Shown here one piece after another: positions 1 through 64,000 of a DNA stretch of 64,000 nt. The position numbers were made by a program, and so were the translations under genes. Within the stretch, counting starts at the first letter, position 1; every line of letters starts with the position of its first letter. Below the pieces are notes generated by a model. It had not been told where the DNA came from, did not search any database, and saw only the letters and a list, made by a program, of their open reading frames with translations. This DNA comes from Haloterrigena gelatinilytica (GTDB lineage: Archaea > Halobacteriota > Halobacteria > Halobacteriales > Natrialbaceae), in contig NZ_JABUQZ010000001.1 of assembly GCF_013342145.1 (NCBI RefSeq), positions 496,001 to 560,000 of the forward strand, in the 5' to 3' direction.

Positions 1-354
1 GGTCTGACGGGACGGCGCGACCCGATGAACTGGGGCGCGTTCGACGCGGACCTGCTCGAGTACTACCGGCGACTGATCGACCTCCGGAAATCGCATCCGG
101 CGCTGCAGTCCGCGGCCGACCTCGAGCGCGTCGCGTACGAGGCGGACACCGACGCCGCGGTCGCGTTCGCTCGCGCGGACCCGGCGAGCGGCCGCCGCGT
201 CGTCGTGGCGCTTCACTTCGGCGCGGGGACGGCGACGGTCGAGCTCGACGAGTCCGCCGCCGAGACCGATCCCCTGATCGGCGTCGACGCGCTCGCGTCC
301 GACGGGACCCTCGCCGTCGATTCGGTCGTCGTCCTCGAGGGAGACGGATCGTAA
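1..354 (+). CDS. C-terminal part of a GH13 alpha-amylase-type glycosidase (cut by window edge)
   Basis: The frame is open from base 1, so this is the last 117 residues of a longer protein. It begins with GLTGRRDPMNW, resembling the end of the GH13 catalytic barrel where the substrate-binding Asp-Pro segment sits. A helix follows that ends in LRKSHPAL, the usual junction to the C-terminal beta domain of maltogenic amylases and alpha-glucosidases. The remaining residues look like that beta domain. Family knowledge indicates hydrolysis of alpha-1,4-glucans. No catalytic residue lies inside the window, so subfamily and cellular location cannot be fixed. The neighbouring maltodextrin importer, GH15 enzyme and TrmB regulator support a role in starch or maltodextrin breakdown. 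Confidence 0.75.
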   Translation, partial: GLTGRRDPMNWGAFDADLLEYYRRLIDLRKSHPALQSAADLERVAYEADTDAAVAFARADPASGRRVVVALHFGAGTATVELDESAAETDPLIGVDALASDGTLAVDSVVVLEGDGS

Positions 355-419
355 GCGCGTCGGCTCGAGGGGCTCGAGCGAGCAGCGAGAGGGAAAACGA
401 GCGGACGGGGATCGGCCGA

Positions 420-1313
420 TTAGCCTTCCATCCCGCCGAAGGAGAGGCCGCTTTCGACCTGTTTCTGGGCGAGGAAGTAGATGATCGCGACCGGAAGGGC
501 GAACAGTAGGGCGAACGCGGCGAACTGCGGCCACGACGTTCCGCGCCGGTCGTCGATGAGCCCGTAGAGCTCCACCGACAGCGGGTAGAGGTCGGGATCG
601 TGAATCAGCGTCTGTGCCACGATGAACTCGTTCCAGCCCGCGGTCCACGCGAACACCAGTACGGCGGCGATTCCGGGTTTCGCGAGCGGCAGAATGACCT
701 CCCGCATGACCTGCCACTGGCTGGCGCCGTCGACGATGGCCGCCTCCTCGTAGGAGACGGGGATGTTGTCCATGAAGGTCTTCAGCAGCCACGTGTTGAA
801 CGGGATCGCCCCGGCCGCGTAGAAGAGGCCGAGCACGAGCAGGTTGTTGGTCAGGCCGATGCCCGAGAACAGCGCGTAAAGCGCGATGAGGACGGCGATC
901 GAGAGGCCTGCCCCCACCTGCGTGAACAGGATGTAGCCGTAGAGGAGCTTTCGCCGACCGAAGAACTCCCGCCGCGAGAGCGCGTAGGCCCCCGGGATCG
1001 AGAACGCCAACGTGACGGTGACCGTCACGGTGACGACGATCAGGCTGTTCAGGAGCCCCCGTCGGAAGGACTCGTTCTCGAGGACCCATCGGAACGAATC
1101 CAGCGTGTACGCGGCCGGGTCGCCGAACAGACTCCCGGGAGACGACAGCGTCGTCCCTCTGGACAACGCGACGGTGACGATCCAGTACACCGGGAACAGC
1201 AGGAGCAGGAGGAGTCCGACAGCTACCCCAGTCGTGAGGACGGACTTCGCGACGTCTACCGGACTTCGACGACCCGCTCGGAGATCTGCGATCGCATCTA
1301 GTATCGTACTCAT
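420..1313 (-). CDS. ABC sugar transporter permease, MalG type
   Basis: This is a 297-residue inner permease of a CUT1-type carbohydrate importer. A cytoplasmic start is followed by a membrane segment near residues 25-47 and further segments to the C-terminus. The EAA loop that docks on the ATPase is visible as EEAAIVDGAS followed by ILPLAKPG, near residue 190. It is the last gene of the leftward trio malE-malF-malG and starts 4 bases after the upstream permease stops, so co-transcription is very likely. The substrate (maltose or maltodextrin) is inferred from the surrounding amylase and glucoamylase genes. Confidence 0.88.
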   Translation of the reverse strand: MSTILDAIADLRAGRRSPVDVAKSVLTTGVAVGLLLLLLFPVYWIVTVALSRGTTLSSPGSLFGDPAAYTLDSFRWVLENESFRRGLLNSLIVVTVTVTVTLAFSIPGAYALSRREFFGRRKLLYGYILFTQVGAGLSIAVLIALYALFSGIGLTNNLLVLGLFYAAGAIPFNTWLLKTFMDNIPVSYEEAAIVDGASQWQVMREVILPLAKPGIAAVLVFAWTAGWNEFIVAQTLIHDPDLYPLSVELYGLIDDRRGTSWPQFAAFALLFALPVAIIYFLAQKQVESGLSFGGMEG

Positions 1314-1317
1314 TTGA

Positions 1318-2343
1318 TCACACCCCGTCCGCGAGATTGGTTTTCTTGACGGCGAGCCACATGAACAGCCCGATGAATCCGATCGCGACGACCATGATCG
1401 CCGACGACATCGCGTATTCGTTGAACACGCGCGCCTCCCGGTAGCCGTAGACCAGGAGCAGTTCGTTGCTCCGCCCGGGCCCGCCCTTGTTGAACACCCA
1501 CGGAATCAGGAAGTTCTGGAAGGACGTCGCGGCGGTGAGAATCGACGCGAACACCAGCGGGCCCTTGATCGCGGGGATCGTCACGTGCCGGAGCCGATTC
1601 AGGTAGCCCGCCCCGTCGACTTTCGCCGCGTCGTGGAGTTCCATCGGCACGTCCTGGAGCGCGCTGACGACGATGATCACCATGAACGGATACGCGAGCC
1701 ACGTTTCGGTCACGACGTACCCGAAGAAGGCGGCCCACCTGCCGCCCGTCCAGTTTACCGGGACGTCGACGAGCAGTAGTTCCGGTGCCCTGAGCGCGAC
1801 GAAGAAGGCGATCGTATCGACGAGTTCCGCGAGGCCGATAACGACGTCGTTGTACGCCGACACGAGCCGGTTGAACGGTCCGAACGCGGCCGGACTGAAG
1901 ATCGCCCGCCAGATCGTGATCACGAAGATCGGCGGAAAGCCCATGGGAACGATGACGAGCGCCCGCATGTACCGCTTTCCGGCTACCCGGTCGTGCGTGA
2001 GTAGGATGGCGATCACCAGCGTGAGTACGAGTTTCAGGCCCAGACTCACGCCGACGTAGAGCCAGGTGACTCCGATGGAGTTCCAGAACTCCCCGTCGGC
2101 GAACAGTTCGAGGTAGTTCGCAAACCAGACGATCGATGCCTCCCCCTGGAAGATCCCGATCACGTCGCCCGCCCGACTCACGTCGGTGATCGACAGGTAG
2201 ACGAGAAACGCGATCGGGAACAGCATGAACAGCGAGAACAGCACCAGCCCCGGTAAGACCAGTACCACCCCGATATCCGTCGCACTCGACGGGAGGAGAC
2301 GACGGATTCGATTTCCCACGCCCTCGGGTGTATCTACAGACAT
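1318..2343 (-). CDS. ABC sugar transporter permease, MalF type
   Basis: This is a 341-residue membrane permease partnering the MalG-like protein. It has several hydrophobic helices and a degenerate EAA loop (HDAAKVDGAG, then IPAIKGP). A non-helical stretch around residues 160-205 is predicted outside the membrane, in the position where MalF proteins carry an extra external loop. The gene starts 27 bases after the solute-binding protein gene stops. A 13-base inverted repeat lies in that gap. The pair should form the channel of a maltodextrin-type importer. Confidence 0.88.
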   Translation of the reverse strand: MSVDTPEGVGNRIRRLLPSSATDIGVVLVLPGLVLFSLFMLFPIAFLVYLSITDVSRAGDVIGIFQGEASIVWFANYLELFADGEFWNSIGVTWLYVGVSLGLKLVLTLVIAILLTHDRVAGKRYMRALVIVPMGFPPIFVITIWRAIFSPAAFGPFNRLVSAYNDVVIGLAELVDTIAFFVALRAPELLLVDVPVNWTGGRWAAFFGYVVTETWLAYPFMVIIVVSALQDVPMELHDAAKVDGAGYLNRLRHVTIPAIKGPLVFASILTAATSFQNFLIPWVFNKGGPGRSNELLLVYGYREARVFNEYAMSSAIMVVAIGFIGLFMWLAVKKTNLADGV

Positions 2344-2349
2344 TTTGCT

Positions 2350-2362
2350 AGTATTGAATACT
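2350..2362. promoter_or_regulatory. 13-base inverted repeat in the malE-malF gap
   Basis: The bases AGTATTGAATACT form a perfect inverted repeat around a central G. Its core GTATTGAATAC differs by one base from GTACTGAATAC, which lies 2 bases before the trmB start codon (7283-7293). A regulator site is an inference from that resemblance; nothing else marks it. Confidence 0.35.
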
Positions 2363-2370
2363 GGAGGACG

Positions 2371-3564
2371 TTATTTCCAGGAGTCTCGAATCTGTTCGGC
2401 GGCGTTCTCTAGCTCTTCCCGCGGATCGCCGCCCGACCCGAGGACGACGTCGAGCGCGGACTCGACCGGATCCCAGACGGCGTCCATCTTTTCGCTCGCG
2501 GGCATCGGCATTCCCATGTCCACGGTCTGACTGAACGCGCCGACGTCGTCCCCGAGGTCGTCGTTTCCGACGACCGACTGGAGGACGGGGATGGTCGCGT
2601 GCTCCTGCGCGTTGGTCGTCGCGACGTCTTCGGTCGTGGTGTACCACTCCGCCCAGTCGAGGACCGCGTCGCGGACCGCGTCGTCGGCCTCCTCGAGGCG
2701 AGACGTGAGATACCACATCTGAATGCCCGTAAACGGCGTCGGTTCGCCGCCGTCGGGCGCGGGCAACGGCGCGACGCCGACGTCGATCCCGGCGTCCCGG
2801 AGATCGCCGAGGTTCCACGGACCGGTAACGGCGAACGGCGCTTGCCCGTCCTGGAATACCGAGAGGTTCGTGTCTTCCTCGAGGTCGTTCGGACTGTATT
2901 CGTAGATGGCGTCGCGGATGAGCTCGAGCCCCTCGACGACCGCGTCGTCGTCGACGCCCAGTTCGTCGGCGTCCTCGTCGTAGAGGACGCCGCCGAACCC
3001 CTGCAGGTAGGCGCTGTAGTGGTACGGATCGCCCGGATAGCCGATGCCGTACTCCCCTTCGCGCTCCATGATATCGACCATCTCTGAGACCGTCTCCGGC
3101 GGTTCGTCGACCATGTCCCTGTTGTACATCAGCGACACCGTTTCCGCGGCGTAGGGGAGCCCGTACACGTTCCCCTCCCACTGGACCGCGTCGGCGGCCG
3201 CTTCCGTATACGTCCCCTCGAGGTCGACGTCGAACGAATCGCTCCCGTCGTAGAGGTTCTCGTTCTCGTGCTGGACGCCGATCCAGTCGTGCGCCCACGT
3301 GAAACTCATCGGCCCGTCGTTGGCCGGGAGCGCGGTCTCCAACTGCTCGTCCATGTTGGAGACGCCGGAGGCGTCGAGTTCCCGATCGGCGTCCTCGTTG
3401 AACGTCTCGAGATGGCCGTCGAAGGTCTCTTCCTCCGAATCGGTGAATTCGTGCCAGAGTTCAGCGCTCCCGTCGCCGCTGAACATGCTCGTACATCCTG
3501 CGAGAGTCGCCCCCGCCATCGCTCCGCCGATACCCTTGAGCACGGGTCTGCGTTTCATTGGCAT
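2371..3564 (-). CDS. ABC extracellular sugar-binding lipoprotein, MalE type
   Basis: This is a 397-residue substrate-binding protein. The N-terminus has a twin-arginine motif (KRRPVLKG) and a lipobox (LAGC) near residue 23, so it should be Tat-exported, lipid-anchored and outward-facing. The mature part shows hallmarks of maltose-type binding proteins such as YGLPYAAETVSLMYN and the later AVTGPWN. It leads the leftward operon with the two permeases. A second in-frame ATG at 3558 would still give an intact Tat signal. A TATA-like box at 3594-3602 lies about 34 bases upstream. The maltodextrin substrate is inferred from neighbours. Confidence 0.9.
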   Translation of the reverse strand: MPMKRRPVLKGIGGAMAGATLAGCTSMFSGDGSAELWHEFTDSEEETFDGHLETFNEDADRELDASGVSNMDEQLETALPANDGPMSFTWAHDWIGVQHENENLYDGSDSFDVDLEGTYTEAAADAVQWEGNVYGLPYAAETVSLMYNRDMVDEPPETVSEMVDIMEREGEYGIGYPGDPYHYSAYLQGFGGVLYDEDADELGVDDDAVVEGLELIRDAIYEYSPNDLEEDTNLSVFQDGQAPFAVTGPWNLGDLRDAGIDVGVAPLPAPDGGEPTPFTGIQMWYLTSRLEEADDAVRDAVLDWAEWYTTTEDVATTNAQEHATIPVLQSVVGNDDLGDDVGAFSQTVDMGMPMPASEKMDAVWDPVESALDVVLGSGGDPREELENAAEQIRDSWK

Positions 3565-3593
3565 GCTGCAATCGATGATGAATTATATCTTCA

Positions 3594-3602
3594 CGTATTT
3601 AA
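3594..3602 (-). promoter_or_regulatory. TATA-like box for the malE-malF-malG operon
   Basis: On the minus strand this reads TTAAATACG, centred about 34 bases before the malE start, implying a short leader of a few bases. It is the most archaeal-looking TATA element in the malE-malK gap. Confidence 0.5.
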
Positions 3603-3820
3603 TGATTTGGGATGTTCGATTCCGTCGCCTTTCGCCCATCATACCATCGCTCTTTGGGCCAGAAGCCGGAGTGAATCCGAACGATCGGGCTCGATTAGAG
3701 AGAGCGCCCGAGGATCGCGACCGGCGTATCGGGCCGACCACGCGGTCGCGGGACCACGTGCGTTACCCTCCAGAACATTGGATGAGATATTACTTCCAAG
3801 ATAGCGAATTTTGGAAAGGG

Positions 3821-3827
3821 TTTTATC
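3821..3827 (+). promoter_or_regulatory. TATA box of the malK-like gene
   Basis: TTTTATC is centred 26 bases before the ATG at 3850, the spacing expected for a leaderless haloarchaeal transcript. This supports 3850 over the upstream TTG at 3811 as the start. Confidence 0.6.
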
Positions 3828-3849
3828 GCCCCCGGGTAATTGTGGTGTC

Positions 3850-4983
3850 ATGGCACGGGTCACAGTCGACGAACTGCGGAAGGAATACGACACCGGATCA
3901 GTCGTCGCCGTCAACGACCTCTCCCTCGAAATCGAGGACGGCGAGTTCGTGACCGTCGTCGGGCCGTCGGGCTGTGGCAAGACGACGACGCTTCGAATGC
4001 TCGCGGGGCTCGAGGAACCGACCGGCGGCCGGATCGAGATCGGGGGCGAGGACGTCACGGACGTCCACGCGAAGAACCGAGACGTCGCGATGGTGTTCCA
4101 GAACTACGCGCTGTATCCCCACAAGACCGTCTTCGAGAACATGGAATTCGGACTCCGGATGAGCACCGATCTGAGCGAGGCCGAGCGCGAAGCGCGGGTC
4201 GCCGAGACCGCCGAGATGATGGACATCGAGGAGCTGCTCGAGGACAAGCCCGACGAACTCTCCGGCGGCCAGAAACAGCGCGTCGCCCTCGGCCGCGCGA
4301 TCGTCAGGGAACCCGATCTGTTCCTGTTCGACGAACCGCTCAGCAATCTCGACGCCAAGCTCCGGACGACCATGCGCGCTGAGATCCAGCGGCTCCAGAA
4401 CGAACTCGGGATCACGGCCGTCTACGTCACGCACGACCAGCACGAGGCGATGACGATGGGCGATCGGATCGTCATCCTCGACGGCGGCGAACTCCAGCAA
4501 CAGGGACGGCCGACCGACGTCTACGAGCGACCGGTCAACGGGTTCGTCGGTGGCTTCATCGGCTCGCCGTCGATGAACTTCGTCGACGTCGACGTCGAAC
4601 CCGACGGCGATCGACTGCACCTGACCGGTCGCGACGGCGAGTTCGCGTACGACCTCTCGGGGGCGTACGTCGACCGTCACGCGGACGACCTCGAGTCGAG
4701 CCGGTACACGCTCGGCGTCCGGCCGGAGAACGTCACCGTCGCCGACGGTGCGGCCAACGCGATCGCGACCACCGTCGACGTCGTCGAACCCGTCGGCTCC
4801 GATAACTTCCTGCACCTCGGGCTGAGCGACGAGTTCATCGCCCGCGTCGACTCGGACGTGCGCCTCGAGCCGGGCGATCGGGTGACGATCGCGTTCGACG
4901 AGTCGGACGTCCACCTGTTCGACGCCGAAACGGGTCGCAACGTCCTCACCCGCGAACGCGACGCGCCGACCGTCACGTCCTGA
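3850..4983 (+). CDS. ABC transporter ATPase, MalK/UgpC type
   Basis: This is a 377-residue ATP-binding subunit of a CUT1 sugar importer. Seen in order: Walker A (GPSGCGKTTT, about residues 38-47), Q-loop (FQNYALYPH), signature (LSGGQKQRV), Walker B (LFLFDEPLSNLD), H-loop (THDQHEAM) and a C-terminal TOBE-type beta region. It is divergent from the malE operon across a 285-base gap. Archaeal sugar ATPases often serve more than one permease set, but proximity makes the MalE/F/G-like proteins the likely partners. The start is set by the TATA box 26 bases upstream. Confidence 0.9.
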   Translation: MARVTVDELRKEYDTGSVVAVNDLSLEIEDGEFVTVVGPSGCGKTTTLRMLAGLEEPTGGRIEIGGEDVTDVHAKNRDVAMVFQNYALYPHKTVFENMEFGLRMSTDLSEAEREARVAETAEMMDIEELLEDKPDELSGGQKQRVALGRAIVREPDLFLFDEPLSNLDAKLRTTMRAEIQRLQNELGITAVYVTHDQHEAMTMGDRIVILDGGELQQQGRPTDVYERPVNGFVGGFIGSPSMNFVDVDVEPDGDRLHLTGRDGEFAYDLSGAYVDRHADDLESSRYTLGVRPENVTVADGAANAIATTVDVVEPVGSDNFLHLGLSDEFIARVDSDVRLEPGDRVTIAFDESDVHLFDAETGRNVLTRERDAPTVTS

Positions 4984-5049
4984 TTTTCGAGATCGTACTT
5001 ACCGCAGTCCGGTCGACGTCGTGAAAACCGTCGCTCGCGAGGCGGCGAC

Positions 5050-7101
5050 TCAGTCCTGTAGCGGCGCGCGATCCTCGGCATCCGCGAGCGGGGGCGACGC
5101 GGGCTCCTCGAGGGCGCTGGCCGTCGCGAGGCGGATGGCGTGGGGCCAGCCCAGCGGCGTGGCGCTGTCCGGCGTGCCGTCGTCGAACACCTGCTCGGGG
5201 AGGTAGCCGCCGGGCCGCCGGAGCGGTCCGCCGGGCTCGACCAGCGCGAGCAGATCGCGAGCGCGCTCGTCGAACGCTTCGGCGTCCGCGCGGCCGCTCG
5301 CCGCCAGTAACTCGCGGAGGTCGGCGGCGGCGCGTGCGCCCCACGCCGTCGTCACCGTCCAGATCTTCGCGGCGTCCTGGTCGCGGACTCGCCAGGGATC
5401 GCCCTCGAAGCGGGCGAGCCCCTCGACGGGGCCCTCGGGGTCCCGGTAGAGCCCGTCGATCGTGGTCTCGACGTGGGACGCGAGCCGCTCGAGCCGCTCG
5501 CCGTCGACGTCCTCGAGGGCGGCGTACTCCCGGTGGGCCGACGCGAGCGCGAGCGTGCTGCCGTCGAGTCGGTCGTCGACCTCGTCGCCGTCGGTCCGCA
5601 TCGCGTAGATCCCGCGCTCGGACACCCAGAGGTCGTCGATCGCGTCGTACACGGTTCGCGCTCGCTCCCGCGCTCGCGCCGCGAGCGCGTCGTCGACGGG
5701 CGCCCTGGCGACCGCCGCGTAGGCCTCGAGGAACGTCGCCGCGGTGTGGGCAAAGCGTCCGGTCATGTTCTCCCAGGCGTTCTGGACCCGCTCGGGGAGG
5801 CCGTCGGCCGCGAGCGAGTCGTCCAGCCCGTCGACCGCGGCCGAGAGCGTCTCCCGTACCCGTCCGTCGTCGGGATCGACGCGCCGGAGGTACGTCGCGA
5901 GAAACGCCGTCGCGCTCGCGGTCTGATCCGCCTGGTACTCCTCGGACTCGCCGCCCTCGAGGCGGCCGTGGGCCCAGCCGGGAGCGAGCGCGCCGTTGTG
6001 CGGCCACACCCGGTGGGGCCAGGTGCCGTCGGACAGTTGCGTCTCGGCGTAGAACCGGGCGCTTCGCTCGTGCCACTCCTCGAGTCCGAGTCCCAGCCGT
6101 CGATCGGCCGCGAGCAGGAAGCGGGCGATCTCGGCGTCGTCCCGGAACCAGGTGTAGCCGTAGCCGCCCGAGTACCGGTAGAACGGATCGAACTCCGGTC
6201 CCGCGATCCGGGCGCCCGTCGGCGCGCGCAACAGCGCGAGCGCTCGGAGATCCGAGAGCCCGCCGTCGCCGACGCGGTCGGGGTCGGGGTCAGGCAGCCG
6301 GTCGCGGGCCTGGTCGCGTCCGGCCTCGAGGACCGTCTCGCGGTCGGCGTGTTCGGCGACGGCGGTCCGAACGTGCTCGAGCGTGGCGGCGCGGTCGCCG
6401 TCGTCCGAGAGCAGCGTCGCGACGGTCGCGCTCGGCGTCGATCCGGCGAGTTCGATCTCGCACATCGCGATCGGACTGAGCCGGGCCTCCTCGTAGCGGT
6501 CGTCCGTCGGCGACCGCGGGAAGTCGGCGGGTTCGGCCGCGAGCAGTTCGGCGAACCGTTCCGGGACCTGTCCGGTCGCCGACAGCCCGGTCGAGGCCGC
6601 GAGGAAGTCGCGTTCGGCGTCGTGGTGGACCTCGACGGCGTCGCCGTGCCAGAGCTGTCCGACCCGTCCCGCCCGCCCCTCCGGAGCGAAGCCGACGCAG
6701 GCGTGGAGGCTACCGTTTCCGGAGCCCTCGTCACCCCGCTCGAGTTCGAAGTGCGTCAGGTGGAGCCGACCGATCGTGACGTCGTACTGCACGCAGGTCG
6801 CGTCGCCGACGACGTGGGTCGTCTCGACGACCGCGGTGTCGTCGACGTAGCGCTGGTCGGCGACGTCGGCGTCGAACCACCGAACCTCGCCGTCCGTCTC
6901 GAGGCCGAACCGAGAGCGTTCGACGCCGGCCAGCCCCGAGAGCGGGTAGGAGTAGTCCCTGATCGAGCCGTCGGGGGCGACGTGAACGAGCCGTTCGTCG
7001 AGCCCGGAGAAGAGCCCCCTCGTCGACCTGCGCTCGCCGGGGAACCGCCGCGGTTCCCCCTGCGATCGCTTGAAATCGTTGAGCGCGCCGTGTAGTTCCA
7101 T
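5050..7101 (-). CDS. GH15 family glucoamylase-type glycosidase
   Basis: This is a 683-residue protein with the architecture of prokaryotic glucoamylases: an N-terminal beta-sandwich (to about residue 280) and an (alpha/alpha)6 barrel. The barrel carries YGYTWFRDDAE (about 314-324). The likely catalytic acid is Glu444 in AWENMTGRF, and the likely base is Glu636 in LPEQ before a PLGWPHA segment. The family releases glucose from non-reducing ends of malto-oligosaccharides. No signal peptide is seen, so it probably acts in the cytoplasm on imported maltodextrins. The upstream candidate start at 7128 lies inside the TATA element, so the ATG at 7101 is preferred. Confidence 0.9.
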   Translation of the reverse strand: MELHGALNDFKRSQGEPRRFPGERRSTRGLFSGLDERLVHVAPDGSIRDYSYPLSGLAGVERSRFGLETDGEVRWFDADVADQRYVDDTAVVETTHVVGDATCVQYDVTIGRLHLTHFELERGDEGSGNGSLHACVGFAPEGRAGRVGQLWHGDAVEVHHDAERDFLAASTGLSATGQVPERFAELLAAEPADFPRSPTDDRYEEARLSPIAMCEIELAGSTPSATVATLLSDDGDRAATLEHVRTAVAEHADRETVLEAGRDQARDRLPDPDPDRVGDGGLSDLRALALLRAPTGARIAGPEFDPFYRYSGGYGYTWFRDDAEIARFLLAADRRLGLGLEEWHERSARFYAETQLSDGTWPHRVWPHNGALAPGWAHGRLEGGESEEYQADQTASATAFLATYLRRVDPDDGRVRETLSAAVDGLDDSLAADGLPERVQNAWENMTGRFAHTAATFLEAYAAVARAPVDDALAARARERARTVYDAIDDLWVSERGIYAMRTDGDEVDDRLDGSTLALASAHREYAALEDVDGERLERLASHVETTIDGLYRDPEGPVEGLARFEGDPWRVRDQDAAKIWTVTTAWGARAAADLRELLAASGRADAEAFDERARDLLALVEPGGPLRRPGGYLPEQVFDDGTPDSATPLGWPHAIRLATASALEEPASPPLADAEDRAPLQD

Positions 7102-7125
7102 CGTTCTCTCAGTTCGCAGCCGGGG

Positions 7126-7133
7126 CAATAAAC
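7126..7133 (-). promoter_or_regulatory. TATA box of the GH15 gene
   Basis: GTTTATTG on the minus strand is centred 29 bases before the ATG at 7101. The element overlaps the alternative upstream start and so decides between them. Confidence 0.55.
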
Positions 7134-7251
7134 TTTGTTGAAAAATGTATTCTCACTTTTCACAGGTCGGTGCGCCAGCGCGTTGCGCCCGAACGGTCGG
7201 ATCCCGCGACACCGGTCGACCGACCGAAACGGTCGGGATGACCGGACCGAG

Positions 7252-7293
7252 CATATTTTACACTGACCCCGCAATCTGTGACGTACTGAATAC
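7252..7293 (+). promoter_or_regulatory. trmB: trmB promoter with possible operator
   Basis: An AT-rich TATA-like stretch (CATATTTTAC) lies at 7252-7261, about 40 bases before the start. GTACTGAATAC at 7283-7293 ends 2 bases before the ATG and nearly matches the inverted repeat at 2350-2362. A site placed here, across the expected transcript start, would suit autoregulation; this is inference. Confidence 0.4.
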
Positions 7294-7295
7294 AC

Positions 7296-8354
7296 ATGGA
7301 CGACGACGAGCTCGCCGAACTGCTCGAGCGATTCGGCCTCTCGGAGAAGGAGACCGACACCTACCTCGCGATCCTCGAACGCGGGGAGTCGAAAGCGAGC
7401 GCCATCGCCGACGCCGCCGACGTCTCCAAGCGCTACGTCTACAGCATCAGCGAGGAACTCGAGGAGCGCGGGTTCGTCGAGGTCGACGACCACGCGGTGC
7501 CGACGGTGATCCGGCCGGTCCAGCCCGAGACGGTCGTCGAGCGACTGACGCGCAGCGTCGAGGAGATCGAACCGGAACTGGAGTCGCGGTTCACGGCGAC
7601 GGAGCGCTCCGGCGAACAGTTCGAGGTGATCAAGTCCCGACAGACGGTGATCAAGCGGATCGAGAACCTGCTGGCCGGCGCGGAGACGGAGGTGACGCTC
7701 TCGCTGCCCGCCGAGGTGCTCCCGCGGATCCGCTCGACGCTCGAGGCGACGGTCGACCGGGGGGTGCTCGTCCTCCTCCTGTTGGGCGCGACCGAGGGCG
7801 ATCAGGACATCGCGTCGCTGGCCGGGACGGCCAGTACGGTCCGGACCTGGGACGCGCTCGTGCCGACGATGCTGACGGTCGACGGCCGCCACGGGCTGCT
7901 CGCGCCGAGTCAGATCCTGACGACGTCGGCGAGCGACACGCGGGCGATCGCCATCTCCCAGGAGCAACTCGCGCCCGTCCTCGCCGGCTCGTTCCTGGCG
8001 AACTACTGGCCGACCGCGGAGGAACGGTACGTCACGACGCCGAACGAACTCCCCTGTACGTACGAGGGGTTCCGGAGCGCCGTCTTCCAGATCGCGCTCC
8101 ACCGCGCGACGGACACGCGCATCGAGGCGTCGGTCACCGGCTCGCCGGTCGGCGACCGGGACCTCCCCTCGTCGCTCACCGGCGAGGTCGTCGACGTCCG
8201 ACAGAGCCTCGTCCGGCCCGTCAGTTCGACGCTCCCCATCGAGAACGCGTTCGAACTCGAGGTCGACGGCGAGCGGTACACCGTCGGCGGCACCGGCGCG
8301 TTCCTCGAGAACTACGAGGCGGAGTCGGTCACCATTCGCGCGCTCGAGGAGTAA
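7296..8354 (+). CDS. trmB: TrmB-family sugar-responsive transcription regulator
   Basis: This is a 352-residue regulator. Residues 1-75 form a winged helix (LSEKETDTYLAIL, then a recognition region around VSKRYVYS). A short coiled linker follows near residues 85-105. The C-terminal part is the TrmB-type effector domain, ending in a beta-rich segment (FELEVDGERYTVGG). Family members bind sugars such as maltose, sucrose or glucose and repress or activate sugar uptake and central carbon genes. It is divergent from the GH15 gene and lies beside the maltodextrin importer, so local control of this block is likely. The effector cannot be told from sequence. Confidence 0.88.
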   Translation: MDDDELAELLERFGLSEKETDTYLAILERGESKASAIADAADVSKRYVYSISEELEERGFVEVDDHAVPTVIRPVQPETVVERLTRSVEEIEPELESRFTATERSGEQFEVIKSRQTVIKRIENLLAGAETEVTLSLPAEVLPRIRSTLEATVDRGVLVLLLLGATEGDQDIASLAGTASTVRTWDALVPTMLTVDGRHGLLAPSQILTTSASDTRAIAISQEQLAPVLAGSFLANYWPTAEERYVTTPNELPCTYEGFRSAVFQIALHRATDTRIEASVTGSPVGDRDLPSSLTGEVVDVRQSLVRPVSSTLPIENAFELEVDGERYTVGGTGAFLENYEAESVTIRALEE

Positions 8355-8497
8355 TCGCCGCTCGAACACCCCTTATTTCGATGGTGAGTAAATTTCTTGC
8401 ACCCGCGGCACGCAGTGCTCACTGTGATGGAACGTCTCACTAGCGGACGGATCGCGAGCGCGTATCGAACGACGGACGCGACCGGAGGGCTGCGCGG

Positions 8498-9151
8498 ATG
8501 ACCGACCGGCGAACCGTCAGGGACCGGCTCGTCGAGAGCGGCGTCGTCGCGGTCCTCCGCGGCGTCGACGAAGAGCAGATCGTCCCTGTCGCGCGGGCGA
8601 TGCACGAGGCCGGCGTCGAGGCGCTCGAGGTCACGGCGGACGGGACGCGCGCGGCGGAGAAGATCGCGGCCGTCGACCGGGAGCTCGCGGACACCGACGC
8701 GGTCGTCGGCGCGGGGACCGTCCTCGACGCGCCGACCGCCCAGTCCGCGATCGACGCGGGCGCGTCGTTCGTCGTCTCGCCCCACACCGAACCGGACGTG
8801 GTGCGGACCTGCAACCGGCGCGGCGTCCTCGTCGCCCCCGGCGTCATGACGCCGACGGAGGCCGTGACGGCGATGGAGGCCGGCGCGGACCTCCTCAAGA
8901 TGTTCCCCGCGTCGACGGTCGGGCCGGGCCACATCGGCGCGCTCGCGGGGCCGCTGGGCGACGTCGACATCATTCCGACGGGCGGCGTCTCGCGGGACAA
9001 CGTCGCCGACTTCTTCGACGCCGGCGCGGTGGCCGTCGGCGCCGGCGGCGCCATCGTCGACGACGAAGCGATCGCCGACGGCGACATGGATCGGGTTCGC
9101 GAGACCGCCGCCTCGTTCGTCGAGGCGGTCGAGGCGGCGCGCGACGAGTAG
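8498..9151 (+). CDS. eda: KDPG (2-keto-3-deoxy-6-phosphogluconate) aldolase family protein
   Basis: This is a 217-residue class I aldolase with a TIM-barrel fold. The Schiff-base lysine is Lys134 in DLLKMFPAS, the catalytic Glu44 is in LEVT, and GAGTVLD and PTGGVS are the usual family motifs. The expected reaction splits KDPG into pyruvate and glyceraldehyde-3-phosphate in the semi-phosphorylative Entner-Doudoroff pathway. The bacterial pyruvate-binding arginine (Arg49 of E. coli Eda) aligns with Asp48 here, so specificity could differ. It follows trmB in the same direction after 143 bases, fitting use of glucose released by the GH15 enzyme. Confidence 0.85.
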   Translation: MTDRRTVRDRLVESGVVAVLRGVDEEQIVPVARAMHEAGVEALEVTADGTRAAEKIAAVDRELADTDAVVGAGTVLDAPTAQSAIDAGASFVVSPHTEPDVVRTCNRRGVLVAPGVMTPTEAVTAMEAGADLLKMFPASTVGPGHIGALAGPLGDVDIIPTGGVSRDNVADFFDAGAVAVGAGGAIVDDEAIADGDMDRVRETAASFVEAVEAARDE

Positions 9152-9226
9152 GTCGTCGTCGCTCCCGTCTCGAGATCGTTCGTCCCTCGAGTTCGCCCTC
9201 GGACGGCTGCTGCTGGTGGCCGTTTT

Positions 9227-10414
9227 ATGCCGCTCGTCGGGGTGGCAACGGGCGTGACGCCAGACCTCGATCAGTGCACTCGCAGACGACTACTCGGCGC
9301 GGTCGGCGCGGCCGGTGCCGCAGCGGCGGTCGGTCTCGGCACCACCGGCGGCGGCACCGCACAGAACGAAACCGACGGTTCGAACGCGACGACTCAGGAG
9401 AACGGCGGCGCCGACGTCGACAGCCCGTACACGGACACGTATCGCGAGACGATCGATTCCGTCGTTCTGGTCACCATCTCCGGCAGCGGCCTCCGCGGCG
9501 GTGGCGGCGGCGGGATCGGCACGGGATTCGTCATCGACGACGAACACATCGTAACCAACAACCACGTCGTCCAGAACGCCAGCGAGGGCGGGATCGAAGT
9601 CCAGTTCAGTAACCAGGAGTGGCGCCCCGCCTCGATCGTCGGCACCGACGCCTACAGCGATCTCGCCGTCCTGCGCGTCGACGACCTGCCCGACATCGCC
9701 GGCGAGCTCTCGCTCTCGGAGGCCGAACCCGTGATCGGCCAGGAGGTGCTCGCGATCGGCAACCCGCTCGGGTTCGACGCGTCGGTCTCCCAGGGGATCG
9801 TCAGCGGGATCGACCGCTCGCTTCCCAGCCCCACCGGCTTCTCGATTCCGGCCGCGATCCAGACCGACGCGCCGGTCAACCCCGGCAACAGCGGCGGGCC
9901 GCTGGTGAGCCTCGAGGGCGACGTCCTCGGCGTCGTCTTCGCTGGGGCCGCCCAGACCATCGGCTTCGCGATCTCCGCGCGCCTCGCGAACCGGGTCGTC
10001 CCCGCGCTCATCGAGGACGGAACGTACGAACACCCCTACATGGGCGTCGGCGTGCAACCGGTCGGGCCGGAGATCGCCGACGAACTCGGCCTCGAGGAAG
10101 CCAACGGCGTGCTGGTCGCCGAGGTCGTGCCGAACTCGCCCGCGGACGGCGTCCTCACGCCGGCCGGTCGCCGCGGTCCGGGAAGCGGCGACGTGATCGT
10201 CGCCATCGACGGCGAGGAGATCCCGAATCAAGATCAGCTCTCGGCGTATCTCGCCCTCGAGACCTCGCCCGGGGACACGATCGAACTCGAGATCGTCCGG
10301 GACGGCGAGGAGCGAACCGTGGAGTTGACGCTCACGGAGCGGCCGAACATCGAACGACCGGGAACCGGGATCCCGAGCGGCCCGAGCGAGCGACCGCCGG
10401 CGACGGGGCCGTAA
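9227..10414 (+). CDS. HtrA/DegP-type serine protease with PDZ domain, Tat-exported
   Basis: This is a 395-residue protein. The N-terminus has a twin-arginine motif (RRRLLG, residues 19-24) and a hydrophobic stretch, so it should be exported by Tat. The chymotrypsin-like domain has His113 (TNNHVV), Asp145 (SDLAVL) and Ser222 (GNSGGPL). A PDZ domain lies at about residues 275-385, followed by a short Pro-rich tail. The family degrades or chaperones misfolded envelope proteins. There is no lipobox, so it is either soluble or held by its signal. A GTG at 9254 is an alternative start that still leaves the Tat motif intact. Confidence 0.9.
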   Translation: MPLVGVATGVTPDLDQCTRRRLLGAVGAAGAAAAVGLGTTGGGTAQNETDGSNATTQENGGADVDSPYTDTYRETIDSVVLVTISGSGLRGGGGGGIGTGFVIDDEHIVTNNHVVQNASEGGIEVQFSNQEWRPASIVGTDAYSDLAVLRVDDLPDIAGELSLSEAEPVIGQEVLAIGNPLGFDASVSQGIVSGIDRSLPSPTGFSIPAAIQTDAPVNPGNSGGPLVSLEGDVLGVVFAGAAQTIGFAISARLANRVVPALIEDGTYEHPYMGVGVQPVGPEIADELGLEEANGVLVAEVVPNSPADGVLTPAGRRGPGSGDVIVAIDGEEIPNQDQLSAYLALETSPGDTIELEIVRDGEERTVELTLTERPNIERPGTGIPSGPSERPPATGP

Positions 10415-10645
10415 TCGACCGCCTCCCGCCGATCCCGATCGCCGCGGACGGCGGAAGCCACTCCCTCGGTCCGAATCAGACGAAGTTCGTCGACGACGAA
10501 GACGCGGTGCTACTGGGTTCGACCGATTGCTACCTCGAGCGAGGGCTGGACGCGTCCTCGACTCGAGGCGTCTCGAAGCGACCCACAGAACTCGAGCCGA
10601 CCGAAGCCGGTCCGATCGCCGAACCGGGTCGGACCGACGGCGCGA

Positions 10646-10837
10646 TCAGGACTCTTCGGCCTCTTCTAGGTCCTCCAGGTCCTCCGCGTCCTCGCGGGGG
10701 GCGTTCTGCTTGCCCAGGTCGTCGTCGCCCTCGTCGACCTGGTCCGGGTCCTGATCGACGCGTTCCATCTCGTCCTCGATTTCGGCCTCTCGTTCCGCCT
10801 CGTGCTCGTTCGCGCGGTCGGAATCGTCTTCGGCCAT
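10646..10837 (-). CDS. Small, very acidic hypothetical protein
   Basis: This is a 63-residue protein, almost entirely Asp, Glu and Ala with scattered Arg, from MAEDDSDRA to an EDLEDLEEAEES end. It is predicted to be helical or disordered with no membrane part. The reading frame stays open upstream, but that part has basic, atypical composition, so the ATG at 10837 is preferred. It is convergent with the htrA gene and divergent from secE. No function can be assigned. Confidence 0.55.
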   Translation of the reverse strand: MAEDDSDRANEHEAEREAEIEDEMERVDQDPDQVDEGDDDLGKQNAPREDAEDLEDLEEAEES

Positions 10838-10936
10838 GACAGTCGGAGTTCGCGCTCGAGCGGTTTGGTCGCCGGGCCGTCGAGTGCAACGTCGAGAGCT
10901 ATCAACGAACCGAACCGTCGGGAGACACGAAAGACA

Positions 10937-10946
10937 GATAAAAGGC
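10937..10946 (+). promoter_or_regulatory. TATA box of the secE-spt5 operon
   Basis: AGATAAAAGG is centred 27 bases before the secE ATG, ideal spacing for a leaderless haloarchaeal transcript. Confidence 0.65.
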
Positions 10947-10968
10947 GCCGCGCTGTGAACGAATAGAT

Positions 10969-11145
10969 ATGGACGTTCCGTACGACCTGACCTCGTACGT
11001 TCGGGTGTTGAAGATGGCGACGACACCCACGACTGAGGAATTCCTCCAGGTTTCGAAGATCGCTGGCGCAGGTGTCCTACTAATCGGGCTGATGGGCTTC
11101 ATCATCGGTGGGATCATGCTGTTCCTGACCGGCGGTGGTTTCTGA
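10969..11145 (+). CDS. secE: Preprotein translocase subunit SecE (Sec61 gamma)
   Basis: This is a 58-residue single-span protein. An amphipathic N-terminal half ([17 protein letters not shown]) precedes a C-terminal membrane helix ([19 protein letters not shown]). This is the classical archaeal SecE/Sss1 layout, in which SecE clamps the SecY channel. The stop codon shares its last A with the spt5 ATG (TGATG), so the two are translationally coupled. A TATA box sits 27 bases upstream. The secE-spt5 order is conserved across Archaea. Confidence 0.93.
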
Positions 11146-11582
11146 TGGGTATCTACGCCGTCAAGACCACGGCCAGTCAGGAGCGCACCGTCGCGGACAT
11201 GATCATCAACCGCGAGGAGCCGGAGATCCACGCCGCGCTCGCGCCCGACTCGCTGACCTCCTACGTGATGGTCGAAGCCGAGGGGAACGCGGTCCTGAAC
11301 CGCGTCCTTGAGGACATCCCGCACGCGCGCAGTATCGTCCCCGGCACCTCCGACATCTCGGAGGTCGAGCACTTCCTCTCGCCGAAGCCGGACGTCGAGG
11401 GGATCGCCGAGGGCGACATCGTCGAGCTCATCGCCGGTCCGTTCAAGGGCGAGAAGGCGCAGGTCCAGCGCATCGACGAAGGCAAGGATCAGGTTACGGT
11501 CGAACTGTACGAGGCCACGGTTCCGATTCCGGTCACGGTTCGGGGCGACCAGATTCGCGTGCTCGACAGTGACGAGCGCTAA
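11145..11582 (+). CDS. spt5: Transcription elongation factor Spt5 (NusG homologue)
   Basis: This is a 145-residue protein with an N-terminal NGN domain ([18 protein letters not shown], about residues 1-85) and a C-terminal KOW domain ([19 protein letters not shown], about 88-145). With Spt4 it binds the RNA polymerase clamp and promotes processivity. In Archaea it also stimulates FttA-dependent termination. It overlaps the secE stop by one base. Its own stop codon lies in the loop of the first of five perfect hairpins (11570-11712). Confidence 0.95.
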
Positions 11583-11712
11583 GGCGCTCGTCAGGCAGTC
11601 AGCGCGACGAAGTCGCGCTGAATATAGCGACGAGCGATAGCTCGTCGGACCATGCGAACGGGTAGTGCGCGGCGCTACGCGCCGCGACTGTCGGGACGGC
11701 TTCGCCGTCCCG
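11570..11712 (+). repeat. Array of five perfect hairpins spanning the spt5 stop codon
   Basis: Five inverted repeats occur in 143 bases. They are 11570-11593 (10-bp stem, loop TAAG containing the stop), 11599-11621 (10 bp, loop GAA), 11628-11647 (8 bp, loop GATA), 11668-11686 (8 bp, loop TAC) and 11692-11712 (9 bp, loop TTC). All stems pair perfectly and use different sequences, so this is repeated structure rather than repeated sequence. A role in RNA 3'-end formation or stability is inferred from position. Confidence 0.8.
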
Positions 11713-11946
11713 CAGCGCCCGTGAGCAGACAGCGACGAACGCGTTTCTCCGCGGTTTCACGTCCTCGGCTACCGGTGCGTCCGACCGTTGGCGTCGCGGA
11801 CACCGGATGCGGTCCGCGTCGTCGCTCGAGCAGTCTCCGTCTCTGACGGCCCGGCTATTTACCACATAGCATCTATACGAAAATAAATATTATACGTGCG
11901 TTCGTGAAACGATCTTCCGTTCGCATCGCAGTGCGAACGATCGACG
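11713..11946. other. Rest of the spt5-to-hydrolase gap; no gene seen
   Basis: After the hairpin array, no convincing reading frame was seen on either strand. The last part (about 11857-11900) turns AT-rich and probably holds the promoter of the following gene. Confidence 0.5.
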
Positions 11947-12759
11947 ATGCCATCGAAGGAACACTCGAATTCGACGGCGAGGAACAGCGCACCGACGAGC
12001 GGCGGTTCGATCTCGCGGCGACGGCTCCTCGGGACCGCGGCGACGACTATCGTCGCAGGTGCCGGAGCGAGCGCCGCGTCGGGATCGGCCGCGGCCGACA
12101 CCGACGGAATCGCGGAGCTCGACTTTCGGGACGGCGTTCCGGCCGTCACCGATGCGCCGCAAGACGAAGCCGAGATCGTGTTCAAGATCCACGGCTACAC
12201 GAGCTCGTCGGCCAGCGTCGAGCGGGCCGCGACGTTCCGAGACACGGCGAGGGCCGTCGGCTACGACGAGCCCGTCGCGGCGGTCACCTGGGACGACGGC
12301 GGCCTGCCGACGACGGCGATCCAGAGCGCGAGGGATACCGGCTACCCGTTCGCCGCCTGGCTGGCCGACTACGTCGACGCGAATCCGTCGACGACGATCC
12401 GGATCCTCGGCCACTCCATGGGCGGGATCGTCCAGCTGGAAACGCTCGCGGCCATCGACGGCGAGTTCACGGTCGCGACGGCCGACAGCATCGGTTCGTA
12501 CGAGGCGTCCGACGCGCCCTGCGAGGACGGCGACTTCTTCGACGCCATCCGGACCTCGGCCGAAGCGGTCCACAACTACTACTCGACGAACGACGCCGTC
12601 GCCAGGCTGGGGAGCGGTCCGGCGGACTGCGGCGGCTGGTTCGGCGACGGCACCACGCCGGACAACTACGCCGACGTCGACGTGAGCGATTCGGTCTCGG
12701 ACCACTCCGCCTACAGGGAGGCGACCGGCTGCGTGGCGGCGATCGTCGACAACTACTGA
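11947..12759 (+). CDS. Tat-exported alpha/beta hydrolase (lipase/esterase-like)
   Basis: This is a 270-residue secreted protein. A twin-arginine signal (SRRRLLGTAATT, about residues 23-34) is followed by an Ala/Gly-rich hydrophobic stretch, with the mature protein starting near residue 50. The nucleophile elbow is GHSMGG, with HGYTSS as the oxyanion-type segment before it. A late Asp and the His of SDHSAY are candidates for the rest of the triad. Several cysteines (PCEDG, DCGGW, TGCVA) could form disulfides outside the cell. The fold suggests an esterase or lipase; the substrate is unknown. It is a single gene with its own upstream AT-rich region. Confidence 0.75.
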   Translation: MPSKEHSNSTARNSAPTSGGSISRRRLLGTAATTIVAGAGASAASGSAAADTDGIAELDFRDGVPAVTDAPQDEAEIVFKIHGYTSSSASVERAATFRDTARAVGYDEPVAAVTWDDGGLPTTAIQSARDTGYPFAAWLADYVDANPSTTIRILGHSMGGIVQLETLAAIDGEFTVATADSIGSYEASDAPCEDGDFFDAIRTSAEAVHNYYSTNDAVARLGSGPADCGGWFGDGTTPDNYADVDVSDSVSDHSAYREATGCVAAIVDNY

Positions 12760-12880
12760 CGGCGAACCGTCCGGATACCGCTATTTCGATACCTCCCGAC
12801 CGCCCGGAGGAGACGAGCTTCGGAAGCGACGAGACGGTGCTCGGCGGAAAAGAAGCGAAAATCCCCGGCGATACGGCCGG

Positions 12881-13168
12881 CTACCGTTTCAGCTCCGTGG
12901 CGATCGCCTGCATGTCCGCGACCGACTCGATCTCCTCGAGCAACTCTTCGCGCTCGCGGACCGCCTCGGAACTCGCGCCGTAGGCGCGGACGTACTCGGC
13001 CCGGCTGTGTTCGGTGAAGGCGTGTCGAATCGCGAGATAGCCGTCGGGGACGACGGTGCCACAGACCTTACACTCCCGCCGTTCGTGTTCCGTCGCCTGA
13101 TGGACGACGGTCGCCTCGACGTCCTCGAACACCGCACCGCAGCCGTCGATTCCGCATTCCCAGGCCAT
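12881..13168 (-). CDS. Small zinc-finger protein with C2H2-like and CxxC elements
   Basis: This is a 95-residue protein. The N-terminal CGIDGCGAVFED followed by HQATEH fits a C2H2-type finger. A second unit has CKVCG with the later HAFTEH. A charged helix follows (REREELLEEIES). Families of this kind are common in haloarchaea, and their partners are mostly unknown. It may bind nucleic acid or protein. It is a single gene, convergent with the hydrolase gene. Confidence 0.7.
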   Translation of the reverse strand: MAWECGIDGCGAVFEDVEATVVHQATEHERRECKVCGTVVPDGYLAIRHAFTEHSRAEYVRAYGASSEAVREREELLEEIESVADMQAIATELKR

Positions 13169-13289
13169 TCACTATCACTGATGTATCGAGCGGCCGGCCT
13201 AATGATCCTTTCGCAGCCACCGCCTCGAGTCGCGACTCGAGTCGTGTGCCGTCCGACAGGGATTCACCGCTGGCCGCCGAGGATCGGCT

Positions 13290-13718
13290 ATGCCCGCGAC
13301 GAACCGCTCGCAACTGTGTTCGTTCGACGCCGATCGCGTCCGACAGGTCGTCCGGAACACGGTTTCCGGGCCCCTCTACGCGTTCTGCGAGTACGATACG
13401 GAGTCGTTTCGTCCGCTGTACATCGCCGACGAGACGATCGCGATGTACGAGAGCAAGGACGCGATGCTCGAGCACTTCGAACGGATCCACACGAACGTCC
13501 ACATGGACTTCATGCAGATCGAACTCTTCCGCAACACGCTGTTTCCGGACGCCGACCGCGTCGAGTACATCGCGACGGCGATGGACTTCCTGAAGATCCT
13601 CCGCGTCTACGTCGGCGACGACGGCCTGTTCATCTCGGTCGAGCCCGACGAGCCGGTCGAACCGATCGTCGACGCGATCAAGGAGACCGTCGCGTGGCCG
13701 GAAAATCAGAATTCATAA
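13290..13718 (+). CDS. Conserved haloarchaeal hypothetical protein
   Basis: This is a 142-residue soluble protein with no membrane segment or obvious catalytic motif. It alternates helices and strands (CEYDTESFRPLYIAD, then VEYIATAMDFLKILRVYVG) and ends in an acidic helix. The pattern resembles small sensor-like or roadblock-like folds, but I cannot place it in a named family. It lies 25 bases before the PHP-domain gene on the same strand, so the two may be co-expressed. Confidence 0.65.
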   Translation: MPATNRSQLCSFDADRVRQVVRNTVSGPLYAFCEYDTESFRPLYIADETIAMYESKDAMLEHFERIHTNVHMDFMQIELFRNTLFPDADRVEYIATAMDFLKILRVYVGDDGLFISVEPDEPVEPIVDAIKETVAWPENQNS

Positions 13719-13743
13719 CTCTCCCGTCTCGAAAGAGGGTGAC

Positions 13744-14514
13744 GTGAGCGAGCGAGCGCCAGCGGAGACGCGAATCGACTGCCACGTGAAGGTGCTCGAC
13801 GACCGGGTCGTCGAGCGAGCCATCGACGCCGGGCTCGACGCGATCGTGTACGCGCCCCACTTCACGCGGGTTCCCGAGATCCGTCGCGAGGCGGCCACGT
13901 ACTCCACCGACCGGCTCCGCGTCATCCCCGGTCGCGAGGTGTTCACCGGGTCGTGGCACGAGCGCAAACACGTTCTCGCCGTCGGCCTCGAGGAGCCGGT
14001 GCCGGACTTCATCCCGCTCGAGACGGCGATGGACGAGTTCGAGCGACAGGACGCCGCCGTGCTGGCGCCCCACCCCGAGTTCGCAACCGTGGGCCTGACC
14101 GAGGCGGACCTGCGTCAGTACCGGGATCTCGTCGACGCCGTCGAGATCTTCAATCCGAAGCACTTCCCGTCGAACAATCGACGCGCCCGAGAACTCGCCG
14201 AAACGCTCGATATCGCGCCGTTTACGTCGTCGTACGCACACCTTCCGGGATCGGTCGGCGTCGCCCACACCGCGTTCGACGCGGCGATCGATTCCGAGGC
14301 CGATCTCGTCGACGCGCTCGAGAACGACGTCTCGCGACGTGTCGTCTACCGGAACGGCGGTCGGCGGTGGAAAACGACGGCCGCCGAACTCGCGCATCTC
14401 TGTTACGAAAACACCTGGGAGAAGGTCGACCGGCTCTTCCTCTCGGGGACGGAGCCGACCCACCCACACCACATCGCCTACGACGGGCGGTTCGACGACG
14501 TCTCCGTCTACTGA
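13744..14514 (+). CDS. PHP-domain metal-dependent phosphoesterase
   Basis: This is a 256-residue protein starting at a GTG. It has the PHP pattern: RIDCHVKV at the N-terminus where most family members have DxHxH, APHFTR, a PGREVFT segment carrying a metal-ligand Glu, LAPHPEF, and SSYAHLPGSVG near the C-terminal side. The first motif is reduced to DCH, so one of the usual histidines is missing, although the other ligands are present. Family members hydrolyse phosphoesters, such as histidinol phosphate or nucleotides, or act as proofreading nucleases. The substrate here is unknown. It is probably transcribed with the preceding gene. Confidence 0.75.
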   Translation: MSERAPAETRIDCHVKVLDDRVVERAIDAGLDAIVYAPHFTRVPEIRREAATYSTDRLRVIPGREVFTGSWHERKHVLAVGLEEPVPDFIPLETAMDEFERQDAAVLAPHPEFATVGLTEADLRQYRDLVDAVEIFNPKHFPSNNRRARELAETLDIAPFTSSYAHLPGSVGVAHTAFDAAIDSEADLVDALENDVSRRVVYRNGGRRWKTTAAELAHLCYENTWEKVDRLFLSGTEPTHPHHIAYDGRFDDVSVY

Positions 14515-14610
14515 GCGGCCGAGCGCGGACCGCCGACCGCGGACATTGTGACGTGGTAGCATGCTCACGCCGAACCACTACGCCGCTGGACGGGGTTTTC
14601 TCCGACGACC

Positions 14611-14820
14611 ATGGGAGAGACAGTCAAGGTCATCCAGCTGACCGGAAACTCGACCGAGTCGTGGGAAGACGCCGCACAGAACGCCCTCGACGACGCCGAC
14701 GAGACCCTCGAGAACATCAGCGGGATCGAGATCGAATCGCAGACCGCGGACGTCGAGGGCGGGACGATCGAGCGGTACCGGACGACCCTCGACGTGGCCT
14801 TCGTCCTCGAGGGACGATAG
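14611..14820 (+). CDS. Dodecin-family protein lacking the canonical flavin-contact residues
   Basis: This is a 69-residue protein matching the dodecin fold along its length (VKVIQLTGNSTESWEDAA, then a beta strand and VAFVLEG at the end). Dodecins assemble as hollow 12-mers that store or buffer flavins. Aligned without gaps to Halobacterium salinarum dodecin (recalled sequence, offset +2), Trp36, which stacks on the flavin, becomes Gly38. Gln55, which contacts the isoalloxazine ring, becomes Arg57. The assembly may be kept, but canonical flavin sandwiching is not expected. It stands alone between the PHP and Mut7-C genes. Confidence 0.85.
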   Translation: MGETVKVIQLTGNSTESWEDAAQNALDDADETLENISGIEIESQTADVEGGTIERYRTTLDVAFVLEGR

Positions 14821-14915
14821 GAGCGACGCAGCTGGACCCCGCCAGGAGAGCGGAACCGAGTGGAACCGGATCGAAACCCGAGGCGGCCTCGACCTCGAGA
14901 CCCGGCGCGGTCGAA

Positions 14916-15392
14916 CTATCCGTCTTCGTTCGGATCGTCGCCGTTCCCCCCGATTTTCGAGAGCGTTCGCGCGACGCGGTCCCAGTGACTGCCCCGCCAG
15001 AAGTGCTGGCCGCAGTCCTGACAGCGCCAGACGGCGGTCTCGGCGGGGTCGGGCGCGTACTCGGGCGTCGTCGCCGTCGATTCGACGCGCTCGAGGCGAC
15101 CGTTACAGCGGCCGCAGAACCGCGGTTCGGCGGCGAGCGTCAGCTCGACCCCCGCGGCGGCGAGCGCCGATAACTGGTCCTCGACGTCGCGGGACTCGAG
15201 CAGGATCGCATCGTCGGCGCGGGCCGCGAGGGCGACGTCCCGCGTGACCAGGGTTCGGTCTTCGTCTCGAGCGAGCGCGAGCAGCGCGTCGTCGGCCTCG
15301 AGGCCGCGGTCGCCGGCGTAGACGGTGTCGTGGTCGCACATCCGGAGGTAGGCATCGAGACCGCCGCACATGACGTCGAGGAGCAGTTGCAT
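14916..15392 (-). CDS. Mut7-C-type RNase domain protein (PIN-like) with zinc ribbon
   Basis: This is a 158-residue protein. Residues 1-90 are a PIN-like nuclease fold with LLLDVMCGGLDAYLR at the start and acidic positions in DRGLEADDALL and VTRDVAL. The C-terminal part is a zinc ribbon made of CGRCNG and CQDCGQHF, followed by RGSHWDRV. This is the architecture of Mut7-C proteins, predicted ribonucleases acting on RNA ends. It is downstream of polX on the same strand with a 39-base gap, so co-transcription is plausible. Confidence 0.82.
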   Translation of the reverse strand: MQLLLDVMCGGLDAYLRMCDHDTVYAGDRGLEADDALLALARDEDRTLVTRDVALAARADDAILLESRDVEDQLSALAAAGVELTLAAEPRFCGRCNGRLERVESTATTPEYAPDPAETAVWRCQDCGQHFWRGSHWDRVARTLSKIGGNGDDPNEDG

Positions 15393-15431
15393 CGTGGTCG
15401 TGATTCCGGAGAGCGGTCGAGCGCCGAACGG

Positions 15432-17183
15432 TCAGTGGAGGAACTCGCGCAGTTCGTCGAGCTCCCAGGTGTTGATGACGTCCTCGGGCTCGGCCCAGCC
15501 GCGCCGGGCGGTGTGGACGCCCCAGCGCATGTACTCGAGCGTCGACGGCTGGTGGGCGTCGGTGTTGACGGCGATCGGGGCGCCCTCCTCGAGGGCGGCC
15601 TGGACGGCGCTGCCCCAGAGGTCGAGTCGGCGCGGGTTCGCGTTGACCTCGAGGGCGGTGCCGTGTTCGGCCGCGGCCGCGCCGAGCGCGGCGGCGTCGA
15701 ACTCCAGTCCCGAGCGCTCGTTGAGCAGGCGACCGCTGGGATGGCCGAGCACGTCGATCGCCGGGTTCTCGGCGGCGCGGACGAGCCGCTCGGTGGCCGT
15801 CTCCGCATCTTGGCTGAGCGCGCTGTGGGTCGAGGCGACGATCACGTCCAGCGCCTCGATCACCTCCTCGGTGAGACCGATCTCGCCGTCGGCGTCGACG
15901 TTAGCTTCGATGCCGGCGAGGACCTCGACGTCCGCGGCGGCGGCGACCTCGCGGATCGCCTCGACCTGTTCGAGGATTTCGGTGTCCGAGAGCCCCATCC
16001 CGCCGACGATGCCGGGGCCCTCGGCGTGGTCGGCGACGCCGTAGTAGTCGTAGCCCAGCTCCGCGGCGGCGTCGACCATCGCCTCGATCGGGGTGTTCCC
16101 GTCGGACCACTCGGTGTGGGTGTGGAGGTCGCCGCGGATATCGTCGCGCTCGAGTAAGTCCGGCAGGTCGCCGTTCTCGGCGGCGGCGATCTCGCCGCGA
16201 TCCTCGCGGAGTTCCGGCGGGATCCAGGGAAGGCCGAGGGCCTCGTACATCCCCTCCTCGGTCTCGCCGGCGACGCGCTCGCCGACGCGCTGCCCTGCCT
16301 CGTGGTCCTCGACATCGCTCACGTCGAAGGCGCCGTACTCGTTCAGCTTCATCCCGCGGTCGATCGCGTAGTTGCGAAGCGCGACGTTGTGGTCCTTGCT
16401 CCCAGTGAAGTACTGCAGCGCGGAGCCGAACTCCTCGGGGACGACCACCCGCAGGTCGACCCGGATCTCGCCGACGCGGACGCTGGCCTTCTCCGGGCCG
16501 GACTCGATCTCGCTGTCGACCGAGTCCCAGCCGACGAACGCCTCGATCACGGCCTCGCCGTCCTCGGTCGCGACGAGGGCGTCCACGTCGCCGATCGTCT
16601 CGCGCCAGCGCCGGATCGAGCCGGCGACCTCGCAGCGCTCGACCGCCTCGAGGCCGCGGAGGAACGCGAGCACGTCGTCGGCGAGCGGCCGGGCCTCGCC
16701 CAGCAACTGCCGCTGACCGACCTCCCGCGCGAAGTCGATGTTCTCGCGGATGTTCTGTTCGGTTTTCGGGCCGAAGCCCTTGACCTCCTGAATCTCGCCT
16801 GCCTCGGCGGCCTCTTCGAGGTCGTCCAGCGTCTCGATCCCCAGTTCGCGGTAGAGTTTCCCCGCGGTCTTGGGGCCGACGCCCTCGATGCGCGTGATGT
16901 CGGCGATGTCGATCGGGAGCTCCGCGCGCAGTTCCTCGAGTTCCTCGATCTCGCCGGTTTCGACGTACTCGACGACCTTCGAGGCGATGGCGTCGCCGAC
17001 GCCGTCGATCTCCTCCAGTATCTCCTCGTCGCCGGCCTCGACGCGGTCGGCGATCGGGACGGGATGAGCGCCGATGTTCTCGGCCGCGCGCCGGTAGGCG
17101 CGGGGCTTGTACTCGACGTCATTGGCCTCGAGCAGGTCGGCGAACTCCTCGAATCGGCCGGCGATTTCGGCGTTGGTCGCCAT
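15432..17183 (-). CDS. polX: DNA polymerase X family protein with PHP domain (PolX)
   Basis: This is a 583-residue repair polymerase. It begins with an 8-kDa-like lyase region and helix-hairpin-helix motifs (DGVGDAIASK, EGVGPKTAGK). The polymerase nucleotidyltransferase motif is GSIRRWRETIGDVD (about residues 188-201), with the third Asp in RVDLRV. The C-terminal PHP domain begins DLHTHTEWSDG and continues through VADHAEG, GIEANV, STHSAL, GHPSG and NTDAHQ. The fused PHP domain gives 3'-5' exonuclease and phosphatase activity in bacterial relatives. It is used in gap-filling and base-excision repair. Its start abuts the stop of the upstream DUF5788-like gene, so they share a transcript. Confidence 0.93.
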   Translation of the reverse strand: MATNAEIAGRFEEFADLLEANDVEYKPRAYRRAAENIGAHPVPIADRVEAGDEEILEEIDGVGDAIASKVVEYVETGEIEELEELRAELPIDIADITRIEGVGPKTAGKLYRELGIETLDDLEEAAEAGEIQEVKGFGPKTEQNIRENIDFAREVGQRQLLGEARPLADDVLAFLRGLEAVERCEVAGSIRRWRETIGDVDALVATEDGEAVIEAFVGWDSVDSEIESGPEKASVRVGEIRVDLRVVVPEEFGSALQYFTGSKDHNVALRNYAIDRGMKLNEYGAFDVSDVEDHEAGQRVGERVAGETEEGMYEALGLPWIPPELREDRGEIAAAENGDLPDLLERDDIRGDLHTHTEWSDGNTPIEAMVDAAAELGYDYYGVADHAEGPGIVGGMGLSDTEILEQVEAIREVAAAADVEVLAGIEANVDADGEIGLTEEVIEALDVIVASTHSALSQDAETATERLVRAAENPAIDVLGHPSGRLLNERSGLEFDAAALGAAAAEHGTALEVNANPRRLDLWGSAVQAALEEGAPIAVNTDAHQPSTLEYMRWGVHTARRGWAEPEDVINTWELDELREFLH

Positions 17184-17624
17184 CTACCGACCCCTCCGCG
17201 AGGCGCCGCCGTCGTCCTCTCCGAGCGCCTTCTTCAGGAACGACATCCAGCGCTTGCGGTCCTGGGCACGCTGGGCCTGCTGTTCGCGCTCGAGGTCCGT
17301 CGGGCCGAGGCTCTCGAGGGCGTTCAACGCGCGATCGATGCCGATGATGCTCCCCGCGAGTTCCTCGCCCTTCTCGCGGGTGATGTCGCCCTCCTCGATG
17401 GCCTCGAGGCGCTCGAGGCGTTCCCGTCGCAGGTTCCGTTTGGCCTGCTCGACGCGGTCGCGCTCGCCCGAGGGGATCGTCTCGCGGCGCTTGATCTCGA
17501 AGACGAAGGTTCGGAGGTCGATCTCCTCGCCCTGGACCGTGATCGTCTCCGGGATGTCCGCGCCGACGGTCGCCCCCTCGCGCTCGACGCGCTCGAGCAA
17601 CTGCTTGCGCTCGTACTCTTGCAC
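17184..17624 (-). CDS. DUF5788-like conserved haloarchaeal protein
   Basis: This is a 146-residue charged protein, mostly helical, with an early hydrophobic strand (DLRTFVFEIKRRETI) and a basic C-terminus. The GTG at 17624 is chosen because the upstream ATG at 17651 falls inside the TATA-like element. Its stop immediately precedes the polX ATG with no spacing, so polX is co-translated. Function is unknown; the operon with PolX and a Mut7-C RNase hints at nucleic-acid metabolism. Confidence 0.75.
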   Translation of the reverse strand: MQEYERKQLLERVEREGATVGADIPETITVQGEEIDLRTFVFEIKRRETIPSGERDRVEQAKRNLRRERLERLEAIEEGDITREKGEELAGSIIGIDRALNALESLGPTDLEREQQAQRAQDRKRWMSFLKKALGEDDGGASRRGR

Positions 17625-17650
17625 GCCTCGATATGAGGGTCCCGGGAGCA

Positions 17651-17658
17651 AAAATGTA
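17651..17658 (-). promoter_or_regulatory. TATA box of the DUF5788-like-polX operon
   Basis: ACATTTTT on the minus strand lies about 29 bases before the GTG at 17624, consistent with a near-leaderless transcript. The ATG at 17651 lies within it. Confidence 0.5.
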
Positions 17659-17916
17659 CAGTCCGACGTCGGAGCGATCGGCAGCGTCGATCGGTGGCCG
17701 GTAGCCGGTGGTCGACCGCCGGAGGAGAGCTAGCGCGCCGATGCGGCGTCGCATCACCGACCGTAACGGTTCGTACGACCGGACTACCAGACGAGAATTA
17801 CTGATCAGCGAATCGAAACTCGAGCGTACGGCGGCGAATCACCGCGTCTGCTGCCGGCGTTCGGTGCGAGGAACGAACCCCAAATCCCTTAGCGGTGCCA
17901 CACATACCCCCGGTCA

Positions 17917-18837
17917 ATGGCCAAGTGCGACGTGTGTGGCAAAGACGAAAGCATGCCCTACAACTGTCGGCACTGCGGGGGGACCTTCTGTGCCGACCAC
18001 CGGCTGCCGGAGAACCACGACTGTACCGGGCTCCAGGACTGGAACGACCCCCAGGGAGTCTTCGACAGCGGCTTCGACGACTCGGTCAACGGCGGTGGCG
18101 GGACCTCGAAGGCCTCGAGCCTCGCTGACAAGATCCCGATAAACACGGGTGCCGGCGGACCGTTAGCCTACTTCCGCGGGAACATGACCTACACGTTCCT
18201 CGCGCTGATCTGGCTCACGTTCCTCGCTCAGTTGATCGTGGGGCTGTTCGGGAGCCGCACCCTCTACGAGTCGCTGTTCCTGCTGACGTCCTGGAACGTC
18301 GAATACGTCTGGACGTGGGTCACGTCTATCTTCTCCCACAGCACGAATAACTTGATGCACATCGTCGGAAACAGCATCGTGATCTTCTTCTTCGGCCCGC
18401 TCGTCGAGCGGTACGTCGGGTCGAGGGATTTCGCGATCCTGTTCGTCGTCAGCGGCGTCCTCGCCGGGCTCAGTCAGGTCTTGATTTCGATCGCACAGGG
18501 GTACCCGACCGCCGTCCTCGGAGCCAGCGGCGCCGCACTCGCTATCATGGGCGTCCTGACGATCCTGAACCCCGATCTCAAGGTCTACCTGTACTTCATT
18601 CTCCCGGTCCCGATCTGGCTGCTCACGGCCGGCTACGCCCTCATCAGCATCACCTTCCTCTCCGGCGTGATCGGCGGCGGCGGCGGGATCGCACACGGCG
18701 CCCACCTCGTCGGCCTCGCGATCGGCCTCGCCTACGGCCAGTACATCAAGCAAAACCGGAACGTCAGCGCGCCGAACCGACTCGAGTTCGGAGGCGGTGG
18801 CGGTCCGGGCGGTCCCGGCGGTCGCCGTCGGTTCTAA
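17917..18837 (+). CDS. Rhomboid-family intramembrane serine protease with N-terminal AN1 zinc finger
   Basis: This is a 306-residue protein. Residues 1-45 form an AN1-type finger (CDVCGKDESMPYNC, then CGGTFCADH and an ENHDC end). A flexible Gly-rich linker precedes a six-helix membrane core. The catalytic serine is in GASGAALA and the histidine in AHGAHLVG. HIVGNSIVIFFFG supplies the conserved HxxxN element. The C-terminus is a Gly/Pro-rich tail. Rhomboids cut membrane proteins inside the bilayer. The AN1 finger could recruit substrates or ubiquitin-like proteins, which is inference. A TATA-like CCCTTAGC lies about 28 bases upstream. Confidence 0.9.
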   Translation: MAKCDVCGKDESMPYNCRHCGGTFCADHRLPENHDCTGLQDWNDPQGVFDSGFDDSVNGGGGTSKASSLADKIPINTGAGGPLAYFRGNMTYTFLALIWLTFLAQLIVGLFGSRTLYESLFLLTSWNVEYVWTWVTSIFSHSTNNLMHIVGNSIVIFFFGPLVERYVGSRDFAILFVVSGVLAGLSQVLISIAQGYPTAVLGASGAALAIMGVLTILNPDLKVYLYFILPVPIWLLTAGYALISITFLSGVIGGGGGIAHGAHLVGLAIGLAYGQYIKQNRNVSAPNRLEFGGGGGPGGPGGRRRF

Positions 18838-18913
18838 CCGCTCGCTTCCCTCGCCGTTTCGTATCGTGCAACCCGGACACTGATTTTCGCTCGCTGCCAA
18901 CGTCCGCGTATCG

Positions 18914-19711
18914 ATGCCCACGGCCCGGCCCGACCTCGTTCCCGACGCCTCGCTCGAGCGCGACGACATGGAAGCCATGCAGCGCGAAATCGCCGACGCC
19001 GCGGCGTTCGAGGACGACTTCGACTTCGATCCCGCGACCCTCGGCGATCCGCTCGCGGCGGCCTCGAGCGGCGCGGACCCGCCCACCGTCGTCGGCGTCG
19101 ATCAGTCGTTTCTCACGAACGAGGCGGGCGATCAGGACCGCGCCCTGAGCGCCGTCGTCGCCATGCGCGGCGGCGAGGTGATCGAGCGCGTCCACGCCGT
19201 GACGCCCCTCGATATTCCCTACATTCCGGGGCTTCTCTCCTTCCGCGAGGGACGGCCGATCCTCGCGGCGCTCGAGGAACTCTCGGTCGACCCCGATCTG
19301 ATCCTCTTCGACGGCAGCGGCCGCATCCACTTCCGGCAGGCGGGCATCGCGACCCACATGGGCGTCGTCCGCGACGTACCCAGCATCGGCGTCGCGAAGA
19401 GCCTGCTCTGTGGCACCCCGGCGGGAGACACCGAGAACCTCCCCGAAGGAGTTCGCGTGCCGATCGAGGCGAACTCGAGGGTCGACGCGCCCGACGGCAC
19501 GCTGCTGGGCTACGCGGTCCAGACGCGCCAGTACGACTCGCCGAACCGGTACATCAACCCGCTGTACGTCAGCCCCGGCCACCGCGTCGGTCCCGAAACG
19601 GCGGCCGACGCCGCGCTCGCGCTCGCCTCGTCGTACAAACTCCCCGAACCCGTCCGACTCGCGGACAACTACGCGGACGAGGCGAAGCGGAACCTCGACG
19701 GGGGCACCTGA
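18914..19711 (+). CDS. nfi: Endonuclease V
   Basis: This is a 265-residue repair nuclease that nicks DNA one base 3' of deaminated adenine (inosine). Family landmarks are GVDQSF with the first metal Asp, PYIPGLLSFRE, the LFDGSGRIHFRQAG segment (usual form DGxGxxHPR) and GVAKSLLCG. The first 55 residues form an acidic haloarchaeal extension before the core. It sits alone downstream of the rhomboid gene with a 76-base gap. Confidence 0.92.
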   Translation: MPTARPDLVPDASLERDDMEAMQREIADAAAFEDDFDFDPATLGDPLAAASSGADPPTVVGVDQSFLTNEAGDQDRALSAVVAMRGGEVIERVHAVTPLDIPYIPGLLSFREGRPILAALEELSVDPDLILFDGSGRIHFRQAGIATHMGVVRDVPSIGVAKSLLCGTPAGDTENLPEGVRVPIEANSRVDAPDGTLLGYAVQTRQYDSPNRYINPLYVSPGHRVGPETAADAALALASSYKLPEPVRLADNYADEAKRNLDGGT

Positions 19712-19748
19712 CGGAAAGAACACGGGTCCGGACCGCCGATTCGCGTCG

Positions 19749-20645
19749 CTACGCCGTCGGCAGGAGCCGCCGAATCCGGCGGCGGATCGGCCCGCCGACG
19801 GTTTCGCCGTCGCGGGCGAGGATCATCGTTCGGTCGGTCCGACGCGCCACCGTCCGCGGGATCGACCCGACGAGGCGGCGGTGAATCGCCCCCTGGCGCG
19901 TCGCGCCGAATACGAGCACGTCGTAGTCGGCCGTGATCTCGACCAGTCGCTCGGCGACGTCGTCGCCCTCGTCGACCAGCGACTCCGTCCGAACGCTCGG
20001 ACCCGGCGCCGCCTCGAGGGACGCCGCCGCGTCCGCGAGGAACTCGCGCGCCGCGGCCGGGTCGGTGTCGGAATCGACGACCGACCGGAGGACCACGGTC
20101 GCGTCGTTGCGCGAAGCGATCGCTTTCGCCACGCCGACCGCCGGACCGACGTGCGGACCGCCCGCGACCGGGACCAGGATCGAGTCGACGCCGTCGGCTT
20201 CGCTGCCGATGCGCTCGACGTAGAGGTCACAGGGGGCCCGCTCGAGGAGGCGATCGACCGTCGTCCCGAGGACGGCGTTCGTGCGACGCGTCCGGTCCTC
20301 CCAGCCGACGACGAGCGCCCGCGGATCGGTCCGTTCGACCGCCGTGAGGATCCCGTCCGCGACGGATTGGCTGACGACCAGTTCGCCGGAGACGGCGACG
20401 TCGTCGGGCGCGACGTCGACCGCGCGGTCGACGATATCCCGACTGCGCCCCGAGTACCGTTCGATGATCGCCTCGTCCGAGTAGACGGCGAAGGGCGAGT
20501 CGCGGGACTTGACGACGATCGAGACGATCCGGACCGCGCTCCCGCTCGCTCGAGCGAGGTCGCCGGCCGTCCGGACTAACTGGGCGGCGTGCTCGGGATT
20601 CGCGACCGCGACCAGTATCGGGCGTTCCGTCGTCGCGCCGGTCAT
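19749..20645 (-). CDS. Tandem-domain universal stress protein (UspA family)
   Basis: This is a 298-residue protein with two UspA domains. The first is residues 1-150 (PILVAVANPEHAAQL, then LVVGWEDRTRR). The second is about 160-298 (SILVPVAGGPHVG). The second domain has a nucleotide-binding loop of the form GATRQG followed by GSIPRTV, so ATP binding there is possible. The first domain's loop is less regular. The role is a soluble stress-response or regulatory protein. It is convergent with the endonuclease V gene and divergent from the SDR gene. Confidence 0.85.
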   Translation of the reverse strand: MTGATTERPILVAVANPEHAAQLVRTAGDLARASGSAVRIVSIVVKSRDSPFAVYSDEAIIERYSGRSRDIVDRAVDVAPDDVAVSGELVVSQSVADGILTAVERTDPRALVVGWEDRTRRTNAVLGTTVDRLLERAPCDLYVERIGSEADGVDSILVPVAGGPHVGPAVGVAKAIASRNDATVVLRSVVDSDTDPAAAREFLADAAASLEAAPGPSVRTESLVDEGDDVAERLVEITADYDVLVFGATRQGAIHRRLVGSIPRTVARRTDRTMILARDGETVGGPIRRRIRRLLPTA

Positions 20646-20800
20646 GTGTGTTACTTCACGCCACGGGAGTGAATAGTTCTCGGTGCGATTCCGTGACAGT
20701 CAGCGCTCGGAACGAATTCGGGGTTTTCGTCTCGATCGAACAGTACGATCAGCGCGACAAACCGTCGCTACTTAGGTATCGGCTCTCGAACCTGTCGCGT

Positions 20801-21754
20801 ATGGCCACCGCTGAGGACGTCGAGGGAACCGACGAGGACGGGCCGGAAGGCACCGTCGTCGAGGAGGATCGCGAGACGGCACGGGACGGCGGCGAACCCG
20901 TCGGCGACGAGGACGACCGCTACACCCGCAAGAAGTCCGTCCTGATCACCGGCTGTTCGTCCGGCATCGGGCGCGCCACCGCGGCCGCGTTCCTGCGCGA
21001 GGACTGGCAGGTGTTCGCGACCGCGCGCGATCCCGAGGACATCGCGGACCTCGAGGACGCGGGCTGTACGACCTTCGCGTTGGACGTCACCGATCCCGAC
21101 CAGGTCGCGCGGGCGGTCGAGCGGGTCGTCGACGTCGCCGGCGCGATCGACTGTCTGGTCAACAACGCGGGCTACGCCCAGATGGGGCCGATAGAAGACG
21201 TCGCGACGTCGGATCTCCACCGCCAGTTCGACGTCAACGTCTACGGCCCCCACCGGCTCGCCCGCGCCGCCCTCCCTCACATGCGCGCCCAGGGCGCCGG
21301 CCGAATCATCAACGTCTCGAGCGTCGTCGGCCGGGTCTCGTTCCCCGGTTCGGGCGCCTACTCGGGGTCGAAACACGCCCTCGAGGCGATGAGCGACTCC
21401 CTGCGGGCGGAGGTCGAGGAGTTCGGCATCGACGTCACCGTGATCGAGCCCGGTCCGGTCGACACGAACTTCAGCGACCGCGTCGACGATGAACTGCCCG
21501 AATCGGAGCGGACGCCCGCCTACGAGTCGCTGTACGAGATCTACGGCGAGATGCAACTGATCGGCGGCGGGAACGGCGGCCCCTTCGCCTCCAGCCCCGA
21601 AGACGTCGCCGCGGCGATCCTCGAGTCCGCCACGACGTCCGAACCGCCCGCGCGGTATCCGGTCGGACCGCTGGCTCAGTACGGCGTCTACGCGCGATTC
21701 CTGCCGGACCCGCTGCGCGACGCGGGCTACAAACTCCTCCGAAAACTGGTTTGA
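20801..21754 (+). CDS. Short-chain dehydrogenase/reductase with acidic N-terminal extension
   Basis: This is a 317-residue classical SDR. After a very acidic 40-residue extension, the Rossmann fold begins with the cofactor loop TGCSSGIG, followed by NNAGYAQMG, a catalytic Ser in INVSSVVGRV and YSGSK (Tyr and Lys of the active site). The arginine of ATARDPED suggests a preference for NADP. Substrate is unknown; the PGPVDTNF segment is typical of the family. The ATG at 20801 is chosen over upstream starts because residues before it are compositionally unlike the rest. Confidence 0.85.
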   Translation: MATAEDVEGTDEDGPEGTVVEEDRETARDGGEPVGDEDDRYTRKKSVLITGCSSGIGRATAAAFLREDWQVFATARDPEDIADLEDAGCTTFALDVTDPDQVARAVERVVDVAGAIDCLVNNAGYAQMGPIEDVATSDLHRQFDVNVYGPHRLARAALPHMRAQGAGRIINVSSVVGRVSFPGSGAYSGSKHALEAMSDSLRAEVEEFGIDVTVIEPGPVDTNFSDRVDDELPESERTPAYESLYEIYGEMQLIGGGNGGPFASSPEDVAAAILESATTSEPPARYPVGPLAQYGVYARFLPDPLRDAGYKLLRKLV

Positions 21755-22005
21755 AACGCTCGGTACTCGAGTTCAGTTGTGACGGCGTCCGTGCGATCGA
21801 CGGAGCCCCTCACCCCGTCGAGAAACGGCGAGAACGTTCTTCTCCCGCTACAACTGAACAACTGCGACTGCGCTTTTGCGGACGGGGGTGCATCTGCCGG
21901 ATGGCGACACGACCCCACTCGGAGTGACGAACTGATTTGATAAGTGTAACAGTACCTGAATAACTATCCGAGACACAGTCAGTAGCGATTCGACGGGTAG
22001 ATACG
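21755..22005. other. Gene-free stretch with a 10-base inverted repeat
   Basis: No convincing frame was seen. GTTCAGTTGT at 21771-21780 is the exact reverse complement of ACAACTGAAC at 21850-21859, giving an 89-base unit with terminal inverted repeats. No target-site duplication is obvious. It may be a small degraded mobile element. Confidence 0.4.
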
Positions 22006-22060
22006 AGTCTAACCCGCTCCACGTGGGTATCCTCCTGCTTCAGCGCGGGAGGGGTGTCAA
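22006..22060 (+). mobile_element. Possible relic of an IS200/IS605 (IS1341-type) right end
   Basis: The stretch has CCACGTGG (22019-22026), then CCTCC (22031-22035) pairing with GGAGG (22048-22052), then GGTGTCAA. From memory, haloarchaeal TnpB-encoding elements often end in a CCTCC...GGAGG...GTCAA arrangement, and that end also forms the 3' part of the TnpB guide RNA. No tnpA or tnpB frame exists nearby. The assignment rests on this pattern alone. Confidence 0.4.
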
Positions 22061-22067
22061 CAGAAGA

Positions 22068-22075
22068 CTTATACA
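22068..22075 (+). promoter_or_regulatory. TATA box of the first zinc-ribbon microprotein gene
   Basis: CTTATACA is centred 26 bases before the ATG at 22098, the expected spacing for a leaderless transcript, and supports a real gene there. Confidence 0.55.
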
Positions 22076-22097
22076 GTCTTTCTGATCACAATCCAGT

Positions 22098-22220
22098 ATG
22101 GTTCGGTATCCTGATGGTAGCTGTTCTGACTGTGGGGAGCGGAAATTCACTCGGATTGATGGCTCTCCTCGGTGCCCAAACTGTGAACAACTCCGACGTA
22201 TGGAGGGCGGCAGGGTCTAG
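22098..22220 (+). CDS. 40-residue zinc-ribbon microprotein A
   Basis: The product is 40 residues long. It has CSDCG near residue 9 and CPNCE near residue 28, the spacing of a single zinc ribbon, with the GERKFTR segment between them. A TATA box 26 bases upstream supports expression. Microprotein B on the opposite strand shares the CxxCGERK(x)FTR core. Haloarchaea encode many such CPxCG-type small proteins. No function can be stated. Confidence 0.6.
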   Translation: MVRYPDGSCSDCGERKFTRIDGSPRCPNCEQLRRMEGGRV

Positions 22221-22278
22221 AGAAAATCGAGTCGTCGGAGCGTAGGTAGGGTGCTGTGGACCACCGCGCCCGCGGTAG

Positions 22279-22419
22279 TCACACGTTGTAGCGCTCGCGA
22301 CAGTCGTCGCAGATCAGTCTAGTAAACCGCTTCCGTTCCCCGCAGGCGTGGCAGAGCCGCCGCCACTCGAAGACCAGGTCGATCTCCCTGATCGCGTCGG
22401 TCGTGTCCGTGTCCCCCAT
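22279..22419 (-). CDS. 46-residue zinc-ribbon microprotein B
   Basis: The product is 46 residues long. An acidic helical start (GDTDTTDAIREIDLVFEW) is followed by CHACGERKRFTR and a second pair, CDDC, near the C-terminus, completing a zinc ribbon. It is convergent with microprotein A, with 58 bases between the stop codons, and shares its central motif, so the two probably arose by duplication. A TATA-like TTTAACA lies about 41 bases upstream (near 22460). Confidence 0.6.
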   Translation of the reverse strand: MGDTDTTDAIREIDLVFEWRRLCHACGERKRFTRLICDDCRERYNV

Positions 22420-22757
22420 TCGAGTATCGCCTCGTGCGGGGCCATCACGTCATCAGTGTTAAATGATATTCTCACCAACAATTCTCGAAACTGCGCCGTT
22501 CAATTTGTCGATAAATGTGTTGAGATTCGAACGGTATCGACGAAACAGACCGGTCGACCGAATATGTGCGTGCGAGTCGGGGAGAATCGACGTACCGGGT
22601 GAGCCGGCAGCCAGCCACGGCGAGCGGAACTCGACCGCGCGACGGACGCCCGTTCGAGCGGCGAGACGCGGGAATCGAGTACGGTCGGTGAGCGACTGGA
22701 TGCCACGGGGTTGTGCGATGAGCTATGGGACGTCGCTCGCCGCTCGAGGGTGTCCGA
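22420..22757. other. Gene-free stretch between microprotein B and the winged-helix gene
   Basis: Open frames here overlap the winged-helix gene or are Arg-rich shadows. The left part (22455-22530) is AT-rich and should hold the promoter of microprotein B. Nothing else was recognised. Confidence 0.4.
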
Positions 22758-23033
22758 TCAGTCGGCGGGGTTCGTCGACCGCTGCCGGCCGACGGTCGCG
22801 TCGTCGGGCGTCGGCGCGCTCGAGTCGAGGTCGGCCTCGACGAGCGCGTACGCACCGCCGGTACAGCGACGGACGTATCCGGCCCGCTGGAGCGCCCGGC
22901 AGTGGCGCTCGACGGTGAGCGGATGCGTCTCGAGGGCCGTCGCTAGTTCGGTGGTCGTCGCTTGACTCGTCTCTGCGAGCGCCTCGAGGATCCCTCGGGC
23001 CCGCTCCTGCTGTGTGAACTCGCGGCCTGGCAT
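22758..23033 (-). CDS. Small winged-helix DNA-binding protein
   Basis: This is a 91-residue protein. Residues 8-60 form a winged helix: ERARGILEALAE, then a helix-turn-helix (TTELATALETHPLTVERHCRALQ) and a wing (GYVRRCTGGAYALV). The C-terminal tail is disordered. It is a likely transcription regulator without an effector domain. It follows the DASS transporter gene on the same strand after 97 bases, so it may report on or control that transporter, which is inference. Confidence 0.75.
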   Translation of the reverse strand: MPGREFTQQERARGILEALAETSQATTTELATALETHPLTVERHCRALQRAGYVRRCTGGAYALVEADLDSSAPTPDDATVGRQRSTNPAD

Positions 23034-23130
23034 ACCGTCTCACACGAACGAACTGCCGCCGACAGTATGAACCTCACACCCGGTTCCCAACCGCTCGGAA
23101 TCCGGTTACCAATGGAAATCCGATTGCGTC

Positions 23131-24960
23131 TCAGGCCTCCCAGGCCTCGACGAACTCGGTCGGCAACGTCGTGATGTCGATCCCCCAGGCGATCGGCAGC
23201 CACGCGAAGGCGACGAGCGTGATCAACGCGATGCCGATGACGTTGAGTCCGGCGCCGATGCGGGCCATCTGGGGCAGCGAGATGTAGCCGCTGCCGAAGA
23301 CGATCGCGTTCGGCGGGGTCGCGACGGGCAGCATGAACGCGAACGACGCGGCGGTCGCCCCGGCGATCATCAGCCCGTAGGGATGGACGCCGATGCCGAC
23401 CGCGACGCCGGCCAGAATGGGCATCAGCATCGCCGTCGTCGCCGTGTTCGAGGTGACCTCCGTCAGGAAGATCGTCATGGAGACGACGGCGAACAGGACG
23501 ACGATCATCGAGACGCCCTCGAGGGCCTGGAGCTGTTCGCCGATCCAGGCCGCGAGGCCGGTGTCGCCGAAGCCGGAGGCGATCGCGAGTCCGCCGCCGA
23601 ACAGGAGAATGACCCCCCACGGGATGTCGACGGCGTTCGTCCAGTCGAGCAGGAAGGTGCGATCGCCCTCGACCGTCGTCGTCGGCAGCGTAAACAGGAC
23701 CATCGCGCCGCCGATCGCCACGATGGTGTCGGCGTCCTCCGGGGGCGCGACGTCGAAGAGCGGCTCGATCAGGCTGGCTCCGATCCAGCTTACGGCCATC
23801 CCGGCGAAGACGATCGCGACCAGTTTCTCCTGCCTGTTCATCGGTCCGAGTTTCTCGAGTTCCCGATCGATCGTGTCCGCGCCGGCGGGGAGTTCATCGA
23901 ACTGCGGCGACACCGCGCGGGTGACGTAGGCGTAGACGGCGACGAGGCCGACGATCGAGATGGGGACGCCGTAGAGCATCCACTCGGCGAAGGAAACCGA
24001 CTGATCGAAGAGCGCGTCGGCTTGGCCCGCGAAGAGCACGTTCGGCGGCGTGCCGATCAGCGTCGAGACGCCGCCGACGGACGCGCCGTAGGCGATACAG
24101 AGCATCAGGGCGATGCCGAAGGAGAAGTTGCCCTCGCTCGTGTCGACGTCGAGCCCGGTTTCGTCGACCAGATCGGCGGTCTGGTAGATAACCGCCAGCG
24201 CGATGGGGACCATCATCATGACGGTCGCGCTGTTCGAGACCCACATCGAGAGGAACGCGGTCGCGAGCATGAACCCGAGAATGAGCCGCGAGGGCTCGGT
24301 GCCGACGGCCTTGATCGTCCGCAGGGCGATCCGGCGGTGGAGCCCCCACCGCTGCATCGCCATCGCGAGGAAGAACCCGCCCATGAAGAGGAAGATCAGC
24401 GGGTGACCGTAGGACGGCGTCGTGTCCGCGACCGGGAGCGCGCCGGTCAGCGGAAAGAGGACGATCGGCAACAGCGAGGTCGCCGGGATCGGGATCGCCT
24501 CGGACATCCACCAGACGGCGACCCACGCGGTGACCGCGGCGACGGCCTTCCCAGCGGCCGACAGGCCGTCGGGCGTCGGCGAGAGGAAGATCAGGGCGAA
24601 CAGGAGCGGCCCGAGGACGAACCCGATCCGCTGGCGCAGATCGTACGTCCCGCCGACGTCGAACGGCGAGCTCCCGTCGTCGCCCCGGTCGCCGCCGCTA
24701 CCGCCGGGATCGTCGCCGCTTCCGGGACCGCCTTCGGCGGTCCGGTCCTCGGCCGTAGTACCGTCGCCCGGATCGCGGCCCCCGTCCGGAAAGACCCGCC
24801 GCGCGAGGCGTTTCTCCTCCTCGGAGACGCCGTCCATGTCCTCGAGGATCAGCGGTGCGTCGAGCGTGAGGTACGCTTTCGTCTGGGCGTTGAGTTTCCA
24901 CAGCGACACCCAGAGCACGCGGATGAACTTTTGAACCGTTTTCCGAGAGTTCCGCACCAT
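23131..24960 (-). CDS. DASS/SLC13 family anion:sodium symporter
   Basis: This is a 609-residue transporter. Residues 1-110 form a soluble N-terminal region with an acidic, Gly-rich linker. The remainder has about a dozen hydrophobic helices. Family landmarks include MSEAIPIPATSLLP and SNTATTAM near the second hairpin; the first counterpart is SNSATVMMM. These SNT-type motifs bind sodium and the dicarboxylate or sulfate carboxylate. Substrate (succinate-type, sulfate or phosphate) is not decidable. A long upstream frame extension to 25233 is rejected because a TATA box (24984-24992) lies just before the ATG at 24960. Confidence 0.88.
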   Translation of the reverse strand: MVRNSRKTVQKFIRVLWVSLWKLNAQTKAYLTLDAPLILEDMDGVSEEEKRLARRVFPDGGRDPGDGTTAEDRTAEGGPGSGDDPGGSGGDRGDDGSSPFDVGGTYDLRQRIGFVLGPLLFALIFLSPTPDGLSAAGKAVAAVTAWVAVWWMSEAIPIPATSLLPIVLFPLTGALPVADTTPSYGHPLIFLFMGGFFLAMAMQRWGLHRRIALRTIKAVGTEPSRLILGFMLATAFLSMWVSNSATVMMMVPIALAVIYQTADLVDETGLDVDTSEGNFSFGIALMLCIAYGASVGGVSTLIGTPPNVLFAGQADALFDQSVSFAEWMLYGVPISIVGLVAVYAYVTRAVSPQFDELPAGADTIDRELEKLGPMNRQEKLVAIVFAGMAVSWIGASLIEPLFDVAPPEDADTIVAIGGAMVLFTLPTTTVEGDRTFLLDWTNAVDIPWGVILLFGGGLAIASGFGDTGLAAWIGEQLQALEGVSMIVVLFAVVSMTIFLTEVTSNTATTAMLMPILAGVAVGIGVHPYGLMIAGATAASFAFMLPVATPPNAIVFGSGYISLPQMARIGAGLNVIGIALITLVAFAWLPIAWGIDITTLPTEFVEAWEA

Positions 24961-24983
24961 TTTTCTAGCGGTTCCAGGTAGAG

Positions 24984-24992
24984 GGTGTAAAC
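24984..24992 (-). promoter_or_regulatory. TATA box of the DASS transporter gene
   Basis: GTTTACACC on the minus strand is centred 28 bases before the ATG and excludes the longer upstream start. Confidence 0.5.
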
Positions 24993-25257
24993 GGTACCGA
25001 TTCAACCATCTGTTGAAGAATATCACGGAAACAAGATAGTGTATTCGAGCGGTAGTCAACACGGTTGGAGTTGTATTCCTGTGATCGGCACTACGTCGGA
25101 ACCGCGCTCGGTTACTCCGCGTCGGGTCGCCGCGCGTTCGGTCGATCACGGACTCCACGCAGTCGCGCGCCGTTGCCGCACTGCCGCTCGCCTCTCGCTC
25201 GTCGCTTCCGGCAGGGAGCGGCGAAATCTCCAACTCCCCGGGCGCTGTACTCGAGGT

Positions 25258-25644
25258 GTGCCACTCTTACAGTTCGATACGACGCTGTCGCCGTCGGCCG
25301 AGGAAAAGACGGCGCTGGCCGACCGGGTGACGGACCTCTACACGACGGAGATGGAGACGACGGCGGGCCACGTCGCGGTGACGATCCGCGAGCGCGATCC
25401 GGCCGACCTCCACCTCGGGCGCGCGGTCGACGGACCGATCGTCTTCCTCGACGCCGAGATCCGGCGCGGTCGACCGTTCGAGCGCAAGCGCGCGTTCGCG
25501 CTCGAGGCGATGGCGTACGTCTGCGAGACGTTCGACGTCCCCGAATCGAACGCGAAGGTCGTCTTCACCGAACATCCCGGAGAGCAAATGATGGGCGTCG
25601 ACCGCGTCGGCGGCGAGTGGGACGGCGACGAGGAAGGCGAGTAA
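25258..25644 (+). CDS. Tautomerase-superfamily protein
   Basis: This is a 128-residue protein from a GTG start that places Pro directly after the initiator Met (PLLQFDTTLS). The N-terminal proline is the catalytic base of the 4-oxalocrotonate tautomerase superfamily. A helix (SAEEKTALADRVTDLY) and strand (HVAVTIRE) follow in the usual beta-alpha-beta order, then a second unit near residues 62-105. The length, about twice that of bacterial 4-OT, suits a fused pair. Substrate is unknown. The 297 bases between it and the DASS gene hold only that gene's promoter. Confidence 0.75.
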   Translation: MPLLQFDTTLSPSAEEKTALADRVTDLYTTEMETTAGHVAVTIRERDPADLHLGRAVDGPIVFLDAEIRRGRPFERKRAFALEAMAYVCETFDVPESNAKVVFTEHPGEQMMGVDRVGGEWDGDEEGE

Positions 25645-25755
25645 CGACACGTCACGCGAGTAACGTCGACGACGAGCGCGCGGTTGGTGTGACCCGGAAC
25701 CCGTCTCCGCTACCGGGACAGTCAAGCGCGTCCTCGGGAAAGGCCGTGACGTCCG

Positions 25756-26952
25756 ATGGACCGGTCGTACTGGCGGACGGTCTCGCTCGTGACGCTGTGG
25801 CAGGTGTCGGCGAGCGTCTGTTACTACACGGTCTTCGCGGCGACGCCGTTCTTCCGCGACGAGTTCGGCCTCTCCCGGTTCGCCGTCGGCCTCGTCGTGA
25901 CGGCGCTCACCCTGGGCTACGCGATCTGGCTCCTGCCGGTCGGGGCGGTCATCGACCGCTTCGGCGAGGGACGAACGCTGGTCGTCGGCCTCGTCGGTCT
26001 TGGAATTGGCGCCATGCTGGTCGCCGGCGCACCGACGTACGCGCTGTTGCTCGCGGCGGCGTTTTTCCTCGGCTCGACGTACGCGACCGCGATTCCGGGG
26101 ACGAACAAGGCGATCTACGACGCCATCGCGGCGGGCCGCCAGAACCTCGCGCTGGGGATCAAACAGGTCGGCGTCACCGCCGGCAGCGGCGTCAGCGCCC
26201 TCCTCGTGACCGGACTGGCGGGCGCGCTCTTCTGGCAGGCCGGCTTCCTGATCGCCGCCGGGTTCGCCCTCGTCGTCGCCGGCGTCTTCGCCGTCTGCTA
26301 CCGCGGCGCGGGCGAGGGCGGGCGAGCGGAGTATCCGGACTTCCGGGCGCTGTCCCGCAACCGCCCCTACCGCGTGCTCGTCGCGGCCGGCTTCTTCCTC
26401 GGCGCGGCGCTGTTCACCACGACGGGCTACACGGTGTTGTACCTCGAGGAATCGATCGGCGCCTCGGTCGTCGGCGGCGGCGGCGTCCTCGCGCTCGTCC
26501 AACTGTTCGGCAGCGTCGGCCGCCTCGCCGGCGGCTGGCTGAGCGACACTCTCCCCGGCGAACCTCACGTTCGGATCGGCGCGATCCTGATCGTCCAGGC
26601 GCTCGCGGGTTCCCTCCTGTTCGTCGTCGTCGCCGCGACCGCGACGCCCGTCGCGGCCGCCGTCGCCTTCTCAGCACTGGGGTTCTTCGTCCTCGGGAAC
26701 ACGGGCGTCTACTACTCCTACATGGCGACGCTGGTCACCGCCGACGAGATGGGCGGCGCGACCGCCGCCGGCCAGCTCTCCCTGGTCGCCGGCTCCGTCG
26801 TCGCCCCGCCCGCGTTCGGCTACCTCGCCGACGCCGTCGGCTACCGCGCCTCGTGGTGGCTGCTCGCCGCCGGTACCGCCCTCGCCGCCGGGCTGCTGGC
26901 CTACGCCGTTCGCCTCGAGCCGCCGGTCGACGAGCCGGCGATGCGGGAGTGA
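25756..26952 (+). CDS. MFS transporter
   Basis: This is a 398-residue major facilitator protein with 12 predicted helices. The loop after helix 2 has the family motif in weakened form (GAVIDRFGEGR). The equivalent in the second half is GGWLSDTLPG. Short N- and C-termini face the cytoplasm. No substrate-specific motif was recognised. It lies downstream of the tautomerase gene by 111 bases on the same strand. Confidence 0.85.
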   Translation: MDRSYWRTVSLVTLWQVSASVCYYTVFAATPFFRDEFGLSRFAVGLVVTALTLGYAIWLLPVGAVIDRFGEGRTLVVGLVGLGIGAMLVAGAPTYALLLAAAFFLGSTYATAIPGTNKAIYDAIAAGRQNLALGIKQVGVTAGSGVSALLVTGLAGALFWQAGFLIAAGFALVVAGVFAVCYRGAGEGGRAEYPDFRALSRNRPYRVLVAAGFFLGAALFTTTGYTVLYLEESIGASVVGGGGVLALVQLFGSVGRLAGGWLSDTLPGEPHVRIGAILIVQALAGSLLFVVVAATATPVAAAVAFSALGFFVLGNTGVYYSYMATLVTADEMGGATAAGQLSLVAGSVVAPPAFGYLADAVGYRASWWLLAAGTALAAGLLAYAVRLEPPVDEPAMRE

Positions 26953-26990
26953 CGGTTCGGAGGCGGCGCTCGGGCACGAACCGGAGGACG

Positions 26991-27000
26991 ACTTTAGAAC
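26991..27000 (+). promoter_or_regulatory. TATA box of the single-domain uspA gene
   Basis: ACTTTAGAAC is centred 27 bases before the ATG at 27022. Confidence 0.5.
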
Positions 27001-27021
27001 CTGGATGACGTACGGTAGCAC

Positions 27022-27504
27022 ATGTATCGCGTCCTGCTCCCGGTCGACGACGACGAATCGCGAGCGCGCGCCCAGGCCGAGGCCGTGAGTGACCTGCCGG
27101 CGGCCGCCGCGGAGATCCGCGTCGACGTCCTCCACGTCCACGAGGAGGTGACGGCACCCGACGCGGAGTGGGCGGCCGGCGGCTTCTCCGACGAGTACGC
27201 CGAGGAGATGGCCGACAACCTCAGGAACGTTCAACGGCTGCCCGACTCCGTCGAGACCGCCGCCGACGTCCTCGAGGCGGCCGACGTCGAGTACGCGATC
27301 CACGAGACGACGGGCGACGCGCCCGAGATGATCCTCGAGGCCGCCGCGGAACTCGACAGCGACGCGATCGTCCTCGGCGTCGGCGAGCGTTCCCCCGTTG
27401 GGAAGGTGCTGTTCGGCAGCGTCGTGCAGGCGGTGATCCTCGAGAGCGACCGGCCGGTGACGGTCGTCTCCGCCGCAGAGGAGGGCGACGGCGAGTCGGC
27501 GTAA
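27022..27504 (+). CDS. Universal stress protein (UspA family)
   Basis: This is a 160-residue single UspA domain. The N-terminal strand is YRVLLPVDDDESRA. The nucleotide-binding loop appears as GVGERSPVGKVLFGSV, close to the ATP-binding pattern G-x2-G-x9-G-S. A long acidic insertion (residues 55-75) precedes it. It is a soluble stress-linked protein of unknown specific role and a single gene with its own TATA box. Confidence 0.88.
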   Translation: MYRVLLPVDDDESRARAQAEAVSDLPAAAAEIRVDVLHVHEEVTAPDAEWAAGGFSDEYAEEMADNLRNVQRLPDSVETAADVLEAADVEYAIHETTGDAPEMILEAAAELDSDAIVLGVGERSPVGKVLFGSVVQAVILESDRPVTVVSAAEEGDGESA

Positions 27505-27611
27505 CGCCAGTGGATCGGCTTCACTGTCAGTAGATAGTGTCCGAGTTCGCTATTTGGAACGAGTTGTGGGGTCCTCGACTGCGCCTTACGGAATTCGCTC
27601 TCTGCTAGTAA

Positions 27612-27854
27612 TCAATCCCCCAACGAAGAGCCAACCATAGAAATTGCTGTGAGGACTACTATAGTTACTACCAAATAATTGCTGATAGTGTACATATAGA
27701 GACCAACTAGAAGAAGCGCTGTGACAGACATAACTAGCCCAATGCGATCTCTCCCTTCGTAAAAATACATATATAAACTGATCGCAGAAGCTGTAAGAGC
27801 TAAAACCACTACGATATCGACGCTGTAGAGGAATTCAAACTCTCCCTCACTCAT
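27612..27854 (-). CDS. Small membrane protein in an AT-rich patch
   Basis: This is an 80-residue protein with three hydrophobic segments (FLYSVDIVVVLALTASAIS, LVMSVTALLLVGLYMY, NYLVVTIVVLTAISMV) and a short charged loop. No family was recognised. Codons are rich in A and T in third positions, unlike nearly every neighbour, which suggests recent transfer or relaxed selection. The ATG at 27854 is chosen because a TATA element (27877-27887) sits 28 bases before it. The upstream extension to 27962 would include that element. Confidence 0.6.
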   Translation of the reverse strand: MSEGEFEFLYSVDIVVVLALTASAISLYMYFYEGRDRIGLVMSVTALLLVGLYMYTISNYLVVTIVVLTAISMVGSSLGD

Positions 27855-27876
27855 ATCTATTTTTCGCTGACTGAAG

Positions 27877-27887
27877 CCTAAATATTT
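27877..27887 (-). promoter_or_regulatory. TATA box of the small membrane protein gene
   Basis: AAATATTTAGG on the minus strand is centred 28 bases before the ATG at 27854. Confidence 0.5.
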
Positions 27888-28015
27888 TTCCTTAGTAACT
27901 CCTTTGGAAGAATGCCCGGTACCGTTTCCGGTAGCAATTTTTGATATCACGAACGACTTCACGCCGACTGTGAGCGATTCGACAGACGGTTGAAACCACT
28001 ACATCAACGCACCGA

Positions 28016-29266
28016 TCACCGCAGACAGGCCGCGACGACCTCAAGCATCCCCTCACCTCTTACTTCGTCGGCGAACAGCGGGACGCGCCGCACCTCGGTG
28101 CCGCGGAAGAGTTCCTGGGCTTCGGCGAGGGCGCCCTGCTGGACGTCCCACCGGCGCTGGCAGAACTCGCAATCGTCCAGATTCGGCTGGAGGAACTCGC
28201 CCCGAACGTCGTCGGTGACGTTCGACAGCGGCTCCATGACGCGGTTGACGACGACCGTGCCCACCGGAATCCGGAACTCCTCGAGTTGCCCGCGCAGGCG
28301 CTTGGACTCGAAGACGCTCATCTCCTCGGGGACCATGACGATCCGGAAGTCCGTCCGCGCGGGATCCTGCAGGGCCGCTCGCAGGCGCTCGATGCGCTCG
28401 CGGAGTTCGTCTAAGTCCCCGAGGTCGTCCTCCTCGGGCGCTTCTTGGCCGGGGAACATCCCCTTCATCCCCTCGAGCATGCCGCTGATGCGCTGGCGCA
28501 TCTTCATCATCCGACCCATCATGGTGTCCATCAGTTCCGGGAGCTTCAGGAGCCGGAGGGTGTGGCCCGTCGGCGCGGTGTCGATGACGACGCGCTCGAA
28601 CCGGGGGTCGTCCATGTACTCGAGCAGCAGTTGCATCGCGGCGGCCTCGTCGGCGCCGGGCATCGCGCCGCCGAACAGCGCCTCCATCGGCGACCCGTCA
28701 CCGCCGCCGAGCAGGTCGCCGAGCCCGCCCATACCGCCCATTTCGCCCGCGCCGCCGTCGCCCCCGCCGAAGGGACCCGCGCCGCCGCCGTCGCCCCCGC
28801 CGAACGGCCCCGCGGTTCCGTCGTCCGCGTTCGCCGCGTCGTCGGGACCGCCGGCGCCCCCGTGGAAGGCGACCTCGCCCGCCTCCATCGCGGACTCGGG
28901 GTCGATCTCAGCCGCGTAGAGGGGGATATCGTCGCGGATCCGGCCCGGTTCGGCCGGCACGTCGGTCTCGAAGGTGTCCGACAGCGAGTGGGCCGGATCC
29001 GTCGAGACGACCAGCGTCGACGTGCCGCCGCGGGCGCTGTCCAGCGCGGTCGCGGCGGCCATCGTCGTCTTTCCGACGCCGCCTTTCCCGCCGTAGAGCA
29101 CGTAGTCCGGGCCGTCGACGGGATCGTCGGACGGCTCCACGTCGATGGTTTCCCGTTCCTCGTCCTCGAGGGAGTCCGTCGGCGTCACCTCGATGGTGTG
29201 GGCGTCGTCGGTCTCGTCCGCCGTCTCGGCCTCCTCGTCGACCCGCTCGGCGTCGATTCCGCTCAT
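28016..29266 (-). CDS. ArsA/Get3-type ATPase with Met-rich region and CxxC
   Basis: This is a 416-residue ATPase. After an acidic 50-residue extension come the P-loop (YGGKGGVGKTT, about residues 58-68), STDPAHSLSD, and the switch region VIDTAPTGHTLRLLK (about 227-241). The CEFC pair (Cys366, Cys369) matches the zinc-bound dimer site of Get3. A Met-rich helical stretch (MDTMMGRMMKMRQRISGMLE) resembles the hydrophobic client-binding region of Get3. Before it is a Gly/Asp-rich insertion with two GPFGGGDGG copies. Roles known for the family are tail-anchored protein targeting or arsenite-pump driving. The client-binding features favour the first. Confidence 0.85.
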   Translation of the reverse strand: MSGIDAERVDEEAETADETDDAHTIEVTPTDSLEDEERETIDVEPSDDPVDGPDYVLYGGKGGVGKTTMAAATALDSARGGTSTLVVSTDPAHSLSDTFETDVPAEPGRIRDDIPLYAAEIDPESAMEAGEVAFHGGAGGPDDAANADDGTAGPFGGGDGGGAGPFGGGDGGAGEMGGMGGLGDLLGGGDGSPMEALFGGAMPGADEAAAMQLLLEYMDDPRFERVVIDTAPTGHTLRLLKLPELMDTMMGRMMKMRQRISGMLEGMKGMFPGQEAPEEDDLGDLDELRERIERLRAALQDPARTDFRIVMVPEEMSVFESKRLRGQLEEFRIPVGTVVVNRVMEPLSNVTDDVRGEFLQPNLDDCEFCQRRWDVQQGALAEAQELFRGTEVRRVPLFADEVRGEGMLEVVAACLR

Positions 29267-29383
29267 AGCGATCGATTCGCTACCCTGTCACGAGTATTCG
29301 TCGGTCTCGAGCGACCCCGTCCGGGTCGCGATCGGAATCGGTCGCCAGCGAAGCCGTGGACTCTCGAGCCGACGACTCGAGAG

Positions 29384-30853
29384 TCACGCATCGCCGCGAG
29401 CGAGGTCGACGAGCCCCAGACAGATCGGGGCCGCCCACAGCGTCGCGTACAGCGCCTGCGAGAACGGATTTGCGAGGATCGAGTACGCGATCCCGTGGGG
29501 CCACGAGCGGAACGGAACCGCGTCCCAGGCGGCACGGTAGGCCCGCAGGCAGTAGTACGCCCAGACGATGACGTTGAAGCCGACGAGCAACTGCACCGTC
29601 AGCGGGAGCGCCACCGACGCGCCGCCCGCGGACAGCACCGCGACGAGCGCCGCGGCGGGAACCCCGACGACGGAGAGCAGCGCCAGCGACTGCAACAGCA
29701 GCGTTCCGGACCAACACCGGAGGTCGTCGACGCCGCTCCAGCCGCGCGCGAAGAACCGTCGGTACAGGTCGCGCGTCCACGCTCGCTTCCGGTCGAGCCA
29801 CGCCTCGAGCCCAGCGGGGCAGTCAAGTCGGACGTACCGATCGACGACGCCGAGCGCGTTGCCCCGGTGGGAGGCGGCCAGGCCGAGCGGGACGTCGTCG
29901 CCCGTCCGGCGTCGCCACGCCGTGACGTCCTCGAGGACGCGCCCGGTCGCCAGATAGCCCGAGCCCAGCAGGTGGTACGGCCCCGTACTCGAACGGTGGC
30001 CCAGATCCGACCACGCCGCCGTCGCCATCGAGTCGAGCAGCGGGAGGATCCCCGCGTCGACGTCGCGAACCGTGTGTTTGGTCTGGACGACGTCGTACTC
30101 CTCGAGACCGGCGACCGCGAGTTCGAACGCATCGACCGGCAGCCAGCTTCCGGCCTCGAAGACGGCGACGAGGTCGTCGGCCGCGACCGAGCGGGACTCG
30201 AAGGCGGCGGTCAGCATGGTCGCCGCCGTCGGCGACGTCCCCGTTCCGGTGGCCCACCACGCGCGTTCGCCGTTCTCGGGCGGATTCCCGCTCTCGACGC
30301 CACCGCCGCCCGCAGGCGCGCCAGCGCCCCGCGTTTGCTCGACCGCGCGGGCCGCGGCGTCGAGTGAGAGGGTCTCGACCTCGAGCCCCGGTGGCCGCTC
30401 GGCGTCGATCGCGCCCTCGAGTGCGAGCGCGTCCGTCTCGCGGGGCTCGTAGACGACGGTGACCGAAACCAGCGACGTCGGATAGCTCTGGGCGGCGATG
30501 CTCGCGAGCGTCGACTCGAGGCCCCGCCAGCGGCCGTGAATCAGCGGCACGAAGACGTGGATTCGCCGGCGGAGTGCGGGCGGGAGCCGACAATCGGGGC
30601 CGAGACTGTGCTTGCGCTCAGGAGAACCACGTTCGTCCTTGGGAGACCCACCGTCAGTCTGGATAGCGACTCGGCTGGACTGTTCGTCTTCGCGACCGAT
30701 TCGGCCGCCGTTGGCCTCGAGAACTCGTCCGAGCGTCCGCTCGTCGACGACGTTCGCGGGTCGGCGCAGGAACAGCGCCAGCAGGCCGCAGTTGACGACG
30801 GCGTAACAGAGCTGGGTCAGGACGAACGCGGCGACGAGGACCTCGAGGGCCAT
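29384..30853 (-). CDS. Membrane-bound family 2-type glycosyltransferase, degenerate
   Basis: This is a 489-residue protein. An N-terminal helix (EVLVAAFVLTQLCYAVV) is followed by a GT-A-like catalytic region (IHVFVPLIHGRWRGLESTLASI) and three C-terminal helices. The overall plan matches processive or dolichol-linked GT2 enzymes. The metal-binding DxD position reads VFEAGSWLP (Glu233-Ala-Gly), so the second acidic residue is missing. The acceptor-side region LDRKRAWTRDLY is present. It may use an altered mechanism or be inactive. The ATG at 30853 is preferred to the GTG one codon earlier. Confidence 0.7.
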   Translation of the reverse strand: MALEVLVAAFVLTQLCYAVVNCGLLALFLRRPANVVDERTLGRVLEANGGRIGREDEQSSRVAIQTDGGSPKDERGSPERKHSLGPDCRLPPALRRRIHVFVPLIHGRWRGLESTLASIAAQSYPTSLVSVTVVYEPRETDALALEGAIDAERPPGLEVETLSLDAAARAVEQTRGAGAPAGGGGVESGNPPENGERAWWATGTGTSPTAATMLTAAFESRSVAADDLVAVFEAGSWLPVDAFELAVAGLEEYDVVQTKHTVRDVDAGILPLLDSMATAAWSDLGHRSSTGPYHLLGSGYLATGRVLEDVTAWRRRTGDDVPLGLAASHRGNALGVVDRYVRLDCPAGLEAWLDRKRAWTRDLYRRFFARGWSGVDDLRCWSGTLLLQSLALLSVVGVPAAALVAVLSAGGASVALPLTVQLLVGFNVIVWAYYCLRAYRAAWDAVPFRSWPHGIAYSILANPFSQALYATLWAAPICLGLVDLARGDA

Positions 30854-30950
30854 CACTCACTACACAACTCGCGTCGCCCCGTATCTGTATTGCGGCCGGT
30901 AGCGGTCGACGGTCGACGTCCCCCTCGATCGTCGACGGTCGACGCGCTCC

Positions 30951-31964
30951 TCAGTCGAAGTACGCCGCGAGTCGCTCGGCCGCTTCCTCGACGCGGGGCG
31001 TGACGAGCGCGAAGCGGAGCCAGTCGGACCGCGAGTCGCCGAAGGCCTCGCCGGGCATCCCCGCGACGCCGGCCTCGTCGATCAGGCGTTCGACGTTCTC
31101 GAGCGTCCCCGGATAGCCGTCGAAACGGGCCATGACGTAGAACGACGCGTGGTGTACTCGTCGGGCAAGGTCGCGACGCGCTCGCGCCCGCAGACTCGGG
31201 GCGTCTGGCCCCGCAGACGTACTGGCGGGCCGAGTCGTCTTGGCGTTCTCGACGAGCTCCGGCGGGAAGACGGCGTAGCCGACCCGAACGCCCGTGATCG
31301 CCATCGACTTCGAGAAGGCGTTGGTGACGATCCGGTGGCTCGAGTCGACGCCCAACGCGGACGCGAACTCGCCCGAGAGGTCGTAGTGGTCGTACACCTC
31401 GTCGCTGATCAGGATCGCGTCGTACTCCTCGGCGACGTCGACGAGGGCCGCCATCGTCGACTCGGGATAGACCGCACCGGTCGGATTGTTCGGCGTGGCA
31501 ACTACGATGGCGGCCGTCTCCTCGCTCGCCGCCTCGCGGACGTCGGCCGGATCGAGCCGCCCCTCGTCGTCCGTCGCGACGAACCGCTGCGTTCCGTCGA
31601 GCATCGTCGTCTTCCCCGGATAGTAGGGGTAGACCGGGTCCGTCAGCACGATTTCGTCGCCGCGGTCGCGCTCGAGCGCGCGGGCCATCGCGAGGTAGTT
31701 GGCCTCGCCCGCGCCGTTCGTGACGACGATCTGGTCGGCGTCGACGCCCCGCCGGGCCGCGATCTCCTCGCGGAGCTCGAGCAGGCCCTCGCTGGGGGCG
31801 TACTGGAACCGGTCGGGCTCGAGATCGGCGTAGTCGCGCAGCCCCTCCCGGAGCGCCTCGGGAGGCTCCCAGTCGGGGTTGCCGCTGACCATGTCGATGA
31901 CGTCGCCCGCCGCCCGATTCGCGTACTCCATGACGTGGAAGAACAGCGGCGTCTCGTAGTCCAT
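30951..31964 (-). CDS. PLP-dependent class I/II aminotransferase with a scrambled internal segment
   Basis: This is a 337-residue fold-type I aminotransferase. It has Asn160 in ATPNNPTG, Asp188 in ISDEVYDH and the PLP lysine Lys219 in NAFSKSMAITGVRVGY. The C-terminal domain resumes at SFYVMARFDGYPG. Between ELVENAKT and this point the product reads about 30 Arg/Ala/Ser-rich residues (about 243-273) unlike any aminotransferase. Family-like fragments appear there in other frames (RQYVCGA, LPDEY). Relatives are usually about 370-380 residues, so roughly 35-40 are missing. The gene is probably damaged or mis-sequenced. Confidence 0.75.
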   Translation of the reverse strand: MDYETPLFFHVMEYANRAAGDVIDMVSGNPDWEPPEALREGLRDYADLEPDRFQYAPSEGLLELREEIAARRGVDADQIVVTNGAGEANYLAMARALERDRGDEIVLTDPVYPYYPGKTTMLDGTQRFVATDDEGRLDPADVREAASEETAAIVVATPNNPTGAVYPESTMAALVDVAEEYDAILISDEVYDHYDLSGEFASALGVDSSHRIVTNAFSKSMAITGVRVGYAVFPPELVENAKTTRPASTSAGPDAPSLRARARRDLARRVHHASFYVMARFDGYPGTLENVERLIDEAGVAGMPGEAFGDSRSDWLRFALVTPRVEEAAERLAAYFD

Positions 31965-32076
31965 GCACGAGAGAGGGGCGGCGCGGACCGTCATTCTTTC
32001 CGTTCCGGGCAACCGGTCCGTTCGATCTTCCCCTTGTCTCGATCGTCGGTACCGCTCGTTCTGCGGCGAAGACCGG

Positions 32077-33504
32077 TTACCGTCCGTTAGATATCCGATC
32101 GAGCGCGTTGGGTGCGTCGATCCGACCAGCACCGAGTCCCTCGGTGTACTCGCCGGAGAGGTCGACCGCCCCCTGTGCGATCGCCTGCTGGATCCGTCGC
32201 GGGTGACGATCTGGCTCGAGTTCCAGAAGGAGCGCGGCGAGTCCTGCGACCTGCGGTGCCGCCATTGAGGTGCCGAAATCGTAGTCGTACAGTCCCCCGT
32301 AGATGTCCGCAGGGACCGTCGACAGGACCTCATTCGTCGGGTTCGGATATGCCACCGCGTCGGAATCCGTACGCTTGCTTTTCGCCACGGTTTCGTATCG
32401 GCCGCCGGGTGCGGCGACATCGATCGCTCCGTCGCCGTAGTTCGAGTAGTGGCTCCGCTTATCGGTCGGGCCGGTCGCAGCGACGGTAGACGCTCCCGAG
32501 ACGTCGGCCGGCAGCACATACTCGGATTCGTCGTCCAAATTCCACCCGTAGTTCTCCGCGGCGACGACGACGACAACACCCTGTTTGACCGCGTGCTGGA
32601 TCACGCGCCGATACGCCGCGTATGCTCGACTGTCCGGCGGAAGCGTCTGTCCGAGGCTGAGATTGATTACGTCGACGCCGTTCTCGGCTGCGTAATCGAT
32701 CGCGAGGAGGATATCCGCAATCGATCCCATCAGAACACCGATGGTCTCGTCCGGGAACGCCGGGTTGATGTCCGCAATCCGCTCGAAGAAGAACGAGCGT
32801 AGGGAGACGAGTTCCGCGTCCGGTGCCATGCCAACAATGCCGGTCTCATTTCGTCCGGTGGCCGCGATCCCGGCGACGTGCGTGCCGTGGCCGTGGACAT
32901 CGTCGGAGACGTGCTGGGTGGTTTCCCGGACCGACGGGTAGTAGTCTGCCGGCGCCTCGGCGACGAGCGTGTCGGCAGTCCCAGCGTGAACACGCCCGTA
33001 TCTGAAGAGTCGGCTGCGTTCAGCGTCGATCCGTGACGCGAGAGCAGGGTGGGAGTGACTGACGCCGGTGTCGATGATCGCGATCGTCGTCTCGGCACCC
33101 GTCGCCCGCTCGTGAGCAGCCCTCGCGCGCACCAGTTGTTTGTCCCACTGGTTCTCGCGCTGGGGTTCAGTACTGGCCGACCCTTCGGATGCCGACCGTT
33201 CGATATCGACAACGTGTGTTTCGTTCGCAATGATGTCGTCTACGACGGCGCTCGTCCGGAGCGCATCGGACTTATCGCTCGGTCCCTCGACGATGAGCAC
33301 CGATCCGCCGCCGAGTTCGTGCAACACCTCGAACTCGGTCCGTTCGATATGCGACCGAAGTCCGTTTCCCCCAGCCAGAACAACGTACAACTGCCGCTGG
33401 GGTTCCTCCCGATCGTCGGCGCTGGCCGTCCCGAGTGCGCCGACCGCAATCGTACTTCCTGCGATACTTTTAAGTACCGACCGCCTTGATGACTGCCCCA
33501 TCAT
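32077..33504 (-). CDS. Tat-exported subtilisin-family serine protease (halolysin-like)
   Basis: This is a 475-residue secreted protease. A twin-arginine signal (SRRSVLKS) and hydrophobic stretch end near ASA (residue 29). A pro-region of about 90 residues follows. The catalytic triad is Asp145 (IIDTGVS), His206 (HGHGTHVAG) and Ser413 (FGTSMAAPQ), with Asn318 for the oxyanion hole. There is no C-terminal extension beyond the catalytic domain. The frame extends one TTG codon region upstream, but the ATG at 33504 sits 27 bases after a clear TATA box. An ATG at 33501 is equally possible. Confidence 0.92.
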   Translation of the reverse strand: MMGQSSRRSVLKSIAGSTIAVGALGTASADDREEPQRQLYVVLAGGNGLRSHIERTEFEVLHELGGGSVLIVEGPSDKSDALRTSAVVDDIIANETHVVDIERSASEGSASTEPQRENQWDKQLVRARAAHERATGAETTIAIIDTGVSHSHPALASRIDAERSRLFRYGRVHAGTADTLVAEAPADYYPSVRETTQHVSDDVHGHGTHVAGIAATGRNETGIVGMAPDAELVSLRSFFFERIADINPAFPDETIGVLMGSIADILLAIDYAAENGVDVINLSLGQTLPPDSRAYAAYRRVIQHAVKQGVVVVVAAENYGWNLDDESEYVLPADVSGASTVAATGPTDKRSHYSNYGDGAIDVAAPGGRYETVAKSKRTDSDAVAYPNPTNEVLSTVPADIYGGLYDYDFGTSMAAPQVAGLAALLLELEPDRHPRRIQQAIAQGAVDLSGEYTEGLGAGRIDAPNALDRISNGR

Positions 33505-33526
33505 GTAATTCAATCAATTCTTCTAA

Positions 33527-33535
33527 TACTTAATA
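33527..33535 (-). promoter_or_regulatory. TATA box of the subtilase gene
   Basis: TATTAAGTA on the minus strand is centred 27 bases before the ATG at 33504, in an AT-rich intergenic stretch. Confidence 0.6.
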
Positions 33536-33622
33536 CAAATTATTTTCTATTTCATAGAACAGATATCGCGTCACCATTCGTCCGGAGGTTTGACGACTCG
33601 TTGGCTCGTTACGTGCGTACCG

Positions 33623-34141
33623 ATGAACGACGACATCGACCGCGAGTTGCCGATGGAGATCGCCGACGCGCTCCGGGACCGCGAGGAGACGCTGGCCGTC
33701 GCCGAGTCCTGTACCGGCGGGCTGATCGGCGCCGCGATCACCGCCGTGCCGGGCGCCAGCGACTACTTCGATTCGGGGCTGACGACCTACGCGTACGACG
33801 CCAAGCGCCGCCACCTGGGCGTCAGCCGCGAGGCGTTGGACGAACACGGCGCCGTCTCGGAACCCGTCGCCCGCGAGATGGCCCGCGGCGTCCGCGACGT
33901 CACCGACGTCACGTGGGGGATCGCGACGACCGGTATCGCGGGTCCGACCGGGGGCACCGAGGAGAATCCAGTCGGCACCGTCTACATCGGCATCGCCTAC
34001 GCCGGCCCGTGGGGCAGCGAGTCTTCCTTCGCCTCGGTCTCGCGGTACGTCTTCGACGGCGACCGCGCGGACGTGCGAGCGAAGACCGTCGATCGGGCGC
34101 TCGAGGACCTCCTCGAGGCGCTCGAGACCCGCGACGCCTGA
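33623..34141 (+). CDS. CinA C-terminal-type nicotinamide-nucleotide amidase
   Basis: This is a 172-residue stand-alone CinA C-terminal domain. It shows VAESCTGGLIGAAIT near the N-terminus and GIATTGIAGPTGGTEENPVG in the middle, the family's conserved segments. Stand-alone members (PncC type) deamidate nicotinamide mononucleotide in NAD recycling. The start at 33623 drops an upstream stretch that lacks family similarity. It is a single gene. Confidence 0.87.
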   Translation: MNDDIDRELPMEIADALRDREETLAVAESCTGGLIGAAITAVPGASDYFDSGLTTYAYDAKRRHLGVSREALDEHGAVSEPVAREMARGVRDVTDVTWGIATTGIAGPTGGTEENPVGTVYIGIAYAGPWGSESSFASVSRYVFDGDRADVRAKTVDRALEDLLEALETRDA

Positions 34142-34280
34142 CAACCGCGGGATGCGACCTTCTGCTGTCGAGAATCAACCCAGTTACGACTGCCGAGCCT
34201 GCGTTCGAACCCGATAGAACGGGCAAAAGACAGTCCTCGAGAGTAAACTATTCGGCGGTCGCTTCCCCAGTGGCAGGTGG

Positions 34281-34766
34281 ATGAACAAGAAGGGACACGT
34301 TCTCAACGCGATACTTCTGAGTCTGGGGCTGGGGTACATCCTCGAGCCGGCGGGGGATCTCGAGACGTTCCGGACGATCGTTATGATCGGCGTGCCGGTG
34401 ACGCTGGGGGCGCTGTTTCCGGACGTCGACACCGCGTTCGGGAAACACCGGAAGACGCTGCACAATCTGCCGGTGCTGCTCGGCTTCGTCGCCTTCCCCT
34501 ACGTCTTCGGGAACCTCGAGTACGTCTGGCTCGGCGTGTTGACCCACTACGTCCTCGACGTCGCGGGCAGCAAGCGCGGCATCGCGCTGTTCTACCCGCT
34601 CTGGAAGGAGGAGTTCGGCCTGCCCGTCGGCGTCGCGGTCAGCAGCAAGTACGCGGACGGGATGACGGTGGCCGTGACGGTTCTCGAACTGGCGCTGGTC
34701 GCGGTGCTCGTCTTCCAGTTCCCGCGATGGGGCCTCGAGATGAGCCAGCAGCTGTTCGGCTTCTAG
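34281..34766 (+). CDS. YdjM/DUF457-type membrane protein (predicted metal-dependent hydrolase)
   Basis: This is a 161-residue membrane protein with about four helices. Conserved polar positions are His6 (KKGHVLNA), the FPDVDTAFGKHRKTLH region and a later THYVLDVAG, which together could bind a metal at the membrane face. Family members are annotated as inner-membrane metal-dependent hydrolases, but the reaction is unproven. Its stop codon overlaps that of the convergent downstream gene within the palindrome CTAG. Confidence 0.75.
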   Translation: MNKKGHVLNAILLSLGLGYILEPAGDLETFRTIVMIGVPVTLGALFPDVDTAFGKHRKTLHNLPVLLGFVAFPYVFGNLEYVWLGVLTHYVLDVAGSKRGIALFYPLWKEEFGLPVGVAVSSKYADGMTVAVTVLELALVAVLVFQFPRWGLEMSQQLFGF

Positions 34767-35611
34767 CGCGTCCCGCGTCGGGACTCCGATTCGGTTTCTG
34801 CCGCCCACCCGGAACCGCTACTGACCGGATCGGCGGTGTCGTCGGCGGTCGCGTTGACGTACGTTCGGGTAAGGAGGGCCAGAACGAACACCTGACCGAC
34901 GGCGGTGACCAGGTCGGCGGTGATCGCGCCCGGAGCGCCCGGGAGGATGCCGGCGAAAGTCCTTCCGACGAACCAGCAGACGCCGAACGCGACGATACCG
35001 AGCACGCCGATCGCGAACGTGCCGAGGAGATTACCGCGGACGACGCTGTACGACGACCCGAACGCGCCGACGAACGACTCGTCGTCAATCACGATCGCGG
35101 CCACGAAGAACATGAGGAGAAACGCCACCAGCAGCCCCGGGACCACGACCAGGAGGAACCCGATCGCGACCAGGATACTGTACGCGATCCAGCCGAGCAA
35201 CAGGTGGAGGGTCGTCCGTCCGAGACCGTCGGTCGGGATGCCGCCGAGGCTATCTCGCTCGTCCCCGAAGGCGTCGATAGCGATTGCGACGACCGCCAGT
35301 GAGACCACGAACGCGACCAGCCAGAGCACCGCCGCGGCGCCGGGACTCAAGCCCAGCGCGAGCGGGAGGTCGGCGATGTACCCGTTGATCTGCTCCTCGG
35401 CCGTTTCGATCTCCGACGCGCTCAGTTCCCCGCTGACTTCGGGATCGTTCAGCATCTCTATCGTCCACTCGAGGAACCCGCGAAGGATATCTTGGAGTGC
35501 GGCCGTCTGGGCGACGCCGACGAGCGTCAGCGCGGCGATCAGTACCGCGGCTGCACTCGTCGTCAACCGATCGACCGCTTCGCTCACCGTGTTACCTACG
35601 TTGAAAGCCAT
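34763..35611 (-). CDS. Haloarchaeal integral membrane protein (about six helices)
   Basis: This is a 282-residue protein. A short amphipathic start (VGNTVSEAVDRL) precedes an early helix, an external loop rich in Glu and Ser, and five further helices, with a charged C-terminal tail. The Gly-rich helix pairs resemble haloarchaeal DUF7847-type proteins related to the membrane domain of glycerophosphodiesterases, but I give that as a resemblance only. Its stop overlaps the stop of the convergent YdjM-type gene by three bases. Confidence 0.7.
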   Translation of the reverse strand: MAFNVGNTVSEAVDRLTTSAAAVLIAALTLVGVAQTAALQDILRGFLEWTIEMLNDPEVSGELSASEIETAEEQINGYIADLPLALGLSPGAAAVLWLVAFVVSLAVVAIAIDAFGDERDSLGGIPTDGLGRTTLHLLLGWIAYSILVAIGFLLVVVPGLLVAFLLMFFVAAIVIDDESFVGAFGSSYSVVRGNLLGTFAIGVLGIVAFGVCWFVGRTFAGILPGAPGAITADLVTAVGQVFVLALLTRTYVNATADDTADPVSSGSGWAAETESESRRGTR

Positions 35612-35689
35612 TGGTTGGGGATACTCGCGTTTGAAAATAAAACATGTGTTTCGACGAAGGAATCGTCGCGGCCCGACGGAGGCGGTCGG

Positions 35690-36661
35690 TCAGCGGTTCG
35701 GCTCCCACTCCTCGCAGGCGTCCATGTTGTCCATCGCGGCGTCGTGACGGGCGCAGTAGGGAACCATCCCCTCCGACGAGCGGACGTACTCGAAGTGTTC
35801 GCAGTTGCCGCAGTAGCGGTCCGTCGGCGCCTCGGGCTGGTTTTGAGGCGTCGGCGACTCGACGATCTCCGCGTCGCGGCCGTCGCCGTCCATCGGCGAG
35901 GTGATGTCCGAGGCGGCCGTCCCGCCGTCGCTGGTCGCCCGCGCTCGAGCGGCCCCGCCCGCTCCGGATCCAGCGCTCGACGACTGCCGGGTCGATCCGG
36001 TCCCGGCTGCGGTCTCGTCGAACGAGAGCGTATCTCCGTCGTCGGCCGCGTTCGTCTGCGTTTCGACCTCGCCGTCGGGGGTACCCCCGAGGAAACCGAT
36101 GCCGCCGAGTCCGCTCGAGTCCTCGGACTCGGCGACCTCGACGACCGTCTTGTTCTGGCGGGTGACGTTCATCTCGAGGGCGCCGCCGGGGTCGTTGCGC
36201 GTCTTGAAGTTGACGACGGCAGTGAACAGGCTCCAGAGGGCGATAAAGAGCCCGAGCAGGTAGACCGCTGACACCTGCAGCGTGTAATCGTCACCGTGGA
36301 ATCGCCAGTCGTAGGGGTACGCGCCCCAGAAGAGGACGACTCCGAGCAGACACAGGCTCACGCTGATCGCGGCCGCGGCGTGGACGCGTCGACTGGCGGG
36401 CAACACGAGGAAGACGCCGACCAGCGCGATCGGGACGCCGAGGCCGGCGAGCACGCCGGCGAGGCGGATGGACGCGTAGTGGGTCCCAATACCCGGCGAC
36501 AGCACGGCCGCGTATCCGCCCAAGAGGTCGGTCGTCGCCATAATCACGGCCACGACGGCCAGGAGCGCGCCGATCAGGACGAGCGCCGTCCCCGCGTACA
36601 GCCGGCGGGGACCGACCACCTCCCGCGCGGTCCCGTCGTAGACCTCCGTCAGGCTTGTCAT
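35690..36661 (-). CDS. Four-helix membrane protein with Cys-rich C-terminal domain
   Basis: This is a 323-residue protein with four membrane segments in residues 20-165, then a long acidic Ser/Gly-rich linker. The C-terminal 45-residue domain has CGNCEHFEYVR, YCARHDAAMDNMDAC and CEEW, likely a zinc or iron-sulfur ligand set. The membrane anchor followed by a tethered metal-binding knob suggests sensing or protein binding in the cytoplasm. No named function. The ATG at 36661 is favoured because the longer frame adds a Ser/Arg-rich stretch overlapping the divergent gene. Confidence 0.7.
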   Translation of the reverse strand: MTSLTEVYDGTAREVVGPRRLYAGTALVLIGALLAVVAVIMATTDLLGGYAAVLSPGIGTHYASIRLAGVLAGLGVPIALVGVFLVLPASRRVHAAAAISVSLCLLGVVLFWGAYPYDWRFHGDDYTLQVSAVYLLGLFIALWSLFTAVVNFKTRNDPGGALEMNVTRQNKTVVEVAESEDSSGLGGIGFLGGTPDGEVETQTNAADDGDTLSFDETAAGTGSTRQSSSAGSGAGGAARARATSDGGTAASDITSPMDGDGRDAEIVESPTPQNQPEAPTDRYCGNCEHFEYVRSSEGMVPYCARHDAAMDNMDACEEWEPNR

Positions 36662-36779
36662 GACCGATGGGTTCGGTCTCCCACCACAAAACGCTACGTC
36701 AGACACATCTCGCGAGACAGAGAGGTCGCTGACCCCCGGAAACGAAAGCTTGAATCGACGGGCACGCAAACGGCCGCCT

Positions 36780-37064
36780 ATGAGCGACGAGGACGACGAG
36801 GAGCCGGCAGTCGAACTCGGCGAACGAACGCCCGTCGAGGGCGCACCGCTCGCCCGCGTCACCTCCCGGCTGACCTGGCCGAAGGAAAAGAGCGAGATCG
36901 ACCGCCTCGAGGGCGACAGCGTCATTCGAACGCCCGAGGGCCCTCAGGAGCTGTCGACCGTCATCGAGGCGATCGACGAGACGTACTTCCAGCGCCACCA
37001 GGAGTTCGAAAAGCACGTCCGGGCGGTCATCGGCACCGGCCCGGTCCCGACCGCGGACGAGTAA
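36780..37064 (+). CDS. DUF5789-like small haloarchaeal protein
   Basis: This is a 94-residue soluble acidic protein. The central segment (RLTWPKEKSEIDRLEGD, then VIRTPEGPQELSTVIEAI) recurs in haloarchaeal DUF5789-type proteins. It ends in a helix (YFQRHQEFEKHVRAVIG). Function is unknown. It is divergent from the four-helix protein, with a TATA-like AAGCTTGAATC about 28 bases upstream. The CPBP gene follows 6 bases after its stop, so the two form an operon. Confidence 0.72.
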   Translation: MSDEDDEEPAVELGERTPVEGAPLARVTSRLTWPKEKSEIDRLEGDSVIRTPEGPQELSTVIEAIDETYFQRHQEFEKHVRAVIGTGPVPTADE

Positions 37065-37070
37065 CGACCC

Positions 37071-37769
37071 GTGGCGACGGAACGGACTCGAAGCGGCGGT
37101 CGCTGGCTTCGCGATCAGTTCGATCGCCTCTCGTGGGTCCAGAAGTCGCTGCTGACCGGCGCGTTGCTGACGGTCCTGTGGATGCACCTCGTGCCGCCCG
37201 AACTCTCCCGGCGGTTCGTCGTCGACACCGTCGTGCTCGTCGGCGGCCCGCTGGCGCTGGGGCTGACCCACGGGAGACACCTCGGCTGGCACGTCGATCG
37301 CGTCGCGGTCCGAAACGCCGTCCTGCTCTCGCTGTTCGTCCTCCCCTTCTATCTGGTCGGCTCGACGCTGCCGACGATCCGCGACTACTACCCGATGTGG
37401 GAGACGTCCGCGGCGCTCGGCGAGTTCGTCCCGCACGCGATCCAGCTGTTCGGCCTCGCGCTGGCCGCCGAGACCTACTACCGCGGCCTCCTCTGTGTCG
37501 GCGTCAAGGAGATCGGCCGCAAGGCGGTGTTCATCAGCCCCGTCGTCTACATGCTCCACCACGCCGGCAAACCGCCGCTCGAGTTCCTGCTGTCGGGGCC
37601 GACGGACGTCCTCTTCGGGGCCGTCGACTACGAGTCGAACTCGATCCTGCCGTCCGTGATCGCCCACGGCGCGGGACTGGTCTTACTCGACTGGCTCGTT
37701 CTCCACGACCCGCTGTTCGATCCGACGCCGGTGATCGAACTCCTCGAGTGGCTCCCGGTGCCGATCTGA
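37071..37769 (+). CDS. CPBP-family membrane protein (Abi-type putative protease)
   Basis: This is a 232-residue protein with about seven hydrophobic helices and a GTG start. The glutamate motif of CPBP/type II CAAX proteases (EExxxR) appears as AETYYR (Ala133-Glu134 to Arg138). The later histidines are His163/His164 (YMLHH) and His199 (VIAHG). One of the two glutamates is therefore replaced. Family members cleave prenylated or bacteriocin-related substrates, or serve as membrane scaffolds. It starts 6 bases after the DUF5789-like gene. Confidence 0.75.
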   Translation: MATERTRSGGRWLRDQFDRLSWVQKSLLTGALLTVLWMHLVPPELSRRFVVDTVVLVGGPLALGLTHGRHLGWHVDRVAVRNAVLLSLFVLPFYLVGSTLPTIRDYYPMWETSAALGEFVPHAIQLFGLALAAETYYRGLLCVGVKEIGRKAVFISPVVYMLHHAGKPPLEFLLSGPTDVLFGAVDYESNSILPSVIAHGAGLVLLDWLVLHDPLFDPTPVIELLEWLPVPI

Positions 37770-37806
37770 ACGCCGCGGGTGCATCGGCGACTCCCGCGAC
37801 GGGATC

Positions 37807-37815
37807 CTTTTGTGG
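37807..37815 (+). promoter_or_regulatory. TATA box of the DUF302 gene
   Basis: CCTTTTGTG is centred about 26 bases before the ATG at 37837. Confidence 0.4.
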
Positions 37816-37836
37816 CGGCCGATCGATGGCTCACGT

Positions 37837-38301
37837 ATGAGTCTCCCGATCGACCCCGAGACGATCGATCCCGACGAATTCGGCGAGAAGCAGGCCGTCC
37901 TCGAGATGGACCACGAGGAGGCGATCGAACACGTCCGCGAGGTCTGTACGGACGTCGGCTTCGGCATCCCCGTCGAGTTCTCGCCCTCGGAACTACTCAA
38001 CGAGAAGGTCGACGCGGACCGCGATCCCTACTACGTCCTCGGGGCCTGTAACCCCGAGATCGCGGATCGGGCGCTCGACGAGACCCTGCGGATCGGCGGC
38101 CTCTTTCCCTGTAACATGATCATCTGGGAAGAGGAACCTGGTCGCCAGCGGGTCTATCACGCCTCGATCATGAAGATCGCCCGACTGCTCGGGATGGCCC
38201 CGGACAACGACGAGTGGGCCGATATCGTCGACACCACCGGCGACCTCACTGCGGAGGCGTTCGAGCGGTTCGACTCGGTCGAGACCGACGTCACCGACTG
38301 A
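37837..38301 (+). CDS. DUF302-domain protein
   Basis: This is a 154-residue soluble protein. The DUF302 core runs from EEAIEHVREVCTDVGFG through VLGACNPEIADRAL and NMIIWEEEPG. The fold is a compact alpha/beta domain seen in many prokaryotes with no established activity; the conserved ACNP and its cysteine suggest ligand or metal binding. It is a single gene with its own promoter. Confidence 0.85.
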   Translation: MSLPIDPETIDPDEFGEKQAVLEMDHEEAIEHVREVCTDVGFGIPVEFSPSELLNEKVDADRDPYYVLGACNPEIADRALDETLRIGGLFPCNMIIWEEEPGRQRVYHASIMKIARLLGMAPDNDEWADIVDTTGDLTAEAFERFDSVETDVTD

Positions 38302-38432
38302 CGCGTCGTCTCGCGTCGCTACCCCTTCCGCGTCGGCGTCGTCCGGTACCGTCGGCAACTGCTTCGGCGATCGTTCTCTCGCCATCGTCCCCTCTATACG
38401 ACTATATAATTGTTCGTAATAGGTGTCAACAA

Positions 38433-38440
38433 CATTTACG
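38433..38440 (+). promoter_or_regulatory. TATA box of the AI-2E family gene
   Basis: CATTTACG is centred 28 bases before the ATG at 38464. It is preferred over the more AT-rich stretch at 38401-38410, which is too far upstream for a leaderless transcript. Confidence 0.4.
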
Positions 38441-38463
38441 TACGTGACGATTGATGTTTGCGT

Positions 38464-39576
38464 ATGGACCTCCGCACCGCGTTTTTCGCCCTCCTACTCG
38501 TGGTTCTCGGGGTGCTCTCTGCCCTGGTCATCGCCCCGCTGTTGCAGTACGTGCTGGCCGCCGGGCTCCTCGCGTTCGTCCTCCGTCCCGCCCACGAGCG
38601 CCTCGAGCCGAAGCTCGGTCCGCGACCGTCGGCGATCCTGTTGACGGGGGTCGCCGTCCTGGCCGCCGTCGTCCCGCTGTTGGTCATCTCGGCCGTCGTC
38701 TTGGGTACCGCCGTCTCTTTTCTCGACGAGTTCGACGAAGCGAGCGTCGTCGAGAGCGCCCGCGGAATCGCGGAAAACGACCTCGGACTCGAGGCCCGAC
38801 AGATCGACGCGATCGAGACGGCGGCTCACACCGAGATCGAGTCCTCGCTCTCGAGCGCGGTCGAACTCGCGCTGGGCGAACTGATCCGGCTGGTCAACGC
38901 CAGCCTCGAGATGGCGATCGGACTGGCCGTCTGCGTCTTCCTGCTCTACTACCTGCTCGTCGACGGGGACGATCTCGTCGCCTGGCTCGGCGACGTCGTC
39001 CCGCTCGACCCGTCCGTCCGCGACGAACTGTTCGCGGAGGTCCGCGTCGTCACCTGGGCCGTGATCTACAGTCACGTCCTCGTCGCGGTCGTTCAGGGGC
39101 TCCTCGGCGGAATCGGGCTCGCCGTGGTCGGCGTCCCCAACGCGGCCTTCTGGACGGTGATCATGATCTTGCTCTCGTTCCTGCCGGCGATCGGCGTCTG
39201 GCTGGTCTGGGGGCCCGCCGCGGGGTATCTCGCGACGGTCGGCGACCCGCTCGCCGCCGTCGTTCTCCTCGTCTACGGCCTCACGGTCCTCGCGCTGATC
39301 GACAACTACCTGCGGGCGATTTTCGTCGATCGAGGATCCGGTCTCCACCCGGCCGCCGTCATCGTCGGCGTCATCGGCGGGATCTACCTGCTGGGCATCA
39401 TGGGACTGTTCCTCGGGCCGGTCCTGCTCGCGGTGTTCAAAGCCGGCGTGAACGTCTTCACCAGAGTCTCCGCCGAGGACGGCGACCAGTGGACGGCCCC
39501 CGAGCCCAATGCGAACCCCGGGTCCGCCGCGAGCGGAGCCGAGAAACCGCTTCCGGAGTCCGACGGCGCGGACTGA
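38464..39576 (+). CDS. AI-2E family transporter (TqsA/PerM type)
   Basis: This is a 370-residue membrane protein with eight predicted helices. It has a soluble helical insertion at about residues 90-145 and the family's C-terminal segment PSVRDELFAEVRVVTWAVI, then LPAIGVWLVWGPAA and a long terminal helix. Family members export small molecules or ions (some act as Na+/H+ antiporters), and the specific substrate is unknown here. The tail is polar and acidic. The ATG at 38464 is favoured over the TTG two codons before. Confidence 0.85.
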   Translation: MDLRTAFFALLLVVLGVLSALVIAPLLQYVLAAGLLAFVLRPAHERLEPKLGPRPSAILLTGVAVLAAVVPLLVISAVVLGTAVSFLDEFDEASVVESARGIAENDLGLEARQIDAIETAAHTEIESSLSSAVELALGELIRLVNASLEMAIGLAVCVFLLYYLLVDGDDLVAWLGDVVPLDPSVRDELFAEVRVVTWAVIYSHVLVAVVQGLLGGIGLAVVGVPNAAFWTVIMILLSFLPAIGVWLVWGPAAGYLATVGDPLAAVVLLVYGLTVLALIDNYLRAIFVDRGSGLHPAAVIVGVIGGIYLLGIMGLFLGPVLLAVFKAGVNVFTRVSAEDGDQWTAPEPNANPGSAASGAEKPLPESDGAD

Positions 39577-39614
39577 CCGCTCGGGATCGATATTCGAAAA
39601 AGATCGAAACGCCG

Positions 39615-41051
39615 TCAGTCGGCGGTCTGGATACGATCGGTTCGGCGGGTCGTCGGCACGCCGAATCCGGTCAGGGCCATCGCGAACAACACGAGCGGCG
39701 ACAGGAACCCGAACAGGTAGAACGGCGCGTATTCGAGGGTCGCGACGCCGGTCGCGGAGGCCATAAAGACGCCGCCGGCGTGCCACGGAAGGAGCGCGCC
39801 GGTCGGCGTCCCGGCGGCCTCGACGGCCCGCGAGAGTTCGTCGCTGTCCAGTCCGAACTCCTCGTAGAGGTTCCGCAGCGTCATCCCGGGAAGGACGATG
39901 CTCATGTACTGTTGGGCCGTCAGCGCGTTGATCGCGATCGCGGAGACGCCGGTGCCGGCGATCAGGCTGCCGGAACTCCGAACGCCCTGCGAGAGCCGGT
40001 GGGCGAGCACCGCGAGCACGCCGGTCCGCTCGAGCAGACCGCCGAGCACGAGCGCGGCAACGACCACCGTGATCGTCCAGGCCGAACCGGTGAGCCCGCC
40101 GGTCGCGAGCAAGTCGTTGACCAGATCCGACCCCGTTTCGGGGGCGGTGCCGCCCATGAAGATCTCCCACGCGGGGACGAAGCCCGTCCCCTGGAGGAGG
40201 ACCGACGTGAGGACGCCCGCGATGGTCCCGCCGACGAGCGTCGGCAGGGCCGGGTAGCCCCGCAACGCGAGCCCGAAGGTGACCACGAGCGGGACGAACG
40301 CCAGCGGCGTGACGGAGTAGGCCCCGGCCAGCGCGGTCTGTATCTCGGCGACGCGGCCGGTCGGGACGCTCCCGCTGGCCTGCAGGCCGAGGACGGCGAA
40401 GACCGCGACGGCCATCCCGAAGGCGATGACCGTCCCGGTTCGCATCCGGCGAATGTGGTCGTACAGCGGCGTGTTCGTCACGCCGGCCGCGAGGTTCGTC
40501 GTGTCCGACAGCGGCGACTGCTTGTCGCCGGCGTAGGCCCCCGAGAGGACCGCGCCGACGGTCATCGCCGCGGGCACGCCAAGCCCCTCGCCGATGCCGA
40601 CGAAGGCGACGCCCAGCGTCCCGACCGTCGTCCACGAGGACCCGATCGAGAACGCGACGATCGCGGCCAGCACCGCGGCGACGGGCAGAAACACCGACGG
40701 CGAGAGCAACTCGAGGCCGTAGTACATCATCGCCGGAATCGTCCCGGCGTCGACCCAGGTCGCGATCAGCGCGTAGATCGTGAAGATGATCAACAGCGCC
40801 TGCAGTCCCATCAGGAGGCTGTTAGCGACGCCCTCGTAGAGGTCCTCCCACGAGTAGCCCAGGTAATACCCGAAGGCGCCCGTGAAGACGATACTCCACA
40901 GCAGGGGGACGTGAGGGTCCAGCCCGAGTACGGCGGATCCCACGCCGAGGAAGAGGACGACGGCCAACACCGGGACGAACGCGAGCGCGACGGAGGGCCG
41001 TCGCTCCGGATCGAGGTCCTCGACCGTCGTCGGAGTGAAATCGAGTGCCAT
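39615..41051 (-). CDS. nhaC: NhaC-family Na+/H+ antiporter
   Basis: This is a 478-residue antiporter with about twelve helices. Characteristic pieces are FSIGSSWTTVGTLG, GAYAGDKQSPLSDTTNLAA (the ion-binding region) and LTAQQYMSIVLPGM. It should exchange internal Na+ for external H+, a central function in salt-loving cells. The start codon has a TATA box 26 bases upstream and a 16-base AT palindrome behind that. The preceding GTG is rejected. Confidence 0.9.
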   Translation of the reverse strand: MALDFTPTTVEDLDPERRPSVALAFVPVLAVVLFLGVGSAVLGLDPHVPLLWSIVFTGAFGYYLGYSWEDLYEGVANSLLMGLQALLIIFTIYALIATWVDAGTIPAMMYYGLELLSPSVFLPVAAVLAAIVAFSIGSSWTTVGTLGVAFVGIGEGLGVPAAMTVGAVLSGAYAGDKQSPLSDTTNLAAGVTNTPLYDHIRRMRTGTVIAFGMAVAVFAVLGLQASGSVPTGRVAEIQTALAGAYSVTPLAFVPLVVTFGLALRGYPALPTLVGGTIAGVLTSVLLQGTGFVPAWEIFMGGTAPETGSDLVNDLLATGGLTGSAWTITVVVAALVLGGLLERTGVLAVLAHRLSQGVRSSGSLIAGTGVSAIAINALTAQQYMSIVLPGMTLRNLYEEFGLDSDELSRAVEAAGTPTGALLPWHAGGVFMASATGVATLEYAPFYLFGFLSPLVLFAMALTGFGVPTTRRTDRIQTAD

Positions 41052-41071
41052 CACCCGTCGTATGCGTCTTA

Positions 41072-41081
41072 GGAATAAAAG
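41072..41081 (-). promoter_or_regulatory. nhaC: TATA box of nhaC
   Basis: CTTTTATTCC on the minus strand is centred about 26 bases before the ATG at 41051. Confidence 0.6.
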
Positions 41082-41090
41082 AGGTGCGTC

Positions 41091-41106
41091 TTATTATTAA
41101 TAATAA
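41091..41106. repeat. 16-base AT palindrome upstream of nhaC
   Basis: TTATTATTAATAATAA is perfectly palindromic. It ends 10 bases upstream of the nhaC TATA box, a place where archaeal activators or BRE contacts lie. Confidence 0.5.
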
Positions 41107-41378
41107 TTCATCAGAGAATGTCGACGGCGATCCTACAGGTTCGGTGAATGATGTCTTCGGAGGATACAGCGTCGAACACCGGTGAATATCGGTGGCTACT
41201 GATACACAAACGCGTCCAGTATCAGTCGGCGGGAACGGGACTGATCGGCGGCCGGCACCGCTCGGCGGTGAACGGGGAACTCGAGGTCTCGGCGGAAAGC
41301 GAACGGATCGTTCGAGGGGGACTCGAGGCGATGCGACACAACTCGAGTAAGTCGATACCGATCGGCGAATCGCCCGCA
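41107..41378. other. Gap between nhaC promoter and the 65-residue membrane protein gene
   Basis: A plus-strand frame opens at 41148 (MSSEDTASN...), but it runs antisense through the neighbouring membrane protein gene and has no TATA box at the right spacing. It was not accepted. No other feature was seen. Confidence 0.35.
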
Positions 41379-41576
41379 CTAGCGGCGGTCGTCTGCCAAC
41401 TCACCGTCCTCGGCGATCTCGGCGGCCTCGAGTTCCTCGAGATACCGCTCGGCGTCGTACTGGATGTACCCCGTGACGAGGGCGATGACCCCGAGGACGA
41501 ACAGCGGGACGCCGACGAGGACGACCAGCAGTCCGATCGCGGTGAGGAATTCGGTACTGACGAGCGCCAGAGCCAT
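41379..41576 (-). CDS. Small two-helix membrane protein
   Basis: This is a 65-residue protein with a hydrophobic hairpin at residues 9-37 (FLTAIGLLVVLVG, then LFVLGVIALVTGYI). An acidic helix follows (ERYLEELEAAEIAEDGE). No family was recognised. The start is supported by GCCTAAATCG (41597-41606), centred 26 bases upstream. It lies between nhaC and nreA, all on the minus strand, but has its own promoter. Confidence 0.7.
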   Translation of the reverse strand: MALALVSTEFLTAIGLLVVLVGVPLFVLGVIALVTGYIQYDAERYLEELEAAEIAEDGELADDRR

Positions 41577-41596
41577 ACCGACCGGATGCGCTCGAG

Positions 41597-41606
41597 CGAT
41601 TTAGGC
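41597..41606 (-). promoter_or_regulatory. TATA box of the 65-residue membrane protein gene
   Basis: GCCTAAATCG on the minus strand is centred 26 bases before the ATG at 41576. Confidence 0.5.
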
Positions 41607-41984
41607 GTGGGGGTTCGGAGTCACACGGCTCGTTGAGTAGTGTGCTCGAGGGGGAGCGTACTGAAACGAAGCGTTCTGCTATCGTGGCAACGGGAGTACC
41701 ACTCCCTCCCCAGCCGATTTCTCCTCACGGGTGCGAAACACCCGTTCGGCTGGGTCGCGGGACCGAGGGCCCGCGCTGACGCCCCCTTCGGTCGCTCATC
41801 CCTCGCACGAGTTCGGACTGCGGGTCGTTGGGCTCACGAGTCACTTCGTTCCTGTTCGCCTCTCGAGGCCACACTCCGTTCGGCCTCGCATCACTCACCC
41901 CAGTCCGGTGCGCGACACCGCATGCCGGACGGTCACGCGGGGAACGGTAACGCCTCAGGCGGTATTGAACATGACCGGAGCCGA
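41607..41984. other. Structured non-coding stretch behind nreA
   Basis: No convincing gene was seen. The main feature is 41709-41754: a perfect 9-bp stem, a one-sided 9-base pyrimidine bulge, a perfect 7-bp stem and a five-base loop CGAAA. Further right, CGAGGCC and GGCCTCG (about 41866-41890) pair around an 11-base loop. The stretch could be a processed 3' region of nreA or a separate small RNA. Confidence 0.45.
41709..41754. repeat. Bulged perfect hairpin behind nreA
   Basis: CCCAGCCGA (41709-41717) pairs with TCGGCTGGG (41746-41754). ACGGGTG (41727-41733) pairs with CACCCGT (41739-41745) around CGAAA. The right-hand arms are contiguous, so the 9-base stretch tttctcctc forms a bulge on one side only. 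Confidence 0.7.
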
Positions 41985-43286
41985 CTAGTCTCGAGCGGAG
42001 AAAGCGCTGAGATTCGACTGTAGTCCCGCCGCGAGTTCGGATTTCCGCCGGAGGCGGGCGTGGGAGACCGGCAGCTGCGTCGCGACCTCGGCGACGGCGT
42101 CGTGGAAGGTCTCGGCCTCGCCGTACTCTCCATCGAAAGCGTTGCGCACGCTCTCGCGGACCTGCCAGACGCCGACGGGCGCCCAGTAGTCGTCGCTGAC
42201 CTCGCGGAGGACGAGACACTTCGCCTGCCGGCCGATCGACTCGAGGTGCTCCAAGGCGGCCAGTCGGGCGGCGTAGTAGGCGCCGGCGGTCTCCTCGACG
42301 TAGCTCGAGCGTCCGTCGAACCCTTCGCTGGCGCTCGCCATCCAGGTGTCGCCCTCGGGATCGGGGTTCCAGATGCTGCCGGGCGCCTTCATCTCGACGA
42401 GTTCGAACTCCCAGTTGCCCGGCGCGAGGATCACCCAGTAGCGGTTGCCCATGTACTCGTTGGCCCAGACCTGGACCTCGTCGACGCTGGGCGCGTTGCG
42501 GATGCGGCCCCGGAGGAACTGGCCGACGGTGTCGTCGACGGCGGTGATCGACCACCGCGTCGGGACGAGCCGTCGCTGCTCGGTCTCGCCGAGCGCGCCC
42601 GCCGAGAGGATCGAGTTGATGTCGTAGACGTCGAAGCCCCGGCGGTAGAGGTAGGTCATCGCGCCCTGGGCCTGCCAGTCGTCGTCTTCTAAGGTCTTCT
42701 TGATCGGCTTCGGGACGTAGGGGTTCTCCCGCAACTCGGCGTTGCGGGCGTTGGCACGGGGGCCGCGCGGCGTCGCGACGTCCGTTCCGGCGTCGAGGCC
42801 GAGGTCGGGGGTGTCGTCCAGTCCGATCTCGAGGTCGACCGGACGATCCGCGATGGCGACCTCGCGCTGGACGCCGACGAAACCGTCCCACGCGTCGTGG
42901 ACGTTCGGCGTCAGCCGACTCGCGATCGACGGCGAGTCGACGTTCGCGCGCTTGTTCGAGTTCAACAGCCCCGTTCGACGCTGGAGGACGTCCGGAATGT
43001 CGTACCCCTCCTGGTACCAGTTCCCGTCGGTGACGTACTCCTCGGCGGCGTTCTCGTCGCCGACCGGCGAGAGCACCCCCACGGGGATGTCGGGGTAGTT
43101 CGACCGCCCGACGAAGATCGAGGGAGCCGTCGAGCCCACGAGCGAGTCGCCGGACAGCGCCCGCTCGAAGTTCTGTTCGAACTCCTCTAAATGGTCCGTG
43201 ATCTCGTAGGACTTCTCCTTGGCGAGTCGGCGGCGCTGGGCCTCCTCGTCGGGCTCTAACTCCTCGATGTAGTCGTCGAGGCGCAT
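41985..43286 (-). CDS. nreA: DNA repair protein NreA
   Basis: This is a 433-residue protein matching archaeal NreA along its length (MRLDDYIEELEPDEEAQRR, then PSIFVGRSNYP and NENPYVPKPIKK-like ENPYVPKPIKK). NreA is genetically linked to DNA repair in haloarchaea. The last residues include QSNLSAF (423-429), which fits a PCNA-interacting Q-x-x-L-x-x-F pattern. The usual N-terminal CxxC zinc motif is not seen here. A TATA-like ATTCAAAC lies about 29 bases before the ATG. Confidence 0.88.
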   Translation of the reverse strand: MRLDDYIEELEPDEEAQRRRLAKEKSYEITDHLEEFEQNFERALSGDSLVGSTAPSIFVGRSNYPDIPVGVLSPVGDENAAEEYVTDGNWYQEGYDIPDVLQRRTGLLNSNKRANVDSPSIASRLTPNVHDAWDGFVGVQREVAIADRPVDLEIGLDDTPDLGLDAGTDVATPRGPRANARNAELRENPYVPKPIKKTLEDDDWQAQGAMTYLYRRGFDVYDINSILSAGALGETEQRRLVPTRWSITAVDDTVGQFLRGRIRNAPSVDEVQVWANEYMGNRYWVILAPGNWEFELVEMKAPGSIWNPDPEGDTWMASASEGFDGRSSYVEETAGAYYAARLAALEHLESIGRQAKCLVLREVSDDYWAPVGVWQVRESVRNAFDGEYGEAETFHDAVAEVATQLPVSHARLRRKSELAAGLQSNLSAFSARD

Positions 43287-43310
43287 TCACTCGCCGTAGG
43301 GGCGGAGCCC

Positions 43311-43319
43311 GTTTGAATG
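43311..43319 (-). promoter_or_regulatory. nreA: TATA-like box of nreA
   Basis: CATTCAAAC on the minus strand is centred about 29 bases before the ATG at 43286. Confidence 0.4.
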
Positions 43320-43538
43320 TTGCAGTTCGGGGCAGAATGTCAGAGGCAGAGGTCCGGCCTGGCTTGGCACCCACCGAACCTCATCATCTTCTTTCGAGTG
43401 GACGGTAAAGTATCTAGCAGCGGATTTTCTGACTGCGAAAACACCCGGTCCCGCGACGTCGACTTCGTCCGCACCCATCCGTCTCGGCGGCGTCCGCTCT
43501 CGGGTCGGCGCCGACCGCGAGAGCCCTCGAAAGACAAC

Positions 43539-43548
43539 CGTTAAAAAC
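43539..43548 (+). promoter_or_regulatory. TATA box of the zinc-finger-aEF-1beta operon
   Basis: CGTTAAAAAC is centred 26 bases before the ATG at 43570. Confidence 0.6.
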
Positions 43549-43569
43549 GCCGGGCGGGAAAGAAGGGGT

Positions 43570-43749
43570 ATGAGTACGACCGACGAAAGCCAGAGGCGCT
43601 CGTGCGTCTCCTGTGGGCTCAACATCGCCGGCACCAACGCCGCCGCGTTCAAGTGTCCCGACTGTGACACCCAGATCTACCGCTGCGCCAAGTGCCGCAA
43701 GCAGAGCAACCTCTACGAGTGTCCCGACTGCGGGTTCACCGGTCCGTAA
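43570..43749 (+). CDS. Two-finger small zinc protein, HVO_2753 family
   Basis: This is a 59-residue protein with four paired-cysteine knuckles: CVSCG, CPDCD, CAKCR and CPDCG. They form two zinc fingers. It matches the haloarchaeal HVO_2753 family, whose Haloferax member has a solved zinc-bound structure and affects swarming and biofilm growth. It ends 7 bases before the aEF-1beta gene, a widely conserved pair that suggests a link to translation. Confidence 0.9.
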
Positions 43750-43756
43750 TACAGCC

Positions 43757-44023
43757 ATGGGAAAGGTAGCTGCGAAAATCAAGGTCATGCCGAACAGCCC
43801 CGAAATCGACCTGGACGCCCTTCAGGAGCGCCTCGAGAGCACCCTCCCCGAGGGCGCCAAGATCAACGGTGTCGAGCGCGAGGAGGTCGCGTTCGGTCTC
43901 GTCGCGCTCTACCCGACCGTGATCGTCCCCGACGGCGCGGGCGGCACGGAAGCCGTCGAGGACGGCTTCTCGGACGTCGAGGGCGTCGAGAGCGTCGGCG
44001 TCGAGAACGTCGGCCGTATCTAA
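43757..44023 (+). CDS. ef1B: Translation elongation factor aEF-1 beta
   Basis: This is an 88-residue protein of the compact archaeal EF-1beta type ([20 protein letters not shown], then [14 protein letters not shown] and [16 protein letters not shown]). It exchanges GDP for GTP on aEF-1alpha. It is co-transcribed with the zinc-finger gene 7 bases upstream. Confidence 0.93.
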
Positions 44024-44146
44024 CTCGCTGAATCGGCACTCGATCGAGTTCGGTTTCTCGGAGCGGATGTCCTCGAGCCGCTGGGCCGTCGGTTCGACGG
44101 TCCACGTTCGGCGGGGACACAATTCTTACCACACCGTCCGTGAAAC

Positions 44147-45472
44147 GTGACAGGCGTGAGTGCGCTGTCGGACCCCACTAGACGGCGGTGGCTCGCGTGG
44201 GCCGCGCTGGCGACCGTCTTCCTGCTCGTCAATCTCCACCGGTTGTCGACGGCCGTCCTGTCGGACCGGCTGACCGACGCGTTCGGCACGACGGCGGCCC
44301 AGCTCGGGACGCTCCACGCCTCGTTTTTCCTCATCTACGCGGTCGTCCAGATTCCGACCGGCGTGATCGCCGACCGGTTCGGACCCCGGTACGTCGGCTC
44401 GGTCGGCGGCCTCGTCCTGAGCCTCGGCGCCGTCGGCTTCGCGATCAGCGGGAGCTATCTCGCGGCCTTCGCCTCGCGGGCGCTGATCGGCCTGGGCAGC
44501 GGCGTCATCTTCGTTTCGATCCTCCGATTTTGCGCCAACTGGTACCGCGCCGACGAGTTCGCGACGATGACCGGGTTGACCGGAAGCGTCGCCGGGCTCG
44601 GCGCGATCCTCGCGACGACGCCGTTGGCGGTCGCCGTCGACGCCCTGGGCTGGCGAGCCACGCTAGCCGGTCTGGCCGCCGTCGGCTTCGTCGCCGCCGG
44701 GGCCGTCTTCGTCGTCGCGCGCCAGTCGCCGGCCGCGGCGGGCCTCGAGCCAATCGCGGGCGTCCCGGAGCAGCCGTCGGTCACGCTCGCCGAGACCGCC
44801 GGCCACCTGCGGACGCTCGCTCGCGACCCCGACCAGTGGCTGCTGTCGGTCGTCTTCTTCGCCGGCAACGGTGCGATACTGACGCTGATCGGACTGTGGG
44901 GCGTTCCCTACCTCGCGATCGTCTACGGCCTCGACGTGACGACCGCGTCCTCGTTTACCCTCCTCGGATCGATCGGCCTGCTGGTCGGTCCGCCGGCGAT
45001 CGGCTGGATCTCCGACCGACTCGAGCGGCGCGTGCTGCCGATGACCGCGGGAGTCGGCCTGTTGACGATCGCGTTCAGCGTGATCCCCGTCTTCGGGCGC
45101 CCCCCGCTGGCGATCATCGCCGTCTCGTATCTGGCCTGCGGCGTCCTCTTCGGCGCCGCGATGCTGTCGCTGTCGACCGTCAAGGACCGGTATCCGCCCG
45201 CGGCCAGCGGCGTCGCGACGGCAACCGTCAACACGGCGGGATTCGTCGGCGCGACGGTTCTCCCGACGCTCATGGGGCTGGTGTTGGACGCCTACCGGAC
45301 CGGCGAGACCGTCGGCGGCACCGTCGCCTACACCCGGTACGGGTACCGCCTCGCCTTCGGAATCCTCGCGGGAACGGTCGCCGTCGCCTTCTGCTGTTCG
45401 TGCTGGCTCCTCGTCCGCGACCGCGACGCCTCCTCGTCGCCGTCGGCGCGCGAGGGCTCGGGCGCACGATAG
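44147..45472 (+). CDS. MFS transporter
   Basis: This is a 441-residue major facilitator carrier with 12 helices. The loop-2 motif is GVIADRFGPRYVG and its counterpart is GWISDRLERR. The AGRTxG-like region SLGAVGFAI and the IGLGSGVIFVSI helix are typical of nitrate/phosphate or organic anion carriers, but substrate is undecided. The chosen GTG at 44147 could be replaced by a GTG at 44156, which fits the TATA-like TTCTTACC better (about 30 bases upstream). Confidence 0.85.
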   Translation: MTGVSALSDPTRRRWLAWAALATVFLLVNLHRLSTAVLSDRLTDAFGTTAAQLGTLHASFFLIYAVVQIPTGVIADRFGPRYVGSVGGLVLSLGAVGFAISGSYLAAFASRALIGLGSGVIFVSILRFCANWYRADEFATMTGLTGSVAGLGAILATTPLAVAVDALGWRATLAGLAAVGFVAAGAVFVVARQSPAAAGLEPIAGVPEQPSVTLAETAGHLRTLARDPDQWLLSVVFFAGNGAILTLIGLWGVPYLAIVYGLDVTTASSFTLLGSIGLLVGPPAIGWISDRLERRVLPMTAGVGLLTIAFSVIPVFGRPPLAIIAVSYLACGVLFGAAMLSLSTVKDRYPPAASGVATATVNTAGFVGATVLPTLMGLVLDAYRTGETVGGTVAYTRYGYRLAFGILAGTVAVAFCCSCWLLVRDRDASSSPSAREGSGAR

Positions 45473-45568
45473 AGCGACGCGAGAAAAGAACGAGCCGTCG
45501 GCCGAGAGACCGGCCGGTTCGGTGGCGGTGCGCGGGCTAACCGACGGGACGACGAGTGGGACGTCTCG

Positions 45569-46063
45569 TTACTGGCCGGGGCCCGGACCCGGACCTGGGC
45601 CGGGACCGGGGCCGGCGTCGGGACCGGGCTGATCGTCCGGGTCGGCGCCGAGGCCGGCCTGGGAGACGATCCGCGCGCCCGTCTCGGAGAGGTCGACCGT
45701 GACGTCGCCGGGAACCGCCTTGCTGATCTCGTCGACGTTGCCCGCGAGCACCGTCAGGATGTCGTCGGGGTTCGCGTACAGCAGCATGGTGCCGTCCTGG
45801 CCCTCCGCGACGAGTTGCGTGTCGTTGAGGACGACCTGGTCGTTCTGGATCGTCGCCGCGACGACCGGCAGCGCCTCGGGTTTCCCCTTCTCGTCGTCGC
45901 GGACCCGCCGGATGTGGACGTCCTCGAGGTCGATGACGTCCTTGTACTCCCGGATCACTTCGGCGCAGGCGACCATGTCCTGCAGCAGTTCGGCCTTCTG
46001 TTTCCCCCCGTGGCCGTCGTCGCGGTTGAGACAGTGCTGACAGACGCGAAGTTCGAGTCGCAT
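45569..46063 (-). CDS. Conserved hypothetical protein with CxxC and Gly-Pro repeat tail
   Basis: This is a 164-residue protein. It starts with CQHCLNRDDGHGGKQ, a possible metal or redox CxxC, followed by an alpha/beta domain with a QLVAEGQDGTMLLYANPDD segment. The C-terminus is a low-complexity tail of alternating Gly and Pro for about 16 residues. No family was recognised. It is convergent with the MFS gene and shares direction with nucS, 125 bases downstream of it. Confidence 0.65.
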   Translation of the reverse strand: MRLELRVCQHCLNRDDGHGGKQKAELLQDMVACAEVIREYKDVIDLEDVHIRRVRDDEKGKPEALPVVAATIQNDQVVLNDTQLVAEGQDGTMLLYANPDDILTVLAGNVDEISKAVPGDVTVDLSETGARIVSQAGLGADPDDQPGPDAGPGPGPGPGPGPGQ

Positions 46064-46188
46064 TGGTTGCCCTTATCGCTGGAGCCCGATGAGAATTCCG
46101 TTTCGGGACCCGGAAGCTGAGTCCGCCCGGTCCGCTCGAGTCGTCCCAACGAGGACCGCCACGTCACGGCGGAAGCTGCGGGCGGCCG

Positions 46189-47016
46189 TCAGTCGCCGGT
46201 CGGTTCCAGCGAGACGAACTCGAGGCCGTGGTCCCCGAGCAACCGATCGGCTCGGTCGGTCACGGACGGGGCGACCAGAACGCCGCGGACGTCGGCGTCG
46301 GCGTGGAGATCGCGCTCGAGGGCGTCGACGTACCGGCGGAGCTGGCCGACCGCGTCCGGCCCGACGCGGCGGCGCTTGAGTTCGACGACGACCGTCCGGC
46401 CCGCCGAATCCTCGCCGTAGATGTCGACCGCGCCGGCCGGCGTCGCGCGCTCGGTCGCCAGCGGCGTGAACCCGGCCTCGAGCAGGTCGGGCTCCTCGAG
46501 AATGCGCTGGCGGAGGTCCTCCTCGGTCCCGGAGAGGGCGAGGTCGTTCTCGTCGGTTCCCGAAAAGGCCGAGACCTGCAGGACCCGCTGGAACCGAACC
46601 AGGAGTCGCTCGTCGGGGTTCGACCGGAGGCTCTCGAGGACGAGCGCGTCGGCGTCGTCGCGATCGACCGCCTCGTCGCCGGCCTCGGTCCCGATCTCGG
46701 CCTCGCCCGACCCGTCGGCGTCCGCGCGTTCGCAGTAGACGTCGTGCTCGCAGCCCGGGGGCTGCCAGTTGACCGGCTGCTGGCCCTCGTCGGTGTGGAC
46801 CAGCGCCGCGCCGTCCGGTTTGAGCATGACGTGGCGGTCGCCCGTCTCGAGCGTACTCGAAGCGCGGCCCTCGTAGTCGACGGTACAGCGGCCGAAGACG
46901 GTGACGAGCGCCTCGCGCTCGATGCCGTCGGCGACGGCCTCGCAGGCGGCCGACAGCGACGGCTGCTCGAGGGTCACTGCTCGGGGCGACCGCGCGCTCG
47001 ATGGCTCTGACGTCAC
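46189..47016 (-). CDS. nucS: Endonuclease NucS/EndoMS (mismatch-specific)
   Basis: This is a 275-residue nuclease from a GTG start. The N-terminal half is the beta-rich DNA-binding domain, with an acidic haloarchaeal insertion (about residues 95-122). The C-terminal RecB-like nuclease domain has Asp198 (GAVDIY), Glu212 and Lys214 (VVELKRR) and Gln225 (GQLRRYV). NucS cuts both strands at mismatches such as G-T, replacing MutS/MutL in many archaea, and works with PCNA. Confidence 0.93.
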   Translation of the reverse strand: MTSEPSSARSPRAVTLEQPSLSAACEAVADGIEREALVTVFGRCTVDYEGRASSTLETGDRHVMLKPDGAALVHTDEGQQPVNWQPPGCEHDVYCERADADGSGEAEIGTEAGDEAVDRDDADALVLESLRSNPDERLLVRFQRVLQVSAFSGTDENDLALSGTEEDLRQRILEEPDLLEAGFTPLATERATPAGAVDIYGEDSAGRTVVVELKRRRVGPDAVGQLRRYVDALERDLHADADVRGVLVAPSVTDRADRLLGDHGLEFVSLEPTGD

Positions 47017-47205
47017 TGGAACGGCATAGCCGTCGGGCGAATAAAAGGAGCCCGGACCGCGTACGGGGTGCTCGCGTCGGTCCGCGACGATCGCGGTCGA
47101 TCGATGTTGCGACCGGTCGCTGCCGTCCGAAGCCCGGCCTCACCGACGAGAGTTCGTTTCGATGTCAAAAACGCTTATCTCCGCCCGTCGATGGTCTCGA
47201 ATTGA

Positions 47206-47832
47206 ATGACAGACGGCCATCCCCGTCGCGCGTTTCTCGGAATCGCCGGCACCGGCGTCGCCGCATCGCTCGCCGGTTGTTCACAACTCGAATCGTTGAC
47301 ACAATCCGACGACGACTCGAGCGATGCGGTCACGGTCGCGGTGTCGCCGGACCGGGAGGACCTCGAGCGGCTCAACGAGGAGATCCGGACGGCCGTTCAG
47401 AGCGGCAATATGACCCAGCAGGAGGCCCAGCAGCGAGCGCTGGAGGAACAGCGGAACCTGACCGAGGAGGCGGCGACCGAGTTCGAGGACTCGGCCGCCG
47501 ACAGCGAGATCACGGTCGAAGAGTCCAAACCCGAGTACGGGCTCCTCCGGGTCACCGGCTCCGACGAGGCGATCATGAGCGCGCTTCGGGAGGGCGAGAT
47601 CAGCGGCATCTATCCCGGCGACCAGTACGACGCGTTCGTCCAGCAACAGCAGCAACAGGCCCAACAACGGGAGATGCTCCGTCGACAGCAGGAAGAGCAA
47701 CGGGACGGCGGCGCCGAAAACGAGTCCGACGCTGGCAACGAAACGGACGCCGGAAACGAAACCGACGCGTCCGACGGCGGAGATCAGACCGCCGAAAACG
47801 GGTCGGACGCCGACGACGAGACAACCGAGTAA
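47206..47832 (+). CDS. Tat-exported Gln-rich lipoprotein
   Basis: This is a 208-residue protein. A Tat motif (PRRAFLG) and lipobox (LAGC, residue 25) mark a lipid-anchored surface protein. The middle has a helix-strand segment (LERLNEEIRTAVQSG, then YGLLRVTGS). The tail is a Gln-rich coiled stretch (QQQQQQAQQREM) and an acidic Asn/Asp/Thr repeat (NETDAGNETDA). No enzyme motif is visible. It could be a spacer or adhesion protein. A TATA-like CGCTTATC lies about 31 bases before the ATG. Confidence 0.72.
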   Translation: MTDGHPRRAFLGIAGTGVAASLAGCSQLESLTQSDDDSSDAVTVAVSPDREDLERLNEEIRTAVQSGNMTQQEAQQRALEEQRNLTEEAATEFEDSAADSEITVEESKPEYGLLRVTGSDEAIMSALREGEISGIYPGDQYDAFVQQQQQQAQQREMLRRQQEEQRDGGAENESDAGNETDAGNETDASDGGDQTAENGSDADDETTE

Positions 47833-47859
47833 CTCGAGACCCCTTCTAACGGCGGCCGG

Positions 47860-48345
47860 TCACCGCTCGACGCCGAACGGACTCGAGCGCTCGGTCCAGT
47901 TCCAGCCCGGCAGTCGCTCCTGGAACCCGGCCGCCAGCGCCGCCTCGCAGTCGTCGACGCCCGCGTTCTCGTCGGCCTCGCCGTGGACCCGCAGGTCGGC
48001 ATAGTGGAACGTCGCCTCGCCGAGGGTCCGCAGCGGCTGGCGGCCGGCGACGGTCGCGGCCAGCTCCCGGCCGAGGATCTCGTCGACGACGAAGCCGGGA
48101 TAGTCGCCCTCGACGTCGAGTTCGCGGAGGATCGCCACCATGGCGGCGACGTTGACTCCCAGATCGCCGTCGGCGAAGACGTCGTCGACGGCCTCGAGAT
48201 ACTGCGCTTCGGTGACGTGATCGACGTCGGTGTCGAAGACGTCTCCGAGGTCGTCACGGACGTCGTTGATGAGCGGAACGACGGTCTCGGCCCGGTTTGC
48301 GACCCAATTTCGCTCCCGTACGACGCGATCGGCTGTCAGATGCAT
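47860..48345 (-). CDS. Conserved haloarchaeal hypothetical protein
   Basis: This is a 161-residue soluble, acidic, mainly helical protein (VVPLINDVRDDLGDVF, EAQYLEAVDDVFADGDLG). A W-x-W pattern (PGWNWTERSSPFG) is near the C-terminus. No motif of known activity was recognised. It is divergent from fttA, with a shared AT-rich promoter stretch flanked by inverted repeats. Confidence 0.65.
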   Translation of the reverse strand: MHLTADRVVRERNWVANRAETVVPLINDVRDDLGDVFDTDVDHVTEAQYLEAVDDVFADGDLGVNVAAMVAILRELDVEGDYPGFVVDEILGRELAATVAGRQPLRTLGEATFHYADLRVHGEADENAGVDDCEAALAAGFQERLPGWNWTERSSPFGVER

Positions 48346-48675
48346 ACCTCCGATACGTACCGAACGGCCCTGGTTTTTGCGAAGGCTTTTATACTACGCA
48401 AAGAATAGCGTCGGATAAGCGGGTTCTCCCTGGAATCTTCCCGCAACCCAGGACGACCGACCTGGGAGCGCGTTCGTCACGGCAGGTGTCAGACGGATGA
48501 TCCGGGATGCGAGACGTACTGCACCGTCCGACGTGGACGGTGTGACGCAACGGTATCGCCGGTACGATACAGTTCGGACGGTCGGTAGACCGTCGCCACA
48601 TCCCGAAGTCCGACAACATCGACCTGAGCGGTTCGCTCCCCGGCGGCGAGTTCACGCAAGCCACAATCGGCGATT
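48346..48675. other. Long gap before fttA with divergent promoter
   Basis: Around 48386-48396 the sequence CTTTTATACTA can serve as a TATA box in either direction. TTTGCG (48376-48381) and CGCAAA (48397-48402) flank it as inverted repeats. No small gene was seen. If fttA uses this box, its leader is about 260 bases and contains small hairpins such as CACCGTCC/GGACGGTG (48528-48544 region). Confidence 0.45.
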
Positions 48676-50610
48676 ATGAGTACTGTAGAGCAGCAACTCG
48701 ACGATCTGAAAGCAGAGATCACGAGCGAGTTACCGAGCGATATCTCGGTCTCCTCGGTGAAATACGAAGGCCCCGAAGTGGTGGTCTACACGCGCGATCC
48801 GAAGAAGTTCGCCCAACAGGGCGATCTCATCCGGCAACTCGCGAGCAAACTTCGCAAGCGCATCACCGTCCGCCCCGACCCGAGCGTTCTCTCGCGACCC
48901 GAAGAGGCCCGCGAGGAGATCATGAGCGTCATCCCCGAAGAGGCCGGCGTCACGGACCTCGACTTCCACGCCGACACCGGCGAGGTCGTCATCGAGGCCG
49001 AAAAGCCGGGCATGGTCATCGGCCGCCACGGCTCGACGCTCCGCGAGATCACCAAAAACGTCGGCTGGACGCCCGAGGTCGTCCGCACGCCGCCGATCGA
49101 ATCCTCGACCGTCTCGAACGTCCGTAGCTTCCTCAAACAGGAACGCGACGAGCGACGGGACATCTTAGAGAAGGTCGGCCGACAGATCCACCGCGAGGAG
49201 ATGTCCGACGACGAGTACGTCCGCATCACGACGCTGGGCTGCTGTCGCGAGGTCGGCCGGGCCTCGTTCATCCTCTCGACGCCCGAAACCCGGATCCTCA
49301 TCGACTGCGGCGACAAACCCGGCGCCGAGGGCGAAGTGCCCTACCTCCACGCGCCGGAGGCGCTCGGCGCCGGTCCGCAGACGATCGACGCCGTCGTCCT
49401 CACCCACGCCCACCTCGACCACTCCGCGCTGATCCCGCTCCTGTTTAAGTACGGCTACGACGGGCCGATCTACTGCACGGAACCCACCCGGGACCTGATG
49501 GGCCTGTTGACGCTGGACTACCTGGACGTCGCCGCCAAGGAGGGACGCGCCCCGCCGTACGAGTCCGAGCAGGTCCGCGAGGCGATCAAACACTGCATCC
49601 CGCTCGAGTACGGCGACGTCACGGACATCGCGCCGGACGTCAAACTCACCTTCCACAACGCCGGCCACATCCTCGGCTCGGCCGTCTCGCACTTCCACAT
49701 CGGCGACGGCCTCTACAACGTCGCGTTCTCCGGCGACATCCACTACGAGGACACCCGCCTGTTCAACGGCGCGACGAACGACTTCCCGCGCGTCGAGACG
49801 CTGGTGATGGAGTCGACCTACGGCGGTCGCAACGACTATCAGACCGACCAGGAGGACTCCGAGGAGAAGCTCAAGGAGGTCATCAACGAGACCTACGAGG
49901 AGGGCGGCAAGGTGCTCATCCCGGCGTTCGCCGTCGGTCGCTCCCAGGAGATCATGCTCGTCCTGGAGGAGGCGATGCGCGAGGGCGAGATCCCCTCGAT
50001 GCCCGTCCACTTGGACGGGATGATCTGGGAGGCGACGGCCATCCACACCACGTATCCCGAGTACCTGCGGGACGACCTCCGGGACCGCATCTTCCACGAG
50101 GACGAGAACCCCTTCCTCGCCGACGAGTTCAACCACATCGACGGCGGCGAGGAGGAGCGCCAGGACGTCGCCGACGGCGAGCCCTGTATCATCCTCTCGA
50201 CGTCCGGGATGGTCACCGGCGGTCCGATCATGTCCTGGCTCTCCCACATCGGCCCCGACCCGGACTCGACGATGGTCTTCGTCGGCTACCAGGCCCAGGG
50301 GACTCTCGGGCGGCGCATCCAGAACGGCTGGGACGAGATTCCGACCAGCGAAGTCGGCGCCATGGGCAACGGCGGCGGCCGCGGCACCCTCGATCTGAAC
50401 GTCGACGTCGAGACCGTCGACGGCTTCTCCGGCCACGCCGACCGCGCCGGCCTCGAGAACTTCGTCAAGACGATGAACCCGCGCCCCGAAAAGGTGCTCT
50501 GCGTCCACGGCGACGAGCGGTCGACGCAGGACCTCTCCTCGGCGCTGTACCACAACTACGACATGCGGACGTTCGCGCCGAAGAACCTCGAGACCTTCCG
50601 CTTCCTGTAG
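48676..50610 (+). CDS. fttA: Transcription termination factor FttA (aCPSF1), KH-MBL-beta-CASP nuclease
   Basis: This is a 644-residue RNase. The N-terminal KH-type region has GMVIGRHGSTLREI (about residues 112-126). The metallo-beta-lactamase core shows HAHLDHS (244-250) and the later zinc histidines in NAGHILGSAVSHFH. The beta-CASP part includes ESTYGGRN, IPAFAVGRSQE, TSGMVTGGP and HGDERST. FttA cleaves nascent RNA and releases RNA polymerase, stimulated by Spt4/Spt5. Three perfect hairpins start 11 bases after its stop. Confidence 0.95.
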   Translation: MSTVEQQLDDLKAEITSELPSDISVSSVKYEGPEVVVYTRDPKKFAQQGDLIRQLASKLRKRITVRPDPSVLSRPEEAREEIMSVIPEEAGVTDLDFHADTGEVVIEAEKPGMVIGRHGSTLREITKNVGWTPEVVRTPPIESSTVSNVRSFLKQERDERRDILEKVGRQIHREEMSDDEYVRITTLGCCREVGRASFILSTPETRILIDCGDKPGAEGEVPYLHAPEALGAGPQTIDAVVLTHAHLDHSALIPLLFKYGYDGPIYCTEPTRDLMGLLTLDYLDVAAKEGRAPPYESEQVREAIKHCIPLEYGDVTDIAPDVKLTFHNAGHILGSAVSHFHIGDGLYNVAFSGDIHYEDTRLFNGATNDFPRVETLVMESTYGGRNDYQTDQEDSEEKLKEVINETYEEGGKVLIPAFAVGRSQEIMLVLEEAMREGEIPSMPVHLDGMIWEATAIHTTYPEYLRDDLRDRIFHEDENPFLADEFNHIDGGEEERQDVADGEPCIILSTSGMVTGGPIMSWLSHIGPDPDSTMVFVGYQAQGTLGRRIQNGWDEIPTSEVGAMGNGGGRGTLDLNVDVETVDGFSGHADRAGLENFVKTMNPRPEKVLCVHGDERSTQDLSSALYHNYDMRTFAPKNLETFRFL

Positions 50611-50620
50611 AAAAGCCCTC

Positions 50621-50765
50621 GCGGCCGCTTGGCAGCGGCCGCTCGCCCGTTTCATTTCCGCCAGGGACACAGGGCGCGGCGCGCGGATCCGCGCGCCGCG
50701 CGGTCAGCCTGCCCTTCCCCGCGACTCGAGCGCTCGCCTCGAACAAACGGCGAGCGCTCGAGTCG
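50621..50765 (+). repeat. Three perfect palindromes behind fttA
   Basis: The elements are 50621-50642 (9-bp stem, loop TGGC), 50674-50701 (a 28-base uninterrupted palindrome centred on GGATCC) and 50722-50765 (17-bp perfect stem, 10-base loop tcgaacaaac). They are compatible with 3'-end processing or termination structures; mechanism is inferred. Confidence 0.8.
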
Positions 50766-50875
50766 GCCGCCGCACTGCTACCGGCTGTTCTCGCGAGATT
50801 TCGGCGGCTGTTTCGGTTCAGTAACTCTCCTCGAGTCCGTCCGAATCGCAAGAAATCGTGAGCCGCGGGAGTCGA

Positions 50876-51679
50876 TCAGGAGAGCTGTTTCGAGAGCCAC
50901 TCGAGGTTCGTCGCGACGGTCGCCGCGACGATCGCGATGATCGAGATCAGGATGAGGAACGTCGAGACGACGCTCACCATCGGATCGAGCGATTGGCGCA
51001 GCGCCGTCCACGCGACGACCGGAATGGTCTCCGTGCTGTGACTCGAGAGGAACAGCGCCATCACGAACTCCTGAAGGCTGACGATGAAGGCGAGCAGGCC
51101 GCCGACGAAGATCCCGTGTTTGACGTTCGGGAGGACGGCGTAGACGAACGACTGGATCGGGCCGGCGCCGAGGTCCCGCGCGGCGTCGAGCAGCTGCCAG
51201 TCGAACCGGCTGAACACCGACCGCATCACGAAGTAGACGAGCGGCGTCGCCCACAGCGTGTGCGCGAGGATGATGCTCAGGAACGAGGCGTTCAGCCCGG
51301 CTCTGACGAAGTAGACGCGCATCGAGATCCCGAGGATGATCGGCGGGATCAGCAGCGGGACGAGGACGAGCGGCGCGAGCAGCTGTCCGGTCCGGCCGTC
51401 GTCGAGTTCGTGGCCGAAGGCCGCCGTGACGCCGAGAGTCGTCGCGACGACGGTCGTTCCGGCGCCCACGAGGAGGCTGTTGTCGAACGCCGACAGCCAG
51501 CGCGTCTCCTCGAAGAACGCCCGGTAGTGGACCAGCGAGTAGTTCTCCGGCGGGAAGAGCAGCTGTCCGGACGCCTCGAAGGAGGTCGCGACGACCACCG
51601 CGAGGGGCAACAGCATGAACGTCAGGATCGCCAGGTAGCCAGCGCGGAACGCGACGTTCTCGACGGTCTCTCTATGCAT
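50876..51679 (-). CDS. ABC transporter permease, PotC type
   Basis: This is a 267-residue permease of a spermidine/putrescine-type importer. It has six helices and the EAA-like loop DAARDLGAGPIQSFVYAVLP. The ATG at 51679 overlaps the last 8 bases of the upstream permease gene, tight coupling typical of transporter subunits. An upstream GTG at 51691 is less likely. It is the last gene of the four-gene leftward operon. Confidence 0.88.
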   Translation of the reverse strand: MHRETVENVAFRAGYLAILTFMLLPLAVVVATSFEASGQLLFPPENYSLVHYRAFFEETRWLSAFDNSLLVGAGTTVVATTLGVTAAFGHELDDGRTGQLLAPLVLVPLLIPPIILGISMRVYFVRAGLNASFLSIILAHTLWATPLVYFVMRSVFSRFDWQLLDAARDLGAGPIQSFVYAVLPNVKHGIFVGGLLAFIVSLQEFVMALFLSSHSTETIPVVAWTALRQSLDPMVSVVSTFLILISIIAIVAATVATNLEWLSKQLS

Positions 51680-52589
51680 ACTCGAACTCACCTCCGAAGC
51701 GGTTGAGCGTGACCGTGAGCACGCCGATGCTCGCGGCCATCAGGAGTAGCATGATCACCGCGTAGGCGGTCGCGATCTCCCACTGGAGGTTCGACAGCAA
51801 CCGCTTCTCGACTTCGATCGCGAAGGGGACCCGCTGGCTGGCGAGCAGCCCCGGCGCGGCGTAGGCGCCGACGCTCCAGGCGAAGGAGATCACCGTCGCG
51901 ACGATGATCCCCGGCATCGCCTGTGGCACGACGATCTCGAGGACCGAGCGCGGACGGCTCGCCCCGAGGTCGCGGGCCGCCTCGACGATTCCCCAGTCCA
52001 TCGTCGAGAGAACGCTGTAGATCGCCAGCACGGCGTAGGGGAGAACGATGTAGACCTGCCCGACGATCACGCCGATCGTCCCGGGGACGAACTGGATCGG
52101 CTCCGAAATGAGGTTCAGCGACAGGAGCAGGTCGTTGACCGTCCCGGTCGGCGAGAGCAGGGGTCTGAACGCGTACGTCTTGACGACGAGGGTCGTCAGC
52201 AGCGGCAAGATCACCGAGAACAGCAGCGCCGACTTGATCGCGCCCTCGGCTCGCCAGATCGCGTAGGCGTAGAACACCGCGATCGAGACGGTGATCGCCG
52301 TGGCGATCAGTCCCAGCTTGAACGAGTAGAGGATCGCGTCCAGCAGAACACCGGAAGAGAACACTTCCGCGTACCCCTCCAGCGACCAGGTCCCCGCGGC
52401 GTATCGGAGGTCCGTCGAGCCCGACGTGAAGCTGATCCGCAGGAGGATCAGAAACGGCGCCACGAACAGCAGCAACTCGAAGACGAGCAGCGGCGCCATC
52501 AGCAGCAGGGCCCGCTTCGATCGCGATCGCTCCCGGAGCGGCTCCCAGACGCGAGCGATCGGCGACGGCAGCGACGAGTGTCCCGACAT
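51672..52589 (-). CDS. ABC transporter permease, PotB type
   Basis: This is a 305-residue permease with six helices. The EAA-like loop is EAARDLGASRPRSVLEIVVP. A long basic N-terminal arm (REPLRERSRSKR) precedes the first helix. It pairs with the PotC-type protein. Its ATG follows the ATPase stop region by only 2 bases, so all parts are co-transcribed. Substrate class (polyamine, thiamine or another small cation) is inferred from the subunit types only. Confidence 0.88.
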   Translation of the reverse strand: MSGHSSLPSPIARVWEPLRERSRSKRALLLMAPLLVFELLLFVAPFLILLRISFTSGSTDLRYAAGTWSLEGYAEVFSSGVLLDAILYSFKLGLIATAITVSIAVFYAYAIWRAEGAIKSALLFSVILPLLTTLVVKTYAFRPLLSPTGTVNDLLLSLNLISEPIQFVPGTIGVIVGQVYIVLPYAVLAIYSVLSTMDWGIVEAARDLGASRPRSVLEIVVPQAMPGIIVATVISFAWSVGAYAAPGLLASQRVPFAIEVEKRLLSNLQWEIATAYAVIMLLLMAASIGVLTVTLNRFGGEFEYA

Positions 52590-52591
52590 CG

Positions 52592-53731
52592 TTACAGATC
52601 GACCCTCGAGCCGTCGTCGCGGAACGCGAGGACGTCCGCGCCGTCCCAGCTGATCCGGATCTCGTCGCCGGCTTCGAACTCGCCCGCGTCCGAGACGGTG
52701 CGTTCGGCGAACACCGACGTCCCCTCGATTCCGACGGAGTAGCGAACCGTCGAGCCGCGGTAGAGCACGCTCTCGACGGTCCCGACGACGGAGTTCGTCG
52801 TGCTCCCGTCGGTTCGAACGGGCCGAGCGGTCTCGTCGGACTCGAGCCCCGAATCCGCCGACTCGATCGAGAGGGCCTCCGGTCGAAGCGACAGGGACAC
52901 CGCATCGCCCGCAGCGAGCGCGTCGGGATTCGCCGTCGGCACGACGACCTCCCGGCCCAGTTCCGTTTCGACGCGGACGGCGTCCGGGGAGGTCCGGTCG
53001 ACCGTCCCCTCGACGAAGTTCGTATCACCGAGGAAGCCCTCGATAAAGCGGTTCTTCGGGTTCTGATAGACCTCGTTCGGCTCGCCGACCTGGACGAGAT
53101 TTCCGTCGGCCATGATGCCGATCCGATCGGCGAGCGTGAAGGCCTCGTCCTGGTCGTGGGTGACGTGGACGAACGTCTCCTCGAGTTCCGCGTGAATCTC
53201 CCGGAGTTCGATCTGCATGTCCTCGCTGAGCCGCTTGTCGAGGTTCGACAGCGGCTCGTCGAGCAGCAACACGTCGGGGTTGACCGCCAGCGAGCGCGCG
53301 AGCGCGACCCGCTGTTTCTGCCCGCCGCTCAGGTTCATCGGGTCGTCGTCGGCGTGGTCGGCCATTCGAACGCGCTCGAGCATCTCTCGGGCCCGTTCGC
53401 GGCGTTCCTCCTTGCCGACGCCCTGCATCTTCAGTCCGAAGGCGACGTTCTCGAGGACCGTCTTGTGGGGGAACAGCGCCCAGTCCTGGAACACCGTCGC
53501 AGTGGTGCGTTCGTAGGCGGGCCGGTCGGTCACGTCCTCGCCGTCGATGCGGATCTCGCCGTCGGTCGGCGTCTCGAGGCCGGCGAGCATCCGCAGCGTC
53601 GTGGACTTGCCGCTGCCGCTGGGCCCGAGCAGACACAGCAGTTCGCCGTCGTCAATCGTCACCGAGACGTCTTCGACGGCGAGTTCGGTTCCGTACCGTT
53701 TCTCGAGTCCGTCAAGCGTAATTTCAGACAT
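52592..53731 (-). CDS. ABC transporter ATPase, PotA type
   Basis: This is a 379-residue ATPase. It shows Walker A (GPSGSGKSTT), Q-loop (FQDWALFPH), signature (LSGGQKQRV), Walker B (DVLLLDEPLSNLD) and H-loop (THDQDEAF), followed by a C-terminal TOBE-type domain. The start at 53731 (MSEITLDGL) is preferred over a longer frame overlapping the binding protein gene. It lies 10 bases after that gene's stop and 2 bases before the PotB-type gene. Confidence 0.9.
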   Translation of the reverse strand: MSEITLDGLEKRYGTELAVEDVSVTIDDGELLCLLGPSGSGKSTTLRMLAGLETPTDGEIRIDGEDVTDRPAYERTTATVFQDWALFPHKTVLENVAFGLKMQGVGKEERRERAREMLERVRMADHADDDPMNLSGGQKQRVALARSLAVNPDVLLLDEPLSNLDKRLSEDMQIELREIHAELEETFVHVTHDQDEAFTLADRIGIMADGNLVQVGEPNEVYQNPKNRFIEGFLGDTNFVEGTVDRTSPDAVRVETELGREVVVPTANPDALAAGDAVSLSLRPEALSIESADSGLESDETARPVRTDGSTTNSVVGTVESVLYRGSTVRYSVGIEGTSVFAERTVSDAGEFEAGDEIRISWDGADVLAFRDDGSRVDL

Positions 53732-53741
53732 GGTGTGGTCG

Positions 53742-54911
53742 TCAGGAATTCCGCATCGCGGAGAACTCGTCGGAGAGGTCGCCGCTGTGTTCGGCGAGGA
53801 ACTCCCAGTCGGGGAAGGCGATGTTCGACGCCTCCTCGCTGTCGCTCGGCAGATCGTCCGCGAGGTCGCCGGCGTACTCGGTGTTCTCGTTACAGAACAG
53901 GGTCGGCATCTCCTCGGACCACGCCGTCTGGACCTCCGCGTCCATGAGGAAGTTGATGAACTCCTCGGCCCGGTCGCGTTTGTCGGTGCCCTTGACGACA
54001 CACCAGTGGTTCAGGTAGCCGGTCGTCTGCTCCGGCATCGTGTGAGTCAGCCCCTCGTAGTCGTCGATGTCGTACGCCGTCTGCTCGTAGTACCACTGGG
54101 CGACGTCGATGATGTCGTCCTGGAAGGCCTGCCAGACGTCCTGTCCGGACTCCGCCCAGCTCTCGATCGGCCAGTTCCGGACGGTCTCGAGGACGTCGTC
54201 GTGGTGGTCGGCGTCGTGCATCTCCTCGCCGAGTTCCGCGTCGTCCATCCCGACGGCGGCGGCGTACATCGGGTACCACCAGAAGCCGGTGTCGACGCCG
54301 ACGCCGTTGCTCTCCGCGACGGCCGAGCCGGAGAGGTCGCTCCACGATTCGATCTCCGACTCCATCTCCTCGCGGTGGATGATGGTACAGGGGGCGCCGT
54401 CGACCGGCATCCCGTACTCCGTGGTTCGAAAGTCCGCGTAGTAATCGATGAGTTCGTCGGCGTTGGGGACGTTCTCCGTCCTGATCTCGTGGAAGAGATC
54501 GTCCTGTCTGCCGTAGTAGTAGAAGTTCCCTTCCGTGATGGTGACGTCGTAGGGCGGATCGTCGTCCGCCGCCGTCTGAATGTCGGTGAGGATGTCGCCC
54601 CAACCGGGTTCGATCTGAATCTCCGCGTCGAACTCGTCCTCGTATCTCGGGACGACCGCTTCTTCGAATCGGTCGGCGTAGTTCCCGCTCCAGACGCTGA
54701 CGCGAAGCGGATCGCCGCTCCCGCTCGAGAGCAGTTCGGTACAGCCGGCGAGGGCGGTCGCCGACCCGACCGCTGTCGCAGACAGCAGGCGGCGACGTGA
54801 GACAGAAGAACCCGCGGCGTCAGTCACTGATTCACTCGTACTTTCGCTCGTCTCTGCAACCCGATCAGGGTCTGCAGCCATTGGTACCCCGGTCATCGCT
54901 GATGCCGACAT
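53742..54911 (-). CDS. ABC solute-binding lipoprotein, PotD type
   Basis: This is a 389-residue lipoprotein. An unusually long polar N-region of about 37 residues precedes the Tat motif (SRRRLLSATA) and lipobox (LAGC). The mature protein is a periplasmic-type II binding protein (VSVWSGNYADRFEE, EGNFYYYGRQDD, DGAPCTIIH). It should capture the substrate outside the cell for the PotB/C-type channel. ATGs at 54896 and 54881 are alternative starts that shorten the N-region. A TATA-like GACTTTATG near 54908-54916 would fit the last of these. Confidence 0.85.
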   Translation of the reverse strand: MSASAMTGVPMAADPDRVAETSESTSESVTDAAGSSVSRRRLLSATAVGSATALAGCTELLSSGSGDPLRVSVWSGNYADRFEEAVVPRYEDEFDAEIQIEPGWGDILTDIQTAADDDPPYDVTITEGNFYYYGRQDDLFHEIRTENVPNADELIDYYADFRTTEYGMPVDGAPCTIIHREEMESEIESWSDLSGSAVAESNGVGVDTGFWWYPMYAAAVGMDDAELGEEMHDADHHDDVLETVRNWPIESWAESGQDVWQAFQDDIIDVAQWYYEQTAYDIDDYEGLTHTMPEQTTGYLNHWCVVKGTDKRDRAEEFINFLMDAEVQTAWSEEMPTLFCNENTEYAGDLADDLPSDSEEASNIAFPDWEFLAEHSGDLSDEFSAMRNS

Positions 54912-55038
54912 AAAGTCGTTGTGGACTCGGTGGAACGTTTCAAATAGCTACCAGTTTCGGCTGCGACCGGTTCGATAGCGAGTCGTTCGTCGCCGCTCAC
55001 ACGTCGGTAGTCGGGCGGAGTCGAAGTCGTGCTCGCGG

Positions 55039-55341
55039 TCAACCGTCGCCATCGTCGCCACTCCCGTTGTCCCCATCGGTATCGGTCCCGTCGGCGGCTT
55101 CGTCGCCGCTATCGTCCGCGTCGGCGTTCGATTCGTCGGCACCCTTCCAGACACGAATCCGATACCCGACGTAGCCGGGAATCAACAGGAGGTAGATGGC
55201 GACGGCGGCCATTGTCATCGTCGACCGACCCAGGACGGCGACCGCTACCCACAACGTGACGCCGAGCCCCAGCAGGACCTCGAACGACAGGTTCGACGCC
55301 TCCTCGAACGGCGCCTCGAGGAACGGCTCGAGATCGACCAC
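55039..55341 (-). CDS. Small membrane protein coupled to trkH
   Basis: This is a 100-residue protein starting at a GTG that directly follows the trkH stop codon, with no base between. An amphipathic start (LEPFLEAPFEEASNLS) leads into two hydrophobic helices (VLLGLGVTLWVAVAVLG, TMAAVAIYLLLIPGY). The C-terminal third is a disordered Asp/Gly-rich tail. The position suggests an accessory partner of the potassium channel subunit, which is inference. Confidence 0.7.
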   Translation of the reverse strand: MVDLEPFLEAPFEEASNLSFEVLLGLGVTLWVAVAVLGRSTMTMAAVAIYLLLIPGYVGYRIRVWKGADESNADADDSGDEAADGTDTDGDNGSGDDGDG

Positions 55342-56847
55342 TCAGCTCACCTCCTCGTACAGGAGCTGGCCCGTAACGAGCACGGGGACGATCTCGAGGC
55401 GGCCGATCCACATCGCAAACACGAGCGTGACCTTGAGCGAGGCGGGTATCGTTGCGTCGACGATGCCGGCGCTCAGGCCGACGTTGCTCTGGACGCTGGC
55501 GACTTCGAAGAGGACGTTCGCGGTCGCGTACCCGTTCGGGAGGACGAGCAGGGCGACGAGGCTCGTCACGAACAGCAGACCGAACCAGAGCACGGCGATA
55601 ATCGCGGCGGTGTCGAACGCCGCCGACGCGCCGCCGGCGGTATCGGCCGTCGACTCGGACGGGTCGTAGACGTCCATCCCGTGTTCCGGCGCATCGAGCA
55701 GGAGCCGGCGAACGCGAACGATCTTGACGCCACCCGCGGTCGAGCCGGCCGCACCGCCGACGATCATCGAGAGCGTAACGGCTAACAATCCCGGCGCGGC
55801 CCACGAGCCGCCGAGTCCGGTATCCGTCTGGAACCCGGTACAGGTCAGCCCCGAAACGAGCTGGAACGTGCCGTAACGGACCGACGCGGCGGCGGTCGGG
55901 TACGAGACCGTGGCGAGCAGAACGCCGACGGTGAGGGCCGTTCCGACCGCCAGCGCGCCGAACAGCCACGTCGTCTGGGCGTCCCCCCAGATCCTGTCGA
56001 GGTCGCCGCGAAAGAGGAAGAAGAGGAGGCTGAAGGAGACGGCGCCAACGGTCATGACGGGCAGCAGGGCCGCCTCGAGTACCGGATCGCCGTACGATTC
56101 GATGCTCGAGGCGGTGATCGTGAAGCCGCCGGTCGTGACGCCGGTCATCGCGTGGTTGAGCGCCGCCCAGGGTGTCATGCCGACCAGCCACAGCCAGCAG
56201 GCGCTCGCGACGGTCAGCAGGGCGAGCAGCCACCACAGCGCCGCGGCAGTGCCGGCGGTCGTCGACCGGATCGACTCCGTCGGGGCCATATTGCCGTGGA
56301 CCGCCGAGAACGAGTCGCTCTCCTCGCTGCTGACGAACGCCGCCGCGAGGACGACGACGCCGATGCCGCCGACCCACTGAATCAGCGAGCGCCACCACTG
56401 CAGACTCCGCGGCAGTTGGCCGGGGTCGGACGCCATGCTAAATCCCGTCCCCGTGACGCCGCTCATTCCTTCGAAGACCGCATCGACCGGCGCGAGAAAG
56501 GTCGCGAGCGAGACCGTCATCTCCGGTGCGGCCAGCATCGGCGGCTGGAGGCGAACCGTCCAGGCGACCAGCAACAGCGGCAGCGCGCTCAGGAGGCCGG
56601 CGACGAACCAGCCGACGGAGACGGTGATCACTCCCGCCGACATGCCGTCGACTTCGTCGGGCGCGTCGAAGACGGCCTCGAGACCGCGGCCGAGACCGGC
56701 GGCCACCACCGCGGTGAGCAGAAACGCTGGAATCGCGTAGAACTCGCGCCAGCCGACCGCGACGACGATCGAGAGCGCCGGCAGGAAGGCGTAGACCTTG
56801 ACGAGCGTCCCGAAGTCGTAGAGCGCGCGACGAAGTGTTTCGTCCAT
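55342..56847 (-). CDS. trkH: TrkH-family potassium transport subunit
   Basis: This is a 501-residue membrane protein with the four repeated helix-pore-helix units of the Trk/Ktr/HKT group. Pore-loop glycines occur in GVTGTGFSM, GVTTGGFTI, GLTCTGFQTD and DVASVQSNVGLS. The first three fit the selectivity filter, and the fourth is looser. It imports K+, the main compatible solute cation of haloarchaea, usually with a separate TrkA ring protein that is not in this window. The small gene downstream starts at its stop codon. Confidence 0.9.
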   Translation of the reverse strand: MDETLRRALYDFGTLVKVYAFLPALSIVVAVGWREFYAIPAFLLTAVVAAGLGRGLEAVFDAPDEVDGMSAGVITVSVGWFVAGLLSALPLLLVAWTVRLQPPMLAAPEMTVSLATFLAPVDAVFEGMSGVTGTGFSMASDPGQLPRSLQWWRSLIQWVGGIGVVVLAAAFVSSEESDSFSAVHGNMAPTESIRSTTAGTAAALWWLLALLTVASACWLWLVGMTPWAALNHAMTGVTTGGFTITASSIESYGDPVLEAALLPVMTVGAVSFSLLFFLFRGDLDRIWGDAQTTWLFGALAVGTALTVGVLLATVSYPTAAASVRYGTFQLVSGLTCTGFQTDTGLGGSWAAPGLLAVTLSMIVGGAAGSTAGGVKIVRVRRLLLDAPEHGMDVYDPSESTADTAGGASAAFDTAAIIAVLWFGLLFVTSLVALLVLPNGYATANVLFEVASVQSNVGLSAGIVDATIPASLKVTLVFAMWIGRLEIVPVLVTGQLLYEEVS

Positions 56848-57166
56848 CGTGGGAGACTGCAGGATGAAATCGCTCGGCAGTACGCTGAGAGCGAGAAAAA
56901 GAATTCGACCGGGATACGCAGGCGATGCGTCGAGGCGACGCGCCGCCGGCCGGTCAGTCGTCCGTCTCCGCGGGACGGTCCCCTTCCCGGCCGCTTTCGT
57001 GGACGAGCCGAACGGCCTCGGGATAGCCGACCCACTCGAGCGGCGACGGGCTCCGATACTCCGTTCCCTGACCGTAGGGAACCGGGAGTCGTAGGCCTTA
57101 TACTCGCGATGAAAACCCGAATTCGGGGCGAGTAGCGATCCGGACGCGGGCCGCGGACGCTTCGAC
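56848..57166. other. Gap between trkH and nth
   Basis: Apart from the startless small frame at 56954-57088 and a TATA-like GAGTATAAGG on the minus strand (57096-57105), no feature was seen. Confidence 0.4.
56954..57088 (-). pseudogene. Small coding-like frame without a standard start
   Basis: The minus-strand frame reads PYGQGTEYRSPSPLEWVG, then YPEAVRLVHESGREG and ends in ETDD. This composition is typical of haloarchaeal proteins, unlike the Arg-rich shadows in other frames. A TATA-like element lies just upstream. However, there is no ATG, GTG or TTG between the preceding in-frame stop and the coding part. It may be a decayed gene, one with a non-standard start, or one with a base error. 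Confidence 0.4.
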
Positions 57167-57988
57167 TCAGTCGCTCGCTTCGGGGGCGTCGGCCGGATCG
57201 ACGACCTCGCCCGTCGCGGGGTAGACGCCCACCTGCTCGCACAGATCGGCCATCGGGCAGGCGTCGGGATCCTCGAGGCAGGCCGGCTTGCGCGCCGTGC
57301 AGTACTCGCGGCCGAACTGGATCGTCGCGGTGTGGCCGAATCCGCACTTGGCGGCGGGCACCTCGCGCTCGAGCACCGCGCGAACGCCCTCGTGGTCGGC
57401 GTCGGCCGGCGCGATGCCCGTGCGGCGGTAGATCCGGTGGACGTGGGTGTCGACGGGGAAGACGCCGCCGCGACCGCCCGCGAACAGCAGGACGCAGTCG
57501 GCGGTCTTCGGGCCGACGCCGCGAACCGAGAGGAGCGTCTCCCGGACCGCGGCGGGCTCCTCGTCCCTGACGAACGCGTCGAACGCCGCGGCGGAGCCGA
57601 ACTCCTCGAGGACCCACTCGGCGGTCCTGATCAGCACCTCCGATTTTTGGTTGTAGAGGCCCGCGGAGCTGATCGTCTCCGCGAGGCGCGACTGTTCAGC
57701 GTCTGCGAGCGACTCGGCGAGGTCGACATCGGGACCGTCATACCTGTCGATCAGCGCGTCGTGGGCCGGCTGGCTCGCCTTGTCGCTGGTGTTCTGGCTC
57801 AGGATCGTGCGGACGAGGCACGTGAAGGCGTCCTGGCCGCCGTACGTTTTCTGCCAGTACAGTTCTCCGAGTCGGTCGACGACTTCCTCCGCTCGGGTGT
57901 CGGCCGTCGCCGGGTCGAACTCGGCCGCGGCGCCGCCGCCCTCGACGCCGCCGCTGATGTTGACGGCGGGTTCGTCGTCGTCGCTCAT
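57167..57988 (-). CDS. nth: Endonuclease III (HhH-GPD DNA glycosylase)
   Basis: This is a 273-residue glycosylase/AP lyase for oxidised pyrimidines. It has LSQNTSDKAS, the helix-hairpin-helix LSVRGVGPKTADCVLL with the catalytic lysine, and FPVDTHVHRIYRR with the catalytic Asp. The C-terminal cysteines CTARKPAC, CPMADLC and one between fit an iron-sulfur cluster, although the middle spacing is longer than usual (C-x6-C-x6-C-x5-C). The ATG at 57988 is chosen over an upstream extension lacking similarity. Confidence 0.9.
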   Translation of the reverse strand: MSDDDEPAVNISGGVEGGGAAAEFDPATADTRAEEVVDRLGELYWQKTYGGQDAFTCLVRTILSQNTSDKASQPAHDALIDRYDGPDVDLAESLADAEQSRLAETISSAGLYNQKSEVLIRTAEWVLEEFGSAAAFDAFVRDEEPAAVRETLLSVRGVGPKTADCVLLFAGGRGGVFPVDTHVHRIYRRTGIAPADADHEGVRAVLEREVPAAKCGFGHTATIQFGREYCTARKPACLEDPDACPMADLCEQVGVYPATGEVVDPADAPEASD

Positions 57989-58107
57989 ACGCGTCGATAG
58001 GTCCCGGTGATACGTGTGGATACCGATCTCGATCGGAGTCGAACCCCTGTTCGCGATTCGTTTCGGTATCGAAACCCCGTGAATATCCATCTCCACGGGG
58101 GATACCC

Positions 58108-58155
58108 TATCGGTATATTTTATAATATATCGGAATTATAAAACATATTATTTTG
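58108..58155. promoter_or_regulatory. AT-rich promoter stretch before the EEP gene
   Basis: Several TATA-like runs (TATATTTTATAATATA, TTATAAAACATATTATT) lie here. CATATTATT at about 58144-58152 has the best spacing, about 28 bases before the ATG at 58176. Confidence 0.45.
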
Positions 58156-58175
58156 ATGTCCCGCCGATTCGAGTG

Positions 58176-59162
58176 ATGTTCGACGAGTACCAACGGCGAA
58201 CGGTCGTTCGCGGAATCGGCGGTGCAGCGATCGGATCGGTTCTCGGCTCGGGGGCTGCTTCGGCGGCTGACGACTCGACCGAAGCGACAGCTGACGGACG
58301 GCGTCGATTTGGATTTTCGAGACGGTCTACAACGATCAGGGCCTGTTCGTTCAACGTTCGGTACGATAACCCGTCCGACGAGCACTCGTGGGACGAGCGT
58401 TTGGGTCGGGTCACTGAGACCGTCACCGAGGCCGAGCCCGATCTCCTCGGCGTTCAGGAGGCGCTCGCGAACCAGTACGACGACCTCCGGAACCGACTCG
58501 AGGCGTACGAATGGTACGGTGTCGGTCGGGACGACGGCGACCGCGAGGGCGAAATGGTCCCCGTCGCGTGGCGAGCGGATCGGTTCGAGATGCTCGACCG
58601 GGGCGCATTCTGGCTCTCGGAGACGCCGGCGGAACCGAGCGTCGGCTGGGACGCAGACCTACCGCGCGTGACGACGTGGGCGAGCCTGCGCCACCGCGAG
58701 AGCGGCCGCCGGATCTGGTTCTGCAACACCCACTTCTCTCACGTGAGCGAGACAGCGCGCGCCGAGTCGGCGCGACTCATCCTCGAGCGAGCGCGTGAGC
58801 GGGCGGCCGACGGAATGGACGTCGTCGCGATGGGCGACTTCAACGCGAAGCCGAGTCGTAACCCGTATCGGATCATGACCGGACTGAACGACGACGAGAC
58901 GTCGCCACTCGTCGATCCCCGTCGCGAGGCCGATACGGCAACCGTCGCCGGCCCGTGGGGGACGTACCACGGCTTCACGAACCGGGTCGGCGATCGAATC
59001 GACTACGTCTTCACGGGGGACACCGCGACCGTAAACTGGTATCGGACGCTGCCGATTCTCGAGGACGCCTATCGGTCCGACCACTTGCCCGTGCTCACCG
59101 AACTCGAGTACGGGCCGCGATGGGGGTCCGGCCGGAAGCGCCGGACTGGCCGTCGGGATTAG
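58176..59162 (+). CDS. Exported endonuclease/exonuclease/phosphatase-family protein
   Basis: This is a 328-residue protein. An RRTVVRG motif and hydrophobic stretch suggest Tat export. The EEP core shows SFNVRYDNP, LGVQEAL with the metal Glu, GDFNAKP, DRIDYVF and SDHLPV with the catalytic His. These are typical of secreted nucleases, sphingomyelinase-like or inositol phosphatase-type enzymes. Substrate is unknown. The ATG at 58176 follows a GTG one codon before. Confidence 0.83.
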   Translation: MFDEYQRRTVVRGIGGAAIGSVLGSGAASAADDSTEATADGRRRFGFSRRSTTIRACSFNVRYDNPSDEHSWDERLGRVTETVTEAEPDLLGVQEALANQYDDLRNRLEAYEWYGVGRDDGDREGEMVPVAWRADRFEMLDRGAFWLSETPAEPSVGWDADLPRVTTWASLRHRESGRRIWFCNTHFSHVSETARAESARLILERARERAADGMDVVAMGDFNAKPSRNPYRIMTGLNDDETSPLVDPRREADTATVAGPWGTYHGFTNRVGDRIDYVFTGDTATVNWYRTLPILEDAYRSDHLPVLTELEYGPRWGSGRKRRTGRRD

Positions 59163-59221
59163 GCCCGGTCACACGATTGAAGCGGTGACGATGGGACGTC
59201 CAGTTTCAGTTATTAAAGAAA

Positions 59222-59635
59222 TCACTCGACGCTGATCGTCACCGTTACCTCGGCGCCGTCGGCCAGCGCCTCGACGAGGTCCCGATCGAACCCCTCGGCC
59301 GCGAACGCCGCGCCGTTCATGATCGTCCGGTCGTCGACGTAGTCGCTCGTCCGTCCGACTGCGCTGCGCTCGTTAGTGAACTCGAGGTCGGGATCGCCGC
59401 GCCCCTCGACGGTCTCCGTATAGCCGCCTGCGTCGATCGTGAACGCGATCGTGGCCTCGCGGTCCCGGCAGGCCTCGACGAACTCGGGATCGAAGTCAGC
59501 GGGCGCACGGTCGGCCTCAACGGCGAGGATGCAGTCCCCGGCGGGAGTGAGGTAGTCGTCGGTCGTTACCTCGAACGTGCTCGCGTGCTCCGCGGAGACG
59601 TTCTCGTGACCGCTGGCGCGGATGACTTCTTCCAT
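59222..59635 (-). CDS. DUF371 protein
   Basis: This is a 137-residue protein with the DUF371 pattern common to archaea: IRASGHENVSAEHASTFEVT at the start, LTPAGDCILAVEAD, and a repeated beta-hairpin core. A strand (VTVTISVE) ends it. No activity is known for the family. It is 81 bases downstream of the phosphodiesterase gene on the same strand and may be co-transcribed. Confidence 0.87.
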   Translation of the reverse strand: MEEVIRASGHENVSAEHASTFEVTTDDYLTPAGDCILAVEADRAPADFDPEFVEACRDREATIAFTIDAGGYTETVEGRGDPDLEFTNERSAVGRTSDYVDDRTIMNGAAFAAEGFDRDLVEALADGAEVTVTISVE

Positions 59636-59716
59636 GCCCGTCGGTTCGTTGCCGGGCGGAAAACGGCCTCGAATTGGGTTCGGGACGCGGACGGACTCGA
59701 GCGCGACGCCGCGGGC

Positions 59717-61060
59717 CTAGAGCAGGCTCGCGCCGTCGAACTCGCCGCGGCCGTAGTCGACCTCGAGCAGGTCGAGAATGGTCGGCGTGATGTCGAAGAG
59801 GTCGGCGTCGCCGATCGTGGCTTCGGGCGTGTCGATGTACAGCGACGTGTTGTCGAAGCTGTGCATGCCGTTTCGCGGGCCGCTCGTGAAGATGTCCGAA
59901 TCGGCCTTGAACCCGGACTTGAGGTCGAAGCCCTTGTTCGGGATCGCGACCAGGTCCGGCGCGATGTCGTCGTGGTCGCCGCGGAAGGCTTCCTCCTTCT
60001 CGACGACGCGCTCGACGACCTTGTTGCCGTCGGGGCCCTCGAGCGCTTCCAGATCGGCCTTGAGCTGGTCGCGGACCTCGTCGTACTCGTCCTCGGGGAC
60101 GGAGCCGCGCGGTTCCCGACCCTCGAGGTTGATGTAGAACCGACCCGGAATGAACGAGTAGGCCTTGGTGTCGTCGGCGATGTCGCCGAGTTCCTCGGGG
60201 TCGTCGGTCTTGAAGGAGAGCCAGCCCTCCTCTCGGAGCCACTCGTTGAAGTGGACCTCGTAGTCGAGGCTGGTGAAGCCGTGGTCGGAGGCGACGATCA
60301 TGGTGACGTCATCGGGCAGCGCGTCGCGGAGCCGACCGATGTAGTCGTCGACCTTCCGATAGAAGTCGATGAACTCGTCCTTGTACTCGCCGTCGCGCTC
60401 GTAGTCCTTAAAGAGGAAGTGGTTGACCCGGTCGGTCGTCATGAAGACGCCGAAGAAGAGGTCCCAGTCGTCCTCCTCGATGTAGTGTTTGAAGGCCTCG
60501 AAGCGCGCGTCGACCGTCGCGTGGGCGTCCTCGATGAACTCCGATTTGTCCTCCTGGTGGCCGAGTTTCGGGTTGACGTCGATCCGGTAGTCCAGCGTCT
60601 CGAGGTAGTCGCGGACGTCGTCGGGGTAGGCCGCCTTCTCCAGCCCCGGCGAGAGGAATCCGGAGACCATCCGCTGGACGTTGCGCTGGGGCGGGAAGGT
60701 GACGGGGACGTTCAGCACCGTCGCCTTGCGGCCGTCCTCCTGGACGCGGTCCCAGACGCGGTCGGCCTGGACCTCCCGTCCCATCGGGACGTAGGTGTCG
60801 TAGGTGCCGACCTCGCGGTCCTGAAAGCCGTAAACGCCGGTCTCGCCGGGGTTGACCCCGGTCGTCAGCGACGGCCAGCAGGCGCTGGACTCGGGCGGAA
60901 CGATGCTCGAGATCTCACCGGCCGTCCCTTCGTCGGCGATCGCGGCGAAGTTCGGGAACAGTTCTTCGTTCTCCGAGAGGAGACTATACGGCACGCCGTC
61001 GACCCCAATAAACGCGACACGGGGGGCGTCGTCGCCCCGCAGTCGATCGAACAGACCCAT
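59717..61060 (-). CDS. Alkaline phosphatase-superfamily phosphodiesterase (type I NPP-like)
   Basis: This is a 447-residue soluble enzyme. The N-terminal metal site begins VAFIGVDGVPYSLLSE, and the nucleophile region is PPESSACWPSLTTGVNPG, where Ser replaces the common Thr. Further metal ligands are in DRVNHFLFK, ASDHGFTS and the GMHSFDN histidine region. Members hydrolyse phosphodiester or nucleotide pyrophosphate bonds; substrate is unknown. The ATG at 61060 (MGLFDRLRG) is preferred. Confidence 0.85.
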   Translation of the reverse strand: MGLFDRLRGDDAPRVAFIGVDGVPYSLLSENEELFPNFAAIADEGTAGEISSIVPPESSACWPSLTTGVNPGETGVYGFQDREVGTYDTYVPMGREVQADRVWDRVQEDGRKATVLNVPVTFPPQRNVQRMVSGFLSPGLEKAAYPDDVRDYLETLDYRIDVNPKLGHQEDKSEFIEDAHATVDARFEAFKHYIEEDDWDLFFGVFMTTDRVNHFLFKDYERDGEYKDEFIDFYRKVDDYIGRLRDALPDDVTMIVASDHGFTSLDYEVHFNEWLREEGWLSFKTDDPEELGDIADDTKAYSFIPGRFYINLEGREPRGSVPEDEYDEVRDQLKADLEALEGPDGNKVVERVVEKEEAFRGDHDDIAPDLVAIPNKGFDLKSGFKADSDIFTSGPRNGMHSFDNTSLYIDTPEATIGDADLFDITPTILDLLEVDYGRGEFDGASLL

Positions 61061-61237
61061 GGGCGTGGGTAGTTCGACCGCATACAAGAACCTTCGTTTC
61101 GAGACACTGTGTTGAGAACAACTGACACTAGTTCACGTGGGACCGTACGGCACCGATGGCGGGACGGCTCAGAGCCCGACAGCGATGCAATGACCGCTCG
61201 AACGACTGACTCGAGGCCTGCGACGGGGGCAGCGGGC

Positions 61238-61369
61238 TTACTCGTCCTCGTCGCCCTCGGCCGGATCGAAGTTCTCGGGAACGACCGTCAGGTGGGCCAT
61301 ACCGACGCCGGACTCGGGGACGTCGGCGTCGTCGTCGGACGTTCGCGCGGAGGGGTTGGTGGCTGCCAT
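61238..61369 (-). CDS. 43-residue acidic microprotein
   Basis: The product starts MAATNPSARTSDDDAD and has a second part GMAHLTVVPENFDPAEGDED. The TVVPENFDP segment looks like a conserved core flanked by acidic, likely disordered ends. AATTTTATCC (61396-61405) lies about 32 bases upstream of the start, supporting transcription. No function is known. It lies between the phosphodiesterase and pyrophosphatase genes. Confidence 0.6.
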   Translation of the reverse strand: MAATNPSARTSDDDADVPESGVGMAHLTVVPENFDPAEGDEDE

Positions 61370-61395
61370 GACGAATAGACGTACCGCTGCGAGGG

Positions 61396-61405
61396 GGATA
61401 AAATT
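61396..61405 (-). promoter_or_regulatory. TATA box of the 43-residue microprotein gene
   Basis: AATTTTATCC on the minus strand is centred about 32 bases before the ATG at 61369. Confidence 0.5.
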
Positions 61406-61525
61406 ACCCATGCTCATAATGCATGAGCCGCGCGGACGAACATAACTCGCGCGAATCCGGTAACGACCGCTGGCGGAACCGTCGTCGGCGGCGCGAAAAA
61501 ACGACGTGGCGAGCCGCGGGAGCGA

Positions 61526-62056
61526 CTAGAAGTTCTCCTCGTAGAGCTCCTGTGCGTGTTCGATCGCGTCGTAGGCGGCCTGCTTGTCCTCCCAGCCCTG
61601 CGTCTCGACTTCCTTGCCTTCCTCCAAGTTCTTGTAGGTCGCGAAGAACTCGTCGATCTCGTCGAGTTGCTGCTGGGGGATGTCGTCGAGATCTTCGATG
61701 TGGTCGTAGCGCGGATCCTCGCTGGGGACCGCGATGACCTTGTCGTCCTGCTCGCCGTCGTCGTCCATCTTCATCAGCGCGACGGGACGGGCTTCGATGA
61801 CGCAGCCGGGGAACGTCTGATCCTCGACGAGGACGAGCACGTCGAAGGGGTCCTCGTCGTCGTAGTAGGACTGCGGGATGAAACCGTAGTCGCTCGGATA
61901 GTGGACGTTGCTGTGGAGCACGCGGTCGAGGACGACGCCCGGGATGTCCTTCTCGTACTCGTACTTGTTTCGCTCGCCCTTGAGACACTCCACGACGGCG
62001 TAGATCTCTTCTGGCGGATTCGGTCCGGTCTCGAGGTCTTCCCAGAGGTTGACCAT
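61526..62056 (-). CDS. ppa: Inorganic pyrophosphatase (family I)
   Basis: This is a 176-residue soluble enzyme. It shows ECLKGERNKYEYEKD (substrate Lys and Arg), HYPSDYGFIPQ, the metal-site DEDPFDVLVLV and the later KVIAVPSEDPRYD. It hydrolyses pyrophosphate, pulling biosynthetic reactions forward. It is acidic throughout. The ATG at 62056 is chosen because GTACTTTTTG (62081-62090) lies 29 bases before it. Confidence 0.95.
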   Translation of the reverse strand: MVNLWEDLETGPNPPEEIYAVVECLKGERNKYEYEKDIPGVVLDRVLHSNVHYPSDYGFIPQSYYDDEDPFDVLVLVEDQTFPGCVIEARPVALMKMDDDGEQDDKVIAVPSEDPRYDHIEDLDDIPQQQLDEIDEFFATYKNLEEGKEVETQGWEDKQAAYDAIEHAQELYEENF

Positions 62057-62080
62057 GTACCGGAGACTCCATCGGTGGAT

Positions 62081-62090
62081 CAAAAAGTAC
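62081..62090 (-). promoter_or_regulatory. ppa: TATA box of ppa
   Basis: GTACTTTTTG on the minus strand is centred about 29 bases before the ATG at 62056. Confidence 0.5.
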
Positions 62091-62230
62091 TTTCGTAATC
62101 GAGTGTCACATTGTAGACGACGGTTGCCAGATACACGACATGAGATCCGGACAAGACCCACCAGTGTCCGGCGGTCGCAGAGCCGATCGGCTAGCCGCCG
62201 GTCGCGCATACGAGGGATTAGTTGACAAGT

Positions 62231-62240
62231 CTTAAATAGT
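62231..62240 (+). promoter_or_regulatory. TATA box of the PadR gene
   Basis: CTTAAATAGT is centred 26 bases before the ATG at 62261. Confidence 0.65.
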
Positions 62241-62260
62241 CTGGTGACATTTGCACAAGT

Positions 62261-62620
62261 ATGTCAGAGGCACAATCAATCACCGGCGAACAGAGTATTG
62301 CACGCGAACTCACCGCGTTCCAGACCAACATCCTCACGATCCTGGCCAAAGAGCCGATGTACGGCCTGGCGATCAAGCGCGAACTCGAGGACTACTACGG
62401 AACGGAAGTAAACCACGGGCGTCTCTACCCGAACCTCGACGAACTCGTCGACCTCGGGCTGGTCGAGAAGAGCGAACTCGACAAGCGAACCAACCAGTAC
62501 TCGCTGACCGACGACGGCTACGACGCCGTCCTCGACGGCGTCCAGTGGTCGCTCTCGAAGATCGTCACCGACGACGAGCGCGCCGACGAGATCCGCGACA
62601 TCGTCGAGAACAGCTACTAA
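62261..62620 (+). CDS. PadR-family transcription regulator
   Basis: This is a 119-residue winged-helix protein. TAFQTNILTILAKEPMYGLAI, then NHGRLYPNLDELVDLGLVE and the wing NQYSLTDDGYDAV are the PadR pattern. A C-terminal helix (DERADEIRDIVENSY) would form the dimer. It is divergent from ppa, with 204 bases between the start codons. Targets and inducers are unknown. Confidence 0.9.
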   Translation: MSEAQSITGEQSIARELTAFQTNILTILAKEPMYGLAIKRELEDYYGTEVNHGRLYPNLDELVDLGLVEKSELDKRTNQYSLTDDGYDAVLDGVQWSLSKIVTDDERADEIRDIVENSY

Positions 62621-62659
62621 CGCACGCGGCTGCGATTCCACCAGAACCACTCGTTGCGG

Positions 62660-63298
62660 TTATCGGCCCCGGCGGTCGGGGACCGAACGATCGGCCGTCT
62701 CGGAGATCAGCTCGATCGATTCCGCGATCGCGTCCCGCTGTTCGGCGGACGGCCACGCATTTCTCACGAAGTACTCGGTACGGAACTCCCGGAGCTCCGC
62801 GTCCGTGAGCTCCGCGATCGGCTTCGCGTAGTGGTTGCTCGCGAAATCGGCGAGCGTCGCGGCGTTGTCGCCGTGGACGTCGCCGTGGTTCTCGCGGACG
62901 CGCTCGACGAGCTCCCGGTTGCGCGCCGCGACGTCGTTCCAGTCGTCCGGATCGCCCGTCCCTTCGAGGGGGATCTCGACCGCGCGCGAGAGGTCGGCGA
63001 TCCGGTCGGTCCGGATGACGCCCCGTTCACTGTCGTGCCACTCCGCGGGATGGAGGACGAGGGTGTCGCCGCCGTCGTCGTCGCGAACCCGGGCGGTGAA
63101 ATCGTACTCGGAGAGAAGCGTCGCGCGCCGCTCCCTGCGCGCTTCGGCCTCGTTCTCGTCGGGCGTCTCGCGCGCGATCCGCGTGAGCCGTTCGGCCTCG
63201 TCGACGACGTCTGCAGGAAGTTCCGTGGTCTCGAGGTCGCCGGCTCCGTCGTCGGAGTCGGCGCCGGTTTCGGCGAGCGATTCGTTCGAGTCGGTCAT
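62660..63298 (-). CDS. Haloarchaeal rnhA-operon-type protein
   Basis: This is a 212-residue acidic soluble protein that commonly accompanies rnhA in haloarchaea. Recognisable parts are DEAERLTRIARETPDENEA, LLSEYDFTARVR, LVLHPAEWHD and FASNHYAKPIAELTDAEL. No catalytic motif is visible. It follows rnhA on the same strand after 67 bases, with a weak TATA-like GAAAAAGTC about 28 bases before its own start. Function is unknown. Confidence 0.78.
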   Translation of the reverse strand: MTDSNESLAETGADSDDGAGDLETTELPADVVDEAERLTRIARETPDENEAEARRERRATLLSEYDFTARVRDDDGGDTLVLHPAEWHDSERGVIRTDRIADLSRAVEIPLEGTGDPDDWNDVAARNRELVERVRENHGDVHGDNAATLADFASNHYAKPIAELTDAELREFRTEYFVRNAWPSAEQRDAIAESIELISETADRSVPDRRGR

Positions 63299-63365
63299 AC
63301 CGAACCGTACGGCCTCGAGGACTTTTTCCCTTGCCGGTCCGCGCCGGCCGGACGGGAGGTCCGGC

Positions 63366-63959
63366 TCAGGCCGCGTCCAGCGCCTCGTTCACGAGCCCGT
63401 CCGCGCGGTCGTTGACCTCGCGCGGGACGTACTCGAGGGTCCATTCGTCGAACGCGCCGAGCAGTTCGTGGACGGTGACGCGCTTCTCGCGGAGCTCGGG
63501 GTTGTTGGTGTCGTACTCGCCGCGGACCTGCTTGACGATCAGTTCGGAGTCGCCGCGGACGTGGACCTCGTCGTAGCCGTAGTCGCGAGCGGCCTCGAGG
63601 CCGGCGATCAGCGCCTCGTACTCGGCCTGATTGTTGGTCGCCGTTCCGATCGTCTCGCCGTCCTCGGCGACGATCCCGTCGCCGGTGACGATCACCCAGC
63701 CGATCGCGGCCGGGCCGGGGTTCCCGCGCGAGCCGCCGTCGAAGTAGACGTGCGCGCGCCCGCCGCCCTCGCGCAACAGCGCCTCGAGGTCCCGCGGGTT
63801 CGATCCCTGGATGACGACCTTCTCGTCGTAGGCGACGGCCGTCGCGGAGCCGCGGCTCGCCCGCCAACGCTCGTGATCCGTGTTTCCGGACTCGACCGAC
63901 ACCCCTGCTTCCTCGAGTCGTGCTCGAGCCGTCTCGACGTCGCACTCGATGACCGGCAT
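63366..63959 (-). CDS. rnhA: Ribonuclease HI
   Basis: This is a 197-residue enzyme. A 68-residue N-terminal region precedes the RNase H fold. Catalytic residues are Asp in YFDGGSRGNPGPAA, Glu in NNQAEYEAL, Asp in RGDSELIVKQ and Asp in NDRADGLV. It removes RNA from RNA-DNA hybrids in replication and repair. TATA-like GACTTTATCC (63984-63993) lies about 30 bases upstream. Confidence 0.94.
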   Translation of the reverse strand: MPVIECDVETARARLEEAGVSVESGNTDHERWRASRGSATAVAYDEKVVIQGSNPRDLEALLREGGGRAHVYFDGGSRGNPGPAAIGWVIVTGDGIVAEDGETIGTATNNQAEYEALIAGLEAARDYGYDEVHVRGDSELIVKQVRGEYDTNNPELREKRVTVHELLGAFDEWTLEYVPREVNDRADGLVNEALDAA

Positions 63960-63983
63960 TCGTTGCCGATATCCGCCGGAATC

Positions 63984-63993
63984 GGATAAAGTC
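63984..63993 (-). promoter_or_regulatory. rnhA: TATA box of rnhA
   Basis: GACTTTATCC on the minus strand is centred about 30 bases before the ATG at 63959. Confidence 0.55.
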
Positions 63994-64000
63994 TTTCCGG

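Follow-up and report, generated by a model that had tools for sequence, protein, structure and literature searches.

Three hairpins follow the gene of the termination factor FttA in Haloterrigena gelatinilytica, and the question is whether they belong to the termination machinery in particular. The original prediction placed them directly behind fttA in the window, that is, the whole 64,000-nucleotide stretch of DNA analysed here, with the first hairpin 11 bases past the stop codon. All three are found there, and P1 starts at that distance. The upstream gene has the KH, metallo-beta-lactamase and beta-CASP domains of FttA (Pfam). The hairpins and the four sequence boxes that frame them are arranged as follows.

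48676..50610, + strand: fttA (aCPSF1), whose stop codon the element abuts (Pfam KH_TffA 1.4e-32, Beta-Casp, RMMBL, Lactamase_B)
50611..50777, + strand: whole three-hairpin element (match of model R2 at 50612-50777, 160 bits)
50612..50620, + strand: box 1, AAAGCCCTC (all C and T positions invariant among 72 copies)
50621..50642, strand not applicable: hairpin P1, perfect, 9 bp, tetraloop TGGC
50643..50665, + strand: box 2, TCGCCCGTTTCATTTCCGCCAGG
50674..50701, strand not applicable: hairpin P2, here an uninterrupted 28-nt palindrome
50702..50721, + strand: box 3, GGTCAGCCTGCCCTTCCCCG
50722..50765, strand not applicable: hairpin P3, perfect, 17 bp, 10-nt loop
50765..50777, + strand: box 4, GGCCGCCGCACTG (consensus GGCCAC)
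50876..51679, - strand: convergent right-hand neighbour, ABC-transporter permease (Pfam BPD_transp_1 4.1e-13)

Perfect hairpins of 8 bp or more were counted in a genome sample of 464 kb (~10%), consisting of the window and 20 evenly spread 20-kb stretches, with genes called by our own codon-model gene caller and dinucleotide shuffles as the background. Convergent gaps in this sample contain 1.27 such hairpins per kb, against 0.34 per kb in the shuffles. The 265-nt fttA gap is expected to contain about 0.09 hairpins by chance, and hairpins of 12 bp or more are essentially absent from the shuffles. The fttA hairpins are thus real and far above chance expectation. When the 335 intergenic regions of the sample are ranked by total arm length, spt5 comes first and fttA second, and the two genes are hairpin outliers, as had been proposed. 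Although fttA and spt5 lead the sample, the arrays at L007:15375-15857 (divergent) and L015:4704-5119 (convergent) of the same genome are nearly as large. Dense hairpin arrays in the sample are rare, but not unique. Among 80 named haloarchaeal loci, three or more hairpins occur in 8 of 43 Natrialbaceae fttA gaps versus 2 of 616 control gaps.

The two leading arrays are unrelated. The spt5 array lies as follows.

11583..11946, strand not applicable: hairpin array downstream of spt5, not a member of the element

It consists of five perfect hairpins of 8-10 bp and has the largest total in the sample. However, three members of the genus have lost it or retain far less of it, whereas four of five keep the fttA hairpins. 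Its sequence is unrelated to the fttA hairpins, and model R2 has no match in it. The suggestion that the fttA hairpins echo the spt5 array therefore fails, and kinship of the two was rejected as unsupported.

Side-by-side comparison of the fttA 3' regions yields the framework AAAGCCCTCG-P1-CTCGCCCTTTCAATGTCCGCCAGG-P2-GGTCGGCCTGCCCTCCCCCGTG-P3-CGGCCAC. The element as a whole is about 165 nt long and has three stems and four strictly conserved boxes, with the consensus (G)AAAGCCCTCG-P1(loop TGGC)-CTCGCCCTTTTCATNTCC..CCAGG-P2-GCCTGCCCTYCCCCG-P3-GGCCAC. The copy in the window has boxes 1-4, P1 and P3 in this order (R2), which is the criterion of the family. In relatives, P2 is a stem of 11 bp closed by a 6-nt loop, and some species have extra hairpins between box 2 and P2. 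In 72 copies, the 5' module has the form AAAG-CC-C-TC-G-N8-TGGC-N8-C-TC-G-CC-CTTT. AAAG of box 1 pairs with CTTT of box 2 in relatives, and this pairing is supported by the variants TAAG/CTTA; in the fttA copy considered here the G-C pair is replaced by G.G. An A-tract and a T-tract flank P1 on both strands.

The sequence of the 9-bp P1 stem is nearly free, yet 79-97% of the pairs at each position are Watson-Crick. In 12 fttA-linked sequences, both sides vary in 7 of 27 pairs, and 95.7% of the cells are paired; the pairing is lost when the partners are slid. In the R2 model, where P1 and P3 are paired, 19 of 22 pairs vary on both sides (70 such cells versus 24.4 in shuffles). The 3' region of fttA is under strong structural constraint. 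Wobble pairs are rare in P1 (G.T in 4 and A.C in 9 of 504 cells, 0.8-1.8%), compared to 11.1% G.U in tRNA stems from the same DNA; this comparison is made for P1 alone, as the P3 hairpins had been picked for best pairing and their wobble counts were left out. P1 pairing may be read at the DNA level. A coding function is unlikely, as the lengths of stems and inserts vary irrespective of three. P2 as a site for a dimeric protein was rejected as well, as its stem covaries and its centre varies without remaining palindromic.

In the fttA 3' regions L027, L030, L049-L053 and L079, a two-hairpin insert between box 2 and P2, ACCGGAGCGCC...GGT followed by CGGAAATCTTCGATTTCCG, comes and goes among close relatives, as if modules were gained and lost. 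In the fttA element L134 of genome G036, P2 is replaced by tandem repeats of about 17 nt of the CACGCGAGTCTG type.

The Natrialbaceae were searched with a model of P2, box 3 and P3, and wider searches used the full-length model R2; copies were counted by model, as an exact-match pattern is too strict for this purpose. High-scoring matches were found in 29 of 121 Natrialbaceae genomes, once per genome and always directly behind fttA; no other host in this family has a strong match. Since this single strong copy retains both its pairing and its boxes across about 14 genera, it is selected in cis. Four further families also have the element behind fttA. In genus g53 of family f9, the P2-box 3-P3 model matches several places per genome, adjoining other genes, and R2 matches 13-31 times in each of five g53 genomes versus once in the Haloterrigena gelatinilytica genome. 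In the class-wide search, R2 found the element in 84 of 391 genomes and 34 of 86 genera, with the number of matches per genome to be read as at least the value given. Three pattern matches in viral contigs are due to chance, having neither a paired stem nor boxes 2-4, and carriage by viruses was rejected.

The left-hand neighbours form 38 clusters, that is, about 38 kinds of host gene. Besides fttA, they include genes for glutamate dehydrogenase, a flavodoxin/FNR-like reductase, EF-1beta, gyrB, asparaginase, a PhoU-like protein, L10e and others. The most widely shared host is fttA, common to families f1, f3, f7, f8 and f9. Glutamate dehydrogenase is a host in f7-f9, the FNR-like reductase in f3 and f9, and a small MSLDDL protein in f4 and f9. 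Of 30 element-bearing genomes checked, those with the element behind fttA are all six of g53, three of the four of f7, G203 (f3) and G155 (f8); the tested genomes of f2, f4 and f6 do not have it there. It follows fttA in Halostella, and a diverged 5' module is found behind fttA in Haladaptatus. Sites common to several families suggest old loci, many of which have since been lost.

Placement at gene edges is exact. In a set of 95 copies, 67 of the 73 with a left neighbour on the + strand begin between -21 and +8 nt from its stop codon, and 16 of the 20 with a left neighbour on the - strand begin 37-48 nt upstream of its start codon. Without the fttA copies the numbers are 61 of 68 and 22 of 28, respectively; some of the copies are orthologous, so that not all counts are independent. 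The position at 37-48 nt would be just outside the expected leaderless archaeal promoter of the leftward gene. The fttA copy in the window obeys the same rule, its left end being 1-2 nt past the stop codon. The right end of the element is placed more loosely than the left. All four gene orientations are represented, and convergent gaps are enriched (42 of 95 non-fttA copies versus 68 of 335 gaps, p 1e-7, the background being the Haloterrigena gelatinilytica genome only). Ordinary hairpins of that genome start within 14 nt of stop codons in 10 of 41 cases, without the precision of the element.

G.U bias counts are too low to assign the strand of action, and the type of mismatch was used instead. 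Within the P1 stem, T.C/C.T mismatches number 31 and G.A mismatches 2 (p 1e-7). Most are tandem and fall in CTCG/CTCG, which reads CGAG/CGAG on the bottom strand, a motif that forms tandem sheared G.A pairs. In 63 of 63 copies the bottom strand has the more stable fold, since it turns the constant CTCG/CTCG mismatches into tandem G.A pairs; the fold of the + strand is also stable (z -5.4). This suggests that the functional strand is the bottom one, antisense to the left gene.

This base-paired element with its many hosts is tentatively proposed to be a directional, strand-biased boundary device at gene edges, a terminator or insulator; the proposal comes from sequence comparison, and we hold it at somewhat short of an even chance. 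Transcription entering at the right end would pass P3 and P2 and stop at P1 and the adjoining CUUU(C) tract at the left end. This would be the last point before the transcript becomes antisense to the left gene or enters the promoter of a leftward gene. The active hairpin could be RNA or extruded DNA. At fttA, the element would prevent antisense read-through of the convergent ABC-permease transcript into fttA, and it may additionally end the fttA mRNA. One such boundary would accommodate both the placement in all four orientations and the favoured strand, and the A-tract and T-tract around P1 fit a hairpin terminator working both ways. Hairpins do terminate transcription in vivo in Haloferax volcanii, where the available text of one study gives 59% of transcripts for one tested case (PMC7237163).

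However, some observations count against the boundary. Firstly, the near-absence of G.U on both strands is unusual for RNA and points to pairing at the DNA level or to palindrome correction. Secondly, the T-tract is short (3-4 T) and gives way to pairing (TAAG/CTTA), and a scan of the window scored no classical intrinsic terminator, that is, a stem followed by a T-run of 5 or more. Thirdly, a 165-nt framework with conserved boxes 2-4 is superfluous for a terminator. Finally, no gene transcript enters the element in divergent gaps. A bolder form of the proposal is unlikely as a whole. It would make the element a new class of directional gene-boundary element, ancestral in Halobacteriales and with fttA as its most persistent site, whose bottom strand folds via the repeated CGAG/CGAG tandem sheared G.A motifs and blocks or ends transcription at the DNA level, precisely where stop codons and the edges of promoters lie.

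The main rival is a non-autonomous mobile hairpin, REP/BIME- or PATE-like, moved as folded single-stranded DNA and settling between genes, so that conservation would reflect recognition by a transposase and copying rather than host function. We consider it somewhat unlikely. It would explain the range of 1 to 31 matches per genome, the near-identical copies behind unrelated genes of one genome (96% over 172 nt, G289) and the observed relics and losses (L054, G005), and the near-absence of wobble fits a DNA hairpin. The known PATEs of Haloquadratum have palindromes near their ends (PMC3119063). However, the Y1 transposase gene is absent from the two richest genomes, and PF01797 is missing from G289, G221, G244 and G000, and in other genomes it does not overlap a copy among the matches listed. 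Mobility driven by a Y1 transposase is thus unsupported. Further, different families share host sites (fttA, gdh, FNR-like), the single fttA copy is intact across about 14 genera, for which copying alone is an insufficient explanation, and placement within 5 nt of stop codons would be an unusual target. Gene conversion could account for the concerted evolution.

An RNA element in the 3' UTR of the left gene, protecting or processing the mRNA or bound by an RNA-binding protein, is a less probable alternative still, and we regard it as distinctly doubtful. In about 70% of copies the left gene does run in the sense direction and the element begins right at its stop codon, the boxes and the constant loop are conserved, and the + strand fold is stable too. 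On the other hand, 28 of 99 non-fttA copies are antisense to a leftward left gene, with 22 of those just upstream of its promoter; G.U pairs are nearly absent, and the tandem mismatches favour the opposite strand.

It is improbable that the element is a putative DNA-topology site at the ends of active genes, bound by gyrase or a nucleoid protein or extruded as a cruciform, as proposed for the BIMEs of E. coli. The wobble-free hairpins, the enrichment in convergent gaps and the presence of gyrB and other housekeeping genes among the hosts agree with such a role, but it leaves the one-sided placement rule and the asymmetry of the boxes unexplained.

Least of all do we credit the feedback loop of the original prediction, in which FttA and Spt5 control their own 3' ends through the hairpins behind fttA and spt5: autoregulation of a termination factor is plausible, and fttA is the most widely shared host across families and the sole strong site in Natrialbaceae, but in other clades about 38 further kinds of gene have the same element beside them, the array behind spt5 is neither related nor conserved, and FttA prefers U-rich RNA (PMC11616081; PMC8716108), whereas the element is C-rich, with UUU(U) in box 2 only. 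With a length of 3-4 T, and with changes that track its A-tract partner (TAAG/CTTA), this sole conserved T-run would be a poor U-tract site for FttA. The sequence only weakly motivates a feedback through FttA, and neither this nor a private loop of the termination machinery has to be invoked.

The boundary element proposed here resembles several known systems. Like REP and BIME sequences, it is dispersed, extragenic, hairpin-based and near gene 3' ends, with a conserved motif beside a stem. However, it has a free stem sequence with strict pairing, three hairpins with four boxes over about 165 nt and exact abutment to stop codons; it lacks the REP hallmark, a conserved stem sequence with a GTAG/CGTC tag, as its stem is free and its boxes differ, and the richest genomes have no RAYT transposase. 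Structure is conserved above sequence and one strand is folded also in the attC sites of integrons. The element has no link to an integrase and no gene cassettes, and its P1 tetraloop and boxes are different. PATEs and IS605-type ends are likewise non-coding repeats of haloarchaea, which have palindromes close to their ends but lack terminal inverted repeats (PMC3119063). From these the element differs in its orthologous host positions across families and in having no tnpA or tnpB inside, a distinction drawn from the definition of PATEs. Bidirectional intrinsic terminators share the AAAG...CTTT around P1 and the many copies in convergent gaps, but the element has a short T-tract, a constant CC/CC and TC/CT internal loop, and additional hairpins and boxes. 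Termination sites of Haloferax volcanii likewise have hairpins upstream of RNA 3' ends; compared by description only, they have no shared sequence framework in the available text (PMC7237163).

Rfam gave nothing near the gathering score in the window, only sub-threshold chance matches, and six other copy-bearing loci had no match. A search of open-access text with the box sequences returned only unrelated primer-like matches. The three-hairpin haloarchaeal element is deeply conserved and apparently undescribed so far. Gene boundaries and the separation of convergent and antisense transcription are poorly known in archaea, and few conserved archaeal cis-elements have been recognised. The element offers a sharp consensus, strong covariation and nucleotide-precise placement, and species with up to 31 matches are suited to genome-wide tests. 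It also calls for caution, as hairpins that seemed special to one gene are a family spread over many genes.

Some loci deserve mention. Second FttA-like proteins, 67-72% identical, are encoded at L031 (G001) and by second matches in G151, G163, G207 and G311; the second gene of G001 has no hairpins behind it. At L129 (G029:C3:1915076), a gene for an acyl-CoA dehydrogenase is followed by a long string of hairpins and then by an end similar to box 3 and P3; the same genome also has an fttA copy. In the window, the bottom strand of box 3 (50702-50721) is G-rich, CGGGGAAGGGCAGGC, and is a possible G-quadruplex partner for GGG runs near P1. In Halobiforma haloterrestris (L060:11935-12350), an unrelated insertion after box 2 seems to split the fttA element, with a CCTCGCCGTAAACGGCGAGG hairpin at the junction.
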